Assembly (NCBI RefSeq): GCF_030644225.1
Contig: NZ_CP128650.1
Coordinates: 2,222,001 to 2,286,000, forward strand
DNA length: 64,000 nucleotides
Direction: 5' to 3'
Source of the DNA: Selenomonas dianae
Lineage (GTDB): Bacteria; Bacillota; Negativicutes; Selenomonadales; Selenomonadaceae
Shown in pieces: positions 1 to 64,000 of the stretch. Positions within the stretch are counted from its first letter, which is position 1. Each line of letters starts with the position of its first letter. The translations under genes were made by a program, and so were the position numbers. Below the pieces are notes generated by a model. That model saw only the letters and a program-made list of their open reading frames with translations. It was not told the origin of the DNA and ran no database searches.

Positions 1-575
1 GGGCAGATGACGAGGACATCCACCTGCTCCGCCGCAGACGCCCAGTCACTCCCCGCGAGATCCGTGCAGATGGAGCGAAGTTCCATCGCGAGCTGCGGCT
101 GCTGCTTCATACGATGGTAGACGTGCTGACATTCTTCCTCGCTGCCGATCAGCATAACCCCATGAATTTCCTGATGCGCTCGGACATAGCGCCAAAGAAG
201 ATGCCGCCATGCCGCAAGCAGGACGAAGTCAATGCCCGCACACCACAGCAGCACACCACGGGACAGCGCAAACTCACGGATGAAAAAGGTCAGTGCCATC
301 ATGAGGACGAGCATTTGCACCATGCTGACCGCGACAGAGAGCAGGATCTCCGCGAAACGTTTGCGCTCGATCGTATAGAGTCCGTTGATGTTGAACAACA
401 GACCCGTCAGTATGACCTGCACAGGGAGCATCCCCTGATACAGGTCGAAATTAATGATGAGACTGCCGCGCGCCAAGATGACCGTCGTAACAAAAAGGTA
501 CACCAAGACGGTAATCCCCATATCGCCGAGCAGCAGAGCCAGCTTCTGCGACATTGGAAAGTCCTTTTTCTCCAT
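1..575 (-). CDS. Polyprenyl glycosylphosphotransferase, N-terminal part (partial)
   Basis: I translated this reading frame by hand. It runs off the left edge, so only about 190 N-terminal residues are present. The start ATG at 573-575 follows a strong ribosome-binding site (AAGGGGG). The visible part has four hydrophobic stretches followed by a Rossmann-like segment (GVMLIGSEEECQHVYHR). This is the layout of the membrane and CoA-binding-like half of WbaP/EpsE-type enzymes, which transfer the first sugar phosphate to undecaprenyl phosphate and so begin a polysaccharide repeat unit. The catalytic C-terminal domain lies outside the window. It is the downstream end of the minus-strand polysaccharide locus. 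The family is inferred from architecture; a related membrane protein cannot be excluded. Confidence 0.65.
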   Translation of the reverse strand, partial: MEKKDFPMSQKLALLLGDMGITVLVYLFVTTVILARGSLIINFDLYQGMLPVQVILTGLLFNINGLYTIERKRFAEILLSVAVSMVQMLVLMMALTFFIREFALSRGVLLWCAGIDFVLLAAWRHLLWRYVRAHQEIHGVMLIGSEEECQHVYHRMKQQPQLAMELRSICTDLAGSDWASAAEQVDVLVIC

Positions 576-681
576 GGCGTCCCCCTTAGATTACTGATAC
601 TTTGCGGATAAATAATCTGCCATCCCCTTGAAATAATATCACGCTCTATGGTACATATTTGTTCTTGCACATACACAACAA

Positions 682-1830
682 CTATCGTGATGTCTGCACA
701 ATATCACAATAGTCCTGTGCAAATTTTTGAAGCGCCGCCTCATTTCTTCTCTTCAAAACATCAACATCTTCATGCAGCGTCGGCTGCCGCCACAGTTCCC
801 ACATCTTCTTCGCCAGATCTTCAGCATCGTTTGGATGGAAAAACACGCCCTTTGACGGTGCTTGCTCTCTATGTACTTTCAGATCTGACAGCAGTATCGG
901 TTTCCCCCGATATTTTGCCTCCTCTACCGTGGTACTCCACCCCTCAAAGAACGAGGGGTTGATGTACCCCAAAGAGCCCTCTGCCAGTGCCTGCACATCT
1001 GCATAGGGGATCATGCCCAAGATCAAATATCGGTCGCCGAGCTCGTGTGCCTCAACAAACGCCTCGATCTCAGCAAAGTACGCAGGCGCTCGATAGTCAC
1101 TTGTATTCCCCGTGGACACGACGCGGACGAATTTCCCCTCTTCCTTCAGAAGGTGCAGTGCCTTTAGAACCACTTTATGATTTTTATGTTTCCAGTATTG
1201 ATTCGGCAAAAAGAAATACTTCCCTGTAATGCCATATTTCTCCTCAACCGCATTCACCTGTTTGGGCAAATCGAAATCCAGAACGGGTGCAAAATGCAGG
1301 ACACGTGCTTTTTCTTTGTACTGCGGATAATATTTTATAAAATCATCTTTCGCTGCCTCACTGCTGAGGATCACCTTGTCCATACACGCTGCAATGCGCT
1401 CAAATTTTGCGTCCAGAAACGAACGCTCTTCTTGTGAAAAAAACTCCGGCAGATACTTGTGTTGAAAGTCCGGAATCCACGCGATATTCTCTACTCCCGG
1501 ACACCGAACAGAATCCGGCGCATGAGAGAGAACATCGACACCATGACGGCGAAGAAGCCGCGCCAGAAACCGGTCTTCATGAAAAAATTTCATCCACAGT
1601 TTTCGCACGAACCAAGGAAATGTCCATCGTGCAGGAAACGATATGTATACAAACTCGACAGTCCTTGAGAGATCACGAAACGCATCTATATCCTGCCCTT
1701 TCGGAAGAAACACCTTGACGCGAATATCATCCGATGCATACCGCGAAATCACAGTAAGGAGATTCCGATAGTAATTTACTCCACCAAGCCAGCTGTTCGA
1801 TAGGTCAAGCACGAATGCCGCCGTTACCAT
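682..1830 (-). CDS. Glycosyltransferase, GT4/GT1-like (GT-B fold)
   Basis: A 382-residue protein with the start of a GT-B enzyme (AFVLDLSNSWLGGVNYYRNLL, with a GG acceptor-side loop). Its C-terminal donor domain contains GMIPYADVQALAEGS and then NPSFFEGWSTTVEEAKYRG, the EX7E-type motif that binds the nucleotide sugar. It probably adds one sugar to a lipid-linked surface glycan at the cytoplasmic membrane. Its start overlaps the end of the upstream epimerase gene by 26 bases, indicating coupled translation in one operon. Donor and acceptor sugars cannot be read from the sequence. Confidence 0.85.
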   Translation of the reverse strand: MVTAAFVLDLSNSWLGGVNYYRNLLTVISRYASDDIRVKVFLPKGQDIDAFRDLSRTVEFVYISFPARWTFPWFVRKLWMKFFHEDRFLARLLRRHGVDVLSHAPDSVRCPGVENIAWIPDFQHKYLPEFFSQEERSFLDAKFERIAACMDKVILSSEAAKDDFIKYYPQYKEKARVLHFAPVLDFDLPKQVNAVEEKYGITGKYFFLPNQYWKHKNHKVVLKALHLLKEEGKFVRVVSTGNTSDYRAPAYFAEIEAFVEAHELGDRYLILGMIPYADVQALAEGSLGYINPSFFEGWSTTVEEAKYRGKPILLSDLKVHREQAPSKGVFFHPNDAEDLAKKMWELWRQPTLHEDVDVLKRRNEAALQKFAQDYCDIVQTSR

Positions 1831-2734
1831 ACTCCCGATACCACCTTACATACGCTCTGATCCCCTGCGTCAAATCAACGGACGGGTGCCACCCCCAGCC
1901 GTTCATCGCAGCAGCGTCCGCCACATAATGATTCGGATTCCCTGCATTGACCTCTCCGCCGAAGGCCGGATGCCCCTGCGCCCCGTACGCTTCAAAAAGG
2001 ATGTCCAGAACATCTTTGACCTGTACTGCATGACCCGTCCCCACATTGACCACAGGACACCGGGGCGACGCCTTCTCCCCTGCAATCAGAAACGCCTGCG
2101 CCACATCGGAAACATGAACCCAGTCCCGCGTCTCCTCACCGGTCCCCCAAAAGGTATTATCCCCCTGCGCCAGCTTGCTGCAGGCATCCCAAAGCAGCTG
2201 TTTTTTCAGACCATTCCCATAGACCGAAAACAAGCGAAGCACGGCAACATGAACACCGTATTGCTTCGCATACATCACGCACAGCTCCTCGACGATGCTT
2301 TTATGCACGCCATAGGGGGAAATCGGATTCGGGGTCATGTCCGTCGTCAGCGGAAGCGTCTCTTGATTGCCATAAATCGCCGCACTGGACGGATAGAGCA
2401 GTCGTGTCTGCGGGGAGCATGTGCGAATGTATTCGAGCACATAATGCGTCGTCCAGACGGTCCGCTCAAAATCCTTCATGGGATTGGACAGGGAAAAGCC
2501 GACCGAGCCGCTTCCCGCACAGTGAGCTATGATACTCACATGGGAGGCATAGCTTTGCAGCGAATCCATATCGACATCCGCACGATGCCACTCGTCAACG
2601 CCCCATTCCTTTGCCTCGGATGCACTCCATGAGCCATGCCCCAAACCGATGACATAAAATCCCGCCTGACCATATATTCTCGCCACATAGCGTCCAAGAA
2701 AGCCATGTGCGCCTGTAATCAATACGCGTTTCAC
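1805..2734 (-). CDS. NAD-dependent epimerase/dehydratase (extended SDR)
   Basis: About 309 residues with the nucleotide-binding loop GAHGFLG at the N-terminus and the SDR catalytic pair YGVHK (Tyr...Lys). It also has the extended-SDR landmarks LLYPSSAAIYG and RDWVHVSDVAQAF. This family epimerises or reduces nucleotide sugars for polysaccharide synthesis. I chose the GTG at 2734 because GGAGG lies five bases before it and gives the usual start MKRVLITG. An ATG 15 bases further upstream is in frame but has no ribosome-binding site. It overlaps the glycosyltransferase downstream by 26 bases. The exact sugar is unknown. Confidence 0.85.
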   Translation of the reverse strand: MKRVLITGAHGFLGRYVARIYGQAGFYVIGLGHGSWSASEAKEWGVDEWHRADVDMDSLQSYASHVSIIAHCAGSGSVGFSLSNPMKDFERTVWTTHYVLEYIRTCSPQTRLLYPSSAAIYGNQETLPLTTDMTPNPISPYGVHKSIVEELCVMYAKQYGVHVAVLRLFSVYGNGLKKQLLWDACSKLAQGDNTFWGTGEETRDWVHVSDVAQAFLIAGEKASPRCPVVNVGTGHAVQVKDVLDILFEAYGAQGHPAFGGEVNAGNPNHYVADAAAMNGWGWHPSVDLTQGIRAYVRWYREYGNGGIRA

Positions 2735-2771
2735 CGTTTCCTCCACCATGTATCAGATATTAGGTCAAACG

Positions 2772-3527
2772 TTATCCCGTGATCTTTTCATAGTCCTGTG
2801 ACAAAAGGGATTCTCTGTGCTTAAAGCGCATCAATATCCCACGAAAACGACTCAGAGAAAGACGTACTTTCCAAGATGGCAGCGGTTCCGATGAAAAAAG
2901 ATGAATATTGCCGCAGCCGACATAATGGCGACGAAAACGTTCCGCAATCAGATGCATGGATCGCTCTGTATAAAATGCAATATGCTGCCCATGCAGCGTC
3001 ACATAGTACCACCAATCCTTTATATGGGGCGGCGGATTTGAGATCAGCGTTGTCATGACAATGAGATTGTCACCAAGCGCCATCAGATTTTCTATTTCTT
3101 TCATCGGTTCGGCAAAATGCTCGAAAAGCTCAAATGCCGTGACAACATCGTAATGATCGTGCTGTTTTTCAAAACCTTTTGCAAATAGATTTTGACAATA
3201 CCGGTCATACCATTCAAAGGGGATTCCGCTATCGCGCATCAGACGCGCAAATATGCCATACCCTCCCCCGTAATCTAAGAACGTCTCCGATTGCGGAAGG
3301 CAGATATTGATGATGGCTTCGATTCCGGGAAACAGAAACACATTTCTTGATAACAAACCGATGTCCGCATCACAGATGGCATCCGAATAGGCTTCGTCCA
3401 GCCAATACGGTTCTTCTGTCCGTACGAAACCGCAATGAGGACAATGATAATACTGTATGGTATATTTTTGCAGTATCGTCCCTGTTTCAAACGGCTGCAT
3501 CTCCGTTGTACAAATCTCACATTGCAT
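2772..3527 (-). CDS. Class I SAM-dependent methyltransferase with N-terminal zinc-ribbon-like cysteines
   Basis: About 251 residues. Two cysteine pairs (CEIC near the start and CPHCG about 30 residues later) form a zinc-ribbon-like head. A Rossmann motif FLDYGGGYGIFARLM follows, which is SAM-binding motif I, and later FELFEHFAEP. This matches the methyltransferase family often found in nucleotide-sugar and O-antigen loci, which methylates sugars or lipid-linked glycans. I place the start at the ATG beginning MQCEIC because it follows GGGGA; an in-frame TTG lies nine bases upstream. It sits between the epimerase and the acetyltransferase genes. Substrate unknown. Confidence 0.75.
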   Translation of the reverse strand: MQCEICTTEMQPFETGTILQKYTIQYYHCPHCGFVRTEEPYWLDEAYSDAICDADIGLLSRNVFLFPGIEAIINICLPQSETFLDYGGGYGIFARLMRDSGIPFEWYDRYCQNLFAKGFEKQHDHYDVVTAFELFEHFAEPMKEIENLMALGDNLIVMTTLISNPPPHIKDWWYYVTLHGQHIAFYTERSMHLIAERFRRHYVGCGNIHLFSSEPLPSWKVRLSLSRFRGILMRFKHRESLLSQDYEKITG

Positions 3528-3596
3528 TGTCCCCAAAACGGCTCAGCCCCTCTCTATGATTGTTGTTCTGTTCACTCATTTTTCACGGCAGTATAT

Positions 3597-4199
3597 CTAT
3601 TCACTTGGTATTTTCTTAATGATACGCGCCGGATTTCCGCCAACAACAGCGCCAGATGGAACGTCTCTCGTCACAACAGCATGAGCAGCAATCACCGCCC
3701 CTTCTCCTATTGTCACACCTTTCATAATACATGAGCCGAATCCGATCCATACATCATCCTGAATACAAATCTCTTGACCTCTCAAATCAAAGCCTTCACG
3801 AAACCCCTCTTTTAAAATAGTTAAATAATGATTATGTCGCTCTCTCTTTTCTACCGGATGATCATTAGAATCGTGTATATCGACATTGTGCGAAATTAGC
3901 ACACGATTTCCAATAGAGATCCCTTTTTCAGACCAAATTCTTGTTCCCTCACCAACATAACAATCATCACCAATTTGTATTTTTCCTCTATACGGAAAAA
4001 CCATAAGCTCTCCACGAATATGAGTTCCGCACCCTATCAAAATATGCTCATTTTTATTGGACATATTTATTATGTTAGACTGTCGATGAAACTTCGTATT
4101 GCTACCGACAATACAATGTTTTTTTTGAATCTTATTATGAATACGTTCCCATAAATTCATCATACGGCATGAGAACAAAAAAACAATAGAGGATAGCAT
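3597..4199 (-). CDS. Hexapeptide-repeat O-acetyltransferase
   Basis: A 200-residue protein with left-handed beta-helix hexapeptides ([39 protein letters not shown]) and the typical end [15 protein letters not shown]. The segment [13 protein letters not shown] carries the catalytic-type histidines of the WbbJ/maltose O-acetyltransferase group. It probably acetylates a sugar of the surface polysaccharide using acetyl-CoA. The ATG at 4199 follows AAAGGTG nine bases away; an ATG pair 36 bases inside is an alternative. The DNA is visibly more AT-rich than its neighbours, suggesting recent acquisition into the locus. Confidence 0.85.
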
Positions 4200-4295
4200 A
4201 CATAATCACACCTTTTACATCAGCCATTCTTCAGCAGTGAAACACAATCCTTATCATACTCACCAAGAAAATCACGCCCTGACGTTAAACTATAT

Positions 4296-5204
4296 TTACA
4301 ACAGTTTCCGTATGCTGCTCTTCCCTTTTCTTGCCAATCGACGGAAAAAGCTCAGCTTCTGCTTCTCAAAAAAAAGACGATGCCTTTCCCTTGCAAGGGG
4401 TAGTTCTTGAAGTTCTAAAGGGAACTTTTGAATTGGATTTTGATTGACTTTAACATGATACAGTTCTGTATCACCACAATGCTCTCCCGATCCATCCATC
4501 CCGACATTAAGCGTAAGTGAGTTTCTTGGAACAAGGGTCAATCCCTTATTCCGAAAAACAGCAGCATACCAAAAGACAGCCCATGTGTATAGCGCCCCGC
4601 CCTCATTGGCAACGACTTGCTGCCAAACATCCACAGCGCCCTCCAGATTGAAGTGGTATATATCATCCTCTGTAAATTCTTGGATCAGCTTCTTCGGCAC
4701 TCTCTCAAAAAGATCCCATGCAGCCTTCCACGTCCCCCAGCCCCAACAATACCCATAGTGCATGAAAAATGCTTCGGGTAACTCCGCCGTTACAAGCGGA
4801 TACATATAACCAGAGATATTCATAACCTGCGGAGCGTCTTTATAGATTTCAAGCGCATCATTCATGTACTTCAGAAAATACTTTGAGGTAACAATATCAT
4901 CCTCAAGAACGATGATCTTCCCATATTGATTGACAATCTGCGTCACACCATCCATGATATTGCGCGCAAGTCCCCAATTCTCCTCACGGAGAATGATATG
5001 GACTTCACGAAAGCCGTCAATCGTATGAAGATAGTCGCGCACCGCCTGCACAGCCGCAGCTGCCGCCTCCGTCTTTGGCGCATCGGAGTATATATAGAGC
5101 ACACTTTCCTTTGCATAGAGATTCGCCCGAAGAGCCTCCACCGTCTGCCTTGTATGGTCAAGGCGGTTATAGGTAAAGAGTACGATCGGCGCAAGATTGT
5201 TCAT
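4296..5204 (-). CDS. Glycosyltransferase, GT2/GNT-I-like
   Basis: About 302 residues beginning MNNLAPIVLFTYNRLDHTR, a GT-A fold start. KIIVLEDDIVTSKYFLKYM follows, where LEDD is the metal-binding DXD-type motif, and then YCWGWGTWKAAW, a signature of a family of bacterial sugar transferases related to GNT-I. It transfers a sugar onto a glycan or a lipid-linked precursor in the cytoplasm. I moved the start inward from an open frame reaching 5279, because the ATG at 5204 has GGAGT just before it while the TTG at 5279 has no ribosome-binding site. It lies about 100 bases downstream of the asparagine synthase gene. Confidence 0.8.
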   Translation of the reverse strand: MNNLAPIVLFTYNRLDHTRQTVEALRANLYAKESVLYIYSDAPKTEAAAAAVQAVRDYLHTIDGFREVHIILREENWGLARNIMDGVTQIVNQYGKIIVLEDDIVTSKYFLKYMNDALEIYKDAPQVMNISGYMYPLVTAELPEAFFMHYGYCWGWGTWKAAWDLFERVPKKLIQEFTEDDIYHFNLEGAVDVWQQVVANEGGALYTWAVFWYAAVFRNKGLTLVPRNSLTLNVGMDGSGEHCGDTELYHVKVNQNPIQKFPLELQELPLARERHRLFFEKQKLSFFRRLARKGKSSIRKLL

Positions 5205-5303
5205 ATACTCCGCATGAGCATTCTCGTCATGATCCCATACCAAGTCGGCGTAGTTCAAATCAATCACCCATTCAATCAAAAGTCTGTCTGTACTGCATCG
5301 AAG

Positions 5304-7199
5304 TCACGCCAACCTGCATGGATGCAGTTCCATCCACATGGAGAGTTGGAGCAGCATCCATTGCTGCCAAACAGCGCCCCCGTCTCCCATAACCGCCTGT
5401 ACGCCGTCAAAATCAAGGACATCGAAGATCTTTCTGTCTCGTTCGTGCAGGTAAAACGAGGTCATCTCCTTCACCTTGGGTTCCTGCAGCCATGTGCCAA
5501 ACGGCGGTGAGAATCCATTTTTGGCAAATCCCTTTACCGCATCCGTCCAACGATCCCCCAAGGCTTTTCGCATGATGTACTTCGCGGACTTCTCGCGCAC
5601 CTTCATCGAAAACGGCAGACGGATCGCAAACGTCGCCAGTTCAACATCACAGAACGGCGTCCTGCTCTCAAGAGAAACCGCCATCGTCGTTCGATCCGAT
5701 TTGACGAACCCGTTGCCCGGAAGATAGTCGAGCAAGTCAATGCGGATTGCATCATCAAGCGCATTTCCTCCGAGAAGCCCCTCATATAGCCAATAATCAT
5801 TACCAAGCGGCGGAAGGCGGAGTGCGTGCGCCTGTTCTTTGCTGAGCAGCCGAAACGCGCCCCGTGCGTAATCCGCAATATTCTGCGGAGCAGCCGCATA
5901 AATATCGAGCGCACGCATACGAATCTCTATATCGCGCATAGCAACTGTCTGCCCGTCCACAGCGTACAGTTTTTGCAGTTTTCTCTTTACACGCTGTGCA
6001 AAATAAGATGCCTGAAGCCGCCGTCGATATAACGGAACGGAAATGTTTTGCTCCGCAAAGCGCCGTGCATAGGCGAATGCGGAATATTTGGTATCGTAGC
6101 CCCCCAATATTTCATCACCGGCATCTCCCGTCAGAACAACCTTGGCGTACTTTCGTGCCTCCTTCGCAATCAGATAGGCAGGGATAGCGGCAGGATCGGC
6201 AAACGGCTCATCGAAGATTTCCTGCATCTTCATCAGCATTTCTGCCATATCAAAGTCAATATCGCGCACATCAATGTGATTCGTCCCATATCGTTCCGCC
6301 ATCGTATGTGCAATCGGCGATTCATCAAGCCCTTCACGAAATGCAAACGAAATGGTCGTCAATTTCGGCACATAGTCCGATGCAACCGCAACAACAGAAC
6401 CGGAATCCAGACCGCCGGAGAGAAACGCCCCCACGGGAACGTCCGCGACCAACTGCCGCCGAGCCGCCTGATGAAAAAGCCGTGTAAACTCCTCGACAGC
6501 CTCCTCCTCCCCAATTTTCACATTCGTTTCGGGAAGAGTCCAGTACGGTTCGATCTCGATACGCCCCGCATGATAACAAAGTGCATGGGCAGGGGGCAGC
6601 GTGAAGATATTTTTATAAATCGTAAGCGTCGGATAGATATACGAATAATGGAGATAATGCGAGACTGCCCGCATATCCAATACAGGATCAACGAGATTGC
6701 TTGCCAGGATCGACTTGATTTCCGAGGCGAAAATCATCTCCCCATTGCGCCCAATGGCATAGTAAAACGGCTTCTCACCAAATCGGTCACGCGCACAAAA
6801 AAGAAGTTGCTCCCGATCATCCCATAGAGCAAAAGCAAACATCCCCGGCAGACGCGAAAGCATCTGCATACCATATTTCTGATAAAGCGCAAGGAGAACC
6901 TCCGTATCCGAATTTGTACGAAAGGCCGCACCACCTGCAAAAAGCTCCTCGCGAATTTCGCGAAATCCGTAGATTTCCCCATTAAACACGACACCCACAT
7001 CATTGCTCGCCGAAAGCATGGGCTGCCGTCCGGACACCATATCGACAATGCTAAGACGCACATGACCGATAGCACAGTTCGAGAAGGTATATACGCCCTG
7101 CTCGTCCGGTCCACGATGTCGGATCGTATCGAGCATCACATCGACACGCTCTTTCTCCGCATTTGCTCCGGGACATACGAACCCTGCAAATCCGCACAT
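5304..7199 (-). CDS. asnB: Asparagine synthase (glutamine-hydrolysing)
   Basis: A 631-residue protein starting MCGFAGFV, so Cys2 becomes the N-terminal nucleophile of the class II glutaminase domain. This domain continues with RHRGPDEQG and VVFNGEIYGF. The synthetase domain carries the ATP-pyrophosphatase loop (AFLSGGLDSGSVVA) and LTGDAGDEILGGY. It converts aspartate and glutamine to asparagine. In polysaccharide clusters such AsnB-like enzymes can instead amidate sugar acids, and its position between ugd and a glycosyltransferase makes that a real alternative. GGGGGAG precedes the start codon. All expected catalytic motifs appear intact. Confidence 0.93.
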   Translation of the reverse strand: MCGFAGFVCPGANAEKERVDVMLDTIRHRGPDEQGVYTFSNCAIGHVRLSIVDMVSGRQPMLSASNDVGVVFNGEIYGFREIREELFAGGAAFRTNSDTEVLLALYQKYGMQMLSRLPGMFAFALWDDREQLLFCARDRFGEKPFYYAIGRNGEMIFASEIKSILASNLVDPVLDMRAVSHYLHYSYIYPTLTIYKNIFTLPPAHALCYHAGRIEIEPYWTLPETNVKIGEEEAVEEFTRLFHQAARRQLVADVPVGAFLSGGLDSGSVVAVASDYVPKLTTISFAFREGLDESPIAHTMAERYGTNHIDVRDIDFDMAEMLMKMQEIFDEPFADPAAIPAYLIAKEARKYAKVVLTGDAGDEILGGYDTKYSAFAYARRFAEQNISVPLYRRRLQASYFAQRVKRKLQKLYAVDGQTVAMRDIEIRMRALDIYAAAPQNIADYARGAFRLLSKEQAHALRLPPLGNDYWLYEGLLGGNALDDAIRIDLLDYLPGNGFVKSDRTTMAVSLESRTPFCDVELATFAIRLPFSMKVREKSAKYIMRKALGDRWTDAVKGFAKNGFSPPFGTWLQEPKVKEMTSFYLHERDRKIFDVLDFDGVQAVMGDGGAVWQQWMLLQLSMWMELHPCRLA

Positions 7200-7220
7200 G
7201 CGCTCTCCCCCTATGACTGC

Positions 7221-8387
7221 CTAGTCTCTTCCAAAAATATCCCGTGTGTAGACTTTATCCCTGACATCCGACAACTCAGCCGACCAACGGTTCGCGACGA
7301 TGACATCGCTGACCCGCTTAAACTCCTCAATGTCACGAAGAATCGGGCAATGAAACAGCGCTTCTTTCTCCGCCATCGGCTCATAGATAACAACCTGCGC
7401 CCCCTCTGCGCGAAGGCGCTTGATAATTCCTTGGATCGCTGAAGTACGGAAATTATCTGATCCGGCCTTCATCGTTAGGCGATAAATCCCTACCTTTTTC
7501 GGATCACGCGCAAGAACCATCTCCGTGATATGATCCTTGCGTGTATGATTTGCCTGCACAATCGCCGTGATAAGATTTTGCGGAACATCTTTATAATTCG
7601 CCAAAAGCTGCTTTGTATCCTTCGGCAGACAATATCCCCCATAGCCAAAGGATGGATTGTTGTAATCCTGACCTATACGTGGGTCAAGACAGACCCCTCT
7701 GATAATCTGCGCACTGTCCAGTCCGCGAAGCTCCGCATAGCTGTCCAGTTCGTTAAAATACGCAACACGAAGTGCTAGATAGGTATTGGCAAAAAGCTTG
7801 ACCGCTTCCGCCTCTGTAGACTCCATGAAAAGGACAGGAACATCCTTCGCTGCCGCTGCTGTGACGAGAAGATCTGCAAATTGCTGTGCCGCCTTCGTCT
7901 TTGCACCGACAATAATGCGCGACGGATAAAGATTATCATAAAGAGCCTTCCCTTCGCGCAAAAATTCTGGTGCAAAGAAGATATTCTCCAACGAATAGTA
8001 TTTCTGTATGGACTTTGTATATCCTACAGGAATCGTCGACTTGATGACAATATTCGCCGTAGGATTGAGCTTTATGATTTTGTCAAGCACATCTTCGATG
8101 GATGACGTATCAAAAAAATTGCGCTTCGCGTCATAATCCGTCGGCGTAGCAATAATAATATATCCCGCACCACAAAATGCCTCCGCTGCATTTGTCGTCG
8201 CACGAAACGAAAGGGTATCCTTCTGAAGGTACTCCTCAATGTCAGCATCCACAACAGGAGAGCGCCCGCTGTTCAGTCGGTCTACTTTCTCCTGGACAAT
8301 ATCATAGGCATATACATCATGATGCTGCGCCAACAGAAGACCATTTGCAAGACCTACATAGCCGGTACCTGCGATTGCTATTTTCAC
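7221..8387 (-). CDS. ugd: UDP-glucose 6-dehydrogenase
   Basis: Using the GTG at 8387 (GAGGG six bases upstream) the protein is 388 residues and starts [20 protein letters not shown]. This is the length and N-terminal dinucleotide-binding motif expected for the E. coli Ugd type. The catalytic cysteine lies in [19 protein letters not shown], and [12 protein letters not shown] is the substrate-binding strand. The enzyme oxidises UDP-glucose to UDP-glucuronate with two NAD, giving an acidic sugar for the capsule or O-antigen. An in-frame ATG 27 bases upstream is less likely because the ribosome-binding site would fall inside the gene. Confidence 0.93.
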
Positions 8388-8422
8388 GGCACTGCCCTCT
8401 CTCATATTCAACATCTAGGAAT

Positions 8423-8570
8423 CACTGATAAAATGAAGGCCGTCAGATTGGCACAGATTTTTCCCTGTCAAAGAAATAAACCGAACGCACAGCAGGGCTA
8501 TGTGGAGAATTTGTCGACATAGGCAGGGCGAAAAAGATGTGCTAAGACGGCGCGGCTGAATTTATCAGTG
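8423..8570. mobile_element. Candidate MITE (148 bp) with 10-bp terminal inverted repeats
   Basis: The element begins CACTGATAAA (8423-8432) and ends TTTATCAGTG (8561-8570), a perfect 10-bp inverted repeat. The match continues imperfectly inward toward GGCCGTC on one side and GACGGCGCGG on the other. It contains no credible gene and lies in the gap between ugd and the AT-rich gene at 8678. No clear target-site duplication is visible. The call rests on the terminal repeats and size. A search for other copies in the genome would decide it. Confidence 0.45.
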
Positions 8571-8677
8571 CTGCCTTTATCGTGTAATCCAATCTTTCTG
8601 TGCCAAACAAAAACCTTTTTTATTTCGATAATATTCTTTCGGTGCTATAACCACGGTATCGCTCCGTTCATCCCCAC

Positions 8678-9424
8678 TTATAGCGAGGTCAGAAATTTCC
8701 ATGATTTTGATGTCAGGATACACACGCCTTTATGTGCAACACCCGGATACATTCCCTTAACAAATTCTATATGATGTTCATGAAGTATCTTTTCTGTATC
8801 CTTAATGGTATTTAGAGTATACTCTCCCTGTCCGTAATCATCAAAAATAATGGCAAAATCAGCCTCAAGACAGCTAGGAATACAGGATAAAATATCCCGA
8901 CGCCCCCAATGTTCACCGGCCCCCAATGGGCCATCAATGGAAAGCACATGGAATCTCATGTTCAGAGATTCCATCATACCTTGAAACCCATCGTATACTT
9001 TAAACAGTTCCCCTTCTTTTTCAACATCGATCAAAGGCAGTGTAACAATCTGTGTGTTTTGACATAAAGGCTTATTCCTCCGAAAGAAGAACTGTACCCA
9101 TTCATCATCATGTTCTACAACAACATGATCAATATGTTCTGACGCATTACAGTGCATAGCGTATTGCCCAATAATCTTGGTGCTTTGTCCAAGTCCCAAT
9201 TCAAGAATATGGGTCGGTCTTATATCATCTAAAATACGGTATAGCACATAGAGGTAGTTGTACCCAACGGCCCATCGCCCGGGGGATATAGACTTATCCT
9301 CCAACCATGCGCTGTTTTGAATTGTACTGTTATAAATCTGCGCCCAATACAACTCATCCAGAATGGTAAAATCCGCTGCAAATATTCTATGTCGGAATCT
9401 TTTCAGTTTCTCCTTTATCCCCAT
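8678..9424 (-). CDS. Methyltransferase-like protein of polysaccharide locus
   Basis: About 248 residues. The segment THILELGLGQSTKIIGQYA resembles a SAM-binding motif I (ELGxGxS). It is followed by an acidic strand end (VVVEHDDEWVQFF) and a later LSIDGPLG and AIIFDDYGQGE, consistent with a Rossmann methyltransferase fold. The usual downstream methyltransferase motifs are not clear enough to name a substrate. The start ATG has GGAGG seven bases upstream. The DNA is AT-rich relative to asnB and the ABC gene, suggesting horizontal origin. It sits 35 bases downstream of the ABC transporter gene, probably in the same transcript. Confidence 0.55.
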   Translation of the reverse strand: MGIKEKLKRFRHRIFAADFTILDELYWAQIYNSTIQNSAWLEDKSISPGRWAVGYNYLYVLYRILDDIRPTHILELGLGQSTKIIGQYAMHCNASEHIDHVVVEHDDEWVQFFFRRNKPLCQNTQIVTLPLIDVEKEGELFKVYDGFQGMMESLNMRFHVLSIDGPLGAGEHWGRRDILSCIPSCLEADFAIIFDDYGQGEYTLNTIKDTEKILHEHHIEFVKGMYPGVAHKGVCILTSKSWKFLTSL

Positions 9425-9459
9425 GCTCAATCCTCCACGTTTATTTTACTGCCAGAGCT

Positions 9460-11205
9460 TCATGAATAAAGCTCACGTGCTGTGCCATTCTCAAACATCA
9501 CCTTGAAGTCACAGGCTTCCAATGTACTGACGCGATGTGCAATCGCAACAATCGTAATCTTTCCCTTGAACTTCAGTATCGTATGCGTAATGCTCTTTTC
9601 CGTCTCAGTATCAAGCGCAGAGGTCGCCTCATCGAGGATCAGCACCTCCGGCTGCTGATAGAGTGCCCGCGCGATGCCGATACGCTGCCGCTGTCCGCCG
9701 GAGAGCTTCACCCCGCGCTCGCCGACCATGGTATCAAGCCCCTGCTCCTGCGCGTTCACAAACGCATCCAGTTCTGCCATGGCGAGCGCTCTATGGACAC
9801 GATCCTCGTCAATTTCGTCGGGTGATTCTCCCAATGCCACGTTCTCGCGAATGGTCGCATCGGTCAGATAGATGGACTGCGGAACGTAGGCGATATTCGC
9901 CTGCCATGCGCGAAGTTCATGCCGAATATCTATCCCGTCAACGGTGATCCTGCCGCGTGTCGGGACGAAAAGCCCCAGAAGAATATCGACAAATGTGGTT
10001 TTACCCGCGCCCGATGGCCCCAAAACACCGACAAAACTTCCTTTCGGAATGGAAAAGCTGACATCCGTAAGCACTTCCTCTGATGTTCCGGGATAATAAA
10101 ATCCCAAATGTTCCACGCAAATTGTGTTGGTAAAAGGAAGCGGGGGCGGAGTATCCGCCAGTTTCAGATCTCGGCGATGATATTTACGCGATTTGAGTGC
10201 GAGAAGCTCACGGTAGAGCTCATCAAACAGCGGCATATGGAATTTGATGCCATTGGAAAGCGTTACAATGCGGTTTGCACTTGGCATCAACCGAAATGCC
10301 GCGAGAGCAAGAACCCCGAGCAGGGGAACGATCTCCATCGGCGTGTTCCCAAATGCCACTTTTTCAATGATGAGGAGAAGCAACGCACACACGATGAGCG
10401 TTTCAATAATGATGCGCGGCAACTGATTCAAAAACATAAACTTCTGATTCGCCAGGCCAAATCTTTCATAATTTTTCGCAAACTCTTGGAGAAATGCCTG
10501 TTCCTTACGCATAACCTTCGTTTCTTTGATTGCCCCCAGGCTCTGATTCACTGATTGAATATAGGCCGCGACATATGTATTCTGTATCTGAGCAGTCTCA
10601 TCAATCTTGCGACGAAACGATCGAAGAATCGCATAGATCATCCCCCCCATAACACCGGCCACAATGATCGCAGTAAAGGGATCCGCAAAGATAAGCATTC
10701 CCCAAATGGTCAACGCTGTAACAATCTCTGTCAGAAGCTGAAATGTCGGCACCAATATATTGGAGAAAATAACCACACCACCACTGTTGACATTACGCAA
10801 AAGGGTTGCCGTATTATGATTCAGATGAAAGAGATAGGGCTTGGAAAGATAGCTCGCCATGAGCTCCTTGGAAAACTGGATCTGATTCGAGATGGAAAAG
10901 TTGATCTGCAAGCGCAGCTGCCATGCGAGGTAGAGATTTTTGAGGATATAGAGCAGGATAAGGAGGATCGAGAGCCCAATGATCAGCTGCGTATGCGTTG
11001 TGATTCCGATCTTCACCGCATATCCTGCAATCTCCGTATGCTCTGCAAGAAATTCCGGTTGCCCCATGAGCGAGATGAGGGGGAGAATCGTTCCGATGCC
11101 GACTGCTTCGAGAACGGCACCAACCATCATCACGGCTACAAGAAAGGCACAGTAGCGCAGTTCCTTCGGGGTAAAGATCGAAAAGATTTTCAGAAACAAT
11201 TTCAT
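9460..11205 (-). CDS. ABC transporter, fused permease and ATPase (polysaccharide/lipid exporter type)
   Basis: A 581-residue half-transporter. The first ~320 residues carry about six membrane segments. The ATPase follows, with Walker A GPSGAGKTT (about residue 397), the signature LSGGQRQR (about 500), Walker B VLILDEATSALD and the switch histidine in VAIAHR. It resembles the MsbA/PglK group, which flips lipid-linked glycans or lipids across the inner membrane as a dimer. Its place at the upstream end of the glycan genes fits export of a lipid-linked product. The substrate cannot be read directly. The 230 bases upstream hold no gene I can support. Confidence 0.88.
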   Translation of the reverse strand: MKLFLKIFSIFTPKELRYCAFLVAVMMVGAVLEAVGIGTILPLISLMGQPEFLAEHTEIAGYAVKIGITTHTQLIIGLSILLILLYILKNLYLAWQLRLQINFSISNQIQFSKELMASYLSKPYLFHLNHNTATLLRNVNSGGVVIFSNILVPTFQLLTEIVTALTIWGMLIFADPFTAIIVAGVMGGMIYAILRSFRRKIDETAQIQNTYVAAYIQSVNQSLGAIKETKVMRKEQAFLQEFAKNYERFGLANQKFMFLNQLPRIIIETLIVCALLLLIIEKVAFGNTPMEIVPLLGVLALAAFRLMPSANRIVTLSNGIKFHMPLFDELYRELLALKSRKYHRRDLKLADTPPPLPFTNTICVEHLGFYYPGTSEEVLTDVSFSIPKGSFVGVLGPSGAGKTTFVDILLGLFVPTRGRITVDGIDIRHELRAWQANIAYVPQSIYLTDATIRENVALGESPDEIDEDRVHRALAMAELDAFVNAQEQGLDTMVGERGVKLSGGQRQRIGIARALYQQPEVLILDEATSALDTETEKSITHTILKFKGKITIVAIAHRVSTLEACDFKVMFENGTARELYS

Positions 11206-11435
11206 CCAGAAAAAGCTCCCTCATTCCATGCAGAATCACATAACGTGCACAAATTGCAGACACGACAAAAAACTACCCAATATACAATAGTATAGGTGCA
11301 TACAGATACTCTGTCAATATATGCTTTAACACCATCGCAGCAAAGCACTTTTTTCGCATGGCAGAGGCGTTCATCGCTCCGTCCGCATCGGATTGTTCAA
11401 AAAATCTGCGTATGCAAGTCGAAGAAGATCTCTCC

Positions 11436-12473
11436 TTATGGATGTGCCGTTTTCTCCTCCCCCGCGCCCTTCATCTCCTCCCGATCGCGATAGATGTCGG
11501 TGATGACGATCTTGACGATGACGATGAAGGGGACGGCGAGGAACATGCCCGCCGCGCCGAGGATCTCGCCGCCGAAGACGACACCGAGGATGACGGCGAC
11601 GGGGTGGAGGTGGAGACTTTTACCGACGAGGGCGGGATAGACGATGTTGTGGTTCACCTGCGTGAGTGCGACGTAGAAGAACGCGGTCTGCACGGTGAGC
11701 TCCCGCACCGCTGCGGCGGTCATGAGCGTGCCGAGGGTCGAGGCGACGGTAGGGCCGAGCACGGGGACAAACTCGCTGATGCCCGAGAGCAGGGCAAAGA
11801 CCGAGGCGTACGGCAGTCCCATCAGTTTGAAATAGGCGAAGACGACCACACCTGTGATGGCGCACATGACGATCTGACTGCAAATGTAGGCACGCAGTGC
11901 CGCAAGCAGTGTGTCAAAGAGACGCAGGACGCGCTCCCGTGCCGTATGCGGAAAGAGATCGGCGAGCCAATGTTTGATGCGTACACCGTCCTTCAGAAGA
12001 TAGAACGATACAAAGATGATAATAACAAAGTCCATCACCTTCCCGAATGCGACAAGCAGGAAGGAGAGTGAGGCACGCACGACCTCCGTGCCGACGCTGC
12101 GAAGGCGGTCGAGGATGTTCACAAACTCATCTTGGATGAAGTCGGTGTCCGAGAGAACGGGAAGCTGCTGCAGACTCTGACCGATGGTCGGCAGCTCCGC
12201 AACGAACCGCTGGAAGGACGGAAGGACGGAGCGCGAGATGATGCTCGCGAGTGCCGCGAGCACGAGGATGAAGGCGATGATGGCGATTGCCGACGCAATC
12301 GAGCGCGGCATCCGTCGCACCTCCATGAAGTCCACGGCGGGCTTTAGGAGGAGCTGTAGGAGCAGCGATAGGAAGATGATGAATGCAAAATCCTGATAGA
12401 ACCAGAACATCGAGAGCAGGAGCGTAAACGTTACGGCAAGGATGATGGACGTGCGATAGCTTTCGAGATTCAT
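11436..12473 (-). CDS. AI-2E family transporter (PerM/TqsA-like permease)
   Basis: About 345 residues, nearly all hydrophobic, with about eight predicted membrane segments. The family pattern is clear in the C-terminal half: GLPYASVFALLSGISEFVPVLGPTVAS, followed by VNHNIVYPALVGKSLHLHPVAVILGVVFGG. Members export autoinducer-2 or other small solutes, and some are linked to Na+/H+ exchange. The actual substrate here is unknown. The start ATG at 12473 follows AAAGGAGG. The gene is more GC-rich than the polysaccharide locus and appears to be a single transcription unit. Confidence 0.85.
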   Translation of the reverse strand: MNLESYRTSIILAVTFTLLLSMFWFYQDFAFIIFLSLLLQLLLKPAVDFMEVRRMPRSIASAIAIIAFILVLAALASIISRSVLPSFQRFVAELPTIGQSLQQLPVLSDTDFIQDEFVNILDRLRSVGTEVVRASLSFLLVAFGKVMDFVIIIFVSFYLLKDGVRIKHWLADLFPHTARERVLRLFDTLLAALRAYICSQIVMCAITGVVVFAYFKLMGLPYASVFALLSGISEFVPVLGPTVASTLGTLMTAAAVRELTVQTAFFYVALTQVNHNIVYPALVGKSLHLHPVAVILGVVFGGEILGAAGMFLAVPFIVIVKIVITDIYRDREEMKGAGEEKTAHP

Positions 12474-12559
12474 AGACACCTCCTTTCTGCGAGCGGTACA
12501 GACTCATGATAACATATTCACCGTGCGCCGTCTATCATACTTCGATCTCATGGAATCTA

Positions 12560-12588
12560 TTGACCGAAAACACGCTCTGACGTATACT
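12560..12588 (+). promoter_or_regulatory. Sigma-70-type promoter of the 92-residue gene
   Basis: TTGACC at 12560-12565, a 17-base spacer and TATACT at 12583-12588, 21 bases before the start codon at 12610. It gives a short leader containing GGGAGG and drives the small two-gene unit ending at 13132. Confidence 0.7.
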
Positions 12589-12609
12589 TTTGATAGGGAG
12601 GTGTTCGCT

Positions 12610-12888
12610 ATGAAACACTACTACAGCACGATCGACGGTATTGTCACGACGTTTTCGGATATTCACTGCTCCGCCGCAAAGGGCGAGAGTATTCTCGTAC
12701 ATATGGAGCGTGCGCAGGAGCACGGATTTGACATGGCTGAATTCCTGCTTCCGAGCATTGTCTGCACGAAGTACAGCGGCTTCACCGAGGACGAGCGTAC
12801 GAAGCTAACCGAATTTGTACGGAATAACAGTGCGCTGATCTGGGAGATTGCACGGGAGGATGGTGAGCTCGTTGCCGACGTGGGGTGA
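12610..12888 (+). CDS. Small protein of unknown function, partner of the DUF4160 gene
   Basis: A 92-residue soluble acidic protein beginning MKHYYSTIDGIVTTFSDIHC and ending in an acidic helix-rich tail. I do not recognise a family. The start is set by GGGAGG before ATG 12610 and by the promoter just upstream. Its end overlaps the start of the DUF4160 gene by about 29 bases. The two therefore form a translationally coupled pair, a layout common for toxin-antitoxin-like modules, though no toxin motif is visible here. Confidence 0.6.
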   Translation: MKHYYSTIDGIVTTFSDIHCSAAKGESILVHMERAQEHGFDMAEFLLPSIVCTKYSGFTEDERTKLTEFVRNNSALIWEIAREDGELVADVG

Positions 12889-13132
12889 TTTGTTCGGTTA
12901 TCGTATCTTTTTCTGGTCACACGAGGAAAACGAACCTGTCCACGTTCATGTGTGCAAGGGCGCGCCGTCTCCGAATGCAACGAAAATATGGATTCCGGCG
13001 GACGGCAATCCCGTCGTCGCTCACAATCATGGCAACATCCCCGCAAAGGATCTGAACCGACTGCTCAAAGGTATCTCGGCAAACAAAGAAAGCATTGTAT
13101 TCGCTTGGTATCAACATTTTGGACGTATATAA
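12860..13132 (+). CDS. DUF4160 domain protein
   Basis: About 90 residues with the DUF4160 core FGYRIFFWSHEENEPVHVHV, followed by KDLNRLLKGISANKESIVFAWYQHFG. DUF4160 proteins are small, of unknown function, and are often encoded beside DUF2442 proteins in toxin-antitoxin-like pairs. The upstream partner here is not a recognisable DUF2442. The start is uncertain: ATG 12860 sits directly after GGGAGG, GTG 12863 is slightly better spaced, and a TTG at 12848 is also in frame. The shared terminator at 13152-13184 ends both this unit and the ATP synthase operon coming from the other side. Confidence 0.7.
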   Translation: MVSSLPTWGDLFGYRIFFWSHEENEPVHVHVCKGAPSPNATKIWIPADGNPVVAHNHGNIPAKDLNRLLKGISANKESIVFAWYQHFGRI

Positions 13133-13151
13133 GCGGAGCTTCATAAAGAAC

Positions 13152-13184
13152 AAAAACGCCCCAGCCAATGCGGTTGGGGCGTTT
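13152..13184. terminator. Bidirectional terminator between DUF4160 and atpC
   Basis: A 13-bp stem (13154-13166 with 13172-13184, core AACGCCCC / GGGGCGTT) with a 5-base loop. T-rich tracts follow on the minus side (GTTTTTG), and A/T tracts flank both sides. It ends the ATP synthase operon on the minus strand and probably the DUF4160 unit on the plus strand. Confidence 0.8.
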
Positions 13185-13196
13185 CCATTGCAAATC

Positions 13197-13631
13197 TTAC
13201 GCTCCGGGTGTTGGAGCTTTTGCTGCCTGCAGACGCGCCATGGCGCGCTTGAGGGCGAGGGTGGCACGCTGTTCGTCGATGATGCCGCCCTGTGTATCGG
13301 GGCTCTCGCGCAGGAGCTGCAGTCGCTCCTGTGCGCGCTCGTAGGCACGCTGCGCGCGGTTGATGTCGATGTCGATCGGCTCTTCCGCAGCGGTTGCGAG
13401 AACGGTGATCTTCTCGGGTGTGACCTCCATGAAGCCGCCCGCCACAGCGATGAGCTGTTCCTTGGCGTCGACATGAATCTTCATGGCATGCGGCTGAAGT
13501 CCCGTGACGAGGGGGATGTGCTTCGGCAGGATGCCGATCTCGCCGCCCGTGGAGCGGGCGATGAGCATGTCGATATCGGCGGCGTAGACCATGCGGTCGG
13601 GAGATACGATCTCCAGCTTGATGGTCGCCAT
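13197..13631 (-). CDS. atpC: ATP synthase F1 epsilon subunit
   Basis: A 144-residue protein with the N-terminal beta-sandwich (KLEIVSPDRMVYAADIDMLIARSTGGEIGILPKHIPLVTGLQP) and a C-terminal two-helix region ending in alanine-rich segments. It is part of the central stalk with gamma and can inhibit ATP hydrolysis through its C-terminal helices. It is the last gene of the operon, three bases after atpD, and is followed by the operon terminator. The length is slightly over the usual 130-140. Confidence 0.95.
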   Translation of the reverse strand: MATIKLEIVSPDRMVYAADIDMLIARSTGGEIGILPKHIPLVTGLQPHAMKIHVDAKEQLIAVAGGFMEVTPEKITVLATAAEEPIDIDINRAQRAYERAQERLQLLRESPDTQGGIIDEQRATLALKRAMARLQAAKAPTPGA

Positions 13632-13634
13632 CCG

Positions 13635-15059
<1,425 letters not shown>

Positions 15060-15089
15060 TTACCTCCATGTACCCATTGTGCATGGATG

Positions 15090-15941
15090 TCACTTGAGTG
15101 CCTCGGCGCCGCCGACAATCTCGTTGATCTCGTTCGTGATGCCCGCCTGACGTACCTTGTTGTAGAAGAGGTCGAGCTTCCCGATGAGTTCGCCTGCGTT
15201 GTCGGTCGCGTTGCTCATTGCGTTCATGCGTGAACTCAGTTCGCTCGCCGCCGACTGGAGGAGCGCCGCATAGATGGTGGTGAACAGGTACTGCGGCAGC
15301 AGTGCCCCGAGCACCTCCTCGGCATTCGGCTCATAGATGTACTGTGCCTGCTTGTGCGCCGCACTTTCGCCCTCCGCCTCAAACGGCAGGAGCTTTACGA
15401 TCTCGGGAACGCAGGTGATCGCCGAGACAAAGCGCGTATAGACCATGTAGACTTCCTGCACACCGCCCGCCTCGAACGCGGCGATGAGCTGCGCCGCGAG
15501 CTTCTGCGCGTGGCGTGCCTTCGGACGCTCGCTGATGCCGACGCGCTCGTGCACAATGTCAAAGCCGCGATTCTTGAAGAAATCACGCGCCTTGCGCCCG
15601 ACCGCGACGATCTGCGTGTTCGCCTTGTCCTCGACAAGCGTCATCGCCGTCTTGAGGGCATTGCTGGAATACGCGCCCGCAAGGCCTTTGTCCGCCGCCA
15701 TCACAAGGATGAGGCGTTTGCCGCCCGTGTGCTGCTCAAGCAGTGGGTGCGAGACACCGCTTGCCGCCGCCGCGACGCTCCGAATGACCGCAGCGGTCTT
15801 TTCGGCATAGGGACGGTTGCTGTTTGCAGCCTCCTTGGCACGGCGCAGACGCGAGGTCGCGACCATGTCCATGGCGTTTGTGATCTGCTGGATGCTCTTG
15901 ACGCTGCGGATGCGCCGGCGGATGTCCTGTAAATTTGCCAT
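15090..15941 (-). CDS. atpG: ATP synthase F1 gamma subunit
   Basis: A 283-residue protein starting MANLQDIRRRIRSVKSIQQITNAMDMVATSRLR, the diagnostic N-terminal helix of the rotating central stalk. It ends with the matching C-terminal helix (LDLFYNKVRQAGITNEINEIVGG). It couples rotation of the c ring to the catalytic beta subunits. Length and both conserved ends are normal. It lies 18 bases after atpA and 42 bases before atpD. Confidence 0.96.
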   Translation of the reverse strand: MANLQDIRRRIRSVKSIQQITNAMDMVATSRLRRAKEAANSNRPYAEKTAAVIRSVAAAASGVSHPLLEQHTGGKRLILVMAADKGLAGAYSSNALKTAMTLVEDKANTQIVAVGRKARDFFKNRGFDIVHERVGISERPKARHAQKLAAQLIAAFEAGGVQEVYMVYTRFVSAITCVPEIVKLLPFEAEGESAAHKQAQYIYEPNAEEVLGALLPQYLFTTIYAALLQSAASELSSRMNAMSNATDNAGELIGKLDLFYNKVRQAGITNEINEIVGGAEALK

Positions 15942-15959
15942 ATACAGTCACCTCTCCCC

Positions 15960-17477
15960 TTACGCTTCTTTGTAGGAGATGGTGTCCTTGAACTCCGCAA
16001 TCGCCGCCGTGATGTCCGCCTCAAGCGCATCGTCGAGCTTCTGCTTCGACGTGATCGCCGACGCGATCTCGGGATGCGAGGAACGCATGAACTTGAGGAA
16101 GTCCGTGTGGAACGTGACAACCTTGTTCACGGGGATGTCCGTGAGGTGTCCGCGCACCGCCGTAAAGATGACAAGCACCTGCTCGGCAACGGAGAGCGGG
16201 CTGTACTGCGCCTGCTTCAGCGTCTCGACCATGCGTGCACCGCGGTCGAGCTGCGCCTTCGTCGCCTTGTCGAGGTCGGAGCCGAACTGGGCAAATGCCG
16301 CGAGCTCGCGGTACTGCGCGAGATCCAGACGCATCGTGCCCGCGACCTGCTTCATCGCCTTGATCTGTGCGGAGCCACCGACACGGGAGACCGAGAGACC
16401 GACGCTGATCGCCGGGCGGATGCCCGAGTAGAACGAGTCGGTGTCCAACATGATCTGACCGTCGGTGATCGAGATGACGTTCGTCGGGATGTATGCCGAA
16501 AGGTCGCCCGCGAGCGTTTCGATGATCGGCAGCGCCGTGATGGAGCCTGCGCCGAGTGCGTCGGAGAGCTTTGCCGCGCGCTCAAGGAGGCGGGAGTGTA
16601 AGTAGAACACGTCGCCCGGGTATGCCTCGCGTCCGGGCGGACGGCGCAGAAGCAGCGACATCGCGCGATATGCAGCCGCGTGCTTGGAGAGGTCGTCGTA
16701 GACGCAGAGCGCATGACCGCCCTTGTACATGAAGTACTCCGCCATCGCAACTCCCGCATACGGAGCGAGGTACTGGAGCGGTGCGGAATCCGCAGCCGTC
16801 GCCGCGACAACGATCGTGTACGCCATCGCGCCGCCGTCCTCAAGCGTCTTGACGACGCGCGCGACGGTCGATGCCTTCTGACCGATGGCGACGTAGACGC
16901 AGATACAGTTCTGCCCCTTCTGATTCAGAATCGTATCGACGGCGATTGCCGTCTTGCCCGTGCCGCGGTCGCCGATGATGAGCTCGCGCTGTCCGCGTCC
17001 GATCGGGACGAGCGCATCGATTGCCTTCAGACCCGTCTGCAGCGGCTCGTGGACGCTCTTGCGATCCGCGATGCCCGGTGCCGGCGACTCGACCGGACGG
17101 AACTCCTTCGTGTCGATGGGGCCCTTGCCGTCGATCGGACGACCGAGCGCGTCCACGACGCGGCCGATCATCGCCTCGCCGACGGGCACCTGCATGATGC
17201 GACCCGTGCGCTTCACGGTGTCGCCTTCCTTGATGACCGTATCGCCGCCGAGCAGAACCGCGCCAACGCTCTCCTGCTCAAGGTTCAGCACGAGCCCGTA
17301 GACCTCGTTGCCGAAGTCCAGCAGCTCGCCCGCCATCGCCTTGTCCAGCCCGTAGATATGCGCAATACCGTCGCCGACCTCAAGAACCGTGCCGACATCG
17401 TTCACATTCAGATCGACATCATAGTTCTTGATTCGTTCCTTGATTATGGAAGTAATCTCTTCCGGATTCATTTTCAT
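15960..17477 (-). CDS. atpA: ATP synthase F1 alpha subunit
   Basis: A 505-residue non-catalytic nucleotide-binding subunit. The P-loop [11 protein letters not shown], the start motif [14 protein letters not shown], and [15 protein letters not shown] (carrying the conserved arginine that reaches the beta site) are present. The ATG at 17477 follows GGGGTGA, and a second ATG lies two codons inside. The protein forms the alternating hexamer with AtpD. It sits 17 bases after atpH. Confidence 0.97.
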
Positions 17478-17494
17478 ATTTCGCTGTCACCCCG

Positions 17495-18034
17495 CTAGTT
17501 CGCCATTAACTCTGCCGTCATTGCTGCGAGACGTCCCTTGATGCTGCCGTCGATGCGGCGGTCGCCGATGCGCACCACCACGCCGCCGATGAGCGAGGGG
17601 TCGCGGTGCTCGCGCAGCGTTACCTGCTTGCCCGTGATGCGCTCAAGTTTCTCCGTCAGCTCCTTCAGCTGCGCGGGCGCGAGCGCGTCCACCGTCGTGA
17701 CATCCGCCACGGCGATGCCGAGTTTCTCGTTCGAGAGCTGACCGAAGATCGCGTGGATCGCGTCGAACACCATCATGCGCCGCTTGTCGATGAGCAAGAG
17801 GAGGAAGTTCAGCATCGTATCGCGCACGCCGCCCTCGAACACCTCCTTCAGGAGGGACTTCTTGTCCTCCGGCCGGATGTTCGGGTTGCAGAGATACGCC
17901 TTCAGCTCCGGGCAGTCCTGATAGAGGTGCTGCACCTTCGCGAGATCCGCGCCGTACTCCTTGAGTGCGTGCTCCTCACAGGCAAGCTCGAAAATCGCGC
18001 GTGCGTACTTGCGTGCAAGTTCCATGTTCAGCAT
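17495..18034 (-). CDS. atpH: ATP synthase F1 delta subunit
   Basis: A 179-residue protein with the OSCP/delta pattern: MELARKYARAIFELACEE at the start, LLLLIDKRRMMVFDAI in the middle and the C-terminal signature DPSLIGGVVVRIGDRRIDGSIKGRL. It holds the alpha/beta hexamer to the peripheral stalk. Its start overlaps the end of atpF by seven bases, indicating coupled translation. Confidence 0.95.
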   Translation of the reverse strand: MLNMELARKYARAIFELACEEHALKEYGADLAKVQHLYQDCPELKAYLCNPNIRPEDKKSLLKEVFEGGVRDTMLNFLLLLIDKRRMMVFDAIHAIFGQLSNEKLGIAVADVTTVDALAPAQLKELTEKLERITGKQVTLREHRDPSLIGGVVVRIGDRRIDGSIKGRLAAMTAELMAN

Positions 18035-18552
18035 GGCGCATCACCGATCTTTTTTGCGTCGAGCTTCTTGATAAACTCGCCGATGATGGCATCGTTGTCC
18101 TTCGCCTCCAGATTCTTCCGGATGATCTTGCCCGCCGCTGCGAGCGACAGGGTGACAACCTCCGCCTTCAGCTGTTCAACGGCATGGGCGCGTTCGCGCT
18201 CCATCTGCAGCTCGTTCGCCTTCTTCATCTGTTCGATCTCGCGCTTCGTCGCCTGGATGCTCGCCTCGCGTTCCTCGCTCGCACGCTTCTCCGCCTGATC
18301 GACAATTTCCTGTGCCTTCGTACGTGCGGCGGCAAGCTGCGCCTTGTACTCACTGAGCGTCGCCTCGGCAGCGGCCGCATCCGCGTCCGCCTTTTCGATG
18401 CTCTCGGCGATCTTAGCTCTGCGCTCATCCATCATGCGGACGATCGGCTTGTACGCCACCGCGCGCAGGAGTGCAACGAGAATCAGGAAGTTGATGATTT
18501 GGACAGGCAGCGTCCCGTTGAGATCAATCAGCCCTTGCGTAATTTCGCTCAA
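18028..18552 (-). CDS. atpF: ATP synthase Fo b subunit
   Basis: A 174-residue protein with one N-terminal membrane helix (VQIINFLILVALLRAVAYKPI) followed by a long charged coiled coil rich in Ala, Glu and Lys. It dimerises to form the peripheral stalk linking subunit a to delta. Only one b-type gene is visible, so the stalk is probably a homodimer. The gene follows atpE and overlaps atpH. Confidence 0.95.
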   Translation of the reverse strand: MSEITQGLIDLNGTLPVQIINFLILVALLRAVAYKPIVRMMDERRAKIAESIEKADADAAAAEATLSEYKAQLAAARTKAQEIVDQAEKRASEEREASIQATKREIEQMKKANELQMERERAHAVEQLKAEVVTLSLAAAGKIIRKNLEAKDNDAIIGEFIKKLDAKKIGDAPC

Positions 18553-18593
18553 TTCCTATGCCCCCTTTGCAAAATCCATGCAATTCATACTTC

Positions 18594-18878
<285 letters not shown>

Positions 18879-18911
18879 TTAGATGATGTGCATATTGCAC
18901 GTGAAACCGGA

Positions 18912-19589
18912 TTAGTGATCCTCTGTCTTGATCGCTGCGCCAATATAAGCCGTCGAGAGCATCGTAAAGACAAGCGCCTGCACAATGCCGACGAACACAC
19001 TGAACGCGAGCCAGATCACCGAAGGGATGGTGGAGCCATTCCCGAGAAGCTGCAGCAGGATGTGAATGAGAATCTCACCCGCCAAGATGTTGCCGAATAG
19101 ACGAAACGACAGCGTGATCGGTTTCGCAACCTCCTCGACAATGTTGATGATGATGAACGGTGCGACCGGCTGGAAGAAATGCGCCACATAGTGCATCCCC
19201 TTCACCGCAAGTCCCAGGACGTGCATCATGACGATGACCAGCAGAGCCAGTCCCAGTGTGGTGTTCAGATCGTTTGTCGGCGATGCCATCGTCGGAATCA
19301 GACCGATCCAATTCGACACGAGCAGGAACAGGAACAGCGACACGATGAACGTGGACAGGAATCCACGCCCGCGCGGCCCCATGTTCTCCTCGACCTGGTC
19401 ATGAAGCGCCTCGATCACCGTCTCCATCATCATCTGCCAGTTCGACGTCGGCACAACCCTGAGATTGCGCGTCGCGAGCCAACCGATGAAGAGGACGACG
19501 ACCATCGAGATCCACGTCATCACCAGCGTCTGCGAATTGAAGGTAAATCCGGCGATCTGCACTGCCTCGCGAACACCGATTTCGTGCAT
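18912..19589 (-). CDS. atpB: ATP synthase Fo a subunit
   Basis: A 225-residue membrane protein with five or six hydrophobic segments. The essential arginine lies in AKPITLSFRLFGNILAGEIL, the helix facing the c ring, and the C-terminal helix (SVFVGIVQALVFTMLSTAYIG) carries the conserved Gln. It forms the two half-channels for ions. It begins the structural part of the operon after atpI. Confidence 0.95.
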   Translation of the reverse strand: MHEIGVREAVQIAGFTFNSQTLVMTWISMVVVLFIGWLATRNLRVVPTSNWQMMMETVIEALHDQVEENMGPRGRGFLSTFIVSLFLFLLVSNWIGLIPTMASPTNDLNTTLGLALLVIVMMHVLGLAVKGMHYVAHFFQPVAPFIIINIVEEVAKPITLSFRLFGNILAGEILIHILLQLLGNGSTIPSVIWLAFSVFVGIVQALVFTMLSTAYIGAAIKTEDH

Positions 19590-19626
19590 AACCTCTACCT
19601 CCCTCGGGGGGATCTCCCCCAGTTAC

Positions 19627-20022
19627 CTACCGAGACTCCCGAGAGTCCCGTCTATCGGCGCGTATCGTCCGCACGATCAGCTGCACCATCATAATCGTGT
19701 GCGTAAGGAGGAATCCCCCCACCGCAGCGAAGAAATAGTGTACGCCCGCCGTCGTCGCCGCCCAGAGGACTGCCCCGATCAGCACGAGCATCAGCAAGAG
19801 CCCCACCTGCACCTGCGACGTTCCCGCCGCACCCAGACGCGCCGCACGCATCACGCGCTGCGCCATCTGTGCAAAGTAGAGCGCCGCCGCCCCCGTGCCC
19901 GCGAGCATCGCACCAACGAGCCGCAGTTCCCCCATGAGGAGAAGCGTGCCGCAGCCCACGAGTGCCGCCGCCGCAAACGAGAGGACGATCTGCCTCCGAT
20001 ACGCCGATAAAACCTGCCTCAT
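19627..20022 (-). CDS. atpI: ATP synthase subunit I-like protein
   Basis: About 131 residues with four hydrophobic segments, in the position of atpI upstream of atpB. AtpI helps Fo assembly and c-ring formation in some bacteria. I place the start at the ATG at 20022, with GGAGGAGG just upstream; the frame stays open another 93 bases but lacks a ribosome-binding site there. The sequence is poorly conserved, as is usual for this family, so the name depends mainly on topology and context. Confidence 0.8.
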   Translation of the reverse strand: MRQVLSAYRRQIVLSFAAAALVGCGTLLLMGELRLVGAMLAGTGAAALYFAQMAQRVMRAARLGAAGTSQVQVGLLLMLVLIGAVLWAATTAGVHYFFAAVGGFLLTHTIMMVQLIVRTIRADRRDSRESR

Positions 20023-20282
20023 ATTCCTCCTCCGACCGTACCGCAATGCAGCGAATTTCTTAAAAAACGCAAGAAAACCGCCCCCACATTCCGCTTGGAT
20101 TGCAGAGCCGCACACCGCGTACCGCCTTCGTTGAATATCAATACCTCAATGACATTCGACAGAAAAAACGTTTCTCCTTCCACAATTGTATCCATTTGTA
20201 GAAAATTTCACAAATTTCTCCGTCAATATCATAAGGTGCGGCTATATTCACACAATGATGTAATACATAGCCCTTATTGTCT

Positions 20283-20311
20283 ATTATACGGGCTTCCCCT
20301 CTTTTTCGCAA
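20283..20311 (-). promoter_or_regulatory. Promoter of the ATP synthase operon
   Basis: Read on the minus strand: TTGCGA (20306-20311), a 17-base spacer and TATAAT (20283-20288). It predicts a leader of about 250 bases before atpI. The remaining gap 20023-20282 shows no gene or riboswitch that I can support. The open frame at 20138-20425 spans this promoter and is rejected. Confidence 0.65.
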
Positions 20312-20342
20312 CATCCTTTTAATAGTTCTTTTCAATTTAATA

Positions 20343-20371
20343 TTGTAATGTGAGATCGCCTTTGCTACAAT
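20343..20371 (+). promoter_or_regulatory. Promoter of the 86-residue gene, divergent from atp
   Basis: TTGTAA (20343-20348), a 17-base spacer and TACAAT (20366-20371) preceded by TGC, an extended -10. It lies 83 bases before the start at 20455. Confidence 0.55.
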
Positions 20372-20454
20372 GGGCGAAATATAGAGGACGCGCCTGTCGA
20401 ATCGCAGGCGAGCCATGACCAACACAGCAAATACAGCCGAAAGGAGCGCATATT

Positions 20455-20715
20455 ATGACCATCGAGGGAGCTGTCATCATCGAGCAGGGCGTGACCTTCG
20501 CCGTCATCCACGTTGCGCCCGAGGTCACGCGCTACACCGTGAAATCGACGCAGACCCGCCGCGCCCTGATGCGCTTCTTCCCCGGGATGCCGATCATCCT
20601 CATGAGCCTCACCCATGACGGCAAGCCGCAGTACTACGGACGCAAGGACATCGTGGATTTTTTGAGCGGCTTGCGGATCAACCAGATCCCGTGGAAGAAA
20701 TATCATATTGTGTGA
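20455..20715 (+). CDS. Small conserved-looking protein of unknown function
   Basis: An 86-residue soluble protein starting MTIEGAVIIEQGVTFAVIHV and ending in a basic segment (INQIPWKKYHIV). I do not recognise a domain. AAAGGAG precedes the ATG and a good promoter lies upstream, so it is likely real. It is divergent from the ATP synthase operon and convergent with the yoeB gene. A short stretch (GMPIILMSLTHDGKPQYYGRKDIVDFL) suggests a small beta-rich fold, but this is only an impression. Confidence 0.6.
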   Translation: MTIEGAVIIEQGVTFAVIHVAPEVTRYTVKSTQTRRALMRFFPGMPIILMSLTHDGKPQYYGRKDIVDFLSGLRINQIPWKKYHIV

Positions 20716-20716
20716 A

Positions 20717-20755
20717 AGAACGGAGCCTTCCGCATGGCAAGCACTCCGCTCTTAT
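20717..20755. terminator. Weak bidirectional terminator between convergent genes
   Basis: The arms GAACGGAG (20718-20725) and CTCCGCTC (20744-20751) pair with one mismatch. TTATT follows on the plus strand and TTTCAC on the minus strand. It separates the 86-residue gene from yoeB. Confidence 0.4.
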
Positions 20756-21009
20756 TCATAATGCCCCTTGCAGGCAGCGATATAGATATTCTTCTCGTCA
20801 AACGTGTAGATGAGGCGATCCACCTGCGTGATGCGGCGGCTCCAATAGCCCGATAGATCATGCCGCAGGGGTTCGGGCTTGCCGATGCCCTCGTGTCCGT
20901 TCCGCTCAATATCCTTCAGCAGTTCGTTGATCTTACGCGCCGTCTTGCGATCCTCCTGCACCCACGCCATGAAGTCCCGCCATGCATTCTCCGAGAACAC
21001 CTTATTCAT
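20752..21009 (-). CDS. yoeB: YoeB/Txe-family mRNA interferase toxin
   Basis: An 85-residue RelE-superfamily toxin: FSENAWRDFMAWVQEDRKTARKINELLKDI, then GKPEPLRHDLSGYWSRRI and the C-terminal YIAACKGHYE. YoeB toxins bind the ribosome and cut mRNA at the A site. The Glu, Arg and C-terminal His-Tyr expected at the active site are present. It overlaps the upstream antitoxin gene by eight bases, the usual co-transcribed layout. Confidence 0.92.
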   Translation of the reverse strand: MNKVFSENAWRDFMAWVQEDRKTARKINELLKDIERNGHEGIGKPEPLRHDLSGYWSRRITQVDRLIYTFDEKNIYIAACKGHYE

Positions 21010-21274
21010 CGAGAAGCCGCGCCAATTCTTCCGATGACTTCTCTGTCACACATCCTGCACGCAGCTGCGCAATCCCCTCGACGATGTGGGCATAGTTGTG
21101 CCGATCACTCATCAGAAAGACATTCTCCACCAGATTGTTATAGTTTTCAAAGCTCATCAGCACAACATTCTCCTCATTGCGCCGTGTCACGATGATTGTC
21201 TCCGCATCGCGCGTTGCCGCATCACAATAGGACTTCAAATTGCTCCGCAGTGTCGAAAAATTCACCGCCACCAT
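21002..21274 (-). CDS. yefM: YefM/Phd-family antitoxin
   Basis: About 90 residues beginning MVAVNFSTLRSNLKSYCDAATRDAETIIVTRRNEENVVLMSFENYNNL, the typical YefM N-terminal DNA-binding fold. A C-terminal helix that wraps YoeB follows. It neutralises the toxin and represses its own promoter. The start was moved inward to 21274 to match the family N-terminus. The operator at 21298-21317 overlaps its promoter. Confidence 0.92.
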   Translation of the reverse strand: MVAVNFSTLRSNLKSYCDAATRDAETIIVTRRNEENVVLMSFENYNNLVENVFLMSDRHNYAHIVEGIAQLRAGCVTEKSSEELARLLDE

Positions 21275-21296
21275 ACGATCACATCCTCTCAGTTCT

Positions 21297-21324
21297 ATTG
21301 TACCAAAACTCGTACAAAAAGCAA
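21297..21324 (-). promoter_or_regulatory. yefM-yoeB promoter with palindromic operator
   Basis: The minus-strand -10 TACAAT is at 21297-21302, with a weak -35 (TTGCTT) near 21319-21324. The perfect palindrome TTGTAC-8-GTACAA spans 21298-21317 and overlaps the -10. Its TGTAC cores are like those bound by YefM-YoeB complexes (established for E. coli, inferred here). Confidence 0.6.
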
Positions 21325-21326
21325 GA

Positions 21327-21360
21327 AAAAAGAGCAGCCGCCAAAGCGACTGCTCTTTTT
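21327..21360 (-). terminator. Terminator of the tps operon
   Basis: The 11-bp perfect stem AAAAAGAGCAG (21327-21337) / CTGCTCTTTTT (21350-21360) has a 12-base loop and lies 18 bases after the tpsA stop. The minus-strand T run follows it. Confidence 0.8.
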
Positions 21361-21378
21361 CCTGCCGGAGAAGCAATA

Positions 21379-24300
21379 TCACGCGAACGTTACAACGTCC
21401 TCCGCCTCGGTCTCGTCGGGGTAGACGGGGGCGACGGACGGAGATGCAGCGGACGCTGCCGCCTCATCGACGGTGTCCGTCGTGAGGTGTTCCTGCTCCG
21501 CCTTTGCCTCCTGTACGGGCGCGTAGGCGCTTACCACCGTCTCCGTGAGGGTTGCCTTCTCCGCGTCGGAGAGCGCGGCCGAGGCGGCGATCTGCTCCAC
21601 GAGCCCCACGACGACGCCCGCCGTCTGCCGACGCGACGTACCGACCTTCTCATTGAGCTGTGCGACGGTCTTTACGAGTGCCTCGGCACGCTGCTCCTGC
21701 GTCGGTGCCGCAAGAGCCTCCTGTGCCTTTGCCTTGCCCGTCGCGATGTTCTCCTTGTCCTGTTCGGAGAGGTTCGTCTCCGCAGGTGCGATTGTGTCGG
21801 GAACGGAGGGCGGGACGGGCTTCTCGGGGGTGGGCGGGACATCCGCCGCGCCCTTTACGGTAAAGCCCTCAGCATCTATGGTATTGTGGTGCTTTACCGT
21901 GGAATCCCCATCTTTTATGAGGGACAGCTGAGAACCGTCCGTCCGCGTGACATCAGCCGCGATCAACTCATCACTTGCCTTGACTTCGCTATGACCATAG
22001 ACCTCTGCACCACCTGCGGCAAGAGTTACATTATGCCCCGTCACTTTCGATCCCCACATGGAAACAATGTTATTCTTCGTCACATTCCCCTTCAATACGC
22101 CGCCCTCATGCGAGAAACTGGTACCCGTCAGAAGATAAACCCCTCCATCCGCCGTCAGTTGCGTCCCGTTCACAAACTGTGCTTTTCCATTAATAGGAAT
22201 CACAGCTCCCGACGAAACCGTTGTATGGTCAAGATAAAGGACGTTATCCTTAGTTGTCGAGGCACGCATATTGCTGCCACTCAGGATGAAGCTGGCTGCC
22301 GCCACAAGTTTAGTATCTCTCGTCGCCTGAATCTGTCCGTTCTTCAGTACAACATTTCCGCCGACGAGATAGACATCCTTGCTGCCAGTGATCTGTGCGC
22401 CGTCCGCACTGAGGGCATTGCCCGCGCTCGCCGTGACTGTCACGCCGCTGTCCGTGCTCACGATGCGCTGTGCCGCTGCCGCATTCACATAGCCTGCGCC
22501 CTCGATGCGTGCGCCGTCAAGGTTCACGGTCGAACCGAGGAGTGCCACGGGATCGTTCTCGGTCTTGCCGAGGTTCTCGCTCTTGCCGTGGAACGCGAGA
22601 TCGTTGCCCTTGTTGTGGGTATAGGTACGCGTTTTCCCGTCGCTGCTCACCTGCTCGCTGCCCGCAACGATGTCGAGACCTTTCTCATTCGCCGGATCTT
22701 GTGCCGCAAAGGTGATGCCGCTCTCCACCGTCACCTTGCCGCCGCGCACATCAACCGACTTCGCCTTGTATGTGCCCGTGCCGGCAAAGGTCACCTGCTG
22801 GTCGGCGGCAGTGGTAATCGTGCGTGCCTCACCGCCCTGCTCACGGTAGCTGCCCGTCGAAACATGAATTTTACGCGCGACATCCAATGCTGTATTCGTG
22901 AGTGTCACCGTGCCGCCAAGCATCTGAACGGACGCATCGGACTGAATATTTGCCCCATTCGCACTGAGTGTATTCGTCTTCGTCGCGTTTGCTGTGACGT
23001 GAGACTTCGCATCCAACTCGTTGACTGCACCGATGTTGACATTCCCCACACGACCGGTCTGCCCAATCTGTGCATCGTCCAGATTGACCGTATTGCCGAG
23101 GAGAATCACGTCCGTATCCGCCTTTTTGGCGAAGTCGTCCACCTTGCCATGGAACGCGAGGTCATTGCCCGCTGCGGTCGTATAACGATCCTGCTCATGG
23201 TAGACATTGCCTGCAACAACCTCGAAATTCCCTGCCTCGGACAGCTTGCCAAACGTCACATTGCTATCCACCGTCACCTTGCCGCCGTGGATGCCGACCT
23301 CATCCGCCTTCAGCTGACTGTTCGAGATCGTCACCGTGCGGTCGGGCGCGGTCAGCGTCTCGGTCCGCTTGCCGTCGCCGACCGTGCTGATACTTGCGAT
23401 ACCGTCGATCGCGAGATCATCCACAGAGATTTTGCTATTCTTGAGCGTGGCGACCCCGCCGCCGAGGCTGAGCGACTCGCCGTCCGCCGTGATATTGTCC
23501 GCCGTGACCTTGTTATCCTTCGTCGTCTCGGACGTAAAGCGGTGTTTGCTGCGGTCTGCACTGCGCTCATCCGACTGAACCTTCGAGGCGGCATAGATGG
23601 TGGTCTCCAGACGGTCGCCGCTCGTGCGCACGTCGTGGAACTTCGCACCCGTCGCCGTTGCCGTCGCGCCGCCGATCTCGACGAGGTTCTTGTCGCCGCC
23701 CTTCATGTTGACCGTGCCGTTAAAGACGACATCGTTGCCCGCATTGTGCGTGATGTTCTCCGTCAGCATCCGGTCGCCGTCAAACGTCCACTCCGCACGG
23801 TCTGCTGCGAGCACCTGTAGCATGGTCTTCGTCGACGTATCCCCCGCCGTGCCGAGGTCAAAGACCACGCCGTCCGCGACGTTCACCTTCCTGCCGATGA
23901 GGTTCACCTCATTACCGACAAAGTGTCCGCCCGTGACGTTGAGGAGGCCTTCGCCATCCGCCTTCAGAATGCGCTCCGTATCCGTCGCCTTCTCCGCGCT
24001 GAGTGCGGAGAGGGTCAGGTCGGGGATGTTCAGCACAGCGTTCGAACCGACATAGATGCCGCTCGGGTTGATGAGGACGAGATTGCCCTTGCCGCCCGTC
24101 TGCTCCATCGTGCCGAGGATGCTCGACAGCTGGCCGACACCCGTCACCTGATTGACGAGGGTCTTGCCATCCGCGATGTTAAAGTACAGTTTCTCCGTCT
24201 CGCCGATGTTAAAGGTATTCCATCCGACCAGACCGTCGTTCGCCGCCGTGATGGTCGCCTCCGAGGCGGGATTTGTCCAGTTGTTGTCGGTGATGGTGAT

Positions 24301-24417
24301 GTCGCTGCCGCCCTCCATCACCACACCGTCCGTCGGCATGGCGAGTGCGGAGCTCGTGAGTGCCAGCGTAATGAGTGCCGCAAGACTGCCGCGGCGCATT
24401 TTCTTTTTGAAATTCAT
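21379..24417 (-). CDS. Two-partner secretion exoprotein (TpsA, filamentous-haemagglutinin N-terminal domain)
   Basis: A 1012-residue protein with a signal peptide (LAALITLALTSSALA, cleavage near residue 26). The TPS secretion domain follows: DGLVGWNTFNI, then LVNQVTGVGQLSSILGTM and LVLINPSGIYVGSNAVLNI, which carries the NPxG-type motif. The rest is beta-helix repeat sequence with recurring NDLAFHGK and LLGSTVNLDGA units, then an acidic, Ala/Glu-rich tail that may anchor or cap it. It is small for a TpsA adhesin. The partner transporter gene ends 22 bases upstream. It is expected to be exported to the cell surface. Confidence 0.9.
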   Translation of the reverse strand: MNFKKKMRRGSLAALITLALTSSALAMPTDGVVMEGGSDITITDNNWTNPASEATITAANDGLVGWNTFNIGETEKLYFNIADGKTLVNQVTGVGQLSSILGTMEQTGGKGNLVLINPSGIYVGSNAVLNIPDLTLSALSAEKATDTERILKADGEGLLNVTGGHFVGNEVNLIGRKVNVADGVVFDLGTAGDTSTKTMLQVLAADRAEWTFDGDRMLTENITHNAGNDVVFNGTVNMKGGDKNLVEIGGATATATGAKFHDVRTSGDRLETTIYAASKVQSDERSADRSKHRFTSETTKDNKVTADNITADGESLSLGGGVATLKNSKISVDDLAIDGIASISTVGDGKRTETLTAPDRTVTISNSQLKADEVGIHGGKVTVDSNVTFGKLSEAGNFEVVAGNVYHEQDRYTTAAGNDLAFHGKVDDFAKKADTDVILLGNTVNLDDAQIGQTGRVGNVNIGAVNELDAKSHVTANATKTNTLSANGANIQSDASVQMLGGTVTLTNTALDVARKIHVSTGSYREQGGEARTITTAADQQVTFAGTGTYKAKSVDVRGGKVTVESGITFAAQDPANEKGLDIVAGSEQVSSDGKTRTYTHNKGNDLAFHGKSENLGKTENDPVALLGSTVNLDGARIEGAGYVNAAAAQRIVSTDSGVTVTASAGNALSADGAQITGSKDVYLVGGNVVLKNGQIQATRDTKLVAAASFILSGSNMRASTTKDNVLYLDHTTVSSGAVIPINGKAQFVNGTQLTADGGVYLLTGTSFSHEGGVLKGNVTKNNIVSMWGSKVTGHNVTLAAGGAEVYGHSEVKASDELIAADVTRTDGSQLSLIKDGDSTVKHHNTIDAEGFTVKGAADVPPTPEKPVPPSVPDTIAPAETNLSEQDKENIATGKAKAQEALAAPTQEQRAEALVKTVAQLNEKVGTSRRQTAGVVVGLVEQIAASAALSDAEKATLTETVVSAYAPVQEAKAEQEHLTTDTVDEAAASAASPSVAPVYPDETEAEDVVTFA

Positions 24418-24439
24418 TCCGTTCCTTCCTTTCTACCTC

Positions 24440-25882
24440 TTAGAAGCTCATGCTCGCCGTCAGATTCCAGTGGCGGCGGTTTGCCTTCGATCGATCGAGA
24501 TCGGTCTTGTCCGCATCGCGCAGAACCCGTGCGTAGTCGAGGGCAAACGAGAAGCGTCCGTCCGCATAGCGCACGCCAAGCCCTGCGCTCGCGATGCTGT
24601 CGCTGTCGTAGATCACACGGTTGCTGTTGTTGTTCGCCAAATGCGCATAGTCCGTGAACGCGAGGAGACGCGTATGCTTTGCGATCTCGGGGGTGTAGAT
24701 CTCGATGCTCCCGACGACCCCCTTGTCTGCTGCAATCGCACGCTCATCAAAGCCCCGCACGCTCATCGCACCGCCCGCGCCAAGCTGCTCGACGGGGACG
24801 ATGTGCTTGTTTGTATACTGTGCGTTCAGGCGCAGGGCACCGATCCAGTCGCTCTGCGAACGGGTCTGATAGTTCATCCCGGCACGCAGCAGGGTAAAGT
24901 TCCTGTCCGCACTGTAGGTGCGGTACGTATCGGCATCGCCGCTGACGTTGGTCGCAAGTCCGACGTTGTACGAGAGGACGCTGTTGGGCTTTTTCTCCGT
25001 GTGCAGGTAGGTCAGGGAGGCGAGCATGACGTCATAGTCCTGCGTACGCTTCGGTTGGATGATCGAGCCGATCCTGCCGCCCACCTCACTCTCCGTGCGG
25101 CGATACCCGAGGCCGAAATCGAGGATGTCCTTGTTCCGCGCGGTATAGGAGAAGAACCGCTGATAGTGCAGGTCGGCATTCGTGCTCCTGCCGCCAACGG
25201 TCAGATCGAGGAGTCCCCCTGTGCCGCCGTCGTAGTTGTCAATGTTCGTGCGCCCGTGGCTGACGCTGACGGATACAGCACCGTTCCACTCCGGCATGAG
25301 CTTCCGATAGGAGAGTGCGCCGACCTTCACATCGCCGAAATGCCCGGGCGATGTGACGAATGCCGCGCCGAACGTATCGGCACTGCCCGAGATGTTCGTG
25401 TTGATATAGGTGAGCGAGGTGCGCCAGTCGCCCGTGTACTCCGTTCCCGTGTTGCTCACGGCGAGGCGGACGTGGTCGCTCTTTTTCTCCGCGACACTGA
25501 CCGTAACGCGGTAGCTGCCGTCCCCCACGGGACTGAAGCGCGTGCCGAGGACGAGCGCCCCCGTGTCGTTGACGCTCTGGATCTGCTGCGAGAGTTTGCG
25601 GATGTTCACGGTGTCGCGCGAGAGCTCGGGCAGCAGCGCACGCACGGTGTTCTCGTTCCCGCCCGTGACGGTGATCCCGCTCACGCGCACGTTCATGTTC
25701 CGCGTGTCCATCGCCGTTGCGTTCTTCTCCGCCGCGCTGCGCACATCCATCTCCGAACGCTCAATGGCGCGCGCCGCACTGTCGCGGTCGCTGTCCGCAG
25801 CCGCCGATGCCGTCCCGTAGTTCAGCAGTGCGCCCCCCGCGAGCATTGCCGCCGCGAGCATCCTTGCCTTCTTTTTCTTCAT
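24440..25882 (-). CDS. Two-partner secretion outer-membrane transporter (TpsB, ShlB/FhaC/HecB-like)
   Basis: About 480 residues starting MKKKKARMLAAAMLAGGALL, a signal peptide. A single visible POTRA (ITVTGGNENTVRALLPEL to YRVTVSVAEKKSD) is followed by a beta-barrel. The barrel contains GAGGAMSVRGFDERAI, the VRGF loop-6 motif that sits in the pore, and a C-terminal strand ending in phenylalanine (NLTASMSF), as in outer-membrane proteins. It exports the TpsA downstream. FhaC has two POTRA domains, so one seems missing. The start was chosen at 25882 because AAAGGATGG precedes it; the longer frame upstream is not signal-like. Confidence 0.9.
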   Translation of the reverse strand: MKKKKARMLAAAMLAGGALLNYGTASAAADSDRDSAARAIERSEMDVRSAAEKNATAMDTRNMNVRVSGITVTGGNENTVRALLPELSRDTVNIRKLSQQIQSVNDTGALVLGTRFSPVGDGSYRVTVSVAEKKSDHVRLAVSNTGTEYTGDWRTSLTYINTNISGSADTFGAAFVTSPGHFGDVKVGALSYRKLMPEWNGAVSVSVSHGRTNIDNYDGGTGGLLDLTVGGRSTNADLHYQRFFSYTARNKDILDFGLGYRRTESEVGGRIGSIIQPKRTQDYDVMLASLTYLHTEKKPNSVLSYNVGLATNVSGDADTYRTYSADRNFTLLRAGMNYQTRSQSDWIGALRLNAQYTNKHIVPVEQLGAGGAMSVRGFDERAIAADKGVVGSIEIYTPEIAKHTRLLAFTDYAHLANNNSNRVIYDSDSIASAGLGVRYADGRFSFALDYARVLRDADKTDLDRSKANRRHWNLTASMSF

Positions 25883-26041
25883 GCCTCTACCATCCTTTCG
25901 GAAGCACGCCCCGCCGTGCTGCATCCACACACACAGACAACGCGCACCTCGCTCCGCTTCGCCGCACAATCTGCGGCGCGTTATTGTGGCACATATCAAA
26001 TGACCGTGGGCAAACTTATCCACAGTTTAATATGTATTGAA

Positions 26042-26050
26042 ATTATAGCA
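26042..26050 (-). promoter_or_regulatory. Extended -10 element of the tps operon
   Basis: On the minus strand TGCTATAAT (TATAAT at 26042-26047) forms an extended -10, 160 bases before tpsB. No good -35 is seen at the usual distance. Confidence 0.45.
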
Positions 26051-26133
26051 CGTGTCACCCCCCCGTCCAGACTTTTGTCCTGTTTTATCTATTGTTTTAA
26101 TTTATAAGGAAAAACTATGACTGCAAGAAAACG

Positions 26134-26167
26134 GCACACAAAAAGCGCAGCCGTACGCAGCTGCGCT
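26134..26167 (-). terminator. Terminator hairpin downstream of the Rpn-family gene (repeat copy 1)
   Basis: The stem AAAGCGCAGC / GCTGCGCT is within a 34-base block identical to 27179-27212. It lies 19 bases after the stop of the gene at 26186. A T run follows on the minus strand. Confidence 0.75.
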
Positions 26168-26185
26168 GTTCCTTCTGCGCATATC

Positions 26186-27094
26186 CTACTGTTTGAGCAA
26201 CTGTAAATAGTTTGCCCGTTCCGCAGGTGCGATGTGAAGTACATCCATCGCCCGTTCCGGGGGGAGGGAAAGCTCCTCCATCAGATGCCGTAGGCTTTGC
26301 AGCATCGCTTGCTGCGTTCCTTCCGCACGTCCCTCGGCAAGCCCCAAATCACGCCCCTCGGCACGACCCTCGGCAAGCCCAATCCGACGCGCGGCTCTCA
26401 TCCCGCTGATGTAGTCCCGCAGTGCCTTCTCGCGCTGCTCGTACTGCCAACGCTCCACATCGCTCTGCATAAAGACCTGCTCTGCCCGAATCGCCTCACT
26501 GATTGCTGCCTCGCTCATGGCCAGTTCCTCCGTTTCCCGTTCATCCAGTTTGTTTGAGAAATACGCGAGCCATTTCTCAAGCCGTTTCATTTCCTTAACC
26601 GATTTCACATGAAATTTCGGGATCTCAAGAAAGTGGATTTCCAAGTCCTCCGTCAGCCGATGCCCACTTGCGATGTCGTACAGTCCGTACATATTATGAG
26701 CGTTCTCCTGTGGCAGCAGACGGAAATTCAGCAGATTGATCGTGATCGAACGGGTCAGATTTTCATAGTCCTCCCCCTTACGCAGGCTCTGATACATCTG
26801 CGCCCAGTAGTACAGCGTCCGCTTTTCCATATTCTGATAGTTCACCAGCTGAACCTCGATGTTGATCTTGCTGCCGTCACTCACAACACCGTAAATATCG
26901 AGCCGCGAAAGCTTTTCCTCGCTAAACCTTGGATCAAATTCCCGATCAGCGAACGCGATGTCCGTGAGTTCATCCTCGCCCTCGCGCCCGAGCACGGCAT
27001 TGAGGAAACTGAGTGTAATGCGCTTGCTCTCCTCCCTGCCAAAGACAAATTTGAACAGATAGTCGTTCATTGGGTTGTAGTTCTGCCGCTTCAT
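26186..27094 (-). CDS. Rpn/PD-(D/E)XK nuclease family protein (recombination-promoting nuclease or transposase-like)
   Basis: About 302 residues: NPMNDYLFKFVFGREESKRITLSFLNAVLGRE at the start, then SRLDIYGVVSDGSKINIEVQLVNYQNMEKRTLYYWAQMY. In this segment D and ExQ form the PD-(D/E)XK nuclease core. The C-terminus carries tandem LAEGRAEG-type repeats typical of the family. Members are usually multi-copy in Firmicutes genomes and some promote RecA-independent recombination. The start 27094 follows GGGAGG; a TTG 21 bases upstream is in frame. It is a monocistronic unit flanked by two identical terminators. Confidence 0.85.
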   Translation of the reverse strand: MKRQNYNPMNDYLFKFVFGREESKRITLSFLNAVLGREGEDELTDIAFADREFDPRFSEEKLSRLDIYGVVSDGSKINIEVQLVNYQNMEKRTLYYWAQMYQSLRKGEDYENLTRSITINLLNFRLLPQENAHNMYGLYDIASGHRLTEDLEIHFLEIPKFHVKSVKEMKRLEKWLAYFSNKLDERETEELAMSEAAISEAIRAEQVFMQSDVERWQYEQREKALRDYISGMRAARRIGLAEGRAEGRDLGLAEGRAEGTQQAMLQSLRHLMEELSLPPERAMDVLHIAPAERANYLQLLKQ

Positions 27095-27132
27095 CGTAGA
27101 TTCCCTCCCTTGCACGCAGATTGTCTTTTTCT

Positions 27133-27161
27133 ATTTTATCGTTTTTTTTCGATCGATACAA
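27133..27161 (-). promoter_or_regulatory. Promoter of the Rpn-family gene
   Basis: On the minus strand TTGTAT (27156-27161), a 17-base A-rich spacer and TAAAAT (27133-27138), 39 bases before the start codon. Confidence 0.6.
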
Positions 27162-27178
27162 GGGAAACAGTTGCACGC

Positions 27179-27217
27179 GCACACAAAAAGCGCAGCCGTA
27201 CGCAGCTGCGCTTTTCT
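27179..27217 (-). terminator. Terminator of the first DUF4198 gene (repeat copy 2)
   Basis: The 11-bp stem 27186-27196 / 27205-27215 (AAAAGCGCAGC / GCTGCGCTTTT) is followed by T on the minus strand. Positions 27179-27212 are identical to 26134-26167. Confidence 0.8.
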
Positions 27218-27235
27218 CGTTTGCAAAAATACGGC

Positions 27236-27958
27236 TTACTCCGCTGGAAGGATGAACGAGAGGGAGCTGAACACCTTCTTCGTCACGTTTACATCGGCTG
27301 TCGGCAGCGCGACCTCCACGCCGATCACGTTCAGACCGTCGTTCGACACGCGCACGGAGACGTAGCCGTTCTCGTCCGCCTGCATCACGGAGGAGAGGTT
27401 GCCGAGCACATCCGCAATCACGGGGGCATTCGCGTACGGTGCGCCGTCCTTGTAGATGCGCAGAAGGAGGGTATCGCCGCGCCGCAGCATCAGCGGGTTC
27501 ACCGCCGGCACAATCTGGATGGGGACGTTGTACAGCCCCGCCGGCTTCACATCCATGCTCCAATAGTGAACGTTGTACTTGTAGGCATAGATCACCGCCA
27601 TCAGATTCTCGATGTCGGAGTAATCCCGCGTCGGGATCACCTTGCCGTCCGTCGTCTTTGCGAAATAGCCGTAGTCAAAGAACGTCGCCGTCACGCCGAG
27701 ATCATCGCCCGGCACGAGGATCATGTTCTTGTCCGTGTCGATGCGCTTCACCGTCGTGGGGTTGAACTTCACATCATAGGCATCAATGCGCTGCACGCAG
27801 TCGGGGTCGTAGATGTTGTCGAGCGGACCCTCGCCGAGTACCAGCGCCTTCTGATCGAGGCGGTTCGCATAGTAGATGCCGTGCGCATCCGCAGGTACTG
27901 CGTACATGGAGAGTCCCAGTGCCGCGCCGAGCATTGCCGCCAACATTTTTTTCTTCAT
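27236..27958 (-). CDS. DUF4198 domain secreted protein (paralogue 1)
   Basis: About 240 residues: a signal peptide (MKKKMLAAMLGAALGLSMYAVPADAHG) and then a mature protein starting at a histidine (AHGIYYANR). DUF4198 features follow, including GDDLGVTATFFDYGYFAKT and LRRGDTLLLRIYKDGAPYANAPVIADV. The family is periplasmic and is often encoded near metal uptake genes, with an N-terminal His that may bind metal. No transporter is adjacent here. The start MKKKML follows GGGAGG. It is a tandem duplicate of the gene at 28231. Confidence 0.75.
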   Translation of the reverse strand: MKKKMLAAMLGAALGLSMYAVPADAHGIYYANRLDQKALVLGEGPLDNIYDPDCVQRIDAYDVKFNPTTVKRIDTDKNMILVPGDDLGVTATFFDYGYFAKTTDGKVIPTRDYSDIENLMAVIYAYKYNVHYWSMDVKPAGLYNVPIQIVPAVNPLMLRRGDTLLLRIYKDGAPYANAPVIADVLGNLSSVMQADENGYVSVRVSNDGLNVIGVEVALPTADVNVTKKVFSSLSFILPAE

Positions 27959-28017
27959 TACGTATCCTCCCATCGGGAAATCAATGAATCTGCGGAAACG
28001 GTGTCCCTTGTATTCTC

Positions 28018-28046
28018 ATTATAGTATAACAAATCTCAATTTGCAA
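28018..28046 (-). promoter_or_regulatory. Promoter of DUF4198 gene 1
   Basis: TTGCAA (28041-28046), a 17-base spacer and TATAAT (28018-28023) on the minus strand. The spacer ends TTATAC exactly as in the promoter of the second paralogue. Confidence 0.75.
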
Positions 28047-28165
28047 GAATGCATCTGTTTTGTCCTGACGCGCCCATCTCCGCATCGCGCCGCACACCGA
28101 TCGCAATCGCCGCGCAACGCAGGGAGAGCAGCGTTCCTCCTGCCCCCTGCCAAACTTTCTGCATA

Positions 28166-28208
28166 CAAAAAGAGGCGCTGCACGAAGTGATCAGCTTCGC
28201 ACAGCACC
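28166..28208 (-). terminator. Terminator of DUF4198 gene 2
   Basis: A 14-bp stem (28174-28187 with 28195-28208, including G-U pairs) with a 7-base loop, followed by TCTTTTT on the minus strand, 22 bases after the stop at 28231. Confidence 0.75.
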
Positions 28209-28230
28209 CCTTTCGCTGTTCCGATCCGTA

Positions 28231-28953
28231 TTACTCTGCCGGCAGGATGAACGAGAGCGAGCTGAACACCTTCTTCGTCACGATCGGGTCGTCCGTCGGG
28301 AAACCGACCTCAACGCCGATGACATTCAGCCCGTTGTTCGCAACGCGTACAGAGATATAGCCGTTCGCATCGGCATTCATCTCATTGGTCAGATCGCCGA
28401 GCACATCCGCGATCACGGGCGCATTCGCATAGGGCTCGCCGTCCTTGTAGATGCGCAGACGGAGCGTATCACCGCGCCGCAGCGTCAACGGATTCACCGC
28501 AGGCACGATCTGGATCGGCACATTGTAGATCGCGCCCGGTGTCACATTCTCATTCCAGTAGTGGATGTTGTACTTGACCGCATAGGTAACCGCCTTGAGA
28601 TTCGGGACGCTCATAAAATCGCGCGTCGGGATCACCTTGCCGTCCGTCGTCTTTGCGAAATAGCCGTAGTCAAAGAACGTCGCCGTCACACCGAGGTCAT
28701 CGCCCGGCACGATGCTGACATTCTTCTCGCCGTCCATGCGCTCCACCGTCGTCGGCTGGAAATTCACATCATAGGCATCAATGTGCTGCACACAGGCGGG
28801 ATTGTAGGCATTGTCGAGCGGCCCCTCGCCGAGCACCAGCGTATGCATATCAATGCGATTTGCAAAGAAAACACCATGCGCGTCTGCGGGTGCTGCATAC
28901 ATGGAGAGACCCATCGCCGCGCCGAGCATTGCCGCCAACATTTTTTTCTTCAT
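28231..28953 (-). CDS. DUF4198 domain secreted protein (paralogue 2)
   Basis: About 240 residues, with the same signal peptide and layout as the gene at 27236; long blocks are identical (GDDLGVTATFFDYGYFAKT, TKKVFSSLSFILPAE). It is probably periplasmic, of unknown ligand. The start ATG 28951-28953 follows GGGAGG. The tandem arrangement, conserved promoter and conserved terminator position indicate an in-situ duplication with later divergence in the middle segment (residues about 95-125). Confidence 0.75.
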   Translation of the reverse strand: MKKKMLAAMLGAAMGLSMYAAPADAHGVFFANRIDMHTLVLGEGPLDNAYNPACVQHIDAYDVNFQPTTVERMDGEKNVSIVPGDDLGVTATFFDYGYFAKTTDGKVIPTRDFMSVPNLKAVTYAVKYNIHYWNENVTPGAIYNVPIQIVPAVNPLTLRRGDTLRLRIYKDGEPYANAPVIADVLGDLTNEMNADANGYISVRVANNGLNVIGVEVGFPTDDPIVTKKVFSSLSFILPAE

Positions 28954-29012
28954 AACATTTCCTCCCATCGTAAAACAAACCGTTCTGCGGGGGATAACCC
29001 GCACTTTTGTTT

Positions 29013-29041
29013 ATTATAGTATAATTGATTTCTATTTGCAA
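29013..29041 (-). promoter_or_regulatory. Promoter of DUF4198 gene 2
   Basis: TTGCAA (29036-29041), a 17-base spacer and TATAAT (29013-29018) on the minus strand, same architecture as the first paralogue. The ISL3 element begins only about 16 bases further upstream. Confidence 0.75.
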
Positions 29042-29056
29042 GAATAAAGAATTTTT

Positions 29057-30360
29057 GGCTCTTTGTCAATAGTTGTGGAGAAAAATAATGGGGATTTTTA
29101 GGATTTTTTTGTACGGCGACTTTGACGCTCTTCGCTGTTGAGAATATACATGATACGCCGACGGAAGTTTGCAAAGCTACGGAATCCGTAGCATACCCGT
29201 TTCAAGGTCTTAATCGTTGTGTTGCAGCCCTCGGTGAATCCATTATTATAGCCGGTACGGATCCCGTTCCAGATTTCCTCTTTCCACTGCTCGGTCGTTT
29301 TTAGAACTCTGATGAATGGCGCAATATTAGAGGCAAGAACGTGTTCCCTAAAATTTCGCAGCCGTTCCTTAAACGTCTTCCGATCGCAGCTGTCAAAGAG
29401 GCGATAGTATTCTTCTTTCAACGCATGGGCGAGGATCAGCTTTTCGGAGAGGCTGAACATCTGCGAGAGTTTTGCCCGTTCTCCTGAGCTGAGTTTATGT
29501 TGTCGTCGAAGCAGAACGCGGCGCGAGTTTTTGAACCATTTCCTATTATGTTTATCAAGTCCCGTCTGGACTTCTTTTCGGATGCTGTCCAGTGCATCGT
29601 TGGCAAGTCGTACCGCGTGAAATTTATCGGCTACGATTTCTGCATTGGGAAGAAAATCTTCAACGAGCCGACGAAAGAGCGGCGATAAATCAATGCTGAC
29701 CAGCGCAACACTTTCACGATCCGCAAGTGGATAGCCTTGGATCCTATCATAGAGTGTTGCAACGCTGCGATCATCAATGATGTCACAACACTTACGCTTC
29801 TCTAAATCGTTGACCACGACCTGAAATTGTGCGCCAGCATTTCCTCGAAACTCATCGATTGAAATAACGGTGCTTAATGTTTTTGGGCTTGCTGCCTCTT
29901 TTTCTTCGACGCAGTTCATCGCTCGCTCAAAATAACGCATAACAGTGTTCGTAGAGATTCCATGTCTGCGTGCAATAAGTGCGGACGGAACAAGTTCGCT
30001 GTGCTCCTTGATAATGTTGTCGATTTCACTGCGAGGAATGCGCTGAAAACGTTCGATGAACGAGTTTTCCTCGAAAAAGGCTTTCCCGCAATCCTGACAA
30101 CGGTAGCGGCGTTTCCGATAGATATAGACCGTATCGGTTGGAAGCCCGCATAAATTTTGCGAGCGATAGGAGTGAACATAGGTATGCTGTGATCCGCAAA
30201 TAGGGCAAACATGATGCTTGCGCGGCAAATGAAATTGTACGCAGCTCTCAGTGGTTATTTCCTTGCAGTCCTCTGGTAGTTTTAATAAAAAAATGTTAAA
30301 ATCCTCGTACATGGAGAAAGCTCCTTTCTGATTGTTTTCGCCAACACACAGTATAGCGAA
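29057..30360 (-). mobile_element. ISL3-family insertion sequence (right boundary uncertain)
   Basis: The left end is placed at GGCTCTTTGTCAATAG (29057 on), which resembles an ISL3 terminal repeat just after the transposase stop. A matching inverted copy is not visible at the transposase start side; only TGGAGAAA recurs near 30360. The element may be truncated or its end unrecognised. It lies between the DUF4198 genes and the ICE. Confidence 0.55.
29098..30312 (-). CDS. ISL3-family transposase
   Basis: About 404 residues from the ATG at 30312 (AAAGGAG upstream). The N-terminal zinc ribbon has CPICGS and CQDCGK. An HTH (ALIARRHGISTNTVMRYFE) and the DDE_Tnp_ISL3 domain follow: ISIDEFRGNAGAQFQVVVNDLEKRKCCDII, SIDLSPLFRRLVEDFLPNAEIVADKFH and the C-terminal GYNNGFTEGCNTTIKTLKR. 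No frameshift is seen, so it may be active. It cuts and joins the IS ends. Confidence 0.93.
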   Translation of the reverse strand: MYEDFNIFLLKLPEDCKEITTESCVQFHLPRKHHVCPICGSQHTYVHSYRSQNLCGLPTDTVYIYRKRRYRCQDCGKAFFEENSFIERFQRIPRSEIDNIIKEHSELVPSALIARRHGISTNTVMRYFERAMNCVEEKEAASPKTLSTVISIDEFRGNAGAQFQVVVNDLEKRKCCDIIDDRSVATLYDRIQGYPLADRESVALVSIDLSPLFRRLVEDFLPNAEIVADKFHAVRLANDALDSIRKEVQTGLDKHNRKWFKNSRRVLLRRQHKLSSGERAKLSQMFSLSEKLILAHALKEEYYRLFDSCDRKTFKERLRNFREHVLASNIAPFIRVLKTTEQWKEEIWNGIRTGYNNGFTEGCNTTIKTLKRVCYGFRSFANFRRRIMYILNSEERQSRRTKKS

Positions 30361-30372
30361 ATTTCTCCATGA

Positions 30373-30416
30373 AAAAAAGGATGGATGCCAGCATTTGCGG
30401 TCATCCATCCTTTTTT
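30373..30416. terminator. Terminator of the ssb-topB operon
   Basis: The 15-bp perfect stem AAAAAAGGATGGATG (30373-30387) / CATCCATCCTTTTTT (30402-30416) has a 14-base loop. A/T runs on both sides make it bidirectional. It is 16 bases after the ssb stop. Confidence 0.85.
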
Positions 30417-30431
30417 GATGAGAAGTATCGG

Positions 30432-30854
30432 TCAAAATGGAATTTCGTCATCATCCACTGTCGGAAACGATGTTTTGGAAACCGATTCATCCGAAACTGT
30501 TTCCGGCAGTTCCTCGTTTGTTTTGCCGTCTCTCTTTTGAGGTGTCAGGAACTCGACCTCCGTGGCGACAACTTTCGTCCAATAGGAAGTGTTTCCCTGT
30601 TCATCTTGACGGCTGTCTGAATCAAGACGACCGATCACATTGATTCGATCACCACGTATCAAATGATCGACACAGGTATCGGCGAGCTTATTCCAAATTT
30701 CAATTTGGAAATAATTGACGGGATACTTCCCCTCCTCGTTTCTTCGAAAACCTTTCTGGACGGCAAGCGGAAAATGAATAACATGCTTCCCTGTCTTGGT
30801 GTAGTGTTCGCGAATGTCCGCAGCGAGACGACCACTCAAAGCTACGTTGTTCAT
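30432..30854 (-). CDS. ssb: Single-stranded DNA-binding protein
   Basis: A 140-residue OB-fold protein (MNNVALSGRLAADIREHYT, FQIEIWNKLADTCVDHLIRGDRINVIGRL) with a disordered tail ending DDDEIPF, the acidic tip that recruits partner proteins. It probably coats transferred single strands during conjugation and is an ICE copy rather than the chromosomal ssb. Its start overlaps the topB stop by one base. Confidence 0.93.
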   Translation of the reverse strand: MNNVALSGRLAADIREHYTKTGKHVIHFPLAVQKGFRRNEEGKYPVNYFQIEIWNKLADTCVDHLIRGDRINVIGRLDSDSRQDEQGNTSYWTKVVATEVEFLTPQKRDGKTNEELPETVSDESVSKTSFPTVDDDEIPF

Positions 30855-32866
30855 CAGAATTTCCTCGCTTTCATTGTTGGACGTTTGGGGGCTGTATCCG
30901 GTTTTCCATTTTTATCCGGCAGCGTCGCTTTACATTCCGGATAACCGGAGCAAGCCCAGAAGAACCCTTTCGTTCCTTTTCTACGCACCATCGCCTTGCC
31001 GCATTGCGGACACTTCACAATATTTTTCGGTGGGGAAATCGTTGAGGTTTTCGCGTTTTCAAGCAGTTCCCGCACATAGACTTCCTGCTGCGCAGAAAAA
31101 TCTTCGACAGACATGCTTCCGCTGCTGATCGCATCCAGATCATTCTCCCATTGCGCAGTAATGTCCGGAAAGATAATTTTGTCCGGTAGAATTTTGCACA
31201 GCGAGATGCCTAGTTCGTTCGGCACGAAGTTATTTTTTTCGAGCCGGACATAGCCGCGCTTCTGGATGACTTCAATCACTTCGGCGCGTGTTGCTTCCGT
31301 TCCAATCCCGGAACACTCTTTGAGTGTTTCTTTGAGTTCCTTATCTTTTACATACTTATGGATCTCTTTCATCGCCTTTAGGAGTGTTGCCGGAGTAAAA
31401 CGCGGCGGCGGTTTTGTTACGCCCTCCTGAATCTTCCCATCCTGATATGTGACGGAATCTCCTCCACGGACGCTTGGAAGATTCTGCACCTCATCGGCAC
31501 CATCCTTTGCTTTATCATCGGTCTGCTTTTGATAGAGTACTTTCCAACCGTCCTGCAAAATCACTTTTCCGCTTGCCGTAAAGATTTCCTCTCCAACGGA
31601 AACGTCGATTTTCGTAGAGAGAAATTCCTGCGCCGGATAAAACTGTGCGATGTAGGCACGCGCAATGAGTCCGTAAAGATTTTTTTCCTTTTCCGAGAGT
31701 GTCGCATAATCAGGGCGAACGGTCGTCGGAATGATCGCATGATGCGCTGAAATCTTTTTATCGTTCCACGCGCGGCTCTTGATGCTGCGATCCGCTTTTT
31801 CAGCAAACGCGGAAAACGGCGCAGAGAGTGCGGCAAGATTTTCTAAGATCGCATCTTTATCGGCAAGCTGATTCTCCGGCAAATAGTCGCAGTCGGATCG
31901 TGGATAGCTTGTGTACTTCTTTTCGTAGAGGGACTGCTGCGCATCAAGAACATCCTGCGGTGAATATCCAAACACTTTGCCGGCATCGATTTGCAGCGCA
32001 GAGAGTGAATACGGAAGCCGCTGTGCCGCTGTCCCTTTCTTCTGCTCTACACTGGAAATTTTCGCAGGAGATTTTTTTACTTCTATTATAATGCGCTCTG
32101 CAACATTCTTTTCGATGATGCGCCCTTCCCCATCGACCCCATCAAGTTCGCGCGGCTTCCATTTTGTGAGAAAGCTGCCGTTTTCATGCTGCCAAAGAAT
32201 GCGCGGCGTGAAGAACGTCACCGGGCGAAATTGCTGGATTTCAATTTCGCGCCGGATGACAAGCCCCATCGTCGGCGTTTGCACTCTTCCGACGCTGACC
32301 GTATTCGTATACCCCGCCTCACGCGCACGAATCGTATAGATGCGTGAAAGGTTCATTCCGATGAGCCAGTCGGCGCGACTGCGTGCAAGAGCGGAATTGC
32401 GCAGACCGACAAACTCATCATTGCTGCGCAAACTCCGCAGCGCATCCGCGACGGATTTTTCATCCAGCGCATTGAGGAGAATACGTCGGATCGGCTTTGC
32501 TCGCAAAACGCCAAGTTCGCTTAGCACTTCATCAACGAGGAGCTGCCCCTCACGATCCGGATCGCCGGCATGAACAATCTCATCCGCATCCTTCACAAGT
32601 GCACGGATAATTTTGTACTGCTTCGCGGTACTCTGCTTTACCTTCATCTTCCATGCAGATGGAAGAATCGGTAAATCCTCGATACGCCACTTTGCATATT
32701 TTTCATCGTATTCCTCAGGACTGCATTGTTCGAGGATATGACCGAAGCACCATGTTACAACGTCATTCCCTGCGTAGATACATCCGTCTCCTGCAGTGCA
32801 TTTTCCAAGTCCCTGCGCAATCGCACGCCCGAGACTGGGTTTCTCTGCGATAAAAAGACGCTTCAC
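30854..32866 (-). CDS. topB: DNA topoisomerase III (type IA)
   Basis: 670 residues: the Toprim domain starts MKRLFIAEKPSLGRAIAQGLG and contains DPDREGQLLVDEVL. The active-site tyrosine lies in YTSYPRSDCDYLP. The C-terminus has one zinc finger (CPQCGKAMVRRKG...CSGYPEC). Such TopB enzymes are common on ICEs and help resolve DNA during transfer or replication. It overlaps the upstream coiled-coil gene by four bases (ATGA). Confidence 0.95.
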   Translation of the reverse strand: MKRLFIAEKPSLGRAIAQGLGKCTAGDGCIYAGNDVVTWCFGHILEQCSPEEYDEKYAKWRIEDLPILPSAWKMKVKQSTAKQYKIIRALVKDADEIVHAGDPDREGQLLVDEVLSELGVLRAKPIRRILLNALDEKSVADALRSLRSNDEFVGLRNSALARSRADWLIGMNLSRIYTIRAREAGYTNTVSVGRVQTPTMGLVIRREIEIQQFRPVTFFTPRILWQHENGSFLTKWKPRELDGVDGEGRIIEKNVAERIIIEVKKSPAKISSVEQKKGTAAQRLPYSLSALQIDAGKVFGYSPQDVLDAQQSLYEKKYTSYPRSDCDYLPENQLADKDAILENLAALSAPFSAFAEKADRSIKSRAWNDKKISAHHAIIPTTVRPDYATLSEKEKNLYGLIARAYIAQFYPAQEFLSTKIDVSVGEEIFTASGKVILQDGWKVLYQKQTDDKAKDGADEVQNLPSVRGGDSVTYQDGKIQEGVTKPPPRFTPATLLKAMKEIHKYVKDKELKETLKECSGIGTEATRAEVIEVIQKRGYVRLEKNNFVPNELGISLCKILPDKIIFPDITAQWENDLDAISSGSMSVEDFSAQQEVYVRELLENAKTSTISPPKNIVKCPQCGKAMVRRKGTKGFFWACSGYPECKATLPDKNGKPDTAPKRPTMKARKF

Positions 32867-33201
32867 ATCATCGCCCCCTCATGCGCTTCGCTCTCCGCAT
32901 TTTCTTCGGTCGCATACGCTTGCTGCTGCATGACTTCCTGCTCCTTTTTTTCCTGTGCAAGCGCATAGAGGCGTTCCAGTTCCTGCGGCGTGTCAAATCC
33001 CATCGCAACAACTTTTTCACCGATGATCGCGCTACGCATCTTCTGGATGTCGCTGATCGCTTTTTTGCAGGTACGGATTTTCTGCTGTGCGCTCTTCAGC
33101 CCCTTTTCAGCCTTTTCCAAAGACTTCATGTGCTTTTGGAGCTGATCGTCGATTTTTGCAAGCATATCCTTCGTCTCATTCTTCTCGTTTTCAACTGACA
33201 T
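32863..33201 (-). CDS. Small coiled-coil protein (DUF3847-like)
   Basis: 112 residues, highly charged, with a predicted coiled coil (KIDDQLQKHMKSLEKAEKGLKSAQQKI) followed by GFDTPQELERLYALAQEKKE. It resembles the DUF3847 proteins of mobile elements, which have no known role. It is the first gene of the operon with topB and ssb, with AGGAGG before the ATG and a stop overlapping topB. Confidence 0.65.
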   Translation of the reverse strand: MSVENEKNETKDMLAKIDDQLQKHMKSLEKAEKGLKSAQQKIRTCKKAISDIQKMRSAIIGEKVVAMGFDTPQELERLYALAQEKKEQEVMQQQAYATEENAESEAHEGAMM

Positions 33202-33283
33202 AGAAATCGCCTCCTACAAAGTTTGCCTTGTTGGCAAAAATAACATTTCGCTTCTTGCTGCATTTTATCACAGCAATCTCCGA

Positions 33284-33320
33284 TGGCACAACATATTGTG
33301 CCATGTGACAAATCTGTCAC
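33284..33320. promoter_or_regulatory. Two palindromes upstream of the relaxase promoter
   Basis: TGGCACAACATATTGTGCCA (33284-33303, arms of eight bases) and GTGACA-4-TGTCAC (33305-33320), the second abutting the -35 box at 33321. A third, weaker pair TTTGCC-5-GGCAAA lies at 33222-33238. They look like operators for an ICE regulator acting on the divergent promoters. Confidence 0.55.
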
Positions 33321-33349
33321 TTGATATAGTGGTATCACGATAGTATAAT
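33321..33349 (+). promoter_or_regulatory. Promoter of the relaxase gene
   Basis: TTGATA (33321-33326), a 17-base spacer and TATAAT (33344-33349), close to consensus. The transcript would start near 33356 and carry the oriT hairpin in a leader of about 215 bases. Confidence 0.75.
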
Positions 33350-33383
33350 CAGGGGGTCTTGAGAGGTTTCGAGGTGCACTTAG

Positions 33384-33420
33384 GAGTTTCTCACGGGTGA
33401 GAAACTCGGTGCAGGAACGG
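33384..33420 (+). other. Predicted origin of transfer (oriT)
   Basis: The perfect 10-bp inverted repeat GAGTTTCTCA-CGGG-TGAGAAACTC (33384-33407) is followed directly by GGTGCAGGAACGGC. MOBQ plasmids such as RSF1010 have a similar repeat (AGTTTCTC / GAGAAACT) with the nick in a GGTAA...GCGCC stretch just after it (from memory). The location beside a MobA/MobL relaxase supports the call. The nick position is not determined. A second repeat, AGAATCA-8-TGATTCT (33431-33452), lies downstream. The gap 33202-33569 holds only these sites and the promoter. Confidence 0.65.
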
Positions 33421-33569
33421 CAAAAAACGCAGAATCATAAAAATGTGATTCTCACAAAAATTTAATGATTCTGTTCTGCCAATCGCCTACGCTCCTTGAA
33501 CCTTCGGTTTCGCAAAAATGACGAGAATCCGTAACCTATATTCGCAGAATAACGAGAGGAGATGAGATC

Positions 33570-36500
33570 ATGGCGTGCTATCACTTCCGTTTGAAGTCGG
33601 ACAAGAAGCCGAATGGTATGCGTGTCTCATCGGCAGAACACATCTCGTATGTGAACCGCGAAGGAAAATATCAGGATGCAGACAGCAGATTTATCCTGCA
33701 AACAGGAAGTTATAAAAATACGATTTACGGCACTCATCCAATTCTGTCGCTGCCGAAAAAACCGATGCTGCTCTATAGCAGTCCCTTCGGAAATATCAAG
33801 CTCGACGCACACGGTATTCACGTCAGTCACGGGGCATCCATCGAGACACAGGCAATCGCACTCAGGACAGCGCAGAAAATTTTCGGCGATGAACTCGGTG
33901 TTCATGGAGATGAGGGTTTCACGCGCAATCTCCTGATCGCCGAAAGAGACCTTCAGCTGGGTGCGCATTTTTCGGATGCGGACTTGGAGCGTGCCAACGA
34001 AAAGATGCAGAAGGAGCGTGAAGAGATTGAATGGCAGCGAGGACTCGCTCAAGGATCTGCTATCAGTGCTCGACGATACACCGGAGCAGACAGCGATGGA
34101 GGAACATTTGGAAGAAGTGGGCTTGCCCGTATACGAGGAGACTGGAAGTCCGGAGCCGATGGATTCGACATCAGCGTATTCCAGTCAGACGCTCCTCAAT
34201 CTACCATCGAAACTCTTACCCAAAAAGGACTTCACCTGCATGTTCTGCCCGGCGGCAATGTGGCTCACAAAAGGAGACGTACTCATCTGTTTTTGTCGGA
34301 TGATGAAAAGCGTATGCTTTACCTCGACGGAGGAAGACGAGAGTCTAATCTTGCTATGCGATGGTCCCTTTCTCGTGGACGCAGAGGCGAAATAGAAAAA
34401 GCCGCAGATTCCATTCTCGGCGTTTTGCAGAAAAACGTCGATGGCGATTTTGCGTTTGCACATCTACAGTACATCAATCGCGAAGCCGCATTCACGAATC
34501 GCGGCGGCTGCGTCGCTACCGGTCATCACCTTCCGCAGTGGGCGAACGATTCCCCGCTGCGCTTTTTCCATGCAGCCGATCGATTCGAACGCTCAAATGG
34601 TGAGCGATATAAAGAAATCGTCTTTTCGCTCCCGCAGGAACTTACAACGGAACAAAACAGAGAGATCATCGACCGCTTTCTCGAAAAGCATCTAAAGGGG
34701 CACTATTACGCATGGGCGATTCACGAAAAGATCGGAGCAATGTCTGGTGGTGAGCGTCATCCGCATGTGCACATCATGTTCTCAACGCGCGAACTGGATG
34801 CCATCGAGCGGACAAAAGAGCGCACGCCCGAAACTTTTTTCAAGCGTGCCAATACGAACACGCCGGAACGCGGCGGATGTCCAAAAGCAGAAAAGTGGGT
34901 CGGCAAAGATCGACGGGAGTATCTTCTCACCATGCGCGAAGATTATGCACGCATTCAAAATGATGTGCTCGAAAAATACGATATTCCGGTGCGCGTCAGT
35001 CATCTCTGCCTCGAAGCCCAAAAGATGCAAGCGGAGATGCGCGGTGACTGGGTGCTTGCAGAGATTTTGGATCGTCTTCCGCAGACTTCCACATCGCCGA
35101 TCTCCATCATCCGCGACGATGATGTCGTGCGCCGCCAAAAGCAACTGCGCAAATTCAACGATCAACGAACGGATCAGATCATCCGTCGCGCTCTTGAAAA
35201 CGATGCAGAGAAAGAAGAAGATGCGCAGCGGATGTTTTCTGCTGCGTGCGAAACACATGATTTGCTGCGCAACGAACTTCTTTCCCAATACGAACAACAC
35301 GATCAGGAGGAAATCGAAGCACAGAAAAATGAATTGGAAGACGCACGGAAAGAAGTAGAGGTCTTAGGTTCTCTCGTCATGTGGGGAAAGGATGCGCTCG
35401 AAGAAGCACGCCTCGACTTCCTCGGCGAAGAGGGCAGAGAGGCGTGGAGCACGGTCATGTCGTTACGCAAAGATTTGAACGAGGCGAAAGAGTTCAGTGC
35501 ATCGTTTCAGCTTCCCCCGGATGCCTCAGAGGAAGAGGATGTCGCGATGGGCGAACTCGAGATCGCCATGCACAAGCGCATACAGAAACTCACACAGGAA
35601 TACAAAGACGCGGCAAAGAAGTTGCAGCCCCATCTCAAAAAACTCAGTGCACGCAGCACACATAAAAACATTCAGCATCGCATAAACGACTACCTTTTCC
35701 GGAACGAACTTCCAAAGGCACGCTATCTAAAAGCTCTGAAAAAGTACGCTGATCTTGCAGAGAAAACAAGATGCAAGCTGGATAACGTGCGCTGCGCGTT
35801 CGCAGCGCAGAACAAGTATGATCTCATGCGAGACGATCTTTCGATGACGCTCGACGATGTAACATCGATTCTGCGCCATGCGAAGCAGCACGCCGATCAT
35901 CAGGTGCGCAGCAAAGCAGCGGAGCTTGTTGCTGCACGCAAGGAAGTGCTCTCATACGAGCGCATCATACAGATTGCAGAAAACATCTATGAGCGCGGCG
36001 GTATCAAACGACTGCGCGAACGAGAACGCAAACTCGCAAAGAACGAAGAGTATCTTACAAACGACAAGGAAGCACTCACAAATGATGAGCGTGTGTTTAT
36101 GGCAAAACCGATACCGAACGGTCATGAACTTTTTGGCAGTCAAAAAGCGGCGTATGAAAACGAGAAGCGAGAACTCGCCGATCGTCGGAAAGAACTTTCA
36201 GAGAGAGCTATGCGACTTGCGGATGAACGCAGAGAATGTGCCCGTCTGCGCAGCGAGATCGATGCACGTCGCGATACGCCGGAGGCAGAAAGAAAGATCC
36301 AGCAGATTGCCGTCGGCATTATGCGCAAGAACTGGTCTGCCGTCATGAACGTAAAAAAAATTGCCGCAGAGCTGGAAGCTCTACAGCAAAAATATGATAC
36401 CGCCGATGCGCGTGTAAACGCAGTTGAAGCCGAACGCGACAAACGCGGCGGTGCTGCGCGTGTCGTCTCGAAGGGCGGTCGGAGTGGCGGCTCACCGATG

Positions 36501-36653
36501 GATGATGCACGCGCGATTGCAGATCAGCTGCGCGGCGTGCCGACCACTCAGCTGGTCGCAAAGGATCGTGATGACCGCATGGATGAAAACTGGACGCTGA
36601 TGTCGGCGTTCGAGCGTGACGAGATCGCTGAAGAATCTGCACGAGGACGGTAA
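33570..36653 (+). CDS. MobA/MobL-family relaxase with N-terminal extension
   Basis: 1027 residues. The relaxase domain begins near residue 290 with FAHLQYINREAAFTNRGGC, continues through ADRFERSNGERYKEIVFSLP, and carries the HUH motif GGERHPHVHIMFS (about residue 396) and FFKRANTNTPERGG. It nicks oriT, stays covalently bound and leads the strand into the recipient. The first ~290 residues repeat a YVNREGKYQD-like element and have no catalytic histidines. The rest is long charged coiled coil. AGAGGAG precedes the ATG. It is transcribed opposite to the rest of the ICE. Confidence 0.88.
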   Translation: MACYHFRLKSDKKPNGMRVSSAEHISYVNREGKYQDADSRFILQTGSYKNTIYGTHPILSLPKKPMLLYSSPFGNIKLDAHGIHVSHGASIETQAIALRTAQKIFGDELGVHGDEGFTRNLLIAERDLQLGAHFSDADLERANEKMQKEREEIEWQRGLAQGSAISARRYTGADSDGGTFGRSGLARIRGDWKSGADGFDISVFQSDAPQSTIETLTQKGLHLHVLPGGNVAHKRRRTHLFLSDDEKRMLYLDGGRRESNLAMRWSLSRGRRGEIEKAADSILGVLQKNVDGDFAFAHLQYINREAAFTNRGGCVATGHHLPQWANDSPLRFFHAADRFERSNGERYKEIVFSLPQELTTEQNREIIDRFLEKHLKGHYYAWAIHEKIGAMSGGERHPHVHIMFSTRELDAIERTKERTPETFFKRANTNTPERGGCPKAEKWVGKDRREYLLTMREDYARIQNDVLEKYDIPVRVSHLCLEAQKMQAEMRGDWVLAEILDRLPQTSTSPISIIRDDDVVRRQKQLRKFNDQRTDQIIRRALENDAEKEEDAQRMFSAACETHDLLRNELLSQYEQHDQEEIEAQKNELEDARKEVEVLGSLVMWGKDALEEARLDFLGEEGREAWSTVMSLRKDLNEAKEFSASFQLPPDASEEEDVAMGELEIAMHKRIQKLTQEYKDAAKKLQPHLKKLSARSTHKNIQHRINDYLFRNELPKARYLKALKKYADLAEKTRCKLDNVRCAFAAQNKYDLMRDDLSMTLDDVTSILRHAKQHADHQVRSKAAELVAARKEVLSYERIIQIAENIYERGGIKRLRERERKLAKNEEYLTNDKEALTNDERVFMAKPIPNGHELFGSQKAAYENEKRELADRRKELSERAMRLADERRECARLRSEIDARRDTPEAERKIQQIAVGIMRKNWSAVMNVKKIAAELEALQQKYDTADARVNAVEAERDKRGGAARVVSKGGRSGGSPMDDARAIADQLRGVPTTQLVAKDRDDRMDENWTLMSAFERDEIAEESARGR

Positions 36654-36655
36654 CG

Positions 36656-38293
36656 TCACCGTGATTTTTCCTCGCGCTGCTCTTCCCTCTCCCGCACAGA
36701 ATCCTTTGCAATATTCCTCGCCCCGCCTTTCTCCATCTCCTTGCGGTGCGGAGATTCGGCGTGCAATGTCTTTTCGATGGCATAGACACCGAATCCGGCT
36801 TTCGCCATGCGGCTTGCAACACGCCGTTCTGTTTCCACCGTGCCCTGCACCTTGCCGTCCTCTGTTTCCTGTTTCATGGCATCACGATAAAACTCCGTCG
36901 CCGATTGAACCTCATGTGATTTCTTGATAATTTCGTCACGCCGTTGCGTTAGGGCGGTGATGCCTTTGTCGAATACGCCCGCAACGCTGTGAAGCACACC
37001 GTCAATCGCCTTGTGCGCCTTTTGCTTCAAATAGCTTTTGACCTTGGTCGGCGCAAGTTTCACGGAGTAGTAGGCTTCTTTTACAGATTCCCGCGATGCA
37101 GCAAACATCTCGGATGCAACAATGCGCGGCTGATTCTTTGCCTCTTTGCGCATTGCATCGATAACAGCGAGAAACTCCGTTGATACGGCGATACAGCGGG
37201 CAAGCTCCTCGGACGACTGCGCTTTCAATTCGCGCTCACGCTCCAGCTCCTCAATCCGCTGGCGAAGCCCTTCGATCTGCTCCTGATACTCCTTCTCCCG
37301 CTGAAGAATGAGTTCGCATCGCTCCTGCATGTAGGCAGCTCCCTCGCGCATGGATTCATGCGCATCGTGAAGTGCCCTGCTGCATTCCGCATCGGACTTG
37401 CCTTCGCTCCTTGCATCACCTGCCGCCTCAATCTGCCGGACAATGTTCTCGTGGTGCGTAGCGTAGCCGTCCCATGTCTCCTGATCTGCGCCGCAGGTCT
37501 GCTCTGCCTCCTCCACATTCTTCATGCTTGTATGAAGATCGTCGGCGATGCCGCGCAGCTCTTTTATGGCATTGTCGTCCAGAGCCTCCTCAGCCATCGT
37601 CAGGCTGTCGGAAATCTCCTGATGATAGTCACTAGAATATCTATCTTTTTCCGCTGTCATCAATAGCTCCTCCTCTTTTTCCTGTTTGAACTTGACAAGA
37701 TCACTTTCTGTCTTTATACTGGAAGTAACAAGGTTGCCCTTTCTAGCTGCCATGGGGAATTGGACCCCGGCGGGAGCTAGAAAGTTGGTAGCCTTTTTTG
37801 TGTGTGCATAAACCAAGTTGCCGTCAATAATATTACGAACATACCAGCGGTAATTGATGTGTCCACCATCTCCTTTGCCATAAACAGATGTCATCATGTT
37901 TACGCGCCCTTCATTGCGATCAACATTCAGCTCAAATGGAATGATGATGTTTACGCCACTAGCATCCTTCACATCTAAAACTGCCACTAGACGATCAGGA
38001 GACGTACTAGATTTCATAATCATCATTGGATCGGCAAGAGCTCTAGGTATCTGCCGATATACCTCTGTTGTGATTTCAGGGTGATCGTTTTTTATAGCTT
38101 TTAATTTAGAAACATCAACGTAAATCGGCAAATCATCCATTCCGACAAACTGTAATGCCAACGGAGTCTGAGCTACCCGTATTGGCAAACTGCCTGAAGT
38201 CCGGTCTCCTGAAAACCACTCCTGTATTTCCTTGGTAAAATGATCTTCATCTTTGGTAATTTGAGCATCTTCAAGCTCCTTGATGTATCGCAC
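36656..38293 (-). CDS. MuF-C-domain protein with coiled coil
   Basis: 545 residues with a GTG start (GGAG about nine bases upstream). Residues about 45-185 (LPIYVDVSKLKAIKNDHPEI, YRQIPRALADPMMIMKSS, NMMTSVYGKGDGGHINYRWY, LVYAHTKKATNFL) look like the C-terminal domain of phage MuF proteins. That domain is found in phage head proteins, large polyvalent proteins and toxin-like proteins. The rest is coiled coil. Its role on the ICE is unknown; it may enter the recipient. It converges with the relaxase, two bases apart. Confidence 0.65.
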   Translation of the reverse strand: MRYIKELEDAQITKDEDHFTKEIQEWFSGDRTSGSLPIRVAQTPLALQFVGMDDLPIYVDVSKLKAIKNDHPEITTEVYRQIPRALADPMMIMKSSTSPDRLVAVLDVKDASGVNIIIPFELNVDRNEGRVNMMTSVYGKGDGGHINYRWYVRNIIDGNLVYAHTKKATNFLAPAGVQFPMAARKGNLVTSSIKTESDLVKFKQEKEEELLMTAEKDRYSSDYHQEISDSLTMAEEALDDNAIKELRGIADDLHTSMKNVEEAEQTCGADQETWDGYATHHENIVRQIEAAGDARSEGKSDAECSRALHDAHESMREGAAYMQERCELILQREKEYQEQIEGLRQRIEELERERELKAQSSEELARCIAVSTEFLAVIDAMRKEAKNQPRIVASEMFAASRESVKEAYYSVKLAPTKVKSYLKQKAHKAIDGVLHSVAGVFDKGITALTQRRDEIIKKSHEVQSATEFYRDAMKQETEDGKVQGTVETERRVASRMAKAGFGVYAIEKTLHAESPHRKEMEKGGARNIAKDSVREREEQREEKSR

Positions 38294-38320
38294 CGCTCTT
38301 TCTCCTCTCTTCGATACATG

Positions 38321-41086
38321 CTATCTGATATACTGTACAACGAGAGCAGGTTCTCTCACTTCCAGTTCATTCACCGACAAGAGCCGTTTGATTGACGGCT
38401 CTTTTTCTGCATTACGGACAATTTCTTTCCCGTAGGATCGATCCTGAGAAATGGCAGCGTAAGGGCTGTTGCGTTGGATTGTGTCAGCGATATTGCTGCG
38501 CAGACGGTCGAGCTCAAGATAGGCATCTGCATCATCAGCGAGCGAGGCTTTTATTTCTTCGACAGCAAACTCCATATCTGCCTTTTGCCATCCCCGCTCA
38601 TCCATCGGCGTATAGCTGGAAATACCGCTTTGATATGCACGCTCACGAAATCCTTGCGCATAATCCCTGTCGCCATAGATACGCTCGTTTTCTTGTGGAA
38701 CATCCGTCATCGCAAAGACACCGGGATGCGTGCGCATCGTTTCTTCTGTCTGCGCAGCACGATAAAACATCTCCCGAATTTTATCGCAGTACAGCCGATA
38801 GGTGTCTTCGCCAACACTTTCCTGTGCTGCTGTGCGAAGCTGCTGCACGCGCTCATCCGCAAGCGGCGTAAGGACAAAATCCCCCTTATGCACGTTCAGT
38901 TCCTGCTCGACAAATCCGACATCTGCCACGCGGAAGATGCGCCCATCTGTTTCGATGAGATCACCTTCCTCAAGAAAGCGTCCTTCCTGCGGCGGGCGCA
39001 CAGCATAATGTGCAAGAATCTGATCGAGACCATGCTCGCGCATCATGTCAGTACGGACATAGTTCTCTTGCGCGGTGATTTCGTAGTCACGATTCAGGTA
39101 CGGCAGCGATGCTGTTGGCGAGACACCTTCTTTATGCTGATAGATGGTAACGTGCATAGACTTGTTGGCGAAGTAGTTGTAGTCCGGGGTCATCTCGTAG
39201 GCGGCAGCCACGCTTGCAGGGAGCTGCTTTTCATAATATGCTGCTCCATAACGCGCAGACTTGTCATCCGAATCGACGAGATAGAGATTCTCCTTTGGGA
39301 TTGCCCCTGCATCAGCCGGACGCTCCGTCAAAAGGTATTTGTAAAACCGTGCCGTCCCACGTGCCAGTGCTTCCGGTGGAAGCGTCAATGTACGCAAATC
39401 GGTAACAGGGATAGGCATGGTATCACCGATCGAAGGGGTATCGGTCGTCACCGCTTTTTCCTCCGGTGCTTTGTCTTCTGCACTATCTATGATAACGTCC
39501 TCATTCGCCACAGTCAGATCTTCCATACGGAAACGCTCAGGCATGAATCCCTTGATATAGTCTGCAATCTTCCGTGCTTCTGCGGAGGCGCGGAAAATCT
39601 CCATCTTATCCTCTTTGAGATCCTGCACCCAGCTCTGGACATACGCTGCGTGATTGGTCGGATTCATGGGCAGCCCGAAATCAAGTGCAAGATACGCAGA
39701 AGCAAGCTCTGCGCGCAGTTCTTCCTTTGCGTATTCAGGTGAGCCATGCTCGCCTGTCAGATTCCGATCGAGACGATTCTTGTGGCTCGTCCAATGCGCA
39801 AGCTCGTGCAGCGCAGTCGCATAGTATTCGCCGAGACTGGGAAACGCCTCCTTCGGTGGCAAATGAATATCATCCGTTGACGGTGAATAACATGGATGAG
39901 GTTTCGCCGCAGGAACATCATGCTTGATGACAGCGCCGCTTGCCTTTAGGATGCCCTCTGCAATCTCATATTGTTCCTCATGTGTATATCCCCGCTCTTT
40001 CGGAACGTATGGCTTGAGCGGATGCTCTTTATAGGTGCACTTACCATCTGCGTCAAGGATCGGATTCCCGTCTGCGTCCCGCAGGTATTCACGACGCACA
40101 CAATCAGATGCGTGAAAGACGTTGCAGAACCGCTTCGCCCAGTATTGCTCATCCTCTGGCAGCGGATTCCCGTTCTTATCGTGCGTCTGCTTCCATGACA
40201 TCTGAATGAGCACGGACTTTGCACCTTTTCTGACACCATATTGCCATTCGAGTTCAGGATTGACGGGATCACCCTGCTCCTTTAGTGCGGCGACGCGCTC
40301 CCGAAAGATACGATTCTGAGCGTTCAGCATTCCCATCGTAAAGAACCGAGGATCGTTGCTTTCCTTTTCTGCCATGATGAACGAGAGGTATACGCTGTTG
40401 ATACGGGAGTACCGATGCCGGCTCTTTCCGTTGATCGGACAGACAAGTGCTGCACCGACGTTGTTGTCCCAGCCCTGTTGCCAAGGGAGTTTTCCGCTCT
40501 CCATCAGTGCAATGATTTTCTGCGTAGTCTGCTCGTACAGATCGGGTTTGGAGGCTTTGTTTTTTCGTCCTACATTTGCCATTTTCTGTTTCTCCTCCTT
40601 TATTAGCATTTGCTGCCTGATTTTCATTAGAATTACACCTAGTTTATTTTCTCCTTTTCCTTTGGAAACGCCCCAAAAGTGATCATTCCATGTATTTCCT
40701 TCCACTAGTTTGACATCTCTGGTTTTTAGCAAAACCGTCTTTAGATCAGCGTTTTGTGTAAATTTAGCAAGAATCAGTTCCTCCATGATATTTACTCTGA
40801 CACTTTCCCAATCAGGACGCAACCTTACTGTGCGTCCCTTTCTTTTTGCCTCCTTTCCTGTCAGTCGAGAAAACTCCTTTGCTCTTGTTGGATCCTTTTG
40901 AGCTTGGAATGCTGCCTCTACATTGTTATATGTGTTCCCTTTATAAGAAATAGTGCACGGAAACATATTCGAGAGAAAGGCATACTCGTCACGAAAAGAA
41001 AATATACCGGAATCATCCATTGTCTCAATTATGGGATTCTTTTCTTCGGATGGCTGTTCCATGACTTCTTTAAGCCTCCTTCTCAT
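38321..41086 (-). CDS. NADAR-ArdC antirestriction fusion with zincin and LPD-type C-terminus
   Basis: 921 residues. Residues 28-165 form a NADAR (YbiA/DUF1768) domain: YAFLSNMFPCTISYKG, NVEAAFQAQK, WNDHFWGVSKGKGENKLG. ArdC-N (LYEQTTQKIIALMESGKLPWQQGW) follows, then a metallopeptidase with HELAHWTSH (about residue 428) and the third ligand in KEELRAELASAYL. The C-terminal third resembles large polyvalent protein domains. ArdC proteins block restriction of incoming DNA, and NADAR domains act on ADP-ribosylated substrates. The start overlaps the upstream gene by four bases; an ATG at 41062 after AGGAGG is an alternative. Confidence 0.85.
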   Translation of the reverse strand: MRRRLKEVMEQPSEEKNPIIETMDDSGIFSFRDEYAFLSNMFPCTISYKGNTYNNVEAAFQAQKDPTRAKEFSRLTGKEAKRKGRTVRLRPDWESVRVNIMEELILAKFTQNADLKTVLLKTRDVKLVEGNTWNDHFWGVSKGKGENKLGVILMKIRQQMLIKEEKQKMANVGRKNKASKPDLYEQTTQKIIALMESGKLPWQQGWDNNVGAALVCPINGKSRHRYSRINSVYLSFIMAEKESNDPRFFTMGMLNAQNRIFRERVAALKEQGDPVNPELEWQYGVRKGAKSVLIQMSWKQTHDKNGNPLPEDEQYWAKRFCNVFHASDCVRREYLRDADGNPILDADGKCTYKEHPLKPYVPKERGYTHEEQYEIAEGILKASGAVIKHDVPAAKPHPCYSPSTDDIHLPPKEAFPSLGEYYATALHELAHWTSHKNRLDRNLTGEHGSPEYAKEELRAELASAYLALDFGLPMNPTNHAAYVQSWVQDLKEDKMEIFRASAEARKIADYIKGFMPERFRMEDLTVANEDVIIDSAEDKAPEEKAVTTDTPSIGDTMPIPVTDLRTLTLPPEALARGTARFYKYLLTERPADAGAIPKENLYLVDSDDKSARYGAAYYEKQLPASVAAAYEMTPDYNYFANKSMHVTIYQHKEGVSPTASLPYLNRDYEITAQENYVRTDMMREHGLDQILAHYAVRPPQEGRFLEEGDLIETDGRIFRVADVGFVEQELNVHKGDFVLTPLADERVQQLRTAAQESVGEDTYRLYCDKIREMFYRAAQTEETMRTHPGVFAMTDVPQENERIYGDRDYAQGFRERAYQSGISSYTPMDERGWQKADMEFAVEEIKASLADDADAYLELDRLRSNIADTIQRNSPYAAISQDRSYGKEIVRNAEKEPSIKRLLSVNELEVREPALVVQYIR

Positions 41087-44000
41087 CTCGCGTGCACAGT
41101 GTGTGTCTGACCTTCCTCGCGGTCGATCGGTTGAGTTCGCCGAGCACCGCGTGCGGCGATTGATTCCTCGCTGCTCACTTCCATCTGTTTTGTAATCTCA
41201 ATCAGCCGCGCCTTTTTCTCTGCCTCCTCTGCGGCATGTGGGAACGGTTTCTTGATCTCCTCCTCTGCATCTTTGACATCCGCAGCAATACGCGCACGCT
41301 CCTCCTGCACTTGACAGAGTTCCTTTACAATCCCGTCATAGAGGGAAGAAATGCGGCGCACCGTGACTTCCGGCTTATCCGAAAAACCGATGCGATGACT
41401 GCGTTTCCCCGTCAAAATGATATACGGCTGCATCGCTATCGGATCGATGCGTATTTGAAGTTTTAATCCCCGATACTCTCCGCTGAAGTCTTTTGTCGCC
41501 GAGAAGCCCCCCTTTGCCGCCTTATGCAGAATATCGGCTGCCTTGCTGCGATCGGTGACGAGCTTTCCGCAGAGCGTCATCTGAAAGAGTTCTTCTCCTT
41601 GTTCATTCTGCAAGCAAGCACTATCCATACGGAGCTTGTCGTCCATCAACCCCGCAATTTTCGCATCCTGCTCCTTGATGCGTGCCGGACCATCAATCAC
41701 TGTAAATTTTTGCAATTTTTGCCGCGTCGATTCATAGTCAATCTTTGCAATCTGGATGCGACCAAGACGGTTTTCCAACTCCATTTTCTCACGTAGGAAC
41801 GGATTCCCTGTCGCAACGGCTTTGAGTTCGGCATACGAGAGAACGGTCTCGTCCATATCTTGCAACGTACGCAGTGGGCTTCGGCTCGTCATGACCTGAG
41901 CGATCTGCTTCTGCTTGTTCTCGACCGTCTGCCATAGGTAGGCATCGAATGTCCCCTCTGTTACATAGCGGAAAATCTTCACCTTGTCATAGCGATTGCC
42001 GGGGCGAACAATCCGCCCCATACGTTGCTCAAGATCAGCGGGTCGCCACGGAACAGAAAGATCATGCAGTGCGGCAAGTCTGTCCTGCACGTTCGTCCCA
42101 ACGCCGAGCGTTCCTGTGGAGCCGATGAGGACACGAACCTCGCCGCTGCGCACTTTATCAAAGAGTTTTTGCTTATCCTTGTCTGAAACTTCCTGCACAA
42201 CAGCAATTTCTTCACGCGGAATCCCGCTCTGAATGAGCTTTTCGCGAATGTCATCGTAGACGTTAAAGCCACCTTTTCCTGCGCCCGTAGATGTGGATTC
42301 ATCGCAGAAAAGGATCTGCGTACCACGCTCTGAACTCGTCGCACGGTATGTTTCGAGCAGATTTTTCACACATCGGTTTACCTTGCTGTCCGGCGCATCT
42401 GCTGCCTCCGGAACGACAAGGCGCGGATCAAGGGACAATGCCCTACCGGCATGTGTAATGAGCAGCATGCTGTCCTTCGTCATCGTCCCATCAACTCGAA
42501 GAACATCCTGCGGTGTCTTTCTGCGAATATCATCAGCGCGTGTCACAAGATCACTGATGATCTCTTTTTGTTCCTCTGAGGCGGGGGCTTTATCGACGAT
42601 AATATCGGCGGTTGGGACGATGACATCTTTACCGAGCATATCGGCTGTCCGCACGTCGGCGAACGACTTAAAGCTCGTCATGAGTTCCGGTAGATTACGG
42701 AAATTCGAAAACCGCTCTTTGAGCTGATAGCCGCGTCCTTCCGGCTTCAGCTCCATACTGACGGTAATATCCGTAAAAGCCGCAGCCCATGCGTCAAAGC
42801 TCTCAAGCCCCAATTCTTTCAGGCGATCCGGAGCAAGATACCGCTGCATGGTATAAATTTCGGTCATAGCATTGGAAATCGGCGTTCCGGTCGCAAAGAT
42901 TAGTCCTCTGCCCTGCGTGATCTCGTTGATGTACTGTGTCTTCATGTAGAGATCCCATGTCTTCTGCACATGGTCGGTCGTACCGACACCGGCAACGCGG
43001 GCATGACGGGTCATAACCTCAAGATTTTTGAACTCGTGCGCCTCATCGATAACGAGTTTGTCCACGCCAAGCTCCTCAAAGGTAATCACGTCATCCATCC
43101 CTTTGCGGTTGGACTGTTCGAGTTTTTTCAGACGGTTCTTTTGATTGGTGATGAGCTTTGTGATGTTGCGGACAGAGAAATCTTTGGCATGTGCCCCATT
43201 TGCCCGCAGCGAGAAGAGTTTATCCTCGAGTTCGTCAATGGCACGCTGCCGCATTGCCGTTTCACGCTCTGCGGACAGCTTAATCTTCTCGAAGGAAGAT
43301 GCGCCGATGATGACCGCATCCCAGTTCTGCGTAGCGATGCGGGAGATAAACTCCTGCCGGTTCTTCTTCTCGAAGTCCTTCTTCTGTGCGACCAGAATCT
43401 TCGCCCGAGGGTAAAGTCGCTGAAACTCCTCGCCGGTCTGTGCGGTGAGGTGATTCGGAACGACCATGAGTGCCTTGTGTGAAAGCCCCATGCGTTTAGA
43501 TTCCATAATGGAGGCGATCATCTCAAATGTCTTCCCAGCACCGACGCAGTGAGCAAAAAGCGTATTGCCGCCGAAAAGGCTGTGTGCAATCGCATCTTTC
43601 TGATGCGGCTTGAGGGAAATCGTATTTGTCATGCCGGGGAAGGTGAGTTTCGAGCCGTCAAACTCGCGCAACCGCACGCTGTTGAAACGGCGATTGTAGT
43701 ATTCCTGAATCTCCTTGACGCGGGTAGGGTCGGACAACAGCCACGAACGGAACTTATCGCGCAGCTCCTGCTGTTTCATCTGCGCCTGTGTCGTAAGTTC
43801 CGGATCGACGACCGTTTGATCGGAACCTTCTGCGATCGGAACTCTCACCTGCGCGTTGCGCTGGTTGAGACATTGTTCGATGAGGTCGTATGCGGTCTTC
43901 CCACCCGCAGAATACTGCGTTTCTGCCGAGAGTTCATAGGATAGACGTTCCGTTTTCGTGACCTTCCACGAACTCGTTTCCTCTACATAGTCAACATGCA

Positions 44001-47000
44001 CTTCCCGCAATCCGATAGACTGGATGAACTGCTCAACATATGCGGGCTTGAGCCACGATGTCCCAAGCCCTACACTGATCTCACCGATCTCAACATCTTG
44101 CGGAAGTACCGTCATGAGCGCATCCCGATTTTTCTGCGCACGCTCCAGCCTCATATCCCACAGCTCCGTTTGTTCGTCATGGTGTGCTGCCATGCGTATA
44201 TTATGCTCCGAGGCTGCTTGCTCATACAGTTCCACTAACTCCGTGTGCTGCGGCTTCTCGCCTTTGGATTCACACGAAACAAGATACTGCTGTGCAGTAT
44301 CTATCATGTGGAGCATCGAAAGCCTCCGCACAGGATCATGCAAATCCTCCATGAACGTGCGCCTATTTGCGCCGGAAGACTGTTCCGGATGCTGCGCCTG
44401 ATATAAGTCAAAAGCATGTATCAGATCACCAAATCGCCAGTTACTTCGCTGCGAGAAAAAATTCGAATCACGGCGCAGAAGTTGAAAGCCGAGGGCACAG
44501 TCGGTTGCCAAAGAGTCTGGAATCCAATCGGAATACCGACCATAATTTCCATCCGCTTTATGCATGGCATAAAGCATATAGCGCGAAACACTCGTACGCC
44601 ACTCCGGATATTTCGTTTGGTCGATGCTCTCCACATAAGCGCGAAAATCAGAGTGCAATCGGGAACGCCCCAACTGCGAAAACTGCTGCAACAGATCCCT
44701 CAGACCTTCTTCCATTTCGTTCTGCGGCTCCGGCAGTGTTTTGGGAAAGCCCTCCACAAGCTCAGCGTGCTGTTCGGGGTAATACGTCTGTGCAAGATAA
44801 CTGTCGCGTTCCCCGCGAATCTGTGCCGTCAGTTCGTCAATGTCATCTATTTTGGTGCGAATATTGCCGGACAGATACTCATCTGCCTGTATGTAGGTTT
44901 TCGTACGGTCGTCAAAATACAGATGTGTAAATTCAAGCTCATCCGGAATCTCGCGTACAGGGATTCCGCAGAGTTCACTCATATACGCAAGATCGACTTC
45001 GCCTTTTTGTTGGATTGAGATCACGAGTGCATCTTCCGGCGTATCTGCGTGCTCCGGGCGTGCTTCCGGCAGGATTGTCCGCTCCGTAAAAATATCCGCT
45101 TTGGCGACAAAGTTCCCCTTGGCATCCTTAATCTCATACGCGCGTATGAAGTTGTACCCCGGATCGGCATAGAACACATTCGCAAGTGTCCGATCTCCCG
45201 CAATATGCCCGTAGCTCTTGACATGGCTCTCATAGAGATCATTCAGTGCCTTCTGCGCTTGTCGCAGCTCCTCATTTGATCCGTCACGCTGCTGCACCTC
45301 AAGGACGTTGTGCCCTGCGTCACGCAGATGGACTGCCGAAATCACCCGCGCTCTCGTTTTTTCATCCAGCTCCGGCGTGGATTCCGCGCCCTGCGTATCA
45401 ATGAACACCAACTCGCCCGCAGTAATGTAAAATCCCATTGCACGTGCATCCGGTACTTTTGCCTGTACGGGCAGCGGAAGTGCCGTCTCACTGGGAAGAT
45501 ATACACTGTTTTGGGGGATTTCCTTAAACACATCGACAATCTTCTCTTTGAGATTGTCCGTGCCCGAAACAACGGAAAGCTCTGTCCCGTAACGCCCGTT
45601 CCGCTCTTCCCATGTACCGAGCACATGATCCTGATAATGCTGAGAAAAATATTCGTTGACGGCATGACGTGTCTCAAGAGGAGTTCCCTTGAGACGCTCG
45701 ACTTGCCGCGAAGATTTCCACCAATAAGCATCATTCACAACGCGCGTATGCGTTTCGATGGGGGTACGTTCGCCCCCTTTTTTCCGAAAAATGAGGATGT
45801 CCGACGTAACGAATGCGCCAGCTCCTTCAAAAGTTGTGCTGGGAAGACGCATTGCTGTGACAAGATCAGCACGTTCGGCGAGTTCCGCTCTCGTGCGCTC
45901 ACTCAGCTTGTCCATCGTGCCGCTGGATGTAATGGCAGCAACAAGCCCGCCAGAACGGACTTCATCGATCATCTTCATGAGGAAGTAGTCATGCGGCAGA
46001 AGAGCCGCACCGCCGTATTTGGGATCACCCGTAATCGGTGTATCTCCGAACGGTACGTTCCCAACGGCAAGATCAAAGCTGCCATCCGCGAAGCGCGTTG
46101 TTTCAAAGCCCTGTGATGCCACGTTCACATCCGGATGCGCAGCGGCAACGATGCGAGCAGAAAGAGAATCCAGCTCTACCCCGCAAATATTGCTCTCTGA
46201 CCGTATGTCATCTGGCATCGCAGAGAAGAATCTTCCCGCGCCGCATGACGGTTCAAGAATATTCCCGTGTGTAAAACCAATGTGCCGCAGCCCCTCGTAG
46301 ATGGCTTCGGCAATCTCAGGCGGGGTATAATAGGCATCCAGAATACTGCTGCGTGCCGAACGATATTCTTCGTTCGTCAGATATTTTTGCAGCACATCAT
46401 ATTCGTTTGCCCAAGCCTTATTGGCAGGGTCAAACGCCTCAGAAAGCCCTCCAAACCCGCTGTAGGATTGGAGAAGACGCTGTTCCTCGGGGCTTGCTGC
46501 ACGTCCCTCACGCTCCATGTTTTTGAGCGCCAAAATAGCGGCAAGATTACGCTGAAAGACTGCCCTCTTGCCGCTCGTCGTACTCATATCTGCTTCGTAG
46601 TCAATACTCGAAAGATCAATAGCGGGAGAATCGTTCCCCTCGTCTAGTTGGATAGGTCTGCCGTCAAGGTCTCTGTGATCTGTGCTTCGATCATCCGGCT
46701 GCGCCGAATCTCCTCCAGTCCCTTGAGATCCTGTCCCAGAATCTGCCGCTCCTCCTCCTGTTGGTACATCGTCCGATAGCGCGTCTCCGTCTCCTGCTGT
46801 ATCTGCTGCAGATGCTGCGCCGCTTCTCCCGTCTGCAACATCCGCAGCCACTCCTCCGGTCGATACGATTGGAGATACGTCCTCCGAATCTGCGCCCACC
46901 GTCCCGCTGTGAACGGTTTCTCGTCCGCCTGCGCCGCTTCCTCCATCTGTTCCTGCCGAATCGCCCGCTGCACTCCCGCGTCGATCGTCACCTGATTCAG

Positions 47001-47853
47001 CTGTTCGAGCTGCGCTTCTGCCTCCGGAGACAGCCCCTCCACCTGATACAGGTACATCATCTCCCCGTACTGCTCCATCAGGTTGAAGATCTCCGCGTTC
47101 TCCTGCTCGATCTTCTCGCGCAGATGCTGCTCCATCCGCAGATGCTCCGTCAGAAGCATCATCTCTCTCTCCGAAAATGCCCTCATATTCGCTTACCGTC
47201 CTTTCTTCATCCCGCTGTTCACGCGCACGGATTTCCTTTGCGAGCGGGTCAAGAACCGTCATTGCAGCTCTTTGAATATCTCCTAAAAGATGCTTTGCAT
47301 CTACATTCTCATACGGTGCAAGGATGAGTGACAGTCCTATATGCTCCTCGGCATCCATCCCCAGACGCTCAAGAACCAGATACGTTGCCCCCAAAATCTC
47401 AAGTTCTCCAAAGCCTTGTTCTTTCAAACGAGACATTCCATCAACAACAATATCTTCTACAGGTTTCTCTGTTTCCCCTCCGAAAACCTTTCGCAACGCA
47501 TCCGTGTCTTTCTCTGCGTCAAATGTCCAAACGAGACGCCGAAACTGCGGGCTTTCTGCATTCTGCGTCTCGCTCAGATCATAGACGTAGGAAACACTTC
47601 TGCCGTCCTCATTCAGCACAGGAACGCCCTCTGCCCCCTCCTGTAGTTGTGCACCAAGACGCTGCCATAGTGCCTCATCCGCGTATGCACGTCCCGCAGC
47701 GGGCGCGTGGAAAAAGAGTGCAATCTGCCGTTCAATCGGCTGCCTGTAATGTGCAGCCATTGAACCAAGAAAGTCACGAAAGCGGTTTTTGTTGTGGCGC
47801 AGCTCGTTTAAGAATCGTTCCTTCTCATCGATGAGTGTATGTACCGTTACCAT
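41083..47853 (-). CDS. DarB-like DNA methylase/SNF2 helicase, 2256 residues
   Basis: The largest gene. After an N-terminal domain (to about residue 230) and a low-complexity linker (about 231-403) comes an N6-adenine methylase fold: motif I NILEPSCGAGRFF (about 533) and motif IV NVPFGDTP. The SNF2-type helicase has CVGAGKTFEM (Walker A, about 1438), VIDEAHEFKN (about 1601) and RMGRIVRPGNRYDKV (motif VI). DarB of phage P1 protects incoming DNA from type I restriction, and the antirestriction context here agrees. The start 47853 follows AGGAGG; an ATG 18 bases upstream would place that site inside the gene. It leads an operon with the NADAR-ArdC gene. Confidence 0.85.
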   Translation of the reverse strand: MVTVHTLIDEKERFLNELRHNKNRFRDFLGSMAAHYRQPIERQIALFFHAPAAGRAYADEALWQRLGAQLQEGAEGVPVLNEDGRSVSYVYDLSETQNAESPQFRRLVWTFDAEKDTDALRKVFGGETEKPVEDIVVDGMSRLKEQGFGELEILGATYLVLERLGMDAEEHIGLSLILAPYENVDAKHLLGDIQRAAMTVLDPLAKEIRAREQRDEERTVSEYEGIFGERDDASDGASADGAASAREDRAGERGDLQPDGAVRGDDVPVSGGGAVSGGRSAARTAESGDDRRGSAAGDSAGTDGGSGAGGRETVHSGTVGADSEDVSPIVSTGGVAADVADGRSGAASAADTAGDGDALSDDVPTGGGAADSGTGSQGTGGDSAQPDDRSTDHRDLDGRPIQLDEGNDSPAIDLSSIDYEADMSTTSGKRAVFQRNLAAILALKNMEREGRAASPEEQRLLQSYSGFGGLSEAFDPANKAWANEYDVLQKYLTNEEYRSARSSILDAYYTPPEIAEAIYEGLRHIGFTHGNILEPSCGAGRFFSAMPDDIRSESNICGVELDSLSARIVAAAHPDVNVASQGFETTRFADGSFDLAVGNVPFGDTPITGDPKYGGAALLPHDYFLMKMIDEVRSGGLVAAITSSGTMDKLSERTRAELAERADLVTAMRLPSTTFEGAGAFVTSDILIFRKKGGERTPIETHTRVVNDAYWWKSSRQVERLKGTPLETRHAVNEYFSQHYQDHVLGTWEERNGRYGTELSVVSGTDNLKEKIVDVFKEIPQNSVYLPSETALPLPVQAKVPDARAMGFYITAGELVFIDTQGAESTPELDEKTRARVISAVHLRDAGHNVLEVQQRDGSNEELRQAQKALNDLYESHVKSYGHIAGDRTLANVFYADPGYNFIRAYEIKDAKGNFVAKADIFTERTILPEARPEHADTPEDALVISIQQKGEVDLAYMSELCGIPVREIPDELEFTHLYFDDRTKTYIQADEYLSGNIRTKIDDIDELTAQIRGERDSYLAQTYYPEQHAELVEGFPKTLPEPQNEMEEGLRDLLQQFSQLGRSRLHSDFRAYVESIDQTKYPEWRTSVSRYMLYAMHKADGNYGRYSDWIPDSLATDCALGFQLLRRDSNFFSQRSNWRFGDLIHAFDLYQAQHPEQSSGANRRTFMEDLHDPVRRLSMLHMIDTAQQYLVSCESKGEKPQHTELVELYEQAASEHNIRMAAHHDEQTELWDMRLERAQKNRDALMTVLPQDVEIGEISVGLGTSWLKPAYVEQFIQSIGLREVHVDYVEETSSWKVTKTERLSYELSAETQYSAGGKTAYDLIEQCLNQRNAQVRVPIAEGSDQTVVDPELTTQAQMKQQELRDKFRSWLLSDPTRVKEIQEYYNRRFNSVRLREFDGSKLTFPGMTNTISLKPHQKDAIAHSLFGGNTLFAHCVGAGKTFEMIASIMESKRMGLSHKALMVVPNHLTAQTGEEFQRLYPRAKILVAQKKDFEKKNRQEFISRIATQNWDAVIIGASSFEKIKLSAERETAMRQRAIDELEDKLFSLRANGAHAKDFSVRNITKLITNQKNRLKKLEQSNRKGMDDVITFEELGVDKLVIDEAHEFKNLEVMTRHARVAGVGTTDHVQKTWDLYMKTQYINEITQGRGLIFATGTPISNAMTEIYTMQRYLAPDRLKELGLESFDAWAAAFTDITVSMELKPEGRGYQLKERFSNFRNLPELMTSFKSFADVRTADMLGKDVIVPTADIIVDKAPASEEQKEIISDLVTRADDIRRKTPQDVLRVDGTMTKDSMLLITHAGRALSLDPRLVVPEAADAPDSKVNRCVKNLLETYRATSSERGTQILFCDESTSTGAGKGGFNVYDDIREKLIQSGIPREEIAVVQEVSDKDKQKLFDKVRSGEVRVLIGSTGTLGVGTNVQDRLAALHDLSVPWRPADLEQRMGRIVRPGNRYDKVKIFRYVTEGTFDAYLWQTVENKQKQIAQVMTSRSPLRTLQDMDETVLSYAELKAVATGNPFLREKMELENRLGRIQIAKIDYESTRQKLQKFTVIDGPARIKEQDAKIAGLMDDKLRMDSACLQNEQGEELFQMTLCGKLVTDRSKAADILHKAAKGGFSATKDFSGEYRGLKLQIRIDPIAMQPYIILTGKRSHRIGFSDKPEVTVRRISSLYDGIVKELCQVQEERARIAADVKDAEEEIKKPFPHAAEEAEKKARLIEITKQMEVSSEESIAARGARRTQPIDREEGQTHTVHAR
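46644..47159 (-). CDS. TnpV-like protein encoded inside the DarB-like gene in another frame
   Basis: A 171-residue frame nested within the 41083-47853 gene, on the same strand but in a different frame. It reads as a normal soluble protein: MLLTEHLRMEQHLREKIEQ, EIFNLMEQYGEMMYLYQVEG, then GRWAQIRRTYLQSYRPEEWL and LQTGEAAQHLQQIQQETETR. The last parts resemble TnpV of Tn4451-like elements (GKWGRMRKRYLKEHRP pattern, from memory). GGAG lies seven bases before the ATG at 47159; an ATG at 47186 is in frame. The host frame here is only Asp/Gly/Ser/Ala/Arg-rich linker. It may be a real overlapping gene or a relic of one. Confidence 0.5.
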   Translation of the reverse strand: MLLTEHLRMEQHLREKIEQENAEIFNLMEQYGEMMYLYQVEGLSPEAEAQLEQLNQVTIDAGVQRAIRQEQMEEAAQADEKPFTAGRWAQIRRTYLQSYRPEEWLRMLQTGEAAQHLQQIQQETETRYRTMYQQEEERQILGQDLKGLEEIRRSRMIEAQITETLTADLSN

Positions 47854-47883
47854 CTGCGTGCCTCCTGTCATACATTTGTCTCT

Positions 47884-47928
47884 ATTGTAAAGTCATGCAG
47901 AATGAAAAAACTGCACATTTTTCTAAGT
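47884..47928 (-). promoter_or_regulatory. Promoter and 20-bp operator of the DarB-like operon
   Basis: The minus-strand -10 TACAAT is at 47884-47889. Six bases upstream of it is the imperfect palindrome TGCAGAATGAAAAAACTGCA (47896-47915, plus-strand reading), then a conserved AAAAA tract and ACTTA. There is no -35 hexamer; the palindrome sits in its place, suggesting an activator. The same block occurs at 62221-62265. Confidence 0.6.
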
Positions 47929-47954
47929 GCATGGATTTACCACCGGACATCATG

Positions 47955-47960
47955 TATAAT
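47955..47960 (+). promoter_or_regulatory. -10 box of the 72-residue gene
   Basis: TATAAT preceded by TG, 38 bases before the start at 47998. The -35 region is weak and lies next to the operator, so the divergent genes may share control. Confidence 0.5.
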
Positions 47961-47997
47961 TTTGATAGATAGGATAGGCAGAGAAGGAGGACTTTCT

Positions 47998-48216
47998 ATG
48001 CAGGTAAATAGCAATGCAATTCATGTGAATCCCGATCGTCCGGAATTTATCGGAGGCGAGGTTATTACGCAAGATCAGGCGGTCGATATGTTCGGTCATG
48101 ACTTCGGATTCCCAAACACCTACGCAGAGCATGAGATTCCAAGCGACGACGAGATTGCGAAAATGATTGAAGAACAGGCGCAGCAATGGGCACCGGAGGT
48201 CAAAGAAACGCACTGA
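47998..48216 (+). CDS. Small ICE protein of unknown function
   Basis: A 72-residue acidic protein: MQVNSNAIHVNPDRPEFIGGEVITQDQAVDMFGHDFGFPNTYAEHE, then an acidic helix. I recognise no family. AAGGAGG lies before the ATG, a -10 box is upstream and a strong terminator follows at once, so it is a complete single-gene unit. It is divergent from the DarB-like operon and on the opposite strand from most of the ICE, suggesting its own regulation. Confidence 0.6.
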   Translation: MQVNSNAIHVNPDRPEFIGGEVITQDQAVDMFGHDFGFPNTYAEHEIPSDDEIAKMIEEQAQQWAPEVKETH

Positions 48217-48259
48217 AAAACACCTGCTTGCGGGATATTCCCGTAAGCAGGTGTTTTTT
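48217..48259. terminator. Strong bidirectional terminator
   Basis: A 19-bp stem (AAAACACCTGCTTGCGGGA with TCCCGTAAGCAGGTGTTTT, one G-U pair) with A and T runs on both sides. It ends the 72-residue gene and the minus-strand gene at 48271. Confidence 0.85.
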
Positions 48260-48270
48260 GTGCTGTCTTG

Positions 48271-48819
48271 TTATATGTCAGCGTATTTGTCGGTGAGAAG
48301 AATCTTTTGAACAATCCCCTTCTGATCTACTTGCAGGACAAGGAAACGTATCCCTTCCTTTCCATTGGAAAGAGTAACACCAAATCCGTCAAGTGGTGAT
48401 ACATACTTTTTTTCACCAGATTTATCAGATGGTTGTTCCTTCAAGTTGTTAAATATCTGCTGCACATCCGCAATCTTCATGCCAACGTGGATGCCGGAGG
48501 GCATAACGAGTGCACCGTTCGTACTCTCGATGGTCTGAACAAGAGGATTCCATGCACCATCTTCCATGATGTTGTAGGTGATGACAAATCCCTGCCCGTA
48601 ATAATCAACCAGATATGCAGGGTGATTATAGTTGCCTATCCGTATTGTTTTTTCGCTGTCCGGCTCACCGTAGATGCTCCGCACATAGCTGAGATCATTG
48701 CCGGGAGCAACGCCGGCGATCGCGACATCATCCACGGTCATTGCACGCGGCGCAGCGAGAGCAGTCCCCATAAAGAGCACCATGACCAGAGCGGTCATAC
48801 ACAAAATGTTTCGATACAA
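48271..48819 (-). CDS. Secreted protein of unknown function
   Basis: 182 residues with an N-terminal signal peptide (MTALVMVLFMGTALAAP) and a mature domain beginning DDVAIAGVAPGNDLSYVRSIYGEPDSEKTI. The pattern of repeated G-x-x-x-x-x-V and YGEPD resembles SmpA/BamE-like small periplasmic domains, but I am not certain. The start appears to be TTG at 48817-48819, with AGGAGGG seven bases upstream; the next ATG would be 28 bases from that site. It is the last gene after the zeta toxin and could act on entry or the envelope. Confidence 0.6.
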   Translation of the reverse strand: MYRNILCMTALVMVLFMGTALAAPRAMTVDDVAIAGVAPGNDLSYVRSIYGEPDSEKTIRIGNYNHPAYLVDYYGQGFVITYNIMEDGAWNPLVQTIESTNGALVMPSGIHVGMKIADVQQIFNNLKEQPSDKSGEKKYVSPLDGFGVTLSNGKEGIRFLVLQVDQKGIVQKILLTDKYADI

Positions 48820-48849
48820 GAAAATCCCTCCTATTCATTCTCTGTAAAG

Positions 48850-49671
48850 CTACCGCGCTCCTCTGCCGCGCTCCTCCTTGGGAAAGAAGTGTTCGTATGC
48901 GTGCAGTGTTTCCTCTACCCGAGCGCGACTGACGTATGGTGCACAGTCGCGTACAATACGTTCGCGCTCATGATGTGTAAGATCACGCGAGAACTCTTCG
49001 CGAAAGAGTTCGGAAGGATCGCGAAATGGCGTTTTCTCCCGATCATAGAGGCATTCGCCAGCCCGATTGTAGACGCGAACCTGCGGGAACGCATCCTGCT
49101 CATAGAGCGTATGCAAATGATCGACGATGGAACGTGCCACGAGGTCATGATGCTCCTTCGGTGTCATGCGAGGCGTAAGCCCTATCTCCTTCATCTGCTG
49201 ATACCGCTTCAGCGTTCCAAGATATGACACCTCCGGACGCACGAGGATTAGATTGAGTGATACGTCATATCCCCTGCTCCGCAGTAAATCTCGTGTCCGC
49301 AGCGGCACTTCCGTTGTCCGCAGCGTCCCCTCAATGATAAGATGATAGCCAGATGCGCTCAGATCATCAATGAGTGCTTCGGTCATCTTGCCCGCAAATT
49401 TCTGTGTATGAAGCACGGCATCATCCCCGTATGCTGCCTGTAATTCTCCGTAGCGAGGATGATACTTTCGGTAGTCGTCACTCGAAACAAAGACGATGTT
49501 GCCGCTATGCTGCCGGGTGAATATATCTGCAAGTTTTGTCTTGCCCGCCCCCGGCTGCCCGGCAAGAAGATATGCCTGTGGATTTTTTGATGGTGTGACC
49601 GCGCCTAATAAATCGGCTTTGATTTTTTCTTTTTGTTCATCAAGCTCCTTTGCGCTGTAGTTCTCCGGCAT
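48850..49671 (-). CDS. Zeta-toxin family kinase
   Basis: About 273 residues from MPENYSAKELDEQ. The P-loop AGQPGAGKTKLADIF (about residue 37), IVFVSSDDYRKYHPRY (substrate-binding aspartates) and YHLIIEGTLRTTEVPLRT match zeta/PezT toxins. These phosphorylate UDP-N-acetylglucosamine and block cell-wall synthesis. It overlaps the upstream small gene by 32 bases, the layout of a toxin-antitoxin pair that stabilises the ICE. Some zeta-like ICE proteins are not toxic. Confidence 0.8.
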   Translation of the reverse strand: MPENYSAKELDEQKEKIKADLLGAVTPSKNPQAYLLAGQPGAGKTKLADIFTRQHSGNIVFVSSDDYRKYHPRYGELQAAYGDDAVLHTQKFAGKMTEALIDDLSASGYHLIIEGTLRTTEVPLRTRDLLRSRGYDVSLNLILVRPEVSYLGTLKRYQQMKEIGLTPRMTPKEHHDLVARSIVDHLHTLYEQDAFPQVRVYNRAGECLYDREKTPFRDPSELFREEFSRDLTHHERERIVRDCAPYVSRARVEETLHAYEHFFPKEERGRGAR

Positions 49672-49933
49672 CTTCTGTCTCCAACTCTCGAACGTAAGCG
49701 CGAGCACGCACAAACTCCTGCTTCAGTTCCGCTATATCTTCGGGCGTGTTGTAGCGGTCGCCAAGAATCCTGTGCAAGATTGTGCGGAGTTCGCTTTGGA
49801 AGCCGGACACCGGATGCACGGCATCCTGCGGATCAAGTCCCATGCGATCCTTGATACGGCTCACATCTGCCAAAAGCTCTGCAAAACCTTCATGCAGGAT
49901 CTCCTTTGCTTCAATGACTTCATACGGAATCAT
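49640..49933 (-). CDS. Small protein upstream of zeta toxin, probable antitoxin
   Basis: 97 residues: MIPYEVIEAKEILHEGFAELLADVSRIKDRMG and then an acidic helical tail. It does not match the epsilon antitoxin clearly, but its position and overlap with the zeta gene suggest the cognate antitoxin. The ATG 49931-49933 follows a GGGGG site. A longer open frame upstream has no credible start. Confidence 0.6.
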   Translation of the reverse strand: MIPYEVIEAKEILHEGFAELLADVSRIKDRMGLDPQDAVHPVSGFQSELRTILHRILGDRYNTPEDIAELKQEFVRARAYVRELETEDAGELQRKGA

Positions 49934-49962
49934 TGTATCGCCCCCTTTGTTCGCATTATACC

Positions 49963-50006
49963 ATAAAAGCGCATCGAAGACCATATCCCACCTTCGATGC
50001 GCCTTT
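49963..50006 (-). terminator. Terminator after the TrbJ-like gene at 50010
   Basis: The 11-bp stem GCGCATCGAAG (49969-49979) / CTTCGATGCGC (49992-50002) is followed by TTTTATGG on the minus strand. It separates the secretion operon from the toxin cassette. Confidence 0.75.
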
Positions 50007-50009
50007 GTC

Positions 50010-50897
50010 TTACTTGAAGCGAACAAACCCACGCGGCTTTTCACGTTCGTAACCGCTCGCAGCAGCACGCTCCTCGTTATACGGATCAGTGACAATGATC
50101 TTTGCATCCTGCGCCTGTTTCTCTCGTTCGATTTCAGCATCCAGTTGAACTTGACGCTGATCGCTTTCAAGTTGAACCTTCGCTGCAAGCAGGGCTGTCA
50201 CCTGTGATTGATCCGCGACACTAAGCGCGTTCAGCTGCTCCATAATCTGACGTAGCTCTGTTTCGCCTTTGGCGTTGGAAGCTGCTTCCACAAGACGGTG
50301 TACGGTCTCTCTCGTGTTATCGTTGTCTGCGATTGCCGTCTCTGCAAGCTGCGCATATTTGGCTGCGGATGCGGAAATCTCCTTGCGTTGGCGCACAAGA
50401 TTGCGCGGTGCTTCATAGTCTTCGTGCCCCTCATTGTAGGAATGGAACGAGGTGCTCTCCGTGAGCAGGTCTTTTTGCATTGTGTTGTGCAATTCAGCAG
50501 CACGGCTTTGTTTTTGCTCTGTCATGCCGGTGGCAAGGTGCATAACCATTGGATCCAGAGGGATCTTGTTGATGATGTCAATACCGAGCTGCTCTGCGAT
50601 ATTCTCGACAATATGTAGAAATTTTTCGCCGAAGAGTACAGATTTGATAATGCGTGTATAGTCATAGACGGAACCGCCCTGCCCTTCCAAATCTCCGAAA
50701 AAATAGTGCCGAGGGTCGAAGGTATCACGCCACGAGATACGCACAGGATCCCAGTAATTTTCAGGCTCCCACGGACCCCACCACCCCCATGCCTCTCCTT
50801 TGTGGACATTGGAGACGAGTGCCCCTGATGACGCAGCAATGGTGAACGCGGCGACAACCAACACTTTCTTTCCATACTTGCCGAATCGATTTGCCAT
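50010..50897 (-). CDS. Secreted TrbJ/VirB5-like protein
   Basis: 295 residues with a signal peptide (VLVVAAFTIAASSGALVSN), a Trp-rich segment (WGWWGPWEPENYW) and a long helical region (AAELHNTMQKDLLTESTSFHS through EIEREKQAQDAK). This layout suits the VirB5/TrbJ class, minor pilus or envelope-spanning factors, though identity is low to my eye. It is the last gene of the secretion operon, 15 bases after the M23-TrbL gene. GGGAGG precedes the ATG. Confidence 0.6.
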   Translation of the reverse strand: MANRFGKYGKKVLVVAAFTIAASSGALVSNVHKGEAWGWWGPWEPENYWDPVRISWRDTFDPRHYFFGDLEGQGGSVYDYTRIIKSVLFGEKFLHIVENIAEQLGIDIINKIPLDPMVMHLATGMTEQKQSRAAELHNTMQKDLLTESTSFHSYNEGHEDYEAPRNLVRQRKEISASAAKYAQLAETAIADNDNTRETVHRLVEAASNAKGETELRQIMEQLNALSVADQSQVTALLAAKVQLESDQRQVQLDAEIEREKQAQDAKIIVTDPYNEERAAASGYEREKPRGFVRFK

Positions 50898-50912
50898 GAT
50901 GCGTAACCTCCC

Positions 50913-52829
50913 TCACCGGAATATGCCTTGCTGATCGGAGAGCTTAAATCCAGAGCTGCCGAACTGCGTATTGACAAGTTTGCTGATACGATCAGCAAAA
51001 TACATATACATAAGGACGACAAGAATGAGCTGCAAGAGCAGTATGTTGTTTGCAACAGCTTGTTTCACAACACCGCCGCTTCCTCCTAGGATCCCCATCA
51101 AGGTAGCTGTATAGGATTCGAGCGAAGAGCCAAAATAACCGCCGTGCTTGAGTGCCGCCGCAAATTCCTGTACGGTCTTTGCATTATAGATCCCATCAGG
51201 AGCGTAAGCGTCATAGTTCGATGCCGCAAATTGAGCATACTCCTCATCGCTGTCAAAGTGACGGTAATAATCCCCCTCCGGCGATATGCCCGCTATTTTC
51301 GCCCCGTTATACGCCTTGATCCCCCCATAATTGTGATCCTCAACGGCGAGTGCGCTCGAAAAGTGCCCGGATTCGAGTGCAAGCTGCGCCCAAATCCATT
51401 CAGGAGAAATACTTTTTCCATACCGCTCCTGCATGATCTGTGAGATACGGTAAGCCAGTTCAGCTTTTGGACGACCGGAGATAGAGACACTTGACGCACC
51501 GGGTGCTCCTCCGGCAGACTGCGCCTGTACGGTCTGTGACATGAGTTCGCCGACGACGATGTGCTCCATCGTCGATTGGAGCATCGCAGCAAAGAGGCAG
51601 AAGAACATGAGATTGATCGATGCCGCAAATACACTGTTGATGCCATTCGAGGCAAGATGACGCATATGCTTTAGCCCCGCCAGCGGGAATACCGTAAAGC
51701 TGAACAGCACCGTCATATAGAACTCGACGTAGGCGAGCGCGATATAATAGCCGATGAGGCAGAACAGCAAAAATAGGATGACGGCAAGGATCAGCATGAG
51801 GAGGACAGCACCTGCACCCGCACCACCGAGCAACAGTGCTAAAACATCCGATGCACTGCCGGAATGAAGCACGCCATTAAATACCGGAGCAATGATGTTC
51901 ATGCCCTTTTGTACGATTTTTGTCGGATCGGAGACTGCTGCCTCTGCGGCTTCCGGATTTCCACCGGCAAGCCCGCCAAGAGCAGGAAAACCATGAAGCG
52001 AAAGGTTGCCGACAAAATCCCCCCAGTTGTAGAGGAGAGCAAGACAGAACCCATAGAACAGCCCCCGTCGAACGAGCCACTTAAATAGTCCCTCGCGGTC
52101 TTCGCTCGTCGGCATCATCGCCTTGTTCATTGCACCAAGCACAAGATCGATTGCCACAAGGACAAAGAATATCTTCGTCACATAGTTTTGCAACGTCTCC
52201 AGCCCTGTCGTAATAAGCTCGACGACCTTGTTCACGAGATCACTGATGGGCTTTGCAAAATCCTCCGTGACCGCCCAATCCTTTGTGTGCCCGTGGAAAT
52301 CTACACCACCAAGCCCAAATCCGCCGCCCTCTGCCTTCTCCAGTTCGAGCAGTCCCGGAACGTAGAGACCGGGATCGGTTGGCTCCCCATAGACACCATT
52401 CGGAAGCACCTCGAAATGACAATGCGGTCCCGTCGAATTGCCCGTACTCCCCGCTTTTGCGATGAGCATTCCCTGCGTTACATACTCCCCCACGCCGACC
52501 AGAAGTTCCTGATTATGCCCGTAAAGAGTATAGAGTGCCCCTCCATGATCGATCATGATGGTGTTTCCATAGCCCTGCATCCAGCCCGAATAACTCACCG
52601 TGCCCGATGCGGCAGCATAGATTGGATCTCCATAATCGACAGCAAGATCAACACCCGCATGGTAGGATGGCTGTCCTGTAATCGGATGAATACGATGCCC
52701 CTGCGGACTGGTTACGACCATCGGCTGACCGACCGGAGAGACCATTGTCATCGCCGCTGCGGTCTGCGCCGGAGCAAAAGAAACGAGGAGGGCGAACAAA
52801 GCGGCAAATACGGTCAAAACGTGGCGCAT
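50913..52829 (-). CDS. M23 peptidase - TrbL/VirB6 channel - glucosaminidase fusion
   Basis: About 638 residues. After a signal peptide, an M23 endopeptidase (SYHAGVDLAV with His/Asp ligands, and GPHCHFEV) is followed by several membrane segments of TrbL/VirB6 type (about residues 215-425). A GH73 glucosaminidase comes next (WAQLALESGHFSSALAVED, catalytic Glu; NYGGIKAYNGAK), and a final membrane helix ends the protein. Both wall-cutting domains should face outward, so the channel carries its own peptidoglycan hydrolases. All catalytic residues I can check are present. The start 52829 follows AGGAGG. Confidence 0.85.
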   Translation of the reverse strand: MRHVLTVFAALFALLVSFAPAQTAAAMTMVSPVGQPMVVTSPQGHRIHPITGQPSYHAGVDLAVDYGDPIYAAASGTVSYSGWMQGYGNTIMIDHGGALYTLYGHNQELLVGVGEYVTQGMLIAKAGSTGNSTGPHCHFEVLPNGVYGEPTDPGLYVPGLLELEKAEGGGFGLGGVDFHGHTKDWAVTEDFAKPISDLVNKVVELITTGLETLQNYVTKIFFVLVAIDLVLGAMNKAMMPTSEDREGLFKWLVRRGLFYGFCLALLYNWGDFVGNLSLHGFPALGGLAGGNPEAAEAAVSDPTKIVQKGMNIIAPVFNGVLHSGSASDVLALLLGGAGAGAVLLMLILAVILFLLFCLIGYYIALAYVEFYMTVLFSFTVFPLAGLKHMRHLASNGINSVFAASINLMFFCLFAAMLQSTMEHIVVGELMSQTVQAQSAGGAPGASSVSISGRPKAELAYRISQIMQERYGKSISPEWIWAQLALESGHFSSALAVEDHNYGGIKAYNGAKIAGISPEGDYYRHFDSDEEYAQFAASNYDAYAPDGIYNAKTVQEFAAALKHGGYFGSSLESYTATLMGILGGSGGVVKQAVANNILLLQLILVVLMYMYFADRISKLVNTQFGSSGFKLSDQQGIFR

Positions 52830-52911
52830 ACATCGACCTCCTCTCAAAAATAGGACTTGTCAAGGTGTTAGAACTGTGCTACGGTAAGAAAAAACGGAAG
52901 GAATGATGATA

Positions 52912-53208
52912 ATGGGACTGTTCTGGGGATCGAAGAAGGAAAATCCTGCGCCACCCCCTGCTCAAAAAACTCCAGAGATGACACTACATGAAAAACTTAC
53001 ACAACCCCTAGAAATCGGCTATGTTACCGGTAGCGGACCCGCAAACGCATCTCCTGAATTTGGCTATATCATCCGCAGAATGGATGACGGCGTGTACAAG
53101 AACAACTGTCATATCCGTGAAATGAAAGAAATGCTCAAGGAACTCCTAATAGAGAACAAAAATCTTCGCGAGCGCGTCGAACGGCTCGAACAGCAGAATC
53201 AGCGATAA
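52912..53208 (+). CDS. Small coiled-coil protein of unknown function
   Basis: About 98 residues: MGLFWGSKKENPAPPPAQKTPEM, a middle segment with NASPEFGYIIRRMDDGVYKNNC, and a C-terminal coiled coil (KELLIENKNLRERVERLEQ). I recognise no family. GGAAGG precedes three close start codons (52903, 52906, 52912), so the exact start is open. It lies on the plus strand between two secretion genes on the minus strand and has its own terminator, so it is an independent unit. Confidence 0.6.
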   Translation: MGLFWGSKKENPAPPPAQKTPEMTLHEKLTQPLEIGYVTGSGPANASPEFGYIIRRMDDGVYKNNCHIREMKEMLKELLIENKNLRERVERLEQQNQR

Positions 53209-53214
53209 ACTCCA

Positions 53215-53247
53215 AACAGCGGACAGAATAACTTGTCCGTTGTTTTT
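53215..53247 (+). terminator. Terminator of the 98-residue gene
   Basis: The 11-bp stem AACAGCGGACA (53215-53225) / TGTCCGTTGTT (53234-53244, one G-U pair) with a T run after it. It abuts the stop of the minus-strand gene at 53247. Confidence 0.7.
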
Positions 53248-54836
53248 CAATTGGATTCATTATCCGGCTGTCCCGCGCTCGACCTTTGCCTGTTTCGGCT
53301 GTCCACTCCAGAGCGCAGTTCTTGAAGGATACGTGATCCTGTATTGTCCTTTGTCTTCTGGAAGCTGTCAATCGCCTCCCGATAGCTCCGTACCGGGCTG
53401 CGGCTCATCACATAATTGCGTCCGAGCTGTGTGAGTGTCCCTTTCATACCGCCGTTTCCTGCCGCTGCTGCCGCCGCCTGTGCTGCGGCAATGTTCCCCG
53501 TTGCCGCAGCAGCACCCGCAACCGCGCCCTTAAGTGCACCGGTCATATCGCTGCCGCTGAGTTGGGGCTGTCCGCTGAGAAGTCCTGAGACGAGCTGCGG
53601 TATCTTCTTGACGAGCAGGAAGATCAAGAGCGATGCAAGCACTGCCTGAAACAGCAATGCAAGGTCTTCGGCTGGATTATTCGCCTGAATGATCTTATCG
53701 GCAAAACCTTCGATGAACGGCTTTGAGACAGCCGATAGGAATGCGATGACGCAGACCTTGAGCGAGAGATTGAACATCGCACCGATTGCCTTTTCCGTGA
53801 GGAAATTAAACTTGTTCATCGTGCCGAATGCAAGACACGGCAGGGCAAGCAGCGCCATCGTATAGAACTCGATTCGCGCCATAAACATCTCCAGCGCGAC
53901 CATAAAGAGGCAGCCGCCGATGACGAGGATGCAAATAATGTCGAGAAGGAGTACGCCGGGCTGCATGACCGCTGCGATGGTCTGTACGACATCCGGAATC
54001 CAGCTGTCAGCGTTCGGTGTCCAGATTGCCGTAAACATCTTCAATGCAATCTGCACGAATGTATCACTCGCCTCGCCTACGACATTATTGGCGATGGCTG
54101 TATTATTCCCACCCGCACGGAAGCCGAGTACTTCAAAGCCGGACATGAGTGCTCCCATGAGACTGATCCAGTTCATCATGAGGAACATGAAGAATCCCAT
54201 TTTGAGGGTCATATTGATGAGATATTGGAGCTTATCCCCCGACATGAACTTAACCGACAGCTCCCACGTCGCCTGTACGACGGTCAGGATGATGAGGAGC
54301 CGGAGGCAGTAGGGCAGAATATTCTCCGCACCGGGCACAATCACATGCTCGGTGTAGTGGTTCATAAAAGAACCAAGGATGCTGATGTCCTCGACGCTTG
54401 ACCCTTCGCCGCTCACAAGTTCCGGTGTGTAATATTCGACCTGCTGCGTCTGCGCCGTCTGGTCTGCCATCGACCAGACCCCCGAACCGATCAAAAATGA
54501 GCCGAAGTTAAAGGCAAGCCCTGCGCCCAGCATGAGCTGCCAGACGAATTTTTTACCGTCCTCAATGCCAAATGCGACCATCATGCCCGCGATCGCCGTC
54601 ATGACGACAAGAACAATGTGCATTGCCTTGATTGCGCCGTTTGCAAGTGTCGTCAAATTCTGATCGAATGTGCCGCCCAGTCCCGTTCCGGCACTCGCAA
54701 TGTCTTCTGAACTACCTGCGGCAAAGCCGATGCCGTTCATCTGAAAGAGGATAAGACCAAAAACGGCAAGCGTGAGGAGAATGTGTTTCGTGTGCAGACG
54801 TTCCCTTAGTTTTCGTGCAATCCCTGCTGTCCCCAT
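53247..54836 (-). CDS. trbL: TrbL/VirB6-like inner-membrane channel protein
   Basis: About 529 residues from MGTAGIARKLRERL (GGAGG upstream). After a signal-like helix there are many membrane segments (IKAMHIVLVVMTAIAGMMVAFGI, LLIILTVVQATWELSVKFMSG, LLLDIICILVIGGCLFMVALEM, LLFQAVLASLLIFLLVKKIPQLVSG). A Gly/Ala-rich and then charged cytoplasmic tail follows. This is the TrbL/VirB6 pattern, the polytopic part of the T4SS inner-membrane complex. It is separate from the M23-TrbL fusion, so the ICE has two such proteins. Confidence 0.8.
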   Translation of the reverse strand: MGTAGIARKLRERLHTKHILLTLAVFGLILFQMNGIGFAAGSSEDIASAGTGLGGTFDQNLTTLANGAIKAMHIVLVVMTAIAGMMVAFGIEDGKKFVWQLMLGAGLAFNFGSFLIGSGVWSMADQTAQTQQVEYYTPELVSGEGSSVEDISILGSFMNHYTEHVIVPGAENILPYCLRLLIILTVVQATWELSVKFMSGDKLQYLINMTLKMGFFMFLMMNWISLMGALMSGFEVLGFRAGGNNTAIANNVVGEASDTFVQIALKMFTAIWTPNADSWIPDVVQTIAAVMQPGVLLLDIICILVIGGCLFMVALEMFMARIEFYTMALLALPCLAFGTMNKFNFLTEKAIGAMFNLSLKVCVIAFLSAVSKPFIEGFADKIIQANNPAEDLALLFQAVLASLLIFLLVKKIPQLVSGLLSGQPQLSGSDMTGALKGAVAGAAAATGNIAAAQAAAAAAGNGGMKGTLTQLGRNYVMSRSPVRSYREAIDSFQKTKDNTGSRILQELRSGVDSRNRQRSSAGQPDNESN

Positions 54837-54890
54837 GTGCTCCTCCGTTTTCATCACCTTATATAATCCATTCGTGAACATCTTGCGATT

Positions 54891-54930
54891 ATATTCAGGT
54901 GCCCAAATTGGGCACCTGAATATTTTTTTC
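54891..54930 (+). repeat. Perfect 15-bp hairpin within the secretion operon
   Basis: The arms ATATTCAGGTGCCCA (54891-54905) and TGGGCACCTGAATAT (54909-54923) with a 3-base loop are followed by TTTTTTT on the plus strand. It is oriented like a terminator for plus-strand transcripts but lies between two minus-strand genes. On the minus strand no T run follows, so it may be an RNA-stabilising stem or block antisense transcription. Confidence 0.6.
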
Positions 54931-54945
54931 AAGCGTTCATATTTT

Positions 54946-55737
54946 TTAGCGTTTTCCTGCAAAATCATGCAGTTTGTTCGCTACCGCACGATCGCGTGCC
55001 TCTGTCTGTGCCTTTTCCGTGTTATCGACGTACCACTTCTGCGCCTGCATAGCAAGGAGCTGGGCGAGAAGCTCCTTTTGGTCGGCTCCCTGTAATACCC
55101 CCGCAGCGGCAATCTGGATTCCTGCCTGTAGCATTTGCTGTTGCCCCTCTGCCTTATTTGCAGCAGCGACAGCCTCATGAACAGTTTCGTTCGTCGATTC
55201 CGTGACCTTCTGCGAAGCCTTTGCACGCTCGGCAGCCGCACGGTAGGTCGCATCCAGTGCTTTGTGGTTCTTCTGCGTCTGCTTATAGAAATCGACAAGG
55301 GTCGTCTTTCCATTGATCGCATCCTCGATCGCCCCGATCTCATTTTTCAGAATCGCGGTCGCCGAACTGTTGACGTTGAGGATGCTGGGAATCTTCCCCT
55401 CTTTCTTGAGCGCAACAATATCTTGAACAATGTCAATCGTTTTGCAGAGGTCTTCCGCTTTTTTGTTCTTCTGCATCCAGCCTTGCAGCATGTCAAGGTT
55501 AATTTTTTTGGCATCCAGAATCATCAGCCCCAGCTCTTTCTCCTCTGTGGTGAGAATTTTCGCTGTGGTGATCGCCGTCTTGATTGCTTCTTCGATATTC
55601 TTCTGATCGAATACGGCAACGGCTGCCTCTGTTTGATGACTGCGCATCATCATTGCTGCAAAGGGCGTTGTAACACCAAGGAGCAGTCCCGTAACAACTG
55701 CCATCTGTAAGCGTTTCGTACTCCAATTCTTGAACAT
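54946..55737 (-). CDS. TrbJ/VirB5-like secreted protein
   Basis: About 263 residues from MFKNWSTKRLQMAVVTGLLLG (AAAGGAG upstream), a signal anchor. A helical protein follows (VFDQKNIEEAIKTAITTAKIL, GAIEDAINGKTTLVDFYKQTQ, QKELLAQLLAMQAQKWYVDN). The pattern fits the P-type conjugation protein TrbJ, a VirB5 analogue. It is probably a minor pilus or adhesion factor in the periplasm. Confidence 0.7.
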   Translation of the reverse strand: MFKNWSTKRLQMAVVTGLLLGVTTPFAAMMMRSHQTEAAVAVFDQKNIEEAIKTAITTAKILTTEEKELGLMILDAKKINLDMLQGWMQKNKKAEDLCKTIDIVQDIVALKKEGKIPSILNVNSSATAILKNEIGAIEDAINGKTTLVDFYKQTQKNHKALDATYRAAAERAKASQKVTESTNETVHEAVAAANKAEGQQQMLQAGIQIAAAGVLQGADQKELLAQLLAMQAQKWYVDNTEKAQTEARDRAVANKLHDFAGKR

Positions 55738-55753
55738 GGTTCTTCTCCTTTCC

Positions 55754-57643
55754 CTAGCCGGTAGGCACATCACGAACGAGGACACGCTCTTTTTCATAGG
55801 CAGTCAGCGTCTGTCCTTGCTCCATTTTGGTCTGTAAATATTTGGTCTCGGCTTGTTTTATGACGTTCTGCAGCCCCAAATTCCGCGCCTGAACGCTCTT
55901 TACGATATTCTTTGCATAATCCTTCTGCGAGCGTCTGCGGGGGGAATTATGCTGAACTGCATTCTCGATCTCGCGCTCTTCATAGCCGATGGAGAAAAGA
56001 TGCAGGATGATCTGCTCATCCATTTGCCCGTTAAATGGCAGCGGAATATCCCGCTCAATCTCCTCACGACAGTTCTCATACATTTCCTCTGCATCTTTCT
56101 CGCCGCGTACGCGTATGCGCTCACTCGCAAAGGAATACGACCTGAGCTTGTGCTTCGCTTCGCGAATACTTTTCTTGTCGGTCGCAAGGAGCACAGGCGT
56201 GCTTTCTTGTACCTTCTCAACCTCCTCTGCTGCCTCCGGCGCATCCTGTGTTCGGATGCGTACGGCATCACCCTGCGTACGCGGGGCACCTTCCCAAACG
56301 GACGACATATCCGTCTGCGGTTCTTTTGCAGTAATAATCCCGGCGGACACTTCCTGCACTTCTCTCGCTTCTGCAAGAATTTTGTTTAGGTACTCCTGTG
56401 TCCGTTCATGATCCGGGATACCACCAAAAGCGAGGAGCAGTTCCCTGACCTCCTCCTCGCTTGCGCCGTACTTTGTAAGTAATTCCCGCGCTGCCAAGAC
56501 GTTATAATGCCGACGATCTGCAGCGACACCGGAATCCGCTCCGGCATCGATGAGCACGTCATCATAATCCGTGATGAGACGCTGATAGATGTCCGCAAAC
56601 TTCACATAATCCCCATCGAGGAAAGAGGCTTGTTCTGTTTCTCCCGACAAAAGTGCCGCAAGGGTCTTATCCGAATCCCTCCCTGCGGCAGCGAGAAGAG
56701 GCGATGCGCGGAGGATCCCCTCACGCAGCATCTCTTCGTCCATGCCCGCAGAACGCAATGCCCCTACAATCTGCGCTTCCGCTTCGTATGGAAGGGTATC
56801 TCGCCGCAATGTACGCATCGCGTCTTTGAGACACGCCCGATAGACTTCTGTGTCACTTTCCACATCTGCGGATGCCGCATCGATCGCCTCATACGCGCCG
56901 ATCTCACGGACGGTAGCGGAGGCGATTTTCCGCACATACGCTTCTTTATCCCGCCCCTCGTAGTCGGTTGTCCCCATCAAAAGCTGTGCCGCCGTTTCCT
57001 CCTGTGCATCAGAAGTGCGAAGAAAACGCGTAAGAGCCTCCCCTTCACGCACGGCAACAGGGCGTGCTGCATCCTTGCTGCGGCTCTCCCAAATATCCTG
57101 AAAAAGCGGCTTCATTCCCTCCGTCTCTGCTTTAACGGATTCCACGATCATCGTTCGGTGCTTTTTCCAGACACGATGCTCAAATGCGGTGCGCTCTGCT
57201 GTATCACCGGCAAGAATGCCGTAGAGGCTTCCGCCGAGATACTCCTCGCGTACTTCTCCTCGTGGAATATGCTGCTTGCGCATATTTTCGAGAATCCCCT
57301 GATCCGCAGCCGCTAGGATTCCTGCAATCTGCCGCAATGGCTTTTCATAGAGTGCGTTAAAACGTGCGCCCGGTGCAGGAAGATTGAAATTTGTTTCTTC
57401 TGCTGCCCCCTGCGGCAGAATCTCACGAAAATATTCGTTTACAGCGTCCTGATCGTCGAAAAGAAGGGGATAACGGCTTTCATGCAGGGTCGTACGCAGC
57501 TGATTGATTCCGTACCCCTCGTTCTTCATGGAGAGCAGCACATTCTTTTCGATGCGCCTTACAGCGGCAAGAAGATTCGGCATTGCAAGGGCTTCTGTAC
57601 GGTAAGCGAGTGCAGCGTCCACCCTGCTCACCTCTCTTTCCAT
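55754..57643 (-). CDS. Large helical ICE protein of unknown function
   Basis: 629 residues, mostly charged helix with no signal peptide or membrane segment. No catalytic motif is recognised. Sequence such as AAVRRIEKNVLLSMKNEGYGINQLR repeats a theme seen in the C-terminal part (FSIGYEEREIENAVQHNSPRRR), suggesting repeated small helical units. It lies between the small membrane gene and trbJ in the operon. The start could be ATG 57643 or GTG 57622 (better placed behind AGGTGA). Confidence 0.55.
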   Translation of the reverse strand: MEREVSRVDAALAYRTEALAMPNLLAAVRRIEKNVLLSMKNEGYGINQLRTTLHESRYPLLFDDQDAVNEYFREILPQGAAEETNFNLPAPGARFNALYEKPLRQIAGILAAADQGILENMRKQHIPRGEVREEYLGGSLYGILAGDTAERTAFEHRVWKKHRTMIVESVKAETEGMKPLFQDIWESRSKDAARPVAVREGEALTRFLRTSDAQEETAAQLLMGTTDYEGRDKEAYVRKIASATVREIGAYEAIDAASADVESDTEVYRACLKDAMRTLRRDTLPYEAEAQIVGALRSAGMDEEMLREGILRASPLLAAAGRDSDKTLAALLSGETEQASFLDGDYVKFADIYQRLITDYDDVLIDAGADSGVAADRRHYNVLAARELLTKYGASEEEVRELLLAFGGIPDHERTQEYLNKILAEAREVQEVSAGIITAKEPQTDMSSVWEGAPRTQGDAVRIRTQDAPEAAEEVEKVQESTPVLLATDKKSIREAKHKLRSYSFASERIRVRGEKDAEEMYENCREEIERDIPLPFNGQMDEQIILHLFSIGYEEREIENAVQHNSPRRRSQKDYAKNIVKSVQARNLGLQNVIKQAETKYLQTKMEQGQTLTAYEKERVLVRDVPTG

Positions 57644-57849
57644 GCGGATTTGAGTGCCGACCAGAAATCTCCGATGCCCCCTGCCCCGCCGCCGAATGGC
57701 TTGCCGAGTATCTTCGTATCAATTTTTCCTTCCTTGACCGCCTGATTCAATGCTTCTTCAAGGGCATTCATACGCGTCTCAATGCAGTTGACCCGAATTG
57801 CGAAATAGCAGATCATGACGACACAGAGAAAGATGATGCTGGTTGTCAT
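57628..57849 (-). CDS. Small membrane protein of the T4SS operon
   Basis: 73 residues with one N-terminal membrane helix (IIFLCVVMICYFAIRV) and a short polar tail (LGKPFGGGAGGIGDFWSALKS). No family recognised. It overlaps both neighbours (four bases with virB4, 16 with the downstream gene), so it is clearly part of the operon. Confidence 0.65.
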   Translation of the reverse strand: MTTSIIFLCVVMICYFAIRVNCIETRMNALEEALNQAVKEGKIDTKILGKPFGGGAGGIGDFWSALKSAWKER

Positions 57850-60329
57850 AATGCTGCCGCCTCCTCTTTCGGATATTCCGGAACAACAAGCTCATTTTCC
57901 TTGATCCAGTATTCGTTGAAGTTCTCTGCGCCGTAGTTTTCGATGATGCGCTGGCATTTCGCAAGCGCAACGTCCCCTACGGCTGCGTATGAGAGTGTGA
58001 ACGGACAGAGATCAAGCGCGAGGTTGTAAAGACGCGACCCCTGCGGGCTGTCATAGTAGTATTCCCGCTGCGGCTGTGCATGGGCAAGCAGATGAATCTG
58101 CTGCTTGTTGAGACCGAATTGCCGGTAAAGCTCCATCCGGCTCTCCGTGATCGCGAGCTTATCCGGCAAAAAGATACGAGACTGACAGGAGGAGAGTACG
58201 GTGTCAAGGATGGGAGACTTCGCAATATCATCCAGCGACTGCGTAGCAAAGAGTACGGACGTGTTGTACTTGCGCAGCGTCTTGAGCCATTCCTTGATTT
58301 TCTCCGCAAACATGGGATTTTGAAAGAAGACCCAACACTCATCAAGAACAATGAGTGTCGGCTCCTGATTCTTCTTCTCCGCACTCTTCACGACCTGTTC
58401 TATCCGGTGAAAGATATACATGAGCGTCGTGCCGACAATGCGGCGGGCATTCATCAGGGTTTCCATCTCAAAGCTCTGCCAGCTGGTGATCGAAAGATGA
58501 TCCTCGTTGCTGTCGAATATCTCGCCGTATTCGCCCTTGTTTCCCTGATTGTCGGCAAGGGACATCGGATAGAACGCTGTTTTGAGTTCCCTGTTTTGCA
58601 GAAAACTGATGAACGTCGTCATGGTGCGGTCGCTCTCCTGCATTCCTGCTACCGTGGCAAGTGAATCACGAATGATGCTCTTTTGGTCGGGCGTAACTTC
58701 AACGCCCTCCTCGCGCAGGTAGTCGCAGAGCCAATCCAGTGCCCATTGACGCTCATCCTCATCATCGATGCGGGAAAGCGGCTGAAAGGAAAGTGAACGG
58801 GATTTGCCGACATCGTAGAACTTGCCGCCCACACCCATCGTGAGGATTTTACTTGATGCGCCTTTATCAAAGATAATGACGCGTGCATTCGGATATTTGC
58901 GGAATGCCGCCTCAATACAGTTGAGATGGACGGATTTACCGGCTCCTGTCGGTCCAATCATGAGTGAGTGACCAACGCCTTTGATGTGCAGATTGAGCCG
59001 ATACGGTGTGCTTCCATCCGTCTGCGTATAGAGCAGCGGCGGTCCATTCAGGTGCTTGTTTCGCTCGTCTCCTGCCCATGCAAGGGCAAGCGGCATCATG
59101 TGGATGAGATTGCCGGTCGAGATCAGCGGTCTGCGGATATTTGCCCCAACGAGACCCGGAATGCAGCCGAGCCACGCATCGATAGCGTTAAAGTCCTCGA
59201 TTTTGACACGCTGCATACCACGCTCGATAAAGATCTGCCGAATGAGTTTTGCTTTTTCCTCTACTACCTCCCGATCCTCGTCCATGACGATAATCGCCGT
59301 CGAGTAGTAGACGAAAGAAATGTGATCGCCCTCAACGGCGTTCATCGCATCCCGAATCTCGGCGATGCGATCAACGGCGACATCATCGATGTTTTCGGCG
59401 TTCTGTACGCTGTCGCGCACGGTGACATCGGCAATCGTAGAGGAAATCGACTGCGTTTTCCCCTTCCATTGCCGACGTTCACTATCCAGCTGGCTGATCA
59501 CATCATTCTTGCTCATGCAATAAACACGCGTCACCCAGCGGTACGCAAAGTCGAGCCGATGAAACTCGTCAAAGAGTCCAAAAATGGACTCCTTGCCGTA
59601 GGAGATCGGCGCAATGATACGCATGTGCTTTCGTCCGAGCTGCGGCTCAAGCCCTCCGTACAGCGGCGTGTCATAGAGGTACTTATCCAGCAGAAACGGT
59701 GTCTGCGGATATTTGAGCGGGCGCGGTCGATCGGAGACCATCGAATGAAGATAGGTAAAAAGCCCATCTTCATCAAGAAATTCCGTATCAATGCGTAGAT
59801 TACGACACATCAGGTAGAGCTTGTGGAGCTGCTCGCCAAACGCTTCTAACACATCATCCGCTTTGGTGACTTTGCGCTCGCGCCCCTCAACAATAAACTC
59901 CTTGAGCTGCTCCTGCCGATCCTTCGGCGGCAAAAACAGAAGTGTTGCATAGAAATGAGACTCGAAATACATACCGCTCGAAAAAAGGCGGCAGCGTTCT
60001 GCATCCATCCCCCGCGTTACGATGTCCGGAAAAGCATTTGTCGTCTCGTATGCGGTAGAGGGGACACGCTGCGCCTCGAAGTAGAGCGTAAACCCCGTCT
60101 TCATTGCAGCGATCGATGCCTGCATCCGATTTGCGATAACGGAAAGTTCCTCCTCCACAGAGGAATCCAAATCGGGACCGCGATAACGCCATGTTGCAAG
60201 GAGCGAACCGTCCTTGTTGATGCAGACGGCAACGCGCTGATCCGCAACGCTGATGCTCATTATGCGCCCGAACGGCATAATATCCGAGAGACGATCTACC
60301 TTGCGCCGGAACAGATTAAGTTGGTACAT
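57846..60329 (-). CDS. virB4: VirB4-family conjugation ATPase
   Basis: 827 residues from MYQLNLFRRKVDRL (GGGAGGAG upstream). An N-terminal CagE/TrbE-type domain is followed by Walker A GPTGAGKSVHLN (about residue 460), Walker B LIVLDECWVFFQNP, and FATQSLDDIAKSPI. VirB4 powers pilus assembly and substrate transfer at the cytoplasmic face. It is full length and intact. It overlaps the truncated paralogue upstream by 14 bases. Confidence 0.93.
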   Translation of the reverse strand: MYQLNLFRRKVDRLSDIMPFGRIMSISVADQRVAVCINKDGSLLATWRYRGPDLDSSVEEELSVIANRMQASIAAMKTGFTLYFEAQRVPSTAYETTNAFPDIVTRGMDAERCRLFSSGMYFESHFYATLLFLPPKDRQEQLKEFIVEGRERKVTKADDVLEAFGEQLHKLYLMCRNLRIDTEFLDEDGLFTYLHSMVSDRPRPLKYPQTPFLLDKYLYDTPLYGGLEPQLGRKHMRIIAPISYGKESIFGLFDEFHRLDFAYRWVTRVYCMSKNDVISQLDSERRQWKGKTQSISSTIADVTVRDSVQNAENIDDVAVDRIAEIRDAMNAVEGDHISFVYYSTAIIVMDEDREVVEEKAKLIRQIFIERGMQRVKIEDFNAIDAWLGCIPGLVGANIRRPLISTGNLIHMMPLALAWAGDERNKHLNGPPLLYTQTDGSTPYRLNLHIKGVGHSLMIGPTGAGKSVHLNCIEAAFRKYPNARVIIFDKGASSKILTMGVGGKFYDVGKSRSLSFQPLSRIDDEDERQWALDWLCDYLREEGVEVTPDQKSIIRDSLATVAGMQESDRTMTTFISFLQNRELKTAFYPMSLADNQGNKGEYGEIFDSNEDHLSITSWQSFEMETLMNARRIVGTTLMYIFHRIEQVVKSAEKKNQEPTLIVLDECWVFFQNPMFAEKIKEWLKTLRKYNTSVLFATQSLDDIAKSPILDTVLSSCQSRIFLPDKLAITESRMELYRQFGLNKQQIHLLAHAQPQREYYYDSPQGSRLYNLALDLCPFTLSYAAVGDVALAKCQRIIENYGAENFNEYWIKENELVVPEYPKEEAAAL

Positions 60330-61443
60330 ATTCACTCTCCTCCCACTCCATCGGCAGATCAATCAGATCCTCGATCTCCGGCGGCAGGGTTGGTACGGGT
60401 GTTTCGGTCGTATGCTGTGGTATATGTTTTGTTGCAAGAAGCTCCTCAATCGTCCGAAAACCACAGATCGGCGGAACGACTGCTGCACGGAAAAGTCCGG
60501 GAAGACTGCCCCACCAGAGGTCTTTGGCATTAAAATCTTCAACGATATAAGGAATCCCCAGCATTCCAAGCAGCTTTTCAAGATATGCCTCTGTCCGCGC
60601 GTAGTCTTCCTGTGAGACAAGGGCAACGGTCTGATTGTTGTAGTAGCCGTTCAGCCGCTGCAATGTATGCCCTGTCAAAATATCTTTGATATATTTTCGT
60701 GACGGACACCATTTCCCTGTGTATCTGCGCAGTTCCTTTTCTGCTTCCGTCTTATCAAAAAGCAGCAGCCGCTGTACATGACGGCACGGAATCCCGACAC
60801 CATGAAGATCCTCTGTGATCTGACGCAGCACAAGCTCCTGTGAACCGACGACGGAAGGAAGGGTCAGGACGAGGAACTGCTCATCCCCGAGGCGCACATG
60901 ATTGCTCGCAAAGTCAAGATCAATCCCTGTTGTCAGAAAAACATCAAGATCGACCGGAATATCCGGCATAGCAACATGTGTACGTCCAAGCGTCAAGGAA
61001 AAGGTAAGGTAATCGACAATTTCCTGATAGGAAAGAACAGTTGCCTCCGCGTCCTTCGGAAAACTCCATGCCATGCGCCGCAGCGTCATCGCGAGATCAT
61101 ATTCCATGTCGTAGATGGACTGCGGCTCATCCTGAAAACCGTTCACCACTACGCCATCTTTGAGGAACGGATTCCAGCAAAGGGTGAGAAAGCACTCCAC
61201 ATCCCCATCTTCCGCATACTGCTCTTCGAGCCAAATACTCCATCCTCTACGGAACGACGGAAGATAGATCGGGTTTTTCCATTCATAGAACGGAATCCTC
61301 TGCGGAGGGTCGAACCGCTTGTAGCGGATCACCCCCAAAACGCTGTCGTCTTTATTGCGCATGACATTCTCATGGGTCAATGCTCCCCAAGGCAGCCAGT
61401 CTGCGATTGTTTTGTTGTCGAGATGATACTCTTTCCAAGACAT
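60316..61443 (-). CDS. VirB4 N-terminal-domain paralogue lacking the ATPase domain
   Basis: 375 residues from MSWKEYHLDNKTIADWLPWG. The segment YIVEDFNAKDLWWGSLPGLFRAAVVPPIC matches the VirB4 equivalent VKIEDFNAIDAWLGCIPGLV, and the N-terminal halves are similar in layout. It ends before the nucleotide-binding domain, with no Walker A. It may be a regulatory or structural partner of the complete VirB4, or a fixed remnant of a duplication. Confidence 0.8.
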   Translation of the reverse strand: MSWKEYHLDNKTIADWLPWGALTHENVMRNKDDSVLGVIRYKRFDPPQRIPFYEWKNPIYLPSFRRGWSIWLEEQYAEDGDVECFLTLCWNPFLKDGVVVNGFQDEPQSIYDMEYDLAMTLRRMAWSFPKDAEATVLSYQEIVDYLTFSLTLGRTHVAMPDIPVDLDVFLTTGIDLDFASNHVRLGDEQFLVLTLPSVVGSQELVLRQITEDLHGVGIPCRHVQRLLLFDKTEAEKELRRYTGKWCPSRKYIKDILTGHTLQRLNGYYNNQTVALVSQEDYARTEAYLEKLLGMLGIPYIVEDFNAKDLWWGSLPGLFRAAVVPPICGFRTIEELLATKHIPQHTTETPVPTLPPEIEDLIDLPMEWEESEYVPT

Positions 61444-61456
61444 AGCATACGATCCT

Positions 61457-61738
61457 TTACGTTGAGTAGTAGTCGCGCTTTGACCAGTAGCGACTGAAGC
61501 ACTCGAAGAATTGAGCATCTTCCATTGAGAAATAACGCACAGCGAAATGCACAAGGACATTCACGCTCAGAATGTACCAATAGGACAGCCCAAAGGTCAG
61601 CAGAATAAGAAGAGCTGCGCCTACATTCCAGACAATGCAGCTGCGGGGCACATCCATAAATAGGATGTACTCCGTCAGCGACCGGTAGATCGGAAGATGA
61701 ATCCACGAGGCTTCCTGCACGTTTTTATTCTCATCCAT
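61457..61738 (-). CDS. virB3: VirB3/TrbD-like inner-membrane protein
   Basis: 93 residues with one or two adjacent membrane segments (CIVWNVGAALLILLTFGLSYW and ILSVNVLVHFAVRYF) and a polar tail. Size, topology and position between VirB2 and VirB4 fit VirB3. AAGGAG precedes the ATG. Confidence 0.8.
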   Translation of the reverse strand: MDENKNVQEASWIHLPIYRSLTEYILFMDVPRSCIVWNVGAALLILLTFGLSYWYILSVNVLVHFAVRYFSMEDAQFFECFSRYWSKRDYYST

Positions 61739-61747
61739 AATGTCTCC

Positions 61748-62161
61748 TTAGAACAAGGATCCACTGATTCCGGTACCGAACATATTCTCCATGAACTTGC
61801 CAACGCCGAGTGCGATTGCTCCACCACCCGCTCCCTTGACGCAACGGTTCATGATCTGCTGTTCCCAGCCCATTGCCCAGCTCATGCCGCCCATGGCGAT
61901 CGATCCTGCAATAACGAGCTTCGGAATCGGTCCGGTGAGAGCGCTTGCAAGAACGTTGAGAGGCTTGTCGAGCGGGTCGATTCCTGTCTGGATCTCCGTT
62001 CCCTCAGAAGCAAAGCCAACGGCTGCCGGAAGCATATAAAGCCCCATGAGTGCGAGCGTCGGCAGTGATGCCTTCGCGAAGGACAGAACATCCTTCTTTG
62101 TGATGCTGCGCATCGCCGCAACTTTGCTGCTTAGTTCCATCTTTACACGCTGGATTTTCAT
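61748..62161 (-). CDS. virB2: VirB2/TrbC-like pilin
   Basis: 137 residues. A signal-like segment (LPTLALMGLYMLPAAVGFAS) leads to a short mature domain with two hydrophobic helices (PLNVLASALTGPIPKLVIAGSIAMGG and GAGGGAIALGVGKFM). This is the pattern of TrbC/VirB2 major pilins. It is the first gene of the operon behind the operator at 62221-62265. GGGAGG lies before the ATG. Confidence 0.8.
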   Translation of the reverse strand: MKIQRVKMELSSKVAAMRSITKKDVLSFAKASLPTLALMGLYMLPAAVGFASEGTEIQTGIDPLDKPLNVLASALTGPIPKLVIAGSIAMGGMSWAMGWEQQIMNRCVKGAGGGAIALGVGKFMENMFGTGISGSLF

Positions 62162-62220
62162 TGTGTTTTCCTCCCTAAAATTACATCTTCTATCCTGTGG
62201 AATAAAGAATCCCGCATTCT

Positions 62221-62265
62221 ATTGTAAACCCATGCAGTAAAAAAATACTGCACGTTTTTATAAGT
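62221..62265 (-). promoter_or_regulatory. Promoter and 20-bp operator of the pilus operon
   Basis: The -10 TACAAT (62221-62226, minus strand) is followed upstream, after six bases, by the palindrome TGCAGTAAAAAAATACTGCA (62233-62252, plus-strand reading) and the conserved TTTTTATAAGT tract. Spacing is identical to 47884-47928. It controls virB2 and the genes that follow. Confidence 0.6.
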
Positions 62266-62295
62266 CTGCTGTAATTTGCCCCTTCACAGCCGGTA

Positions 62296-63288
62296 TCATT
62301 CTTTCCCCTGATCCAGCCGATGCGTTATGTAATCATGGGCATTTCTGTCCCATCCATCAATGGATAGTACCTCCGCAATGACACGCGATGCCGCCCTGCG
62401 CTCGATGTAGACAATCACATCGATGGCGCGGGCGATGCCCGCTTGCTGTGAGGAGATGGAAACGCGACTGACAAGATCCTCAAGACGGAACAGCGTATCA
62501 TGGGCGCTGTCACTATGTACGGTGGAGCAGCCCCCGCGATGCCCGGTTGACCACGCATCAACGAGCGTCAATGCTTCCTTGCCGCGCACCTCACCGACAA
62601 CAATCCGATTCGGTGAGAGGCGCAGCGTTTTCCGCAGCAGATTATCCATGTCCACAGTGTCTGTGGTCGAGAGTGCGACATAGTTCTCCGCCGTGCACTT
62701 GAGTTCTTTCGTGTCCTCAATCGTAACGACGCGCTCATCCAGTGCGGATATTTCAGCAAGGATGGCATTGAGCAGCGTGGTCTTTCCGGAGCCGGTGCCT
62801 CCCGCCGCGATGATGTTTTTCTTCCCATGAATGGCAGCAAGGATCGCTTCCCGTTGATGCTCTGTCATTGCCCCTTGCCGCACATAATCTTCGAGTGTAA
62901 TAACGATCTTGGAGTGCTTGCGGATGTTGAAGCTCGGTGCTGTGACGATCGGCGGCAGTTCTGCCTGAAAGCGGCAGTTTGCGAACAGGCGGGATTCCGG
63001 GATATTCGCCTGTAAGGATGGATCCGTTTTGAGATCGATCACCTGCCCGGACATGTCAGCAATCATGTAAATGATGCGTTTCGTATTTTCCGGATTCATG
63101 ATAATATCCGTACTCTGAAAGCCTTTATCAAAAGTATCAAGCCAAAGTCTGCCATCCGGATTGACCATAACCTCAGTTACATTGTCGTCGTGCATATAGT
63201 GCATGATGGACGCACCGAGGCACGTTTCCAACACCTTCAGTCTCCGTTCCCGTACCTCTTGCTCTACTTCACGATTGGATTCACTCAT
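62296..63288 (-). CDS. virB11: VirB11/TrbB-family ATPase
   Basis: 330 residues. Walker A IAAGGTGSGKTTLLNAI (about residue 163), Asp box VVTIEDTKELKC, Walker B-type RIVVGEVRGKEAL and the His box AWSTGHRGGCSTVHSDS are all present. It forms a hexameric ATPase at the base of the secretion channel. It lies three bases after the coupling protein gene. Confidence 0.93.
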   Translation of the reverse strand: MSESNREVEQEVRERRLKVLETCLGASIMHYMHDDNVTEVMVNPDGRLWLDTFDKGFQSTDIIMNPENTKRIIYMIADMSGQVIDLKTDPSLQANIPESRLFANCRFQAELPPIVTAPSFNIRKHSKIVITLEDYVRQGAMTEHQREAILAAIHGKKNIIAAGGTGSGKTTLLNAILAEISALDERVVTIEDTKELKCTAENYVALSTTDTVDMDNLLRKTLRLSPNRIVVGEVRGKEALTLVDAWSTGHRGGCSTVHSDSAHDTLFRLEDLVSRVSISSQQAGIARAIDVIVYIERRAASRVIAEVLSIDGWDRNAHDYITHRLDQGKE

Positions 63289-63291
63289 CTG

Positions 63292-64000
63292 TTATGCTCC
63301 TTTTCGTTCATCCTGTTCGTCATTCTCCTTTGCCCATGTAAGGATTGCCGCATGACAAGCCTCTAAATATGCAGCACGGCGCTCTGCATCCGTCAGCGTT
63401 TTCGAACGTTCGGGCTGCGCTGTTTCAGTAACTCCTCCACTTTCTGAGAGAGTGTTCCCGGCAGCTTCACGAGACTCCGCTTCATTTTGTCCTTGAGTGA
63501 GGAAAACTTCACCTGTTTGAAGTTTGCCATTATCATCACTTCCTTTCGTGGCTTCGACTTCATCGGAAACGGATGCTCCTTCGGGCAATCGCTCCGCACC
63601 GAACCGTGCCTTGGCAACGGTCTGTTGCCGCTCCTCGATCTTTTGACGTTCCGCTGCGTGTACCGCAAAGAGCTGCGAAAAGCTCTGTATCTGTGTCGCT
63701 GTATCGGAAAAAAGCGGAGGATCCATGATGCGATCCATGAAATACTGTTCCTCGTAGTAGCGGATTTTCTTCCCATAAATGGGACGGAATCCCGCAACAA
63801 AGACGAGTTCACGGTCAGCGGGCATACGTCGCACCTCATCCGGTGTCATGAGTTTACGCGCCATATTCGAGGTTGACGTAGACCCTTCAAACGGTTTTCC
63901 GTTATTCGATTTTGAATAGGAATGAATGGTCTTTTCACCGAGCGTGTCGGAAAGTGTCTTTGCCGTACCGCCTCCATCCTCAAGTGTCGGTGTAAAGTAA
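63292..64000 (-). CDS. VirD4/TraG-family coupling protein, C-terminal part (partial)
   Basis: The frame remains open to the right edge; I read residues upstream of the internal ATG at 63864 by hand (TAKTLSDTLGEKTIHSYSKS). KLMTPDEVRRMPADRELVFVAGFRPIYGKKIRYYEEQ is the conserved C-terminal region of TraG/VirD4 coupling proteins. The ATPase domain lies outside the window. A Glu/Ser-rich tail follows. It brings the relaxase-DNA complex to the T4SS channel. What looks like a 190-residue gene starting at 63864 is just this tail. Confidence 0.85.
   Translation of the reverse strand, partial: YFTPTLEDGGGTAKTLSDTLGEKTIHSYSKSNNGKPFEGSTSTSNMARKLMTPDEVRRMPADRELVFVAGFRPIYGKKIRYYEEQYFMDRIMDPPLFSDTATQIQSFSQLFAVHAAERQKIEERQQTVAKARFGAERLPEGASVSDEVEATKGSDDNGKLQTGEVFLTQGQNEAESREAAGNTLSESGGVTETAQPERSKTLTDAERRAAYLEACHAAILTWAKENDEQDERKGA

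Follow-up and report, generated by a model that had tools for sequence, protein, structure and literature searches.

Whether the DNA behind a flexible linker of one large protein can also encode a second, ordered protein is the question raised by a DarB-like gene in the window studied here, a stretch of 64,000 nucleotides within a 2.39-Mb genome assembled as a single contig. A sequence-only reading of this stretch had proposed that a TnpV-like gene overlaps the DarB-like frame. Our analysis indicates that this is very probably a dual-coding locus: inside the linker region of a DarB-like gene of a conjugative-type element, shifted by one frame, lies a gene of the TnpV family.

The nested frame and its host

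The host gene (41083–47871, minus strand) encodes a DarB-like protein of 2262 aa that combines a methyltransferase and an SNF2-type helicase in one chain. It was identified by its match to PHROG 10089 ('DarB-like antirestriction', 1314 bits) and by Pfam matches to SNF2, Helicase_C and ResIII, of which SNF2 and Helicase_C were above the cut-off; the methyltransferase gave Pfam matches below the cut-off only, as well as PADLOC methyltransferase matches. Judging from residue composition, host residues 229–410 (46642–47187, minus strand) form a linker of low complexity, in which G, D, S, A and R account for 73% of residues compared with 35% in the remainder of the protein. This agrees with the earlier description of a low-complexity host frame over ∼170 codons, and the overlap indeed ends where it had been said to, between two conserved parts of the host: the N-terminal domain on one side and the methyltransferase region on the other.

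The same DNA holds a genuine ORF on the same strand as the host, in the +1 frame relative to it and wholly inside the host gene. It runs from an ATG to a TAG stop (46644–47186, minus strand), encodes 180 aa, and is assigned to TnpV by its PF14198 match, by selection and by homologues in the same slot. The gene had originally been placed at 46644–47159; the stop end of that interval stands, and its 171-aa product begins at an inner ATG (47159) of the fuller ORF, which has another ATG at 47162. A ribosome-binding site had also been claimed, and Shine–Dalgarno (SD)-like sequences occur upstream of two start codons: AAGGA (47199–47203, minus strand) 12 nt ahead of the ATG at 47186, and GGAG (47169–47172, minus strand; read off the sequence) 6 nt ahead of the ATG at 47162.

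Searched against the TnpV profile, the translated ORF matched Pfam PF14198 with 34 bits (cut-off 27; E = 3.2e-8), which bears out the TnpV label. The match range defines the TnpV domain as residues 91–178 (46653–46916, minus strand) and spans profile positions 20–110 of 111, that is, most of the domain model. An NCBIfam search of the same protein gave no TnpV match. Its AlphaFold model, computed from ten aligned rows, was all-helical (mean pLDDT 85, pTM 0.50), its N-terminal part made up of two long helices and its TnpV part of four, in line with the ordered helical protein that had been expected. Comparison of this model with the PDB and BFVD yielded no match at E ≤0.001, a search of the PDB with a sequence profile of the protein yielded a single match with E = 0.44, and no close relatives of the protein were found in viral contigs, plasmids or phages.

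The downstream neighbour of the host gene, in the same element, is a DarA-like gene (38321–41086, minus strand) with NADAR, ArdC N-terminal, MPTase-PolyVal and DarA_C domain matches. Further genes around the locus encode type IV secretion components (two TrbL/VirB6-matching proteins, a VirB4-type ATPase and a type II/IV secretion ATPase), a MobA/MobL relaxase and a topoisomerase. The element is taken to be of conjugative type. Four details of the neighbourhood were recorded in passing. The NADAR domain of the DarA-like protein stands ahead of the ArdC-N, metallopeptidase and DarA_C domains within one chain, and a protein with a phage MuF C-terminal domain (36656–38293, minus strand) is encoded next to it. 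A Zeta-toxin family protein (48850–49713, minus strand; PF06414, E = 2e-48) lies between DarB and the secretion genes, and a single protein at 50913–52847 (minus strand) carries M23 peptidase, TrbL/VirB6 and glucosaminidase matches in an odd fusion.

DarB and other polyvalent proteins of phages and conjugative elements have been described (Iyer et al. 2017, PMC5512222). The window resembles such systems in having a DarA-like gene next door to the DarB-like one. DarB of phage P1, which protects incoming DNA against type I restriction according to its GenBank record, shares with the window host both methyltransferase and helicase, with local similarity over both parts. It differs in starting almost at the methyltransferase region (the match begins at residue 49–89), without the N-terminal domain or the linker. 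In P1 darB, no nested ORF of at least 60 codons was found ahead of the methyltransferase, and +1 ORFs of up to 177 codons lie deeper inside the gene.

Recurrence of the arrangement

At E ≤1, the nested protein found matches in 16 of 100 related genomes, the nearest one outside the window being 80% identical (genome G005). Eleven named loci with the host domain came from Selenomonas (8), Mitsuokella, Schwartzia and an unclassified member of the Selenomonadales (1 each). With the start of the methyltransferase as the marker, we located 37 places in 32 of 189 family genomes. TnpV was nested in +1, with both frames open, in 12 of them, and in eight, all from genus g12, tnpV was a separate gene directly upstream. 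Ten places encoded giant DarB-like proteins, nine with a nested +1 ORF and one cut by a contig end, and two had a nested +1 ORF other than TnpV (the first copy in G005, L071, and L022 in G223). Four were cut or broken (G123, G188, G218, G015). The last was a fragment (G219, L098): its host ORF is short, the overlap with TnpV covers part of it, and three stops interrupt the host phase. Stop codons in the inner frame alongside a retained linker, which had been named as evidence against a nested gene, did not occur among close homologues. In the 80% identical relative, the second G005 copy (L072), the DarB-like frame stops inside the methyltransferase region and the TnpV frame is intact.

The g12 loci supply a natural comparison. 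Wherever such a locus was not truncated at the end of a contig (8/8), tnpV immediately preceded the DarB-like gene, and the linker of these more distant hosts differs in composition, with 5–16 stops in its +1 frame (8/8). Five of these loci (L079, L080, L083, L085, L096) show the order of a topoisomerase-like large ORF (read by eye), a separate tnpV and the DarB-like gene. A split N-terminal domain was considered for g12 and dropped; tnpV there sits upstream of the entire DarB-like gene.

At a larger scale, a PF14198 search of 398 sampled Bacillota genomes returned 51 places in 27 genomes. At least 23 of these lay inside a large DarB-like ORF, in the +1 frame each time, with surroundings fetched for part of the places. 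Searching in the opposite direction, from the host domain (E ≤1e-30), we found 25 DarB-like places in 18 of the 398 genomes, and 23 of them carry TnpV nested in +1. This count includes G475, where the TnpV part and the host part are on different contigs and the TnpV-bearing frame is open to the contig end. TnpV shares one ORF with the host domain or methyltransferase region in 22 of the 25 places (in three via extra DNA), and 22 of the 23 nested copies exceed the Pfam cut-off of 27 bits, the exception being G253 (25.5 bits). A nested +1 ORF in G541 had a TnpV score below the cut-off (21.9 bits) and an hhalign probability of 81 against clostridial TnpV; in G369 (L187) the domains are present and a comparable nested ORF is absent. 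Further nested copies were present in an IMG/VR contig (L032), in a fecal scaffold labelled phage (L139) and in four plasmid-labelled records (L137, L138, L140 and L195, the last from Cohnella, Bacilli), and a search in the class of G311 (four genomes) added little. Because nested rows were among those used to build our own TnpV HMMs, their matches to these models are in part built in; the Pfam results carry no such dependence. The nested TnpV-in-DarB arrangement spans the phylum Bacillota and is not a local feature.

All 38 nested pairs that we assembled were in the +1 phase, as was a 39th from the Bacilli plasmid L195. Phase was no criterion in picking the 38 pairs, but the presence of a large open frame across TnpV on the same strand was, and we therefore place more weight on the survey count of 23/25 and on closed controls. 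In these controls, the host phase over the TnpV domain was closed in 20 of 21 stand-alone copies and in 8/8 upstream copies of g12, compared with an open host phase in 38 of 39 rows labelled nested (exception, L098). The remaining alternative frame was open in none of 68 TnpV rows. One stand-alone TnpV (L154, G295) has an open host-phase frame at a site where a DarB-like ORF was not found, and is perhaps a remnant. An ATG with an SD core at a distance of 5–12 nt was present in 34/38 nested ORFs (four lacked one by this criterion), and counted per ATG such cores preceded 41 of 140 inner start codons versus 34 of 1082 control same-phase ATGs in host-only flanks.

Constraint in the linker slot

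The sequence-only reading had suggested that one frame is constrained and the other free, and that synonymous and non-synonymous changes be compared in both. With our own code for an OLGenie-like count, we scored each single-base difference for its consequence in either frame, over seven pairs of relatives and 941 codons. The seven were pooled from 12 compared pairs; four of the others reuse a pooled locus and the fifth (L144/L149) is far diverged. Within the overlap, the TnpV frame had an NN/SN (pN/pS) ratio of 0.28 (bootstrap 0.23–0.35; 0.25–0.33 per pair) and the host frame an NN/NS (pN/pS) ratio of 0.70 (0.56–0.88; 0.55–1.93 per pair), compared with 0.19 (N-terminal domain) and 0.24 for the host frame in host-only flanks. 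The fictional +1 frame in these flanks gave 0.79 and 0.71, so that purifying selection on the inner frame exceeds what the outer frame would lead one to expect. In all 12 pairs, the most variable position was host codon position 3 in the flanks and TnpV codon position 3 in the overlap. The expected pattern was thus recovered, with a purified TnpV frame and a loose host linker.

For copies of TnpV that are not nested (stand-alone and g12), the ratios were 0.31 and 0.25, the two sets having loci in common; nested TnpV is therefore constrained as strongly as free TnpV. The phantom host phase read through these same copies gave 1.22 and 1.17, meaning that selection on the DarB frame in the overlap is weak, yet stronger than on a phantom frame. 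Both the SD signal and selection are observed, and we predict that translation of the inner gene would most likely start at an internal ribosome-binding site of its own on the shared mRNA, and that the outer frame would supply a flexible linker whose main duty is to stay open.

TnpV is not the only occupant of this linker slot. The giant DarB-like proteins of the Selenomonadaceae are perhaps of phage type or prophage-derived, judged from their size and make-up. In nine of the ten (L088, L090–L095, L099, L100), a conserved nested +1 ORF of ∼90–115 aa lies ahead of the methyltransferase, within 20 codons of it in seven and 171 (L088) and 307 (L091) codons before it in the others. These ORFs are also selected in their own frame (0.47, 0.38–0.60, with 1.33 for the host frame in four pairs; 0.42 and 1.62 in a second set of three pairs). 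The two members scanned had no Pfam TnpV match. Aligned to TnpV with hhalign, the giant ORF reached a probability of 57 in local mode and of 7.6 in a first run with other settings; its score of 29.8 compares with 18.1 for the best of 100 column-shuffled controls, which is suggestive of a distant relative of TnpV and nothing firmer.

In L071 and L022, a similar linker contains an open nested +1 ORF of ∼156–185 aa, with 31% mutual identity and a GGAGG-type sequence ahead of each ATG. A TnpV identity was rejected for these ORFs (hhalign probability below 1), and the protein was found in no other of the 189 family genomes. The selection value of 0.98 comes from this one highly diverged pair, and synonymous permutation left the nested frame open in 4.6% (L071) and 22% (L022) of cases. 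Taken together, these occupants might reflect a standing dual-coding slot before the methyltransferase for a small +1 partner gene that acts with DarB, in which TnpV is the usual partner, the giants carry its distant relative and L071/L022 an unrelated third protein, the linker itself deriving from an old gene read out of frame. We regard this wider proposal as speculative and lean against it.

Role, origin and competing readings

What TnpV would do inside a DarB-like gene can be approached from its relatives. The window copy belongs to the same Pfam family as the Tn4451-type TnpV proteins, which are also found on mobile elements and are under selection of similar strength. Those are stand-alone genes whose host-phase frame is closed in 20 of 21, whereas the window copy lies inside another gene and has a long helical N-terminal extension. 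Because TnpV is inside or beside the DarB-like gene in most lineages seen, the role that we favour, tentatively, is that of an accessory partner of the DarB-like protein while the element enters or becomes established. A serious competing possibility is that TnpV is an excisionase-like factor of the element whose position has nothing to do with DarB function and reflects compaction or an old tnpV-bearing insertion. Homology to lambda Xis has been postulated for Tn4451 TnpV (excerpt of PMC3158075), and the stand-alone copy L115 adjoins an ORF read by eye as a serine recombinase. In Streptococcus suis, moreover, most resistance-carrying IMEs insert into snf2 or ppi loci and TnpV-bearing cargo has been described (excerpt of PMC9815147), which suggests one possible route by which tnpV could enter such a gene. 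A placement unrelated to DarB fits less well with the nesting of TnpV in 23/25 DarB-like places and its adjacency in g12, and the fold search gave no significant match to any known factor.

As for its origin, distances between TnpV sequences correlate with those of the N-terminal domain (r = 0.88) and the methyltransferase (r = 0.83) across 32 loci, which favours long co-inheritance. On the TnpV tree, which is unrooted and based on few columns, nested rows clustered in more than one clade; the nested label changed six times in all, at least three times on starred branches, and a single origin is therefore not established. Either there would have been several moves into or out of the nested state, or the TnpV tree may be wrong in places. 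Since TnpV has stand-alone relatives and the linker is weakly constrained, TnpV is probably the older frame and the linker of the long protein the newer, overprinted reading. We envisage a tnpV gene located, originally or after insertion, between the stretches coding for the N-terminal domain and the methyltransferase; out-of-frame read-through of tnpV would have fused the flanking frames, and the TnpV and DarB-like genes would afterwards have mostly moved together. The reverse course, classical overprinting in which the DarB linker gave rise de novo to TnpV, which later escaped as a stand-alone transposon gene, would suit the very wide spread of the nested state, and the label changes on the unrooted tree carry no direction that would speak against it. 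We nevertheless find it unlikely, given that the linker is poorly constrained where TnpV is strongly so, and that hosts with tnpV upstream have another kind of linker, its +1 frame interrupted by stops in every case.

The linker reading itself could also be questioned. Only TnpV and a shorter helicase gene might be real, with a spurious linker and an N-terminal domain that is a separate gene. Existing annotation leans this way. In two of three annotated nested records, from Selenomonas sp. oral taxon 920 (L137, 7249–14491) and Monoglobus (L138, 5162–12350), RefSeq lists TnpV and starts the SNF2-related gene after it, in an ORF that is open from before; in the third, from Cohnella (L195, 4111–10330), TnpV is listed and the host gene is unlisted in a gene table known to be incomplete. 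The weak constraint on the host frame in the overlap would also be compatible with such a truncated host. Several results make it quite improbable. The host phase is closed over stand-alone and upstream TnpV and open when nested, and 22/25 surveyed hosts hold TnpV and the methyltransferase region in one ORF. In addition, the N-terminal domain is strongly selected in the host frame (0.19), and the host ratio of 0.70 in the overlap is lower than the 1.22/1.17 of non-nested TnpV. With the linker read as part of the host, the gene starts chosen in those two records miss part of the host protein.

The openness of the inner frame is a separate matter. Synonymous permutation of the host codons within the overlap kept it open in 1.15% of 2000 trials, and redrawing codons from the rest of the host gene kept it open in 24%, so that openness by itself is weak evidence. 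What supports the predicted nested gene is instead its homology, the constancy of its phase, the outcome of the selection test and the SD signal. A chance ORF in a GC-rich linker of low complexity, for which the 24% of open redraws could be cited, is contradicted by each of these four lines and can practically be set aside.

In the open-licence literature searched, which included sources available in part, we found no description of TnpV nested in a DarB-like gene. Coding overlaps have been described as rare outside viruses (excerpt of PMC5696523), and long overlaps as disallowed or excluded by annotation programs (excerpts of PMC8665328 and PMC7103648). The bacterial cases set out in the available parts of PMC9927249 and PMC7103648 are antisense and come from one species, E. 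coli O157:H7. Like them, the locus described here has one gene embedded in another; unlike them, it is on the same strand, involves a known protein family, recurs across the phylum and carries a selection signal. A known gene family nested in one phase throughout a phylum, where the labour is measurably divided between frames, offers a test bed for how overlapping genes start and last; it also connects an orphan 'transposon protein' with a system of anti-restriction type. Three further records (L194, L196, L197) contain stand-alone TnpV without an overlapping large ORF. In L197 (3965–6622), an Enterococcus plasmid, tnpV lies upstream of a predicted tet(O), and a similar neighbourhood has been reported in Roseburia (excerpt of PMC11913394).
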